Notes under the pieces: model-generated | Seen by the model: only the letters and a program-made list of their open reading frames with translations | What the model was told of the DNA's origin: nothing | Database searches by the model: none | Shown: piece after piece, positions 1-23,748 of the stretch | Numbering within the stretch: the stretch's first letter is position 1 | Layout: each line of letters begins with the position of its first letter | Source: a virus | Virus record (IMG/VR): IMGVR_UViG_3300025889_000954 | Location: 1 to 23,748 of that record | DNA: 23,748 nt | Strand: one strand, 5' to 3' | Program-made: the position numbers and the translations under genes

Positions 1-90
1 CACGAAATTGGTGTTAAGGATTTCCGTGATAGGAATGACTTTTTAAGAAATGGATTAACAAAGAAAAACGGAGTATATATATATGAGTGA
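1..90 (+). CDS. C-terminal end of an unknown protein (partial)
   Basis: The first reading frame is open from the window edge to a TGA at 88-90 and encodes the last 29 residues of a protein, ending in NGVYIYE. Its stop sits inside the start of the next gene (the string ATGAGTGA at 83-90), an overlap typical of the other gene junctions here, which supports a real gene end. The visible part is charged and has no recognisable motif, so no function can be given. By position it probably belongs to the same structural or tail-appendage operon. Confidence 0.6.
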   Translation, partial: HEIGVKDFRDRNDFLRNGLTKKNGVYIYE

Positions 91-397
91 TGTATTAAGG
101 TCTCATGCTACAGTGGTGGATACGCTAACTGTGGCTTCTGGAGGGACATTAAACGTATCTGGGAACGAGAGAAACCTAATTCAAACAACTATCAAGTATG
201 CTTCTGGTGGTACTTTATATGTCATGGGAACCACAAATCAACCCGCAGGGACTACATTAGGTTGGTTAATGAGTTCTACAGAGGTTCATCACCACATGGG
301 CCCAGATAGCTTTTATTTAGCCGCTTTGGGTGCTACTACTCTAGTTTATAGAATGAGAGTATATGGAGAGGGTTATTTAGAGGGGACTTTTAGTTGA
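83..397 (+). CDS. Small beta-rich protein, probable tail-appendage or structural protein
   Basis: A 104-residue protein rich in Gly, Thr and Ser. Two similar stretches, TVASGGTLNVSG (about residues 16-27) and YASGGTLYVMG (about 39-49), look like repeated beta-strand units of the kind seen in phage fibre and beta-helix proteins. There is no signal peptide or membrane segment. The start is supported by GGAG at 70-73, about nine bases upstream of the ATG. It overlaps the preceding gene by eight bases and sits upstream of two large fibre-like genes, so a role as a small appendage or fibre-associated protein is likely but inferred. I do not recognise the family. Confidence 0.6.
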   Translation: MSDVLRSHATVVDTLTVASGGTLNVSGNERNLIQTTIKYASGGTLYVMGTTNQPAGTTLGWLMSSTEVHHHMGPDSFYLAALGATTLVYRMRVYGEGYLEGTFS

Positions 398-498
398 TCT
401 TAGTTCACTTACCTAATCCATTATATTGTGCATATAGACTTTACCCAGTCTTGATAACAGATGGTTCAATCCATGTGAGGTGTGGCCAATGGGAGTAA
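394..498 (+). CDS. Possible 34-aa small ORF with TTG start
   Basis: Between the flanking genes the first frame is open from a TTG at 394 to a TAA at 496-498. The TTG overlaps the previous stop (TTGA), has AGAGGGG about eight bases upstream, and the ORF ends in TAATG, so both junctions look like the coupled junctions elsewhere in this operon. The peptide is hydrophobic/aromatic at its start (LVHLPNPLYCAYRLYPVL) and has two or three cysteines. No family is recognised. It may instead be a spacer, or part of a frameshifted gene, since the reading frame of the downstream gene is also open back to 438. Confidence 0.35.
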   Translation: MILVHLPNPLYCAYRLYPVLITDGSIHVRCGQWE

Positions 499-836
499 TG
501 GTATCTAGTATTGGTGAAGATTCTGATGGCTTAACGCTATCTCAAGAATCCATAAATACTGTCACGACAACTGTAGTAGGTAGTGTGGGTACTGGTGAGA
601 CTTCCATCACTTTAGTTGACGTTAAAGCTGTAGATATAGCTCCAACGGCGGCAGATGGTGGTACTTATTACTTTTCTTACAATTCAGGTGCTCAAACATC
701 GAGTACAGGCAAGGTCTTAAGCTCTTCTAAACCCTTGATATTAGTGGCAGATTACGGTGAAAGGTTAAATTTTACCATATATATCTCTAGGTCTACGGGT
801 TCAGGCACATTATTGGTGGATGAGTACACTTTATGA
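489..836 (+). CDS. Small Thr/Ser-rich beta protein, probable tail-appendage protein
   Basis: About 115 residues, Thr/Ser/Gly-rich, with predicted beta strands throughout, for example TVTTTVVGSVG, ETSITLVDV and LNFTIYIS, and no charged coiled coil or membrane helix. I chose the ATG at 489 because GAGG (477-480) lies eight bases upstream. A GTG at 480 in the same frame would add three residues (GTG, TGG, CCA), and an ATG at 498 is also possible. The stop overlaps the next start (ATGA at 833-836), so translation is probably coupled to the large fibre gene that follows. The composition, small size and position suggest a structural domain or fibre accessory; the function is unknown. Confidence 0.6.
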   Translation: MGVMVSSIGEDSDGLTLSQESINTVTTTVVGSVGTGETSITLVDVKAVDIAPTAADGGTYYFSYNSGAQTSSTGKVLSSSKPLILVADYGERLNFTIYISRSTGSGTLLVDEYTL

Positions 837-3094
837 AGATAACAAGAAGTCTAGGCAGTTTAGATTTAAGTGGTTTTACAGATGGTTCGGTATTATTCGC
901 TGATGGCGGTGCTATTGCAGAGAATAACGCTGAGTTTTACTTTGATACCACCAATCACAGGTTAGGATTAGGCCAAAACGCTTCAGATTTCGCTATTGAT
1001 GTGAATGGATTCACTTCTTTAAGAACTTCTTTTGTTATTAGGGAAGAAGGCTCAGATAACGCTTGGATGCAAGCTTTGATGAGAAATGGTAGTGGTCCTG
1101 CAAGGCAAATGGTGGCTAAGTCTAGAGGTACTAGTGATGCACCAACGGTAGTAATTGATGGTGACGCAGTTGCCGAGTGGCAGATGGTGGGATATAACGA
1201 TGATTTATCTCGTTACAATCATGTAGCTATTCTTAGAGCTTCTGTTGATGGGACTGTTGGCTCTGACAAGGATATGCCAGGACGCTTAGAGTTCCATACA
1301 AACGATAATTCTACTGCAGACATGACAATCTCTGCCATGATTGATTCCAATAAGGATTTCACCACTTATGGGCAATTAAGGGTAGATCCTGGAAGTGACA
1401 CAGATACAAATATAATTACAGTTGATGTTACTGGTACTCCTACAATGTCATGGAATGAGACAGGCGACGCTTTTGAGTACAATAAAGGCGTTATATTTAG
1501 CCCAGGTTCAGACACAGACATTACTCTTGTTACAGTGAATGTGACAGGCCAGCCTACATTTAGATGGGATGAGTCCGAAGATGAGTTTATCTTAGGTGCT
1601 AATGTTACAATTGAGGGAGATATTTACACTCAATCAGTGACCTTTGAGGGTGACATGAGTGAAGCTGACTGGGGTATGTTTGGTATTCGTGTTACTGGTA
1701 CTGGGTTATCTACTTTCACAAATACTTCAACTGCTGCAAGTGGAACTGTTTCCAGGGCCACTACAGTTGTTTTATCTCAAGGAACTATTGCTGCCACAAA
1801 TTCAAATGTTACCTATACTGAATATTATGGAGCCTACTGTTATGAACCAACGGCAGGAACCAATGTTACATTTAGCAATAGGTTTGCCCTTGGTGCTCAA
1901 CATATTAAGGTTGATGCTCAACCTGTAGCAGCTATATCATCAAACCTTGGAGCTATCTATGTAGCCGGAACTACGGAATACACGGCTGCTGGGAACTACG
2001 CTCACCCCGCCGTACAATATGCTTCACAGGCTGACTTTACAACTTCACCAAATGCGTATGGTGCCGGATTCTTGTTTTGGAACAAAGCTACATATAATTA
2101 TACAAACTCAAATGGTGCTTTTAGTGTTGGTCCGTCGTACACACTAGTAGATCAAAAACTTACAGAAGTCACAAACGCATCAGCAACTAAAACGTGTGCT
2201 TTTGATATATCTATTTTGGTTAATCCAACATACAGATCAACAGGAACTGGGACATTAACCGTATCGGCAGCTTATGGGCTTAGGAATAATTTTGTTTTTG
2301 ATTCAAGAAGTACAGCAACCGAACTTTTTGGTGCTCAGTTTCTTGATGTTACTTTGAGTGACACAGAGACTACTTCTCCTGGAACTGTAACAAGTCATGC
2401 TGCTATTTGTGTTGCTGACTTAGCGAACGCAACAAATAATACGTCTTTGCTACTTGGCACCTCTACAATACCTACTGGCGACTGGAGTATTTACCAAGCT
2501 GATACAAAGGTAAATAGGTGGAATGGCGGTCATAGATTTAAAAGAAGAATATCAACAACGACAAATCAATCACTATCAAGTGCGGACCACTACACATCTT
2601 CAGACAATAACGCTGGAACAACTGTTACACTACCAGGAGCAAATGCGGGCTTACATCAAGTAGTAGTTAATGCAAATACGGCAGGTGGTGCTGTGTTAGT
2701 TCAGGCAAACTCTGGCTCTGGTGATAGTATTGAGGGTGGTGATGTGACTCTCTATAATAGGGGCGATGCAATTACTCTATATGCTGAGTCATCTTCTTTA
2801 TGGAGAGTTGTTTCTAGGTATCAACAGGGAACAGACCTTACTACTGTGACGGGCGACTACACGCTGCTTTGGAATGATAGACACATTGATTGTAATAGTA
2901 CCTCGGCAATTTTAATTACTGAAGTAGCAAATCCTGTGCATGGTCAGATGTTTACAGTGACTAATGTTAATACTGGAGCTGTTACTTTCAGTTTTGACAT
3001 CAGTGGTGATAGTAGTCTATCATTAGGCCAATGGGAAGGTGTAACCTTTCGATATAATTCAACAATTAGTAAATGGGTAGCGACGGAGTATTAA
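833..3094 (+). CDS. Large tail fibre / appendage protein
   Basis: A 753-residue, almost entirely beta-rich protein dominated by Thr, Ser, Gly, Val and Asn. Residues 18-47 carry the pattern GSVLF-ADGG-x-NNAEFYFDTTNHRLGLG, which I know as a recurrent module in phage tail fibre and appendage proteins. Residues 186-216 and 224-252 form a tandem repeat beginning PGSDTD and containing VTGxPTxxW. A long central region (about 270-570) is Thr/Asn-rich and ends in GDWSIYQADTKVNRWNGG, typical of fibre shafts. Two related C-terminal domains follow (about 570-660 and 665-753), each with a strand-rich block ending in W-R/K-V. There is no catalytic motif and no visible intramolecular chaperone domain. The start overlaps the previous stop (ATGA). 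It probably forms a receptor-binding or other surface appendage; the precise location on the virion is inferred. Confidence 0.75.
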   Translation: MKITRSLGSLDLSGFTDGSVLFADGGAIAENNAEFYFDTTNHRLGLGQNASDFAIDVNGFTSLRTSFVIREEGSDNAWMQALMRNGSGPARQMVAKSRGTSDAPTVVIDGDAVAEWQMVGYNDDLSRYNHVAILRASVDGTVGSDKDMPGRLEFHTNDNSTADMTISAMIDSNKDFTTYGQLRVDPGSDTDTNIITVDVTGTPTMSWNETGDAFEYNKGVIFSPGSDTDITLVTVNVTGQPTFRWDESEDEFILGANVTIEGDIYTQSVTFEGDMSEADWGMFGIRVTGTGLSTFTNTSTAASGTVSRATTVVLSQGTIAATNSNVTYTEYYGAYCYEPTAGTNVTFSNRFALGAQHIKVDAQPVAAISSNLGAIYVAGTTEYTAAGNYAHPAVQYASQADFTTSPNAYGAGFLFWNKATYNYTNSNGAFSVGPSYTLVDQKLTEVTNASATKTCAFDISILVNPTYRSTGTGTLTVSAAYGLRNNFVFDSRSTATELFGAQFLDVTLSDTETTSPGTVTSHAAICVADLANATNNTSLLLGTSTIPTGDWSIYQADTKVNRWNGGHRFKRRISTTTNQSLSSADHYTSSDNNAGTTVTLPGANAGLHQVVVNANTAGGAVLVQANSGSGDSIEGGDVTLYNRGDAITLYAESSSLWRVVSRYQQGTDLTTVTGDYTLLWNDRHIDCNSTSAILITEVANPVHGQMFTVTNVNTGAVTFSFDISGDSSLSLGQWEGVTFRYNSTISKWVATEY
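1388..1588 (+). repeat. Tandem repeat inside the fibre gene (period about 38 codons)
   Basis: Two adjacent units encode PGSDTD, then I-x(2)-V-x-V-x-VTGxPTxxW, then a D/E-rich turn and F. The units start at 1388 and 1502, a period of 114 bases. They are clearly related as protein but diverged as DNA, so this is an old domain duplication rather than a recent one. Confidence 0.7.
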
Positions 3095-4237
3095 ATGGGT
3101 TTAAAATCAAATAGTATGGTATCAACCAATAATTCAACTTCAACTCTACTAACTAATGCGAGTGTGTTTACTGGTACTGGAGAAGATGTTTCTGGATACA
3201 ACACAGTAACGGTTGCAGTTAAGACAGACCAGAATGGTACTTTCTCGGTTCAATTCTCCAGTGACAATACGAATTGGGATTCTGTTTTAACAAGGCAATA
3301 TAGAACAAATCAGATTGAAGCTCCTCATAAGTTTACAATCACAAGAAAATATTGTCGTGTTGTGTTCACTAATAATAGTGGGTCAGATCAGACTTATCTA
3401 AGATTGCAAACTATATTTAATAGCCATCCAGATTTAAACGCTCCTTTGGATTCTACATTATCGCAAGATTATGATTCAACTTCAGTTCGACCAAGTGATT
3501 ATCATTACGAAGTTGCTTTGGCGAGAAGACAAGGTAACACTCTTTGGAATAAGTTTGGTTATAATGCTGATATTGATACTGGTACAGAAACTATATGGTC
3601 AGTTGGTGGTACGTTTGCAAAGCTAACTACGGCTAGAACTTTGTCAGTAGTTTCTACTTCTACTGCTGACGATAGTGGTTCCACTGGAGCTGAGTCTGTT
3701 AGAATTTATGGAGTTGATGCCAATTGGAATGAGCAGACCGTTGATGTAGTTATGGACGGTACAACTCCTGTTGTGACTACTGAGACATGGTTAGGTGTAA
3801 ATAGAATGGCAGTAACGCTTGCTGGTTCAGGCCAAGCAAATGCAGGGGTAATTACTGCTACAGCTACAACTGACGCAACTGTTCAAGCACAAATTCCAGC
3901 AGGGGAAGGTTCCTCTCAACACGCCTTCTTCTTTGTTCCAGCAGACCACCAAGCACTGGTCGATTGGCTCTATATAACACTAACTAAAAACGCTGGCGGG
4001 ACTCAGCCTGATCTTATAACTAAGGCATGGGTTTTCTCTGATATTTCTAATTGTTGGTATGAGGTGTTTAGAGATCACATGAATGGTAATGTGGAGAATC
4101 ACAGTAATTTAGTCCCTTCGCAGCCATTTGTTGTAGGGGAAAAATCTTTACTTGAATTTAGATCTACGACAGATCAAGATAATACTGAAGTTACCTGTAG
4201 GTTTTCTTTAATTGTAGTTCGTGATGTAGACGCATAG
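3095..4237 (+). CDS. Phage structural protein, probable tail-appendage component
   Basis: A 380-residue beta-rich protein whose ATG directly follows the TAA of the fibre gene, with GGAG about eight bases upstream. The N-terminal domain (about 20-110) contains TVTVAVKTDQNGTFSVQFSS followed by DNTNWDSV, resembling an Ig-like or carbohydrate-binding sandwich. The middle (about 150-275) contains KFGYNADIDTGTETIWSVGG, VYG/VDANW and IPAGEGSSQHAFFFVPA, a pattern I recognise from uncharacterised structural proteins of marine phages. The C-terminal part looks like another small beta domain. There are no enzyme motifs. It probably forms part of a tail or capsid appendage together with the preceding fibre. 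I have no specific family name for it. Confidence 0.7.
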   Translation: MGLKSNSMVSTNNSTSTLLTNASVFTGTGEDVSGYNTVTVAVKTDQNGTFSVQFSSDNTNWDSVLTRQYRTNQIEAPHKFTITRKYCRVVFTNNSGSDQTYLRLQTIFNSHPDLNAPLDSTLSQDYDSTSVRPSDYHYEVALARRQGNTLWNKFGYNADIDTGTETIWSVGGTFAKLTTARTLSVVSTSTADDSGSTGAESVRIYGVDANWNEQTVDVVMDGTTPVVTTETWLGVNRMAVTLAGSGQANAGVITATATTDATVQAQIPAGEGSSQHAFFFVPADHQALVDWLYITLTKNAGGTQPDLITKAWVFSDISNCWYEVFRDHMNGNVENHSNLVPSQPFVVGEKSLLEFRSTTDQDNTEVTCRFSLIVVRDVDA

Positions 4238-4245
4238 GAGACAAA

Positions 4246-4467
4246 ATGAGTTTAGCAGATGATTTATATTCTATTGGTTTAAAGATAGAGCAGCTAAAGG
4301 CTTTACGGCCTGAAATTACATTCTCCGTTGAGAACAAACAAGATCCTCAAGGTGACTACTTTAATTTCAGAGCTGACTACACAGTATTAAGTTCAAGGGA
4401 TGCTAGTTATGTAATTGATGTATTTGAAGCCTTAAGACAACAATATTTAACAGAGGATAGTAATTAA
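4246..4467 (+). CDS. Small hypothetical protein
   Basis: A 73-residue soluble protein that I do not recognise. It has an N-terminal helix (LADDLYSIGLKIEQLKAL), a beta-type middle (EITFSVENKQ, then DYFNFRADYTVL) and a C-terminal helix (VIDVFEALRQQYL), which fits a compact alpha/beta fold. The start is strongly supported by TAGGAGACAAAATG. A 15-base string around this site (4234-4248) recurs exactly at 4723-4737 before another small gene. It is the first of four small genes between the fibre genes and the terminase. A packaging-accessory or assembly role is possible from position only. Confidence 0.65.
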   Translation: MSLADDLYSIGLKIEQLKALRPEITFSVENKQDPQGDYFNFRADYTVLSSRDASYVIDVFEALRQQYLTEDSN

Positions 4468-4468
4468 A

Positions 4469-4726
4469 ATGGGAAAAGCAGAATTAGCTGCCGCATGGCA
4501 AATAGTAAAGACAGAATTAGACACATTACCTGATGACTATGACAAGCTTGATTTATTAGAGATGGCCGATGAGTTTATTGACGCAAAGTCTAAAGAAGTT
4601 GACGAGTCCTTAAAGAGCGTTGACCCCACAAATATCAGTGACGTACCATCAGGGCTTGCTAAAGTTTTAATTAATAAAAAATGGTATAACATTAATACTA
4701 AAACAGGTGAATTAACGCCAAGATAG
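4469..4726 (+). CDS. Small acidic hypothetical protein
   Basis: An 85-residue acidic protein, mostly helical in its first half (ELAAAWQIVKTELDTL, then a DLLEMADEFIDA helix). Its C-terminus, NKKWYNINTKTGELTPR, looks like a beta hairpin. It starts two bases after the previous stop. The Shine-Dalgarno element (AGAGGA) is rather distant from the ATG, so translation is probably coupled to the gene before it. No family is recognised, and no DNA-binding or enzyme motif is seen. A weak case as a small-terminase-like protein could be made from its position before the terminase, but nothing in the sequence shows it. Confidence 0.6.
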   Translation: MGKAELAAAWQIVKTELDTLPDDYDKLDLLEMADEFIDAKSKEVDESLKSVDPTNISDVPSGLAKVLINKKWYNINTKTGELTPR

Positions 4727-4734
4727 GAGACAAA

Positions 4735-4926
4735 ATGCAAGAAACATACCAAAAGAAAAAGCTGGCATGGCAGAACATTTTACACGCTACAAGTATTGCT
4801 GAAATGAGTAAACAGAAACACGCTCAAGTTGAACAAGACTTAGTGTATTTAGGCAAGGAATTGGGTTTAATACAAGACCAAAAAACTCCTGTTGTTGAGC
4901 CAGAAGTGGTAGAAGATGCCAATTAA
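4735..4926 (+). CDS. Small helical hypothetical protein
   Basis: A 63-residue, lysine- and glutamine-rich protein predicted to be almost entirely helical (residues 3-48), ending in an acidic tail (EPEVVEDAN). The heptad-like spacing of hydrophobic residues suggests a short coiled coil. It has the best ribosome site of the small cluster (TAGGAGACAAAATG), identical over 15 bases to that at 4234-4248. It overlaps the next gene by 11 bases. Its function is unknown. Confidence 0.6.
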   Translation: MQETYQKKKLAWQNILHATSIAEMSKQKHAQVEQDLVYLGKELGLIQDQKTPVVEPEVVEDAN

Positions 4927-5188
4927 AGTAAGTAGTCGCCCACCAACGCCACAAGAAACTAAAGAATTACAAAAATCAGAAACAGAAATAGAAGTTAGGG
5001 ATTATGCACAAGAAAATCCTAAGGATCTATCTGAATCTGTAATTAAGCTAGTTTTAGATAGTGAAGAGTTTCAAGACGTTTTAAGAGATTGTGTTCATAA
5101 GTCTGCTGACTTTACTATGACAATTATTGAGCGTCATTTGCAAGATTATCATAAACCAGAAAAGCCATGGTGGAAATTTTGGGGATAG
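4916..5188 (+). CDS. Small hypothetical protein ending in a Trp-rich tail
   Basis: A 90-residue charged protein. The N-terminus is Pro/Gln/Glu-rich and probably disordered. Residues 38-78 (SESVIKLVLDSEEFQDVLRD, then an IIERHLQDY helix) are helical, and the last residues are KPWWKFWG. C-terminal Trp-rich tails of this type can act as short membrane-interface or docking peptides, but that is inference. Its 3' end overlaps the start of the terminase nuclease gene by 22 bases, so the two are probably coupled. It occupies the place where a terminase small subunit or ATPase domain would be expected, yet it shows neither a helix-turn-helix nor a Walker motif that I can see. Confidence 0.6.
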   Translation: MPIKVSSRPPTPQETKELQKSETEIEVRDYAQENPKDLSESVIKLVLDSEEFQDVLRDCVHKSADFTMTIIERHLQDYHKPEKPWWKFWG

Positions 5189-6003
5189 ATGATTACCAGT
5201 GGAACGTGGTCTATGAGGAAGCGTATAAGGAAGACGGTTCTTTGTACTTTCCTCAAAGGCTTGACCAAGATTTTTTAGATAATAAGCGTAAGGTGCTAGG
5301 TTCTTACATATTTGCCAACCAATACTTAAATAGGGTTGTACCAGATGAAGAACAAGACTTTAAAAAATCATGGATCAAATATTATCATTTTCTCCCACCG
5401 GAGAAGTACACGTTTGTCACTATTGATCCGGCGATTAGCCTCAACGATGGTGCTGATTATACTGCTTTCTGTGTTGTTCATGTTGACCCAGATCGTAACT
5501 GGTATGTTCAAATGGCTAATAGATTGCGTATCAATGCTACTGACACAGTGAAGTTGATATTTGAGTTATATGATCGTTTTAAACCTCAAGTTATAGGGGT
5601 TGAGGCGATTGCCTATCAACAGGCACTAATTCACTTTTTACAAAATGAGTCCAAAAGACGCGGTTTACACCTCCCAATAATGGAGATTAAGGCCGCTAGA
5701 CTCGACAAAGAGGGTGGTAAAATGGTTACTCCCTCTAAATATATTAGAATAAGACGTTTAGTTCCTATGTTTGAATGGGGTAAAATCTTTTTAAACCAAG
5801 GACTACATGATTTAGAATTAGAATATTCTTCATTTCCTAGAGGAAGTCATGACGACATCATGGATGCTTTAGCTAGGGTTGAAGATGTAGCATATTATCC
5901 ACATTCTATAAGGAGGATGAAACGTGACCCACAACCAAACGACCCAGAATACGAAAGATGGTATATTGGACAGCTTGCTAAAGGAAAAAGACCGGAAAAG
6001 TGA
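5167..6003 (+). CDS. Large terminase, nuclease domain only (no ATPase domain)
   Basis: A 278-residue protein matching the C-terminal half of phage large terminases. Residues 10-60 contain EDGSLYFPQRL and LGSYIFANQYLN, the linker normally found after the ATPase domain. The RNase H-like nuclease follows: FVTIDPA (Asp87), VIGVEA (Glu146) and SHDDIMDAL (Asp229/230), the three acidic positions that bind the catalytic metals. Full-length terminases are usually 450-600 residues, with Walker A and B motifs ahead of this linker. Here the frame is blocked by stops just upstream (5107, 5128 and 5152 region), and no P-loop is seen in the other predicted proteins of the window. ATG at 5167 has only a weak ribosome site; TTG at 5179 is an alternative. 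The product would cut concatemeric DNA during packaging, with the motor supplied by another gene or a missing segment. Confidence 0.85.
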   Translation: MVEILGIDDYQWNVVYEEAYKEDGSLYFPQRLDQDFLDNKRKVLGSYIFANQYLNRVVPDEEQDFKKSWIKYYHFLPPEKYTFVTIDPAISLNDGADYTAFCVVHVDPDRNWYVQMANRLRINATDTVKLIFELYDRFKPQVIGVEAIAYQQALIHFLQNESKRRGLHLPIMEIKAARLDKEGGKMVTPSKYIRIRRLVPMFEWGKIFLNQGLHDLELEYSSFPRGSHDDIMDALARVEDVAYYPHSIRRMKRDPQPNDPEYERWYIGQLAKGKRPEK

Positions 6004-6340
6004 GGCTATTTCAGCTCCACTAGAATCTGAGTCTCCTGAAGTTAAAGAACCAGTAGGATTTTCTGAAGAAGAAGTAAAAAAAGAAGTAAAAAGAGAGAAC
6101 GAAATCGAGAATTTTGAGACCAAAATAGCTATTGCTGCTAGAAATGGTCAAAAATGGATGGAAGTGCCTAAAAATATCTTAGTAAACCTATGCAGAGGTG
6201 AATATCCGAAGTCTGGGTACATTATTTGGAAGAATGTTAAGGTATGTGAAATGGGTAGAGCTGAAGAATTGGCTAAAAAAGATGGAGAAACAGCTTTTGA
6301 AAGGGTTTTTCCTGGTGAAACTACCAAAGTAGGTGTGTAA
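5924..6340 (+). CDS. Hypothetical protein following the terminase, GTG start inside the terminase gene
   Basis: A 138-residue protein. The GTG at 5924 has a near-perfect AGGAGG at 5911-5916, seven bases upstream, so this start is preferred even though it makes the gene overlap the terminase end by 80 bases in another frame. Residues 1-70 are highly charged and probably disordered (runs of E, K and S). Residues 72-138 form a small folded domain containing KWMEVPKNILVNLC, then GYIIWKNVKVCEMG and AEELAKKDGE. It ends in TAATG with the next gene. I do not recognise the family. Its position between terminase and portal suggests a packaging or head-assembly accessory. Confidence 0.65.
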   Translation: MTHNQTTQNTKDGILDSLLKEKDRKSEAISAPLESESPEVKEPVGFSEEEVKKEVKRENEIENFETKIAIAARNGQKWMEVPKNILVNLCRGEYPKSGYIIWKNVKVCEMGRAEELAKKDGETAFERVFPGETTKVGV

Positions 6341-6549
6341 TGAACATTGAATTGGTAGTTATTTCATCTTTGTTGGTTTTAACAAATTTGTATTGGATGT
6401 ATCATTCTCAAAAATTAGTAGATAAGATAATGAGTAGAGATTTCACCGAATACAGAACAGCAGAGATAAAAGAGCCAGTTAAACGTCCAGAAAAGGTACA
6501 ACAAGGGGTGCCTGAAAACCTTGGCCCATTGCAAGATTTCGTCCTTTAG
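6340..6549 (+). CDS. Small single-pass membrane protein
   Basis: A 69-residue protein with one clear transmembrane segment at about residues 4-22 (IELVVISSLLVLTNLYWMY), followed by a basic/helical stretch with DKIMSRDFTEY and a proline-rich charged tail. Small proteins of this layout, with a similar MSR(D/N)(F/Y) motif, recur near the terminase/portal genes of other tailed phages, usually annotated as hypothetical. A class II holin or spanin-like role is possible from the single helix, but no endolysin gene is adjacent, so I leave the function open. It is coupled to the previous gene by TAATG. Confidence 0.65.
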   Translation: MNIELVVISSLLVLTNLYWMYHSQKLVDKIMSRDFTEYRTAEIKEPVKRPEKVQQGVPENLGPLQDFVL

Positions 6550-6576
6550 AACTAGAATAAGCTAAGGGGAATCATA

Positions 6577-8640
6577 GTGAGTATTTTTGACAAAATAGGT
6601 TCGATTATGTCTTCTGCTGACGATCAAAGTCAAGAAGACAAGAACCTGGCATCATATCTTAAATCGAGAGTATCAGAAATCCGTTCAAGCTCAAGCCGCA
6701 TTGCGCATGAGGGTGTATGGATGACCAACATTGCATACTTATTAGGGTATGATTCTGTTTACTATGATACTGATTCTAGACAATTCAAACCTGTTGGATC
6801 GGGGTCGCAATATCTAGCGAGAAATCGTATTCACGTTAATAAGATTCTTCCAATCATCCAAAACAGACTAGCCAGATTATGCAAAAACCCACCTCGCTAT
6901 GATGTGCGCCCCAATTCCAACGATCAAGAGGACAAAGACGCTGCTAGATTAGGTGTGAAGCTAATTACTAACGTATGGGACCGAGAAGCCTTAAATAAGA
7001 AGCGTATTGACCTGTATATGTGGATGCAACAATGCGGATTTGCTTGGATAAAGACCTGTTGGGATGATGAAAAGGGTAAAATGGCCTACAATCCTGAAAC
7101 TGGAGAAATAGAGTATGAGGGTGATATAGCCTGTGAGGTTTATTCACCTTTTGAGGTATTTCCTGATCCATTAGCCAAAACAGAAGAAGATATGCGTTAC
7201 TTGATGACCGTAAAAGTGCGTAAATTGGATTATTTCAGAAACAACTATGAAAAGGGTAACTTAGTTAAATCTGAGGATGCTTGGCTACTATCTACTCAAT
7301 ACCTCCTGCGTGTCAACTCAATGAACACTCAGGGGCCCACATCGTCCGCTATTCAGCAGCAAATGGAAAATGCGGCCCTAGAGATAGCTTACTACGAAAA
7401 ACCCTCTAGAAAGCATCCTGGGGGCAGATTAGTGATATGTGCTAATGGTGTGATCCTAAGAGATGATCCATTGCCTGTAGATGAGATCCCTTTTGCTAAA
7501 TTTGATGACATTGTAATTGGCGGGAAAATCTATTCTGAGAGTATTATCACACACTTACGTCCTATGCAGGACCAATTTAACCGAGTAATCACCCGTAGAG
7601 CAGTATGGACCAATGCTTTGTTGGCCGGAAAATATATCGCAGCTAGAGGTCATGGACTGTCTCAAGAGGCAATAAATGACACTACAGAGGTTGTAGAATA
7701 CGATCATGTTCCAGGGGCACAGCCTCCTACTGCCATGAACATACCTAATATCCCTCAATATGCCTATGCCGAGGAGGAGTCATTAGAGCAAATGCTAAAT
7801 GATGTTGCTGGCATAAATGAGGTCTCCAAAGGGCAACTTCCTGCTGCTGGACTTCCTGCTATTGGGATGCAGTTATTAACAGAGCAAGATGATACTCGTA
7901 TTGGGATTATGATTGAGCGTCATGAATATGCCTGGGCCAAGGTAGGTCGTCATATTCTTAAATATGCTGAAAAATACTATCAAAACGAGAGAATGTTAAA
8001 AGAAGTAGGTAGTGGGGACCATTACGAGGTCAAAAAATTCAAAGGTGAAGATATATTAGGAAATAATGATGTTATTGTTATTCGTGGCTCTACTTTGCCT
8101 GGTTCTAAGGTACTACGTCGTCAAGAACTACTAAATTTATACGAAAGAGGTCTTTTAGGAGATCCTATGCAGCCTGAAACTAGAGAAAAGGTATTGGGTA
8201 TGTTGGAATTTGGCGATGTTCAGGAAGCTTGGAAAGAGCATGAGACTGACATGAAACAAATAGAGCGTGATATTGAGATGATGAAAGAGGGCAATTATGT
8301 TCAAATTCATGAACTCGATAACCACCCTTTACATATCAAAGAAAAGAACAACTTCAGAAAAACAGATGATTTCCTTCAATTAGATCCTAATTCTCAGGTT
8401 CTTTTATTGGAAAACATCGAAAAGCATATCCAAGCCATGACTGGAATCATGGAAGATGCTCAAGGCACTCCAAACATGAATGATCCTAATGAGAAGGCCG
8501 ATATGGAAAAAGAAGCCTTACTGGATTCTGCGGATATGATGCAGGATATGGACGATATTCAGTTAGAACAAGGTGGCGAAGCCTCTTTAGTTCCTGATGA
8601 GCAAAATCCATATGCTATGGACCCAATGGGAGGATTTTAA
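6577..8640 (+). CDS. Portal protein
   Basis: A 687-residue protein of the large podovirus-type portal family (P22-like in size; P22 gp1 is about 725 residues). Recognisable blocks are VYSPFEVFPDP (about 190), LRPMQDQFNRVITRR (about 330-345), AGINEVSKGQ and GIGMQLLTEQDDTR in the central crown/stem region, and IMIERHEYAWAKVGRHIL. The C-terminus (about 610-687) is acidic, Met/Gln/Asp-rich and helical, as in barrel-bearing portals. As a dodecamer it would form the DNA channel at one capsid vertex and dock the terminase, then the adaptor. The GTG start at 6577 is preceded by AAGGGGA about eight bases upstream. The gene ends in TAATG. No disruption is seen. Confidence 0.92.
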   Translation: MSIFDKIGSIMSSADDQSQEDKNLASYLKSRVSEIRSSSSRIAHEGVWMTNIAYLLGYDSVYYDTDSRQFKPVGSGSQYLARNRIHVNKILPIIQNRLARLCKNPPRYDVRPNSNDQEDKDAARLGVKLITNVWDREALNKKRIDLYMWMQQCGFAWIKTCWDDEKGKMAYNPETGEIEYEGDIACEVYSPFEVFPDPLAKTEEDMRYLMTVKVRKLDYFRNNYEKGNLVKSEDAWLLSTQYLLRVNSMNTQGPTSSAIQQQMENAALEIAYYEKPSRKHPGGRLVICANGVILRDDPLPVDEIPFAKFDDIVIGGKIYSESIITHLRPMQDQFNRVITRRAVWTNALLAGKYIAARGHGLSQEAINDTTEVVEYDHVPGAQPPTAMNIPNIPQYAYAEEESLEQMLNDVAGINEVSKGQLPAAGLPAIGMQLLTEQDDTRIGIMIERHEYAWAKVGRHILKYAEKYYQNERMLKEVGSGDHYEVKKFKGEDILGNNDVIVIRGSTLPGSKVLRRQELLNLYERGLLGDPMQPETREKVLGMLEFGDVQEAWKEHETDMKQIERDIEMMKEGNYVQIHELDNHPLHIKEKNNFRKTDDFLQLDPNSQVLLLENIEKHIQAMTGIMEDAQGTPNMNDPNEKADMEKEALLDSADMMQDMDDIQLEQGGEASLVPDEQNPYAMDPMGGF

Positions 8641-8915
8641 TGGGATTTTCTATGAAACTAGACTCTATAAAAAAAGTAATGTCAAAGATACCAAAAGATA
8701 AGGTTAAAGAGGACTCTCCTTTGGCAAAAGCTATATCAAAAGCAAGAACTTCAAGAAAATCAAAAGCAAATTTTATGAGGGGAATTTCTTCAGATGTTTT
8801 AGGTAGAGTTCCAAGCACTATAAAGAAAAAAACAAATCCTGAAACAAAACCAAAAACCATGAAAGAAGCTGATGAACAACTTGAAAAGAAGATTTCTGGG
8901 AAGGGCGAAGCATAA
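8640..8915 (+). CDS. Small basic hypothetical protein
   Basis: A 91-residue, strongly basic, Lys/Ser-rich protein, mostly low complexity and probably disordered or helical (KVMSKIPKDKVKEDSPLAKA, then KTMKEADEQLEKKISG). Its ATG overlaps the portal stop (TAATG) and its stop overlaps the next start (TAATG). No family is recognised. As the first of four small charged genes between portal and scaffold it may be a head-assembly or internal head protein. The basic composition would suit nucleic-acid binding, but no motif proves that. Confidence 0.6.
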   Translation: MGFSMKLDSIKKVMSKIPKDKVKEDSPLAKAISKARTSRKSKANFMRGISSDVLGRVPSTIKKKTNPETKPKTMKEADEQLEKKISGKGEA

Positions 8916-9235
8916 TGTTTTTTGATTGGCTTAGGAAAGCAATTTTTGGACATTTGAATAAAGGAATTGAAGAAGGAAAAAGACTTCAAAGAGAAAGAGA
9001 AGAAGCTAAACGTAGAGCTAGAGAAGAATATGAGCAAGCTAGAAGGCAGCGTGAACAAGAAGATCAACAGCCAGTTGGTGCATCTCTTTTAACTGGGGTT
9101 ACTTTAATGGGCACTAATTTTAATCCGTATGGAGCAACCACAATGGAAGGTGCTTATAACAATTTATTTGATGCCACTCAAGGTATGGGTGGAATGACAA
9201 TGACATCGGGAGCGACATTATATGCGAATCAGTAA
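8915..9235 (+). CDS. Small coiled-coil protein with a Gly/Thr-rich C-terminus
   Basis: A 106-residue two-part protein. Residues 1-18 (FFDWLRKAIFGHLNKG) form an amphipathic helix, residues 19-50 are an Arg/Glu-rich coiled coil (KRLQREREEAKRRAREEYEQ) and residues 53-106 are Gly/Thr/Met/Asn-rich and uncharged. It starts by TAATG overlap with the gene before and overlaps the next gene by 14 bases. It is a possible internal head, scaffold-assisting or portal-associated protein. Nothing in the sequence fixes the role, and I do not recognise the family. Confidence 0.6.
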   Translation: MFFDWLRKAIFGHLNKGIEEGKRLQREREEAKRRAREEYEQARRQREQEDQQPVGASLLTGVTLMGTNFNPYGATTMEGAYNNLFDATQGMGGMTMTSGATLYANQ

Positions 9236-9494
9236 TGCATTAATACAAGCAGTAAAGAAGGCAAAGCAAAAGGGTGCTTTAACTAGAGCTCAAGAAGATG
9301 AATTGTTTCCTGAACAAACTTCCAAGGAATCTGAAGATATTGAAAGAATGGAAGAAGATAGAAAGCCAAAACCTGAGAAATATGATTTTGAGCCTCTAGA
9401 TGGAGAGATGCCTAAAAAGAAAAGGGTAGATAAGCCAAACAATATGACAAAAGACGAATGGAAGAAATTTAAAAGTAACGCAGGGGTAGAATAA
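9222..9494 (+). CDS. Small charged hypothetical protein
   Basis: A 90-residue highly charged protein (Lys, Glu, Asp and Pro make up much of it), with a short N-terminal helix (SNALIQAVKKAKQKGALTRA) and a long disordered-looking remainder. The ATG has GGGAG about eleven bases upstream and overlaps the previous gene. The gene ends in TAATG. It belongs to the small charged cassette between portal and scaffold. Its function is unknown. Such proteins may be disordered scaffold helpers, but this is inference. Confidence 0.55.
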   Translation: MRISNALIQAVKKAKQKGALTRAQEDELFPEQTSKESEDIERMEEDRKPKPEKYDFEPLDGEMPKKKRVDKPNNMTKDEWKKFKSNAGVE

Positions 9495-9781
9495 TGTCTC
9501 CTATGATTAAAGCGATGATGATGATGAGGGAAAAAAGTCTTTTAGCTAAAAAGAAAGACTCTCCTACAAAGGAAGACGATGAAGATAAGCCTGAAAGAAA
9601 AGATACAGAGATTGCACCTCCAACTGCTGCTTCTAAAGCAAATGACGAGAAAGTGAAGCAGGAGAAAATGATGGAGGCTATGCAAGACGATCAAAGATTA
9701 GGAATGTTAATGAATGGGGAAATGAATCCCCAATCTTTAGATGACATAGCAATGATGGAATACCAAAGAAAGGAACAATAA
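9494..9781 (+). CDS. Small methionine-rich hypothetical protein
   Basis: A 95-residue charged protein beginning MSPMIKAMMMMREK, with a Lys/Glu/Asp-rich middle and a Met/Gln-rich C-terminus (LGMLMNGEMNPQSLDDIAMM). It contains QDDQRL near residue 65, and the same hexapeptide occurs at residues 6-11 of the following scaffold protein. The encoding DNA (9683-9700 and 9796-9813) differs at only two of 18 positions. Both ends are TAATG junctions. The family is unknown; a scaffold-associated role is plausible from the shared motif and position. Confidence 0.55.
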   Translation: MSPMIKAMMMMREKSLLAKKKDSPTKEDDEDKPERKDTEIAPPTAASKANDEKVKQEKMMEAMQDDQRLGMLMNGEMNPQSLDDIAMMEYQRKEQ

Positions 9782-10611
9782 TGGACCAAAACCCACAAGA
9801 TGACCAAAGATTAGATGACGTTGTTATACCAGATGAGCAACCAGAGGAACAGCCTCAAGAGGAGTCTCCAGTAGATGAACCTCAAGATGATGGACCTTTG
9901 GACTTAGAAAGTGTAGAGCGTTTTAAATTTGCTGGCAGAGAATGGACTCCCAAAGAAATGCAGGATGCCTATTTAATGCAAGCGGATTACACTCGCAAAA
10001 CTCAAGAACTTGCAGACGAACGTAAATATATGGGCGCATTGCAAGCAGACTTGGCGGCTGTGAGAGAAAATCCAAAACTCGAATCTGAATTTAAAAAGTT
10101 ATACCCAGAAAAGTATCATGCTTATTTGGGTTATGTTTTACCAGACAAGCGAGTTGAGGAGTCGGGGGATCAAGTACCTAAAGAAGTCTTAACCAAATTG
10201 GAAAAGATGGAGAAGTTTATTGAGTCACAACAATCAAAGGAAGAGGAACTAAAAGTACAGGAATATTCTAATTGGATAGCGGATCAGGAAGCTAAACATA
10301 CTAAAAAGTATGAATTAGCCAATCCTGTAGATGTCTGGACAAGAATACAAGCCGGTATGGAACAGGGACAATTCAAAGAGAGCGATGTGAATGAAAAAAT
10401 GGTTGAACAATATTTCAAGCAATCTCATGAGCAGACCCAAAAGGTGTTTGATAACTATTCAAAGAAACAATTTGAAAACAACAAACAGGTAAACTCTAAG
10501 GCTAAAGATACTGGTAAGGGTGGTAATTCACCTGGTCAAGCTCCTAGGAAACTAAGACTTGATGAAGTGGATGATGTTCTTATCAAGGATCTCCAAGCCA
10601 AAGGTTACTAA
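9781..10611 (+). CDS. Capsid scaffolding protein
   Basis: A 276-residue acidic protein directly upstream of the major capsid gene. Residues 1-45 are an Asp/Glu/Pro/Gln-rich disordered region. Residues 48-85 contain FKFAGREWTPKEMQDAYLMQ and ADYTRKTQEL, a block I recognise from phage scaffolding-type proteins. Residues 70-230 are helical/coiled coil. The last 25 residues, around RKLRLDEVDDVLIKDL, look like the basic helical element with which scaffolds bind coat protein. It would direct procapsid assembly and then leave or be degraded. No protease gene or protease motif is seen nearby. The start is a TAATG overlap. The identification rests mainly on composition, position and the N-terminal block. 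Confidence 0.8.
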   Translation: MDQNPQDDQRLDDVVIPDEQPEEQPQEESPVDEPQDDGPLDLESVERFKFAGREWTPKEMQDAYLMQADYTRKTQELADERKYMGALQADLAAVRENPKLESEFKKLYPEKYHAYLGYVLPDKRVEESGDQVPKEVLTKLEKMEKFIESQQSKEEELKVQEYSNWIADQEAKHTKKYELANPVDVWTRIQAGMEQGQFKESDVNEKMVEQYFKQSHEQTQKVFDNYSKKQFENNKQVNSKAKDTGKGGNSPGQAPRKLRLDEVDDVLIKDLQAKGY

Positions 10612-10622
10612 GGGGTAAAAAA

Positions 10623-11840
10623 ATGGCTAATCAATTTCAAAATATTACGTCGGGATTGGCTGAGTTGAAAAACTATTACCAAGGCCCGATGACATCTCAA
10701 TTCAATGATGATTTGCCCATTTACCGAGGTTGTGAAAAAGGGAAACACGCATGGAGCGGATACCAAGTAATCCGTCCTATCAAAACCCGTCGCAATCCTG
10801 GTATTGGTGCAACGTCTGATGGCGGTTCACTACCTTCAATCGGTAGACAAACCACTCGTCAGGCAATCATCAGCGCAAAATACAACTATCTGCGTTTCGG
10901 TATTACTGGCCCAATGATTAAGGCTTCTCAAAGTGACGTTGGTTCATTTGTGCGTTCTGCATCTTATGAATTAAAAGAAGGTTATACTGACCTTAAAAAT
11001 GACGTTAATAGACAGCTTTCATGGGATGGTACTTCCGATTTAGCACGTTGTAATGCTGCTGTTGCAGCTTCTACAACTTTGGTTGTAAAAGGTCGTGAGG
11101 ATACTGAGCAAGCTCTAAAATTCTTAGACATTGGCATGGTTGTTGATATTTACAATGGTTCTACTAAAGTAGCTTCATCTGTGACTATTGACGACATCAC
11201 TTCTGGTGATGCTAACAGTTCTACAGCTACATTAACTATGTCTGCTGCTATTACTGTAAGTGAAGACGATGTTATTGTTAGAGCTAACTCTTTTGGTCAA
11301 GAGGTAGAAGGTCTTTTAACTCAGTTAGATGGTGGTGTTACCACTGTTTTTAACATTGATAGAAGTGCTGAGATTTCTTTCCAAGGTAACGTAGTTGACC
11401 GTAGTGGTGGACAATTAACTCTGGATTCTATGCAACAAGCTTTTAACGAAGCTATGCGTAGAGGTGGTCCTGGTTTGTCTGCTCTATATTGTGACTACGA
11501 TACTCACAGAATGTATCAAAAGTTATTAACTGTAGATAAGCGTTATTCTAACACTGTAAAAGGTGATGGTGGTTTCGCAGCTAAGGATAAATCTTACTTA
11601 GATTTCAATGGTATTCCATTGGTAGCTGATAAAGATTGTCCTCCTAGATTATTCTTCTTACCTAAGAGCATGATTAAAAAATATGTTCTTTGTGAGATGG
11701 AATTTGCTGATGAGACTGGATCTATGATGATCGCTCAATCTGGTGAAGATAGCTTTGAAGTTCGTGTAAGACACTTCTTCAACTTGTTCAACGAGAAGCC
11801 TTCTGCTTCTGCTGTATTGACTAACTATATCTCACCCTAA
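10623..11840 (+). CDS. Major capsid protein (HK97 fold)
   Basis: A 405-residue protein with the features of an HK97-type coat protein. The N-arm is GLAELKNYYQGPMTSQFNDD; the E-loop/spine region (about 60-130) includes LRFGITGPMIKASQSD and ends in NRQLSWDGTSDLA. A compact Thr/Ser-rich beta insertion lies at about 147-222, and the P/A domains (about 260-405) contain YLDFNGIPLVADKDCP and VRHFFNLFNEKP. There is no obvious N-terminal protease-cleaved delta domain, which fits a separate scaffold gene just upstream. AAGGGG precedes the ATG. More than half of its arginine codons are CGN, mostly CGT, whereas neighbouring small genes favour AGA, consistent with very high expression. I assign it to the DUF5309/SU10-like type only tentatively. 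Confidence 0.9.
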   Translation: MANQFQNITSGLAELKNYYQGPMTSQFNDDLPIYRGCEKGKHAWSGYQVIRPIKTRRNPGIGATSDGGSLPSIGRQTTRQAIISAKYNYLRFGITGPMIKASQSDVGSFVRSASYELKEGYTDLKNDVNRQLSWDGTSDLARCNAAVAASTTLVVKGREDTEQALKFLDIGMVVDIYNGSTKVASSVTIDDITSGDANSSTATLTMSAAITVSEDDVIVRANSFGQEVEGLLTQLDGGVTTVFNIDRSAEISFQGNVVDRSGGQLTLDSMQQAFNEAMRRGGPGLSALYCDYDTHRMYQKLLTVDKRYSNTVKGDGGFAAKDKSYLDFNGIPLVADKDCPPRLFFLPKSMIKKYVLCEMEFADETGSMMIAQSGEDSFEVRVRHFFNLFNEKPSASAVLTNYISP

Positions 11841-11851
11841 TCGGAGTTGAT

Positions 11852-12274
11852 ATGAACTGGCAACTGAGACAAATGAATACAGCAATTAAAAAGCATGACA
11901 GAGACTTGTTTGTTAATGAAAGTCATACTGGAATGGTGCAAATCTTTCGTAAGAAGGGTAAGCAAAAACAGTATGTAATGTCTTTAACTGAAGATTGGTC
12001 TGCTAATTCTGAGCCTGTTCTTTGGGGTACGTTGCCGGTTCTCCAAAGGTTGAAAATGATCGACGTTTGGAATAATGAAGCACTTTTTGAAGAGATGGAA
12101 AAACAAAGACAGAAGGATGAAAAGTCTAAAGAACGAGAGTTCGATAATCAGACTGAAAGCTTTCTTTACGAGTTTAGAGATCAATTCAAAAAAACATTTA
12201 ATGATGTAAATACTGCGAATATGGATAAAACAAAGCATCTTCGCATGAAAGAAAGGAAACGAAAATGGGAATAG
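11852..12274 (+). CDS. Conserved head-region hypothetical protein
   Basis: A 140-residue protein. The N-terminal part (about 1-65) is a small alpha/beta region (MVQIFRKKGKQKQYVM, then PVLWGTLPVLQRLKMIDVW). Residues 70-140 are charged and helical, with FLYEFRDQFKKTFNDVNTAN and a basic end (MKERKRKWE). I have seen this arrangement, including the FxYDFR...NDVNTAN element, in uncharacterised genes just downstream of capsid genes in other podovirus-like genomes. The function is not known. GGAG lies upstream of the ATG, and the gene overlaps the next by ten bases. It may be a head-completion or internal head protein. Confidence 0.7.
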   Translation: MNWQLRQMNTAIKKHDRDLFVNESHTGMVQIFRKKGKQKQYVMSLTEDWSANSEPVLWGTLPVLQRLKMIDVWNNEALFEEMEKQRQKDEKSKEREFDNQTESFLYEFRDQFKKTFNDVNTANMDKTKHLRMKERKRKWE

Positions 12275-12696
12275 CTAATAGAGATAAGGACGCTTCTGAG
12301 AAGCAGTACTCCGTACAAAATCAGTGGAATATCGCTGCTGATTTAGTAACTGGTGCTACTGTAATGGCTCATATTGTGTCACATCCTGCTAAAATGAAGT
12401 CTGCCCAATTTGCTGCCCTTGGTGTGTCTGGTTCTCCAACTTACCAAGTAAATGCATTGAGATGGACTTCTGGTGGAGCCACCGTAATCCCTCTAGGTCC
12501 TGCGGCCACTGTGTCTGCTGATTTTGGAGTGTCTGGTTCTGTAGTTGAACAATCAAGTTCATTAATTTCTTTGGAAACTGGTGATGTACTTCACGTTATC
12601 ACTGGCGGTGCTAACTCTGCTGCTCTAGATTTATCTTGTGCAATCGTGTTAGAAGCTCTCCAAGACATTAAAGAAGAGTTCGGTAGTCAAGAATAG
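12265..12696 (+). CDS. Probable capsid decoration or minor structural protein
   Basis: A 143-residue, mostly beta, low-charge protein rich in Ala, Ser, Gly and Val. The middle has the strands VMAHIVSHPAKMKSAQFAAL and YQVNALRWTSGGATVIPLG, and the end has LISLETGDVLHVITGG, the L-x-x-GD-V-L turn common in jelly-roll structural proteins. It lies right after the capsid genes and is the last gene before a strong terminator, so it probably shares their high transcription. A capsid decoration (cement) protein is the most likely reading, but a small fibre or another minor virion protein is possible. GGAAACGAAAATG provides the ribosome site. Confidence 0.6.
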   Translation: MGIANRDKDASEKQYSVQNQWNIAADLVTGATVMAHIVSHPAKMKSAQFAALGVSGSPTYQVNALRWTSGGATVIPLGPAATVSADFGVSGSVVEQSSSLISLETGDVLHVITGGANSAALDLSCAIVLEALQDIKEEFGSQE

Positions 12697-12700
12697 GCTC

Positions 12701-12719
12701 GTCGTCAGTGGGTGACGGC
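12701..12719 (+). other. Small hairpin upstream of the terminator
   Basis: GTCGTCA (12701-12707) and TGACGGC (12713-12719) can pair over seven positions, one of them a G-U pair, around a five-base loop GTGGG. It has no U-run of its own. It could protect the 3' end of the upstream capsid transcript or assist the terminator that follows. Confidence 0.5.
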
Positions 12720-12722
12720 CTT

Positions 12723-12775
12723 GGGGGGAGTTAGGTTTTTGTCTCCTAGTCGGCTCCTAGCTCTCCCCGTTTTTT
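12723..12775 (+). terminator. Intrinsic (rho-independent) terminator after the capsid genes
   Basis: GGGGGGAGTTAGG (12723-12735) pairs with CCTAGCTCTCCCC (12756-12768) to give a 13-pair stem with two G-U pairs, and it is followed by GTTTTTT (12769-12775). The loop is about 20 bases and can form minor inner pairings. It sits in the 90-base gap after the decoration-protein gene, the longest gap downstream of the capsid genes. It should end or reduce transcription of the head operon, so the genes from 12787 on need read-through or antitermination. I see no convincing promoter in the gap. Confidence 0.85.
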
Positions 12776-12786
12776 AATGAGGTATT

Positions 12787-13272
12787 ATGTCAGATTTTTT
12801 ATACAAACCAAAATCAATAGCTCCTATTTACTTTGCTGCTAATAACGGCACAGCAGGGGTGACTTTTGACATAAGCTCAGAAACTTTAGTTGTTATATTT
12901 GACCACGTATCTCTACAGTCTGGAGTTGGGTATTCTCTAACAGGTGGAGAAATAACCATAGAAAAAGCTGGAAAATACTTCTTTGATTGGTGTGCTTTCA
13001 CCGCAGGAGCTTCTTTTAATACCTCCTCAACAGATGAAGTATGGTTTGATATTTCAGTTAATAATGTAGAGAAGTTGGCATCTCAACAAGAAAAGAAGTC
13101 TGCCTCTAAAACTGAAAGAATTGGTGCTTTTAACGTATCTGGGACCATTGAATTAGCTGTGGGAGACATAGTTAGACCAAGGATTCGTCGTGATTCAGGA
13201 GGCCAAACTACATGGAATTTGGATGTAGGAGCCGGAAAGAATACATTTTGTTTTTGGAGGACTAGCTCATGA
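12787..13272 (+). CDS. Small C1q/TNF-like jelly-roll structural protein (first of three)
   Basis: A 161-residue beta protein with the strand and turn order of C1q-like domains. It has an early FAANNGTAGVTFDIS strand, then ITIEKAGKYFFDWCAF (the 'x-I-x-x-x-G-x-Y' strand pair), VWFDISVNN (the 'L-x-V-N-G' strand), a GTIELAVGDIVRPRI strand with the conserved L-x-x-GD-x-V turn, and an aromatic end (TFCFWRTSS). The family forms trimers and is used in phages for fibres, head decorations or receptor binding. Its ATG follows GAGG in the gap after the terminator, and its stop overlaps the next start (ATGA). No specific receptor can be inferred. Confidence 0.65.
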   Translation: MSDFLYKPKSIAPIYFAANNGTAGVTFDISSETLVVIFDHVSLQSGVGYSLTGGEITIEKAGKYFFDWCAFTAGASFNTSSTDEVWFDISVNNVEKLASQQEKKSASKTERIGAFNVSGTIELAVGDIVRPRIRRDSGGQTTWNLDVGAGKNTFCFWRTSS

Positions 13273-13697
13273 GTAGGAAGTTTGCCTCAGTATTCTTTAA
13301 AAACACTCAAGGAACATTTGGGCTTGATGGTACTGCTAAGACCGTCACATTTACAAATCTTTACAATAACACTAATGACATAGCCAATCTTACTACTGGT
13401 ATTGTGACCATTGATGAAGATGGGCTTTATTATGTATGTGCTCAATTATCTACCGAAAGCTCGGACACATTACCAACAGAATACACAGATTTATACTTAT
13501 TTAAAAACTCTACTCAGATATGCCAAATGAAGCGCGGCGATGGACATTTAACTACTAGGACTAATTTTAGAAAATATTTAAGAGTTGGCACCCTAGTAAG
13601 GGCTAGTTCTGGTGATACCTTTTCTATCAAGGCATTATCAGATGTTACTGTTAACATAGAAGACGCATATTTCAACGTATTAAGGGTGTTTGACTGA
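13269..13697 (+). CDS. Small C1q/TNF-like jelly-roll structural protein (second of three)
   Basis: A 142-residue beta protein with clear C1q-like features. It starts with FASVFFKNTQGTF, has a TGIVTIDEDGLYYVCAQLS strand pair (G-x-Y-Y, about residues 43-61), LYLFKNSTQICQMKRGDG (the 'L-x-x-x-x-N-G' strand, about 75-92), LVRASSGDTFSIKAL (the 'x-L-x-x-GD-x-x-x-V' turn), and ends in the strand AYFNVLRVFD. Sequence identity to the neighbouring C1q-like genes is low, so they are related by fold and position more than by recent duplication. Both junctions are overlaps (ATGA and TGATG), which makes equimolar translation likely. It is probably a surface fibre or decoration. Confidence 0.7.
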   Translation: MSRKFASVFFKNTQGTFGLDGTAKTVTFTNLYNNTNDIANLTTGIVTIDEDGLYYVCAQLSTESSDTLPTEYTDLYLFKNSTQICQMKRGDGHLTTRTNFRKYLRVGTLVRASSGDTFSIKALSDVTVNIEDAYFNVLRVFD

Positions 13698-14173
13698 TGT
13701 TTTTATTTGGACCTGTAGATATATTTAACTCATCAAATATGATTAACTATTCTAATAGTTTAATTGATAGTACAACTTTGACCGCTACTCCAGCAATCAT
13801 TCCAGCTAAAAATGTGGTCTTTGATGACAACTTAACATACGACACTGTAAACAACCGTATTGTTGCAAAAGAAGCTGGAATATTCGTATTTAATGTAAAT
13901 ATAGGAATTAATAAAGCAGCAAGTGGAACGCCAGGTGAAGGTGATGACGGGGTAAGATGTGCTATTGTAAGAGATGGCATTACTATGTGTGTGGCTTTTA
14001 GTGAGTTTGGCAACGATGGGATTGTTAATTCAAACTTTAACTTTTTGAACATTAGCTTCCCAATGGAGATGAATATAGGAACGGTTGCACAGATTTGGGC
14101 ATCTTGCTCTCAAACAGAAGTATTACAAGGTCCTGTTAGATCATATTTAACAGTAAATAAAATAGGAGAATAA
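13697..14173 (+). CDS. Small C1q/TNF-like jelly-roll structural protein (third of three)
   Basis: A 158-residue protein with an N-terminal linker (FGPVDIFNSSNMINYSNSL), then a beta domain. NRIVAKEAGIFVFNVNIGIN (about 53-73) matches the G-x-Y/F strand of C1q-like folds, followed by VRCAIVRDGITMCVAF (the 'hand' strand with an R/N-G turn), EMNIGTVAQIWASC (the V-x-x-G-x-x-x-x-I turn) and a closing strand, SYLTVNKIG. It starts at the TGATG overlap at 13695-13699. It probably trimerises and serves in an adsorption appendage or capsid decoration along with its two neighbours; the last two assignments are inferred from fold and context. Confidence 0.65.
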   Translation: MFLFGPVDIFNSSNMINYSNSLIDSTTLTATPAIIPAKNVVFDDNLTYDTVNNRIVAKEAGIFVFNVNIGINKAASGTPGEGDDGVRCAIVRDGITMCVAFSEFGNDGIVNSNFNFLNISFPMEMNIGTVAQIWASCSQTEVLQGPVRSYLTVNKIGE

Positions 14174-14174
14174 A

Positions 14175-14687
14175 ATGGTTAAAACATTTGGGGTGGTATT
14201 TACCACAGACGATCCAAGCGCAGAATCAGGATTAGTCCCTGTTTTTGACAAGTTTAAGACAATAAGTGGAACTTCAGTGGCAGTACCAACTATCTCAGAA
14301 TTAGGATCTGACGGTTTGTATTACTTCACAGCTACTTTATTAGCCAATGAGCTAATCTATTTTGTAATGGATGGAGCTACTACTGGATTGGGTGGTAATA
14401 GGTATGTATCAGGGATGCTAGATCCTGCTGATGCAATAGACGTTCAGACAACTAACTTTTCGTCAACAATGACCGCCGTACTTGGTGCCACTACTTCAGC
14501 TATTGGAGATGATTCTACTGCCCCTGCCGATATGTGGGGATACCTAATGAGACTACGAGAGTGGTTAGAGGGTGATGGAGAATACAATAAGGCAACTGGT
14601 GCATGGACACAAAAGAACATAGCAGGAACAACAACATTATCAACTAAAACACTAGCTGATGGAGCTACCATAGTTAGTAAAACTTAA
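14175..14687 (+). CDS. Small beta-rich structural protein
   Basis: A 170-residue protein. The N-terminal domain (about 1-85) is beta-rich with DGLYYFTATLLANELIYFV, resembling small carbohydrate-binding or fibre-like domains. Near residues 131-165 it has WLEGDGEYNKATGAWTQKN followed by GTTTLSTKTLAD, a closing element I recognise from small structural proteins of other phages (a GTT-L-x-T-K-T strand). A strong TAGGAGAATAAAATG ribosome site is present. It sits between the C1q-like genes and the glycosyltransferase, and is most likely another minor virion or appendage protein. The exact family is not recognised. Confidence 0.6.
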   Translation: MVKTFGVVFTTDDPSAESGLVPVFDKFKTISGTSVAVPTISELGSDGLYYFTATLLANELIYFVMDGATTGLGGNRYVSGMLDPADAIDVQTTNFSSTMTAVLGATTSAIGDDSTAPADMWGYLMRLREWLEGDGEYNKATGAWTQKNIAGTTTLSTKTLADGATIVSKT

Positions 14688-14696
14688 GGAGACTAA

Positions 14697-16964
14697 ATGA
14701 AGCCGACATTATCACTTTGTATGATCGTAAAGGACGAAGCCCACAACTTACCACGTCTTTTAAAATCTGTGGAAGGATGTTTTGATGAAATACATATTAC
14801 TGACACAGGATCTACTGATAACACAGTGGAGATAGCAAAAGATGCGGGATGTATTGTCCACCATTTTGATTGGGTTAATGATTTTGCTGCTGCCCGCAAT
14901 TACTCTTTTTCTCATACTAAAACTGATTACATTATGTGGATGGATGCTGATGATGTACTTGGAAATAAGGATGAGTTCTTAAGATGGAGAGATAACGTCA
15001 TGTGTATGGCAGAGTATTGGTTTGTTAATTATAACTATGCCTATGATGACAAAGGAAATGCTATTTGCACATTTGCTAGAGAAAGAGTTGTAAAAAGAGC
15101 TAAGAAGATACCTTGGAAATACTTCATACATGAGGGTATGGTTCCTGAGCCTGGTCAAAACCCAGTAGCTCAAGCGGTAAATACATGGTCAGTAAACCAC
15201 ATGAGAACCCAAAAAGACATAGAAGCTGATAGAGGTAGAAACCTTAAATATATTGAGGAAAGACTAGAGCGAGGCGAAGAGATCCCAACTAGGCTTAAAT
15301 TTTACCATGGTAAAGAGCTATTTGATGCTGGTATGTATGCCAAGTCATTTGATGTATTAGACAGTATTGATTTAAAACAATTAGAAGGACATGACAGAAT
15401 CCTTACTATTCAATATATGGTTAAGGGTCTTCATTTGAAGTCTGGTGATGAAAAGTGCCCTGCTGTCAGAGATAGACTTATTGAAAGAGCCTACAGAACT
15501 GCTGTAAACGCTTCTATTCTTTCACCAAAAAGAGCTGAATTTCATGTATTAGCTGGTGATTCTAAAATCATGCAAGGAAAGGCTGATGAAGCACTTCCTC
15601 ATTATGGAGCTGCTAAGAACTGCCCTTTAACAAGTGATATGAACCCTTTATTCAAAGCTGATGATTTATATGGATTTATTCCTAGTGAACAAATAGCCAG
15701 AATCCACTTAACAATGGGTAATTTAGATTTAGCTGAGAAGGAAGCAAAGGAATGTTATGAAGTTTATAGAAGACCTTCTACGCAAGAACTCTTGGCTCAG
15801 ATTGTTAGATGTAAGTCCATTAAGAGCGGAGACTACGCAAAAGACCTCAAAGAAACAGAAGAAATAGTAATTTCCTGTATGCCTGGATCATGCACTTATG
15901 AGTGGGATGATGTTATATATAAGATGAAGGGAATAGGAGGGTCTGAGACCGCCGCCGTTGAAGTTGCTGAGTATTTAGCCCAAAAGACAGGAAGAACTGT
16001 AATTGTCTTTAACGATAGAGAAAAAGAGAGAATCACTGAAAGTGGTGTTCATTATAGATCAAATCAAGAAATGAGAGACTATTTTCTCACTTACAAACCA
16101 TATCGTCATATAGCGTGGAGACATAACATAAAGCTAACTACGGCTCCTACATACTTGTGGAATCATGATTTAGCTGCTCCAGGTGTGAATAATTACAGAA
16201 ACTATGATAAATTACTGTGTTTGTCTGACTTCCATAAGAACTTTTCAAATGTGATAAGTGGTGTTCCTTTTGAGAAGATTGCTGTTTTTAGAAACGGTAT
16301 TGATACAGATAAATTTAAGAAATTCGATTATCTTAAAAAAGAGCCATTAAGAGTGATGTATTCTTCATCTCCTGACAGGGGTGTAGACAGAGCTATTAAG
16401 GTAGTTGAACGCGCCAGAGAGAAGGCAAGGCTTAATATCCAATTACACGTTTATTACGGATTTGATGTAATGGATAAGCACAACATTAAAACAACGGCCA
16501 TTGGTCAGAGCGTGGATGAATTAAGAGATTTGGTCTATAACACTGATTTTGTTGTTTACCATGGGAATGTGGAACAACGTCAATTAGCCAAAGATATGAT
16601 GAAATCATCAGTTTGGTTATATCCTACATGGTTTATGGAAACATTTTGTATTACAGCTATTGAGTGTTTACAAGCTAGATGTTTCCCTCTTGCACGCGCT
16701 GTGGGAGGTCTAAAAGACACCTTAAAGTCTGCTGACGATAGAAAGATGGCTAAACTTGTGTCTAGAGATTGCATTACAGACGAAGATATTGAGTTTTGGG
16801 CTGATGAACTAATAGATGCTCTGAAAAATGAAAAATGGCGTGATATAATTCCAGAGTTATTTGACCATTCATGGGCTTCTGTAACTGATGATCTAATTGG
16901 GATTATGGATGCAGAACCACTAGAGAAGAAGGAACAAGAACTTGAGCTTTCCAAAGTACAGTAA
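14697..16964 (+). CDS. Two-domain glycosyltransferase (GT2-like + helical repeats + GT4-like)
   Basis: A 755-residue protein with two sugar-transfer domains. Residues 3-170 are a GT-A (family 2-like) domain: SLCMIVKDEAHNLPRLLKS, DEIHITDTGSTDNT and WMDADDV (the DxD metal/nucleotide site, Asp83-Asp85/86). Residues about 195-360 are helical with TPR-like alternation (FYHGKELFDAGMYAKSFDVL, HLTMGNLDLAEKEAKECYEV). Residues about 388-735 are a GT-B (family 4-like) domain: GIGGSETAAVEVAEYL, FRNGIDTDKF and an E-x7-E motif (Glu648 to Glu656) in WFMETFCITAIECLQA, typical of retaining enzymes using nucleotide sugars. It is probably cytoplasmic; no signal peptide or membrane helix is seen. AAGGAGACTAAATG gives a strong start. 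Likely targets are a virion protein or a host surface glycan; neither is shown by the sequence. Confidence 0.88.
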   Translation: MKPTLSLCMIVKDEAHNLPRLLKSVEGCFDEIHITDTGSTDNTVEIAKDAGCIVHHFDWVNDFAAARNYSFSHTKTDYIMWMDADDVLGNKDEFLRWRDNVMCMAEYWFVNYNYAYDDKGNAICTFARERVVKRAKKIPWKYFIHEGMVPEPGQNPVAQAVNTWSVNHMRTQKDIEADRGRNLKYIEERLERGEEIPTRLKFYHGKELFDAGMYAKSFDVLDSIDLKQLEGHDRILTIQYMVKGLHLKSGDEKCPAVRDRLIERAYRTAVNASILSPKRAEFHVLAGDSKIMQGKADEALPHYGAAKNCPLTSDMNPLFKADDLYGFIPSEQIARIHLTMGNLDLAEKEAKECYEVYRRPSTQELLAQIVRCKSIKSGDYAKDLKETEEIVISCMPGSCTYEWDDVIYKMKGIGGSETAAVEVAEYLAQKTGRTVIVFNDREKERITESGVHYRSNQEMRDYFLTYKPYRHIAWRHNIKLTTAPTYLWNHDLAAPGVNNYRNYDKLLCLSDFHKNFSNVISGVPFEKIAVFRNGIDTDKFKKFDYLKKEPLRVMYSSSPDRGVDRAIKVVERAREKARLNIQLHVYYGFDVMDKHNIKTTAIGQSVDELRDLVYNTDFVVYHGNVEQRQLAKDMMKSSVWLYPTWFMETFCITAIECLQARCFPLARAVGGLKDTLKSADDRKMAKLVSRDCITDEDIEFWADELIDALKNEKWRDIIPELFDHSWASVTDDLIGIMDAEPLEKKEQELELSKVQ

Positions 16965-17148
16965 AGACTTAAACTATGGCCTCGGACTACTCCTATTTGG
17001 ATTGTGGGATGGGGCCACTATTACGGTGGCAACAGACGGTAACGGGGTCTTAACCAATGGATTTTTATATAGCTGTGAAAATATATGGACCACATCTGAG
17101 CCAGTTACCCTAACATCTTGGACAGAAGAGTATCAGGAGTATTGTTAA
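16942..17148 (+). CDS. Small hypothetical protein, TTG start
   Basis: A 68-residue protein whose frame is open only from a TTG at 16942, preceded by AAGGAA, so it overlaps the glycosyltransferase end by 23 bases. Residues 11-27 (NYGLGLLLFGLWDGAT) are hydrophobic with a Gly-rich turn, then ITVATDGNGVLTNGFLY and an acidic/aromatic end. Similar short proteins with a GLLLFGLWDGA stretch occur beside adaptor genes in other phages, in my recollection, without assigned function. It ends in TAATG with the adaptor gene. The hydrophobic stretch is too short and Asp-broken to be a clear membrane helix. Confidence 0.55.
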   Translation: MSFPKYSKDLNYGLGLLLFGLWDGATITVATDGNGVLTNGFLYSCENIWTTSEPVTLTSWTEEYQEYC

Positions 17149-17804
17149 TGGATTTAGAAGCACTAAGAGAATTATTAAGAAATTGGGTAGATGATGAAAA
17201 TGGAACATATTTCAGCAATACTATTGTAGATAGATTTTTGAATATGGCTTTGATAGAAGTTCAAAAGATACTCTTGCAAGCCTATGAGAATAGATGGGTA
17301 AAGGTTGTTACCACTACATTAGTGGCTGACCAAGACAGATATTTGCTTCCAGAAGATTTCATGAAGATGAATAGACTTGAGGTTGTAGCTTCTGGTTCTG
17401 GATCTAATGAGGATGTGTCAAAAGTTTACTTTACTACTCTTTCTCAAAAAGATCGGCAAATATCAAAAACGGGGCTACCCAATCAATATATGTTTTTGGA
17501 TGATGAGATATTATTAAGACCTATTCCAGACACAGCTAGAACCATGAGAATGTATTATACATATAGAGTTCCTGAGCTTTCTGGTCTTACTGACATTCCA
17601 GACATTCCAAGGGAATACCACGAATATATTGCTCTAAGAGGTGCTAAGTTCGCCTTTATTAAAGATGGTCGCCAGGTACAGGAATTAGACGTAGAATTAC
17701 TAAGATATAGAGAAGATATGAAAAAAGATGCTGAAAACAGAAATGTGGATAGAGCAAGAGATATAGTTAGAACCACGACGGATGGTATAGACCCGTTATA
17801 TTAG
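17148..17804 (+). CDS. Head-tail adaptor (connector, gp6-like)
   Basis: A 218-residue protein of the adaptor/connector fold that caps the portal and links it to the tail. The N-terminal helices are DLEALRELLRNWVDDENG and IVDRFLNMALIEVQKILLQA. A beta part contains DRYLLPEDFMKMNRLEVV and PNQYMFLDDEILLRPIPDTA, an order I recognise from podovirus adaptors. The C-terminal helices are YHEYIALRGAKFAFI and a long charged helix. I take ATG 17148 (TAATG with the upstream gene, AGGAG at 17135-17139) rather than the upstream in-frame ATG at 17118, which would add ten residues inside the previous gene and lacks a good site. It lies next to the nozzle gene, as expected. Confidence 0.85.
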   Translation: MDLEALRELLRNWVDDENGTYFSNTIVDRFLNMALIEVQKILLQAYENRWVKVVTTTLVADQDRYLLPEDFMKMNRLEVVASGSGSNEDVSKVYFTTLSQKDRQISKTGLPNQYMFLDDEILLRPIPDTARTMRMYYTYRVPELSGLTDIPDIPREYHEYIALRGAKFAFIKDGRQVQELDVELLRYREDMKKDAENRNVDRARDIVRTTTDGIDPLY

Positions 17805-17807
17805 AAT

Positions 17808-19703
17808 ATGGCTTATGATCGTTTAAAAGAAGAAATGATAAGAAACATTGGTGGTATCAATGAGAAGGCCTCAAATTATGTAATAGGTGAAAATGAGGTA
17901 CTTTCTTTGAGAAATGCTTCTTTTCAAAAGCCTGGAGCATGGGAGTCTAGACCTGGATATACACTATATGCCACTGGTCCTACTACTATACCTGTTACTG
18001 GTATGTATGAGTTTTCTAAGTCAGATGGTGCTAGTTATTTGCTCATGGGAATGGGTGAAACACTATATAAAGTACAAGGATCGTCTGTAATACCTCTAGG
18101 TGGTGGTTTTAGTGGAGATCAGATAGATTTCACCACAATGAACGATATATGCTTTTTAGCTGATGGTACGGTATTTAAGAAGTTTGATGGAAATAGCGTC
18201 ACAAACTATGGCTTACCTGTTCCAAACTATACAGCCATAATTGGGGCTATTGGATTCACTACTGGTAGTGGTTCCACTGTAATAGCATCGGCATATTATA
18301 TGCAATTTGCCTATTTGAACAAAGATGGGTATTTAGGCCCATTGACTGACTCTGCTTTTGGGGTGACTGTGGCAGGAACTACAGTTGGCACGTTTTTTGT
18401 AAATTCTCTTTCTTCAACCCCGTTTATGTCATTATTTCCTACTGGATACGGGATCACATCTCTAGTTACCTTTATAAGCCCTACATTGATCTCTACGCCC
18501 AATAACAACGTAGTTAATGCTGGTGGGCTAATGAAGACAGAAGTGGCCACCACGAGCGTCACAGGACAGCCTGTGGGCTTTCAGTTTGCTGCTCCCAAAA
18601 GTCCATTTGGATCTACATTATCTGTTGAGAATACGACTTTAATCCCAATAGACTACAGTATCCAACAATACGACACATGGAACTCTTCTGAGGATTTTTT
18701 CCTAGATAGGATCTTTTCATTCTCGTTAGTGCCTAAATTTGTGGATCTGTACCAAAACAAATTGTTCATGTCAGGTTTTAGTGGTGACGCTTCCAACCTA
18801 TTCTTTACAGAAGCCACATTTGAGGAAAGGGTATTCATAGACAATTTCTTCCCTATCCGAACAAATGACAATAACGAAATTACAGGTAAAGTTCCGTATC
18901 AGGGTTCTTTAATAGTATTCAAGGAAGAGTCTATAACGGAGGTGTCTGGGACATCCGCCCTCCTATCGAACTCTGATGCGGTTATTAACTATGGTTGTTT
19001 AAATAACAAATGTATTGTGCAGTTTAACTCAAGATTGTGGTTTTTAGACCGCAAGGGTGTTGCTGAATATAACGGTATTAACACTCAAATAGTGTCAAAT
19101 CGTGTAGAAGAGACATTTGACAGAATGAACCCAGAACAAGCCAAAAGGGTCGCTAGAGCCGTTCACTGGAAGCGTAGGAATGAAGTATGGTTTGCCATAC
19201 CTTTAGATGATTCTGTGGAGAATAACGCTATTGTTGTACATGATTACCTAGCTAATGCATGGACTGTATATGAGGGTTTTAACCCTTCTGAGATGGTAAT
19301 AGCTGAAGGTAATGGGTTTGAAAACACAGTATTTTGGGGTGGCTATAGAGGCACAGTTAACAGAATGGGTGAGTCTCTTCCAAGTGATTTTGGAGCTACT
19401 ATTAATATGAGTATTCAGACAAGGTTCCATGCTAGACATGGTGTATCTTCTGAGGAGCTTTGGAGAAGGTTTTTTGTTCATGGACAAGCTGATTCTAATT
19501 TGCCAATTACATTAGAGTTTATACCCAACTATGGAACAGACATTAGTCTAACTGCTGGAGTTACATTAAGCTCTAATAAGGTTAAATACGACTTAGGGCT
19601 TCCAGCTTATTCAATGAGTGTTAATATGAGTATGGGATCTAGTACAGACAAAATGGTCATAAATGGTTATACTATAGAGAGTAGATTTTTGAGGAATGAA
19701 TAG
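17808..19703 (+). CDS. Tail nozzle / tail tubular protein (beta-propeller, gp10/gp12-like)
   Basis: A 631-residue protein resembling the hub/nozzle proteins of podoviruses (P22 gp10, SU10-type nozzle). The N-terminus has GGINEKASNYVIGENEVLSL and RNASFQKPGAWESRPGY, an opening typical of this family. A beta-propeller-like region follows, with LYQNKLFMSGFSG, QGSLIVFKEESITEVSG, LWFLDRKGVAEYNG and VWFAIP (Lys/Trp-rich blades), with about 100 residues of Thr/Ser/Val-rich insertion at 150-270. The C-terminal part is a beta domain ending in ESRFLRNE. It would attach to the adaptor and form the short tail tip. It follows the adaptor by three bases without an obvious ribosome site, so coupling is likely. 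Confidence 0.82.
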   Translation: MAYDRLKEEMIRNIGGINEKASNYVIGENEVLSLRNASFQKPGAWESRPGYTLYATGPTTIPVTGMYEFSKSDGASYLLMGMGETLYKVQGSSVIPLGGGFSGDQIDFTTMNDICFLADGTVFKKFDGNSVTNYGLPVPNYTAIIGAIGFTTGSGSTVIASAYYMQFAYLNKDGYLGPLTDSAFGVTVAGTTVGTFFVNSLSSTPFMSLFPTGYGITSLVTFISPTLISTPNNNVVNAGGLMKTEVATTSVTGQPVGFQFAAPKSPFGSTLSVENTTLIPIDYSIQQYDTWNSSEDFFLDRIFSFSLVPKFVDLYQNKLFMSGFSGDASNLFFTEATFEERVFIDNFFPIRTNDNNEITGKVPYQGSLIVFKEESITEVSGTSALLSNSDAVINYGCLNNKCIVQFNSRLWFLDRKGVAEYNGINTQIVSNRVEETFDRMNPEQAKRVARAVHWKRRNEVWFAIPLDDSVENNAIVVHDYLANAWTVYEGFNPSEMVIAEGNGFENTVFWGGYRGTVNRMGESLPSDFGATINMSIQTRFHARHGVSSEELWRRFFVHGQADSNLPITLEFIPNYGTDISLTAGVTLSSNKVKYDLGLPAYSMSVNMSMGSSTDKMVINGYTIESRFLRNE

Positions 19704-20266
19704 TGGGCGTACCTAAAAAGAAGATAAATTTTGATTTAAACCAGGAAAATAAAAAGAACTGGGCAGATGTATCTTCTTGGGCTAGATCAGTTAATGAGGC
19801 TGTAGAAGACAACGACACTCGTTTATCTACAACTGAATCAAATGTAACTGAGTTACAGTCTAGTCAAAAAACTTACTGGCAAATAAAAACACTAAACACA
19901 ACGGTTAGTGCAAATACTTCTGATATAGCTGATTTAAGATTTAATAATTTAGAGGCAGGGAAAGATTATAGATTATCTGGAGCAACACAAGTAAGAACCA
20001 CTACAAGCGGTGGAACAGCTCAAATTAGGTTTAGAGAAAATAATAATATAATTGGGATAGTTTTTCATAGACAGCTTTCCGCTAGTGGGGATTTAGAATC
20101 TGTATATGGTATAAACATACTTTTTAAAGCTACCGAAAATGGAGTTTTAACTGTTGATTTTACAGAAGGTGGACCCGCTCTTTTCTATGGGGACGGGACA
20201 AGAGATCAGTCGTATCTAATTTTAGAAGAATTACCAAATCATGTAGAAACGGATAAGTGGAGTTAA
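19703..20266 (+). CDS. Small fibre-like protein with coiled-coil N-terminus
   Basis: A 187-residue protein. It starts with GTG at 19703, sharing the TAG of the nozzle gene (TAGTG). Residues 20-75 are coiled-coil-like (VSSWARSVNEAVEDNDTRLS followed by TELQSSQKTYWQI and an N-rich linker). Residues 83-187 are a beta domain with LEAGKDYRLSGATQVRTTTS, AQIRFRENNNIIGIVF, VYGINILFKAT and GTRDQSYLILEELPNHVETD. This last block, a strand running into 'L-E-E-L-P-x-H', resembles a C-terminal motif I recall from small phage fibres. It is a probable trimeric tail or head fibre; the fold assignment is inferred. Confidence 0.6.
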   Translation: MGVPKKKINFDLNQENKKNWADVSSWARSVNEAVEDNDTRLSTTESNVTELQSSQKTYWQIKTLNTTVSANTSDIADLRFNNLEAGKDYRLSGATQVRTTTSGGTAQIRFRENNNIIGIVFHRQLSASGDLESVYGINILFKATENGVLTVDFTEGGPALFYGDGTRDQSYLILEELPNHVETDKWS

Positions 20267-20267
20267 T

Positions 20268-21125
20268 ATGGAAGGAATTTTTACACCAAGCTGGGAAAAA
20301 GCACAGAATATGTACCAATGGGGTATAAAAGACGTTTACGAAGGTGCTAAAAGTGTTGTAAGTGCACCTGTTAAGGTTATTAAAGCAGTTAATGATGTTG
20401 TTAGTGCTCCAGCAAGATTAATAACTGATCCGAACAATGGTCTTATAAGAGGTGATGTTGGTAAAGCAATAAACACCGTTGCTGGTGCTCCGTCATATGC
20501 ATTAGCTGGAATAGATAATATAATAAATAGTAATTGGCAACTTGGTGAGCAAAAAAATGAAAATGTTGATGCCCCAACTGGTGATTCTGATTCTATTAAA
20601 AGAATGGAAGAAATTTATAAAAAATTCGACCCTGCTTCATGGGCTAGAGAACAAATGGTTGGTGCTCGTAGAGAAACTGGTTTGAAGAGTAGAAAAGGTC
20701 AGTCTGATGTAAGAGATTATATGCAGTCTATGGGTTCAAATGCTGCTTATTCTGGTAGATCAAAAAGTGCTCAAGAAGGATTAGCAGGGTCTATGGCTGC
20801 TGCATTAGCTAAAGAAGGTGCTAATATTAATAGAAAAGCACTTGAAGCTAAACAGGCAATGGCAGATGACATTAAAGCCGCTAAAGCTGGTGTGGCATTA
20901 CAAGATTTACAAATGAAACAAAGATTAGAAGAAATTCAATCTGGTGTTACTGCATACAAAAATTCATTAACTGCTCAAGGTACTGGTTATTTAGGACAGG
21001 CTTTAGGTAATTGGCTTGGTGACATGAAAGGCACTTCTAGTGGTGGAGGTGGAGGAAGTGGGCCTAATTTTATGGCTATGAACTATCCTGGATACGAAAC
21101 AAATGCAGGGACAGTGAGGAGTTAA
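20268..21125 (+). CDS. Probable internal virion / ejection protein
   Basis: A 285-residue, Ala/Lys-rich, largely helical protein. Residues 25-75 (DVYEGAKSVVSAPVKVIKAV, then NDVVSAPARLI) are amphipathic, 110-240 form long helices with heptad spacing (ALAKEGANINRKALEAKQAM), and the C-terminus contains a Gly-rich linker (SSGGGGGSGPNF). The position just after the nozzle and fibre genes, before other helical/glycine-zipper proteins, is where podoviruses keep ejected internal proteins. There is no signal peptide and no enzyme motif. It may enter the host with the DNA to help cross the envelope; that role is inferred. Confidence 0.6.
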   Translation: MEGIFTPSWEKAQNMYQWGIKDVYEGAKSVVSAPVKVIKAVNDVVSAPARLITDPNNGLIRGDVGKAINTVAGAPSYALAGIDNIINSNWQLGEQKNENVDAPTGDSDSIKRMEEIYKKFDPASWAREQMVGARRETGLKSRKGQSDVRDYMQSMGSNAAYSGRSKSAQEGLAGSMAAALAKEGANINRKALEAKQAMADDIKAAKAGVALQDLQMKQRLEEIQSGVTAYKNSLTAQGTGYLGQALGNWLGDMKGTSSGGGGGSGPNFMAMNYPGYETNAGTVRS

Positions 21126-21127
21126 TA

Positions 21128-21664
21128 ATGGCAGGACTTATTTCACAAGATAAAATAACTGGTGCCGCTATAGGCGAAGAAAGACCACCTGAATATAGCC
21201 CAACTGAGGCGTATGGATCTGCGATGGGACAAATGGCTGCTGATAGCGGTTTTGAAAAAGAGGGTTTGTCTTCATATGGAGCAGAAAGCCTTATGAATAC
21301 TGATCCTAGAAAATCAACTATGGCACCTATGTATAGAGCTATAGAAAATAACGAAAGAGACAAGTTTAACGCTGGTCTTCATATTATGAGGAAAAACATA
21401 AATGCTGCTAATCCAATTCACTCTTTCCAAAGATACTCAAGGCTTGCTGATGTTGAAAACAGAATGAAGGAAGTAGAACGTCAGAGAAGGCTATATGAAG
21501 AACAGTTAAATGCTAATCGTAAAAAATCTAGAGCAACACTAATTAGTGGAGTATTAGGCTTAGGTGGTGCCATTGGTGGTGCGTTGATTGCTGGACCTGC
21601 TGGAGCTGCTTTGGGTGCAACTGCTGGATATGGTGCTGGTAGTGCAATAGGTGCGAATTTATAG
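21128..21664 (+). CDS. Probable ejection protein with C-terminal glycine zipper
   Basis: A 178-residue protein. Residues 1-130 are soluble and charged, with a helical region (LADVENRMKEVERQRRLYEE). The last 45 residues are SRATLISGVLGLGGAIGGAL followed by an Ala/Gly zipper with GxxxG spacing that ends AIGANL, able to insert in membranes. Glycine-zipper tails are typical of phage proteins injected to form an envelope conduit, such as pilot/ejection proteins. GAGGAG lies upstream of the ATG. It lies next to a second glycine-zipper protein (22827 on), which strengthens the reading. No family name is recognised. Confidence 0.62.
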   Translation: MAGLISQDKITGAAIGEERPPEYSPTEAYGSAMGQMAADSGFEKEGLSSYGAESLMNTDPRKSTMAPMYRAIENNERDKFNAGLHIMRKNINAANPIHSFQRYSRLADVENRMKEVERQRRLYEEQLNANRKKSRATLISGVLGLGGAIGGALIAGPAGAALGATAGYGAGSAIGANL

Positions 21665-21673
21665 GAGAATATA

Positions 21674-22837
21674 ATGGCTGATTTTAATGAATACAATCAA
21701 TGGTCTCCGGCCCTTTCATTAGGTTCTGGATTTGCTAGAGGTCTTCTAAATTCCTATGATCGTCAACAAAACTGGAAGATGAGACAAAAGGAACTTGAAG
21801 AAAATCGTAATTTCCAACGTGAAATGAAAAAGGAAGAACGCCAGTTTCAAAGAGAATTATACGAAGATAAAAAAGCCATGGATATGTGGCAGTCTGGAGT
21901 GCAAGAAAGTCTTCCTACATATGTTCCAGAAATTGGCCCAATACAACAAGATGTTCAACAAAGTGCAGAACAAAGAGGTTTAATAGACCCTACTACTGGC
22001 AGAGCACAGTCTGGTATGTTGGCTCCTCAGCAAAAATATGAATTATCTCCTAGAGGTAGGTTCCAGCAAAATGTAGGTCTTATGGGCCAAGGTATGAAAC
22101 CACATCCTACAGATGTATATGGTATGCCTACTTGGGACACTGAATCTCCTGAATACAGAAAATCTCAACTTGGTAATCTTTTAACCCAAGCTAGAATTGG
22201 TGGTATGTTACAAGACCAAAACATTAAGGGTCAAAAAGTAGTCTATGAAAGTAAAGCAGAGGAAGAGGCTGATCGCAAGTTTGGTCAAATCTACGCAGAA
22301 TACTTTACTGAAGGTGCAATGAGAGATGTTGAAAACGACATAGATAGGCTAGATGAGGTTATTGCAAAAATTGAAGACCCTGACACTGAGGCTTCTGGTT
22401 GGCAAAAAGGTCTTTTGCCTAAATATTTAAGAGATATGGCTCCAACTGAAGATATGGGATTAAGTGCTGAGATTGAAGACGAATTGATGAAAATTTCGTC
22501 TAAGACAATTAAATTGCTATATGGTGGTAATCCATCAATCAAAGAGGTTGAAATGAATAAACAAACTCTTTGGAACCCTCGTCAAAAAGAAAATATAAAT
22601 GTTGCTAAAATGAAGAACCAAAAACGTGAGTTAATTAACAAGCGTGATGCTTTATATGATGCTAAAAAGCATTTTGAAGAAAACAAAACTATGAAAGGTT
22701 TTAACTTCAAAAGATTAGAGACAAGAGGAACCGGAACGCCATCAACTAAAAAATCAGATGATTTAGACAAAAAATTAAACAGCATGAGTGACGCTGAATT
22801 AGAAGCTGAATTAAAGAGGTTAAAAGGTGGCCAATAG
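21674..22837 (+). CDS. Probable internal virion protein (coiled coil)
   Basis: A 387-residue, highly charged, mostly helical protein. Residues 30-78 are an Arg/Lys/Glu/Gln coiled coil (RQKELEENRNFQREMKKEER). The middle (about 80-190) is Gln/Pro/Gly/Thr-rich and less ordered (RAQSGMLAPQQKYELSPRGR). Residues 205-340 are again helical (MRDVENDIDRLDEVIAKIED), and a short acidic/basic C-terminal helix ends the protein. There is a strong AGGAGAATATAATG start. It fits an ejected internal or head-to-tail filler protein lying between two membrane-zipper proteins, but the function is not shown. The next gene starts 11 bases before this stop. Confidence 0.58.
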   Translation: MADFNEYNQWSPALSLGSGFARGLLNSYDRQQNWKMRQKELEENRNFQREMKKEERQFQRELYEDKKAMDMWQSGVQESLPTYVPEIGPIQQDVQQSAEQRGLIDPTTGRAQSGMLAPQQKYELSPRGRFQQNVGLMGQGMKPHPTDVYGMPTWDTESPEYRKSQLGNLLTQARIGGMLQDQNIKGQKVVYESKAEEEADRKFGQIYAEYFTEGAMRDVENDIDRLDEVIAKIEDPDTEASGWQKGLLPKYLRDMAPTEDMGLSAEIEDELMKISSKTIKLLYGGNPSIKEVEMNKQTLWNPRQKENINVAKMKNQKRELINKRDALYDAKKHFEENKTMKGFNFKRLETRGTGTPSTKKSDDLDKKLNSMSDAELEAELKRLKGGQ

Positions 22838-23748
22838 ACAAGAGCTTATTAAACAGATTAAACGCCAACAAATGATTAATGAGATTAAGTCATTACAAGG
22901 TGGGTCTTCTGTAGAGCCTATGGCGGGTAGAGATAAGTATGCACTTGAGGCTATGCAAAATCCTCAAAAGCAAAACTTTACTCCTGCTGAAATAGGTGCT
23001 GGAGTTGGAGCTGTTGTTGGATCTGTTACTCCTGTTGGACCTGTTGCTGGTGCAATGGGAGGTGGATTTTTAGGAGAAGTCGCTAGAAAAGGCTATCAGA
23101 TGTATAAGGGTGAGCCTGTCACTGGAGAGCCTGGTAGTGAAGTATTTGAAGGCCTAAAGGGAGGTGCATACGAGCTTGGTGGTGGACTAATTGGTAGGGG
23201 TGTAGGAAAAGGTCTATCTAAAATGGGAATAGGTCTCAGAGAAGGTGCTGAACAGGTTGGAGAAGCTGCTGTAAGACAAAATGTTCCAACACCAGGACCA
23301 ATGCTATATGGGTCTAAACAAGCTCAGGAAAACCTTGGGAAATCTATGTCTATACCTGGTTGGATTCAAGGAAGAGTAATGAAGCCTGTTTGGGAAGCTA
23401 TTAGATCCGGTTCAAAGGATGTTATTAAGCGTAATACTACTTTAGCTAAAGATGAAATAGAAGACTTAGTAATGGATAGAATTGCATTAAGGGTTAATAA
23501 GTTATTTGAGCCAGCAGAAAGGTTTTATCAGGGTCTAAGTGACAATGTAACTAAGCAGATAAGATTTGGTCGTGGTAAAACTGTTCCATATAAAGATGTA
23601 GAAGAAATCATGCCTGGTATGGGTAAAAAGACTGTCACAAAGACAAAATATAAGCCAAGTGATTATGACCAATGGATTGATGATTTAGATAATATTGATG
23701 TAGTTAAAGCTGATCCAAAGGGTCCTGAAGCACGTATTATTAGAAAAT
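22827..23748 (+). CDS. Large glycine-zipper internal/ejection protein (partial, runs off the window)
   Basis: An open frame from GTG 22827 (AGAGG about seven bases upstream, overlapping the preceding gene by 11 bases) through the window end, at least 307 residues. It begins MANRQELIKQIKRQQMINEI. Residues 52-85 (TPAEIGAGVGAVVGSVTPVG onward) form a Gly/Ala/Val zipper able to cross or insert into membranes, followed by EVARKGYQMYKGEP and further Gly-rich stretches to about 140 (ELGGGLIGRGVGKGLSKMG). The remainder is charged and helical. I recognise the 'zipper then KGEPV' layout from large phage tail/ejection proteins. It is probably a pilot or conduit protein. The 3' end is not present, so total length and any C-terminal enzymatic domain are unknown. 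Confidence 0.62.
   Translation, partial: MANRQELIKQIKRQQMINEIKSLQGGSSVEPMAGRDKYALEAMQNPQKQNFTPAEIGAGVGAVVGSVTPVGPVAGAMGGGFLGEVARKGYQMYKGEPVTGEPGSEVFEGLKGGAYELGGGLIGRGVGKGLSKMGIGLREGAEQVGEAAVRQNVPTPGPMLYGSKQAQENLGKSMSIPGWIQGRVMKPVWEAIRSGSKDVIKRNTTLAKDEIEDLVMDRIALRVNKLFEPAERFYQGLSDNVTKQIRFGRGKTVPYKDVEEIMPGMGKKTVTKTKYKPSDYDQWIDDLDNIDVVKADPKGPEARIIRK

Follow-up and report, generated by a model that had tools for sequence, protein, structure and literature searches.

The large terminase (TerL) of this lineage of uncultivated phages is probably made as two proteins that act together as one non-covalent motor. TerL is generally treated as a single-chain motor. The window, meaning the whole stretch of DNA analysed here, is a 23,748-bp virus record and a fragment of its genome. 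ORF 5167-6003 in this window encodes a 278-aa product that corresponds to the C-terminal part of TerL without the ATPase, while the ATPase is encoded by a separate gene further upstream, and a block of other genes lies between the two.

The nuclease and ATPase genes

The product of ORF 5167-6003 matches phrog_38 (terminase large subunit) with residues 12-242 (E 7.5e-40), but only at profile positions 468-703 of 760, so the N-terminal half of TerL is missing from it. Pfam Terminase_6C matches residues 85-235 (E 4.7e-05). The nuclease motifs named in the first-pass annotation are borne out by the relatives, among which D87, E146, D230 and D233 are invariant (30/30) and D229 is kept in 26/30. The AlphaFold model (pLDDT 84.5) has its best fold matches in the PhiV-1 terminase and in the herpesvirus and T4 terminase nucleases. 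Both the residues and the fold matches thus point to the Asp-Glu-Asp metal site of an RNase H-like nuclease, as in TerL. The frame is closed off upstream, as had been stated, with the first in-frame stop above 5167 a TAA at 5152 and 178 in-frame stops upstream in total. The real start of the protein may be a downstream in-frame start closer to Trp12.

The first-pass annotation saw no Walker A P-loop in the predicted proteins of the window. This holds, since a pattern search of all frames of the whole window found no terminase P-loop; the pattern matches at 21443 (-) and 23322 (+) are chance matches. The ATPase gene is not wholly missing, as its last 29 codons and stop open the window (Table 1). 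Translated, they read HEIGVKDFRDRNDFLRNGLTKKNGVYIYE followed by the stop, which is the C-terminus of the 251-aa ATPase encoded on IMGVR_UViG_3300006802_000023 (L001). This 40,846-bp record has 16 mismatches to the window over 16,000 bp and extends 911 bp further upstream (window position = L001 position - 911). The ATPase gene is at L001:246-1001, so the predicted separate motor gene does exist immediately upstream of the window, where its start would fall 666 bp before the first base. Ten of the 16 differences between the two records are grouped at window 12473-12483 and 14456-14464, a few bases each, and resemble short conversion or local misassembly.

The L001 ATPase has the motifs PRGCFKSS (Walker A), LIIGDD (Walker B) and GTR (coupling motif). 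P67, R68, G69, K72, D170, D171, T209 and R210 are invariant in 30/30 pairs, and the ATPase-core signatures of TerL, PRGxxK(S/T), IIxDD and (G)TR, are invariant or nearly so in the same 30. Pfam Terminase_6N (PF03237) had no match in the window or in three relatives despite the ATPase being present there; the model is too divergent, and phrog_38 was used in its place. On L001, phrog_38 matches the ATPase at 291-466 and the nuclease at 467-713, so on the TerL profile the second ORF picks up where the first leaves off. The gap between the halves in the window and L001 is 5,076 bp and holds seven or eight same-strand genes.

Table 1. Features of the window from the end of the ATPase gene to the portal gene
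Position	Strand	Feature	Evidence
1..90	+	3' end of separate TerL ATPase gene (last 29 codons + stop)	Translation matches L001 ATPase C-terminus
83..397	+	104-aa beta-sandwich protein, family c0	c0 HMM; overlaps ATPase stop by 8 nt
480..836	+	118-aa protein of inserted block	ORF, no family match
833..3094	+	753-aa large protein of inserted block, fibre/virion-type by size/composition only	ORF
3095..4237	+	380-aa protein of inserted block, phrog_8198	phrog_8198 E 1.1e-22
4246..5188	+	Four small ORFs (4246-4467, 4469-4726, 4735-4926, 4916-5188), end of inserted block	ORFs
5167..6003	+	TerL C-terminal protein: lid/linker (~residues 12-78) and RNase H-fold nuclease (~81-245)	phrog_38, Terminase_6C, AlphaFold
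5924..6549	+	Two small ORFs (5924-6340, 6340-6549) between nuclease and portal	ORFs
6577..8640	+	Portal protein (P22-like)	P22_portal E 1.5e-26, phrog_156 E 4.1e-45

Position of the break

The junction aligns exactly with the contiguous sequence of intact TerLs. Where an intact TerL reads GTRWSYYELYSYLMEKHQDEIDMYIRGAYNPDGSLYFPERL, the split ATPase ends ...GTRYSENDLIGYILREQLK with a short tail and a stop, and the nuclease begins M(Q/K)WxVVYxKAYNxDGSLFFPE. The alignment of intact and split proteins places the break directly after the coupling motif and its helix. From the break to the first nuclease strand (residue 81) there are 65-70 residues, matching the part between ATPase core and nuclease, and in TerL crystal structures this part consists of the lid subdomain and a short linker (PMC5727402). 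Based on the alignment and the published TerL anatomy, the N-terminal segment of the nuclease chain is therefore predicted to be lid plus linker. Within the lid segment W12, D23, F28, L32, L37, G45, Y53, N55, F65, W69 and P77 are invariant among 32 sequences. The description of the frame as beginning at the post-ATPase linker was close, in that a lid/linker segment is present, but the break is at the boundary of ATPase core and lid, slightly upstream of the linker between ATPase and nuclease. Since the break is upstream of the lid, the lid, hinge and nuclease remain one chain.

Genes between and around the halves

Family c0 appears to be specific to the break. Its HMM finds it between the halves in 49/57 split contigs and in 0/49 intact loci, and nowhere else in the records searched. 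The c0 gene often begins within the last few bases of the ATPase gene, and is sometimes present in two or three copies. Pfam, PHROG and PDB sequence searches gave no match for c0. Its AlphaFold model is an all-beta sandwich (pLDDT 83), and the Foldseek matches are to small uncharacterised phage proteins and only to a generic jelly-roll/cupin-like sandwich. Cluster c4 (L011, L053, L055) is probably a diverged c0, with an hhalign probability of 82%.

The 753-aa protein has no Pfam or PHROG match, and large unmatched proteins recur in relatives at its position. The 380-aa protein has a homologue in the insert of L048 (cluster c6). The four small ORFs that end the block have no Pfam or PHROG family match, and the last of them overlaps the nuclease start by 22 nt. 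In the window the inserted block covers 83-5188. Across contigs the cargo in the break varies and includes large virion-type proteins, family-2 glycosyltransferases and proteins without a match. L002, L011 and L026 have glycosyltransferases within the terL break or next to it. The window also encodes, at 14697-16964 among virion genes, a 755-aa protein with two glycosyltransferase regions (phrog_13126, phrog_2170). The history of the locus was probably a single insertion carrying a c0 gene, with the break then turning into a site of cargo gain and loss.

Downstream of the break the nuclease, two small ORFs and the portal follow one another in the window, L002 and L010, which is the packaging-cluster position of TerL before the portal. 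L002, L010 and L011 have small ORFs resembling the two in the window in the corresponding position. Given the position of the portal gene, the order of the packaging cluster is otherwise kept. The window capsid and portal are nearest to the Jasmine group. Judged by these two proteins, the closest isolates are phages of actinobacteria, but an identity of 22-29% is too low to say much on the host.

Distribution and origin of the split

The comparison of gene order in relatives, which the first-pass annotation proposed as a check, found the same split widely. Searches with both halves recovered them as separate genes in 57/57 contigs that have both, from 47 assemblies, with gaps of 224-6328 bp and no fusion. 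By nuclease sequence these form 50 clusters at 95% identity and 42 at 70%. The halves have one order and one orientation, and each of 16 records of 34-41 kb contains a single copy of the ATPase half and a single copy of the nuclease half. In one of these records, G024 (loci L057 and L145), the two genes sit close to opposite contig ends, the arrangement expected of a circularly permuted genome. The 49 intact relative loci have both domains in one ORF, and there the nuclease profile takes over at the point where the ATPase profile stops.

The tree, from which L013 was left out, covers 30 split pairs (halves concatenated) together with 22 intact TerLs from the environment and 7 TerLs from isolates. 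The split pairs form one branch (bootstrap 100, SH-aLRT 100) with one change of state, nested among intact TerLs. Because intact TerLs lie on both sides, the split is derived from a fused gene, and on this phylogeny it is shown to have arisen once from an intact terL. An ancestral gene broken by a block between its halves had been put forward from the window alone, and it agrees with the homologous intact TerLs as the fused ancestor state, the nested split clade and the virion-type genes at the break. An earlier tree that included the very distant L013 had intact rows inside the split group and two state changes. It was discounted as a long-branch effect on the rooting, since without L013 and with isolate outgroups a single clade is obtained at 100/100.

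Divergence within the split lineage is wide, with pairwise identity down to about 37-40%. L034/L044 is the only pair for which dS could be computed in each of the two halves; its dN/dS is 0.06 for the ATPase (dS near saturation) and 0.02 for the nuclease. The ATPase and nuclease trees have a few supported conflicts (L037, L046 and L032; L010, L027 and L030), and their patristic correlation is 0.59. With these conflicts and a correlation of only 0.59, close co-evolution of the halves is not demonstrated. The conflicts may hint at an exchange of halves between phages, but are too weak to claim it.

The prophage search gave no match with the nuclease alignment and one MAG contig with the ATPase alignment. 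In L139 a split terL and c0 are on a contig binned as Candidatus Nitrosotalea (an archaeal MAG), either a host link or a binning error. In L106 (3-305 and 286-1140) a TerL of an otherwise intact group is in two frames with a 20 bp overlap, probably due to a sequencing frameshift.

A probable motor of two chains

Chain 1 would supply the ATPase core, with Walker A, Walker B and the coupling motif, and chain 2 the lid, hinge and RNase H nuclease. Both proteins would dock non-covalently at the portal and so rebuild one TerL subunit. The lid on the nuclease chain would then close over the ATP site in trans, and force would pass through the unbroken lid-hinge-nuclease chain.

The nuclease appears to be translated by coupling to the gene just upstream, since its start abuts or overlaps the preceding stop and a Shine-Dalgarno signal of its own is missing. 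In 24/43 loci the nuclease starts -4, -1 or 0 nt from the preceding stop, and in 39/44 it starts within -30 to +20. A Shine-Dalgarno core precedes the nuclease in 8/51 cases, with 6.2 expected by chance, compared to 70/146 for other long ATG-started ORFs in the same loci. The start codon is ATG, GTG or TTG and lies mostly 1-11 residues from the first Trp. Translational coupling to the cargo gene would be the simplest reading of these signals.

In T4 the lid is described as a transmission that couples the engine to the nuclease/translocation domain via the hinge (PMC3012670, PMC9958956), and translocation is held to require that this hinge join ATPase and nuclease covalently. T4 gp17 split at the linker/hinge retains ATPase and nuclease, but translocation is abolished (PMC3012670, PMC9958956). 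This result counts against a two-chain motor. The break may be tolerated here perhaps because it leaves the lid, hinge and nuclease whole, and only the engine is separate. A further version of the two-component motor, in which the ratio of ATP engine to docked lid-nuclease is set by the coupling to cargo-gene translation and the nuclease may join, leave or be swapped from one phage to another, is conceivable but rather unlikely.

Alternative explanations

The halves could be rejoined after transcription, with the block as a spliced intron, or with split inteins that ligate both proteins. Phage hosts are not known to have a spliceosome. Group I introns split terL in the Jug phages, where the gene is also in pieces and splicing that rejoins them is seen in metatranscriptomes (PMC12363816), but here a search of 19 sources with Rfam matched no intron family, neither group I nor group II. 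The herpesvirus terminase genes UL15/UL89 are likewise interrupted by unrelated virion genes, with 2-5 genes within a spliced intron (PMC6466031). They are spliced to encode one protein, whereas the window lineage appears to have two stand-alone genes. The block is made of several overlapping genes, spans 0.2-6.3 kb and has no common boundary sequence that could be seen, and the nuclease has its own start codon close to the first Trp. Inteins are found in the TerL of relatives at Walker A, Walker B and the coupling motif, but these are other sites than the junction, and the ATPase tail and nuclease leader are too short for intein halves. Rejoining is thus considered very improbable.

The relatives' inteins are of the LAGLIDADG type. 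L012:1442-4993 has them in the TerL ATPase gene at Walker A and Walker B, and L164:8699-10471 has one at Walker A of a split-clade ATPase. The coupling motif is the site (G^TR) in L120, where it was read directly, and in L088 and L097, where it was placed by domain position. From this G^TR site it is about 17-20 residues downstream to the split junction. Homing events at terL might be what first broke the gene.

A different possibility is that the halves are not one subunit, with the ATPase alone as a translocating ring and the lid-nuclease only cutting DNA at the start and end of packaging. Motors of the phi29 type, which package by an ATPase without an active headful nuclease, are the precedent, and a separate nuclease coupled to cargo translation could be the less abundant of the two. 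The ATPase half stops before the lid, which in TerL structures couples ATP hydrolysis to movement (PMC5727402), so the ATPase alone would miss the coupling subdomain. Together with the strong conservation of the lid segment on the nuclease chain, this leaves the phi29-like division of labour a small chance of being correct.

A broken or misassembled terL, whether as a pseudogene, a sequencing error or a chimeric contig, has been suspected in a comparable case. In Parabacteroides phage phiPDS1 (MN929097) the TerL domains are in two adjacent CDS according to its authors, who suspected a codon-table or assembly issue (PMC10773633). That case differs from the present one in its break position (337 aa and 148 aa), 92-nt gap, lack of cargo and suspected origin by artefact or recoding. 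Here the split is common to all 57 contigs and 47 assemblies, the arrangement of the window is repeated in a second contig, and both halves have conserved active sites and are under purifying selection. The two findings that the first-pass annotation named as fatal to its reading, an ATPase hidden in frame and an HMM alignment that includes the ATPase, were both absent. Because the junction recurs in 57 contigs, an assembly error is rejected, and the probability of a broken gene is negligible.

Comparison with known terminases

The single-chain TerLs of T4 (gp17), PhiV-1 and the T7 type (PDB 3cpe, 8dgc, 4bij) have the same two catalytic domains, motifs and pre-portal neighbourhood as the window lineage, with matches by fold and by profile, but each is one chain, whereas here there are two, broken upstream of the lid. 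The homologous TerLs of the nearest environmental relatives (L083, L089, L102, L118, L122, L128) are intact in one ORF of ~500-540 aa, and L122 has the canonical order of small ORF, terL and portal. The same ORF size is found in Jasminevirus, Microbacterium phage Shocker and ctEqG8, which have related capsid and portal proteins.

Half-genes of this kind are already in databases, since PHROGs holds the ATPase-only phrog_4758 (243 aa) and the nuclease-only phrog_5573 (250 aa). Their ends meet at L122 residues 249/250, at about the same place as the split described here. All 32 members of each half match these families, though distantly (best E 2.7e-24 and 4e-34). The spring phage Podoviridae sp. 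ctLwi270 (MW202554, L135 2926-5463) likewise encodes ATPase and nuclease separately, in ORFs of 551 aa and 229 aa that flank a small 62-aa gene. It differs in that its break is after the lid, at the hinge, and its ATPase-lid ORF has an intein-like insert; its split is an independent event. A literature search, with subscription papers outside its coverage, found only phiPDS1 and the Jug phages as cases of split or two-gene TerL, and, within the same scope, no account of a whole clade whose TerL is encoded by two genes that structural genes separate.

Implications for packaging motors

The terminase of the window appears to be a two-gene variant of TerL that would work like TerL. Since TerL is a standard marker gene, phages of this clade can be wrongly recorded as lacking a terminase or as carrying a truncated terL. 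A lineage in which the halves are kept apart over such wide divergence indicates that the motor can do without a covalent link between the engine and its other parts, and that the tolerated break point is the one separating engine from lid, rather than the hinge. The long-held hinge requirement, derived from the loss of translocation when T4 TerL is split there, becomes testable in this clade. Each half could be purified on its own, combined with the other at chosen doses and mutated, which a single chain makes difficult.
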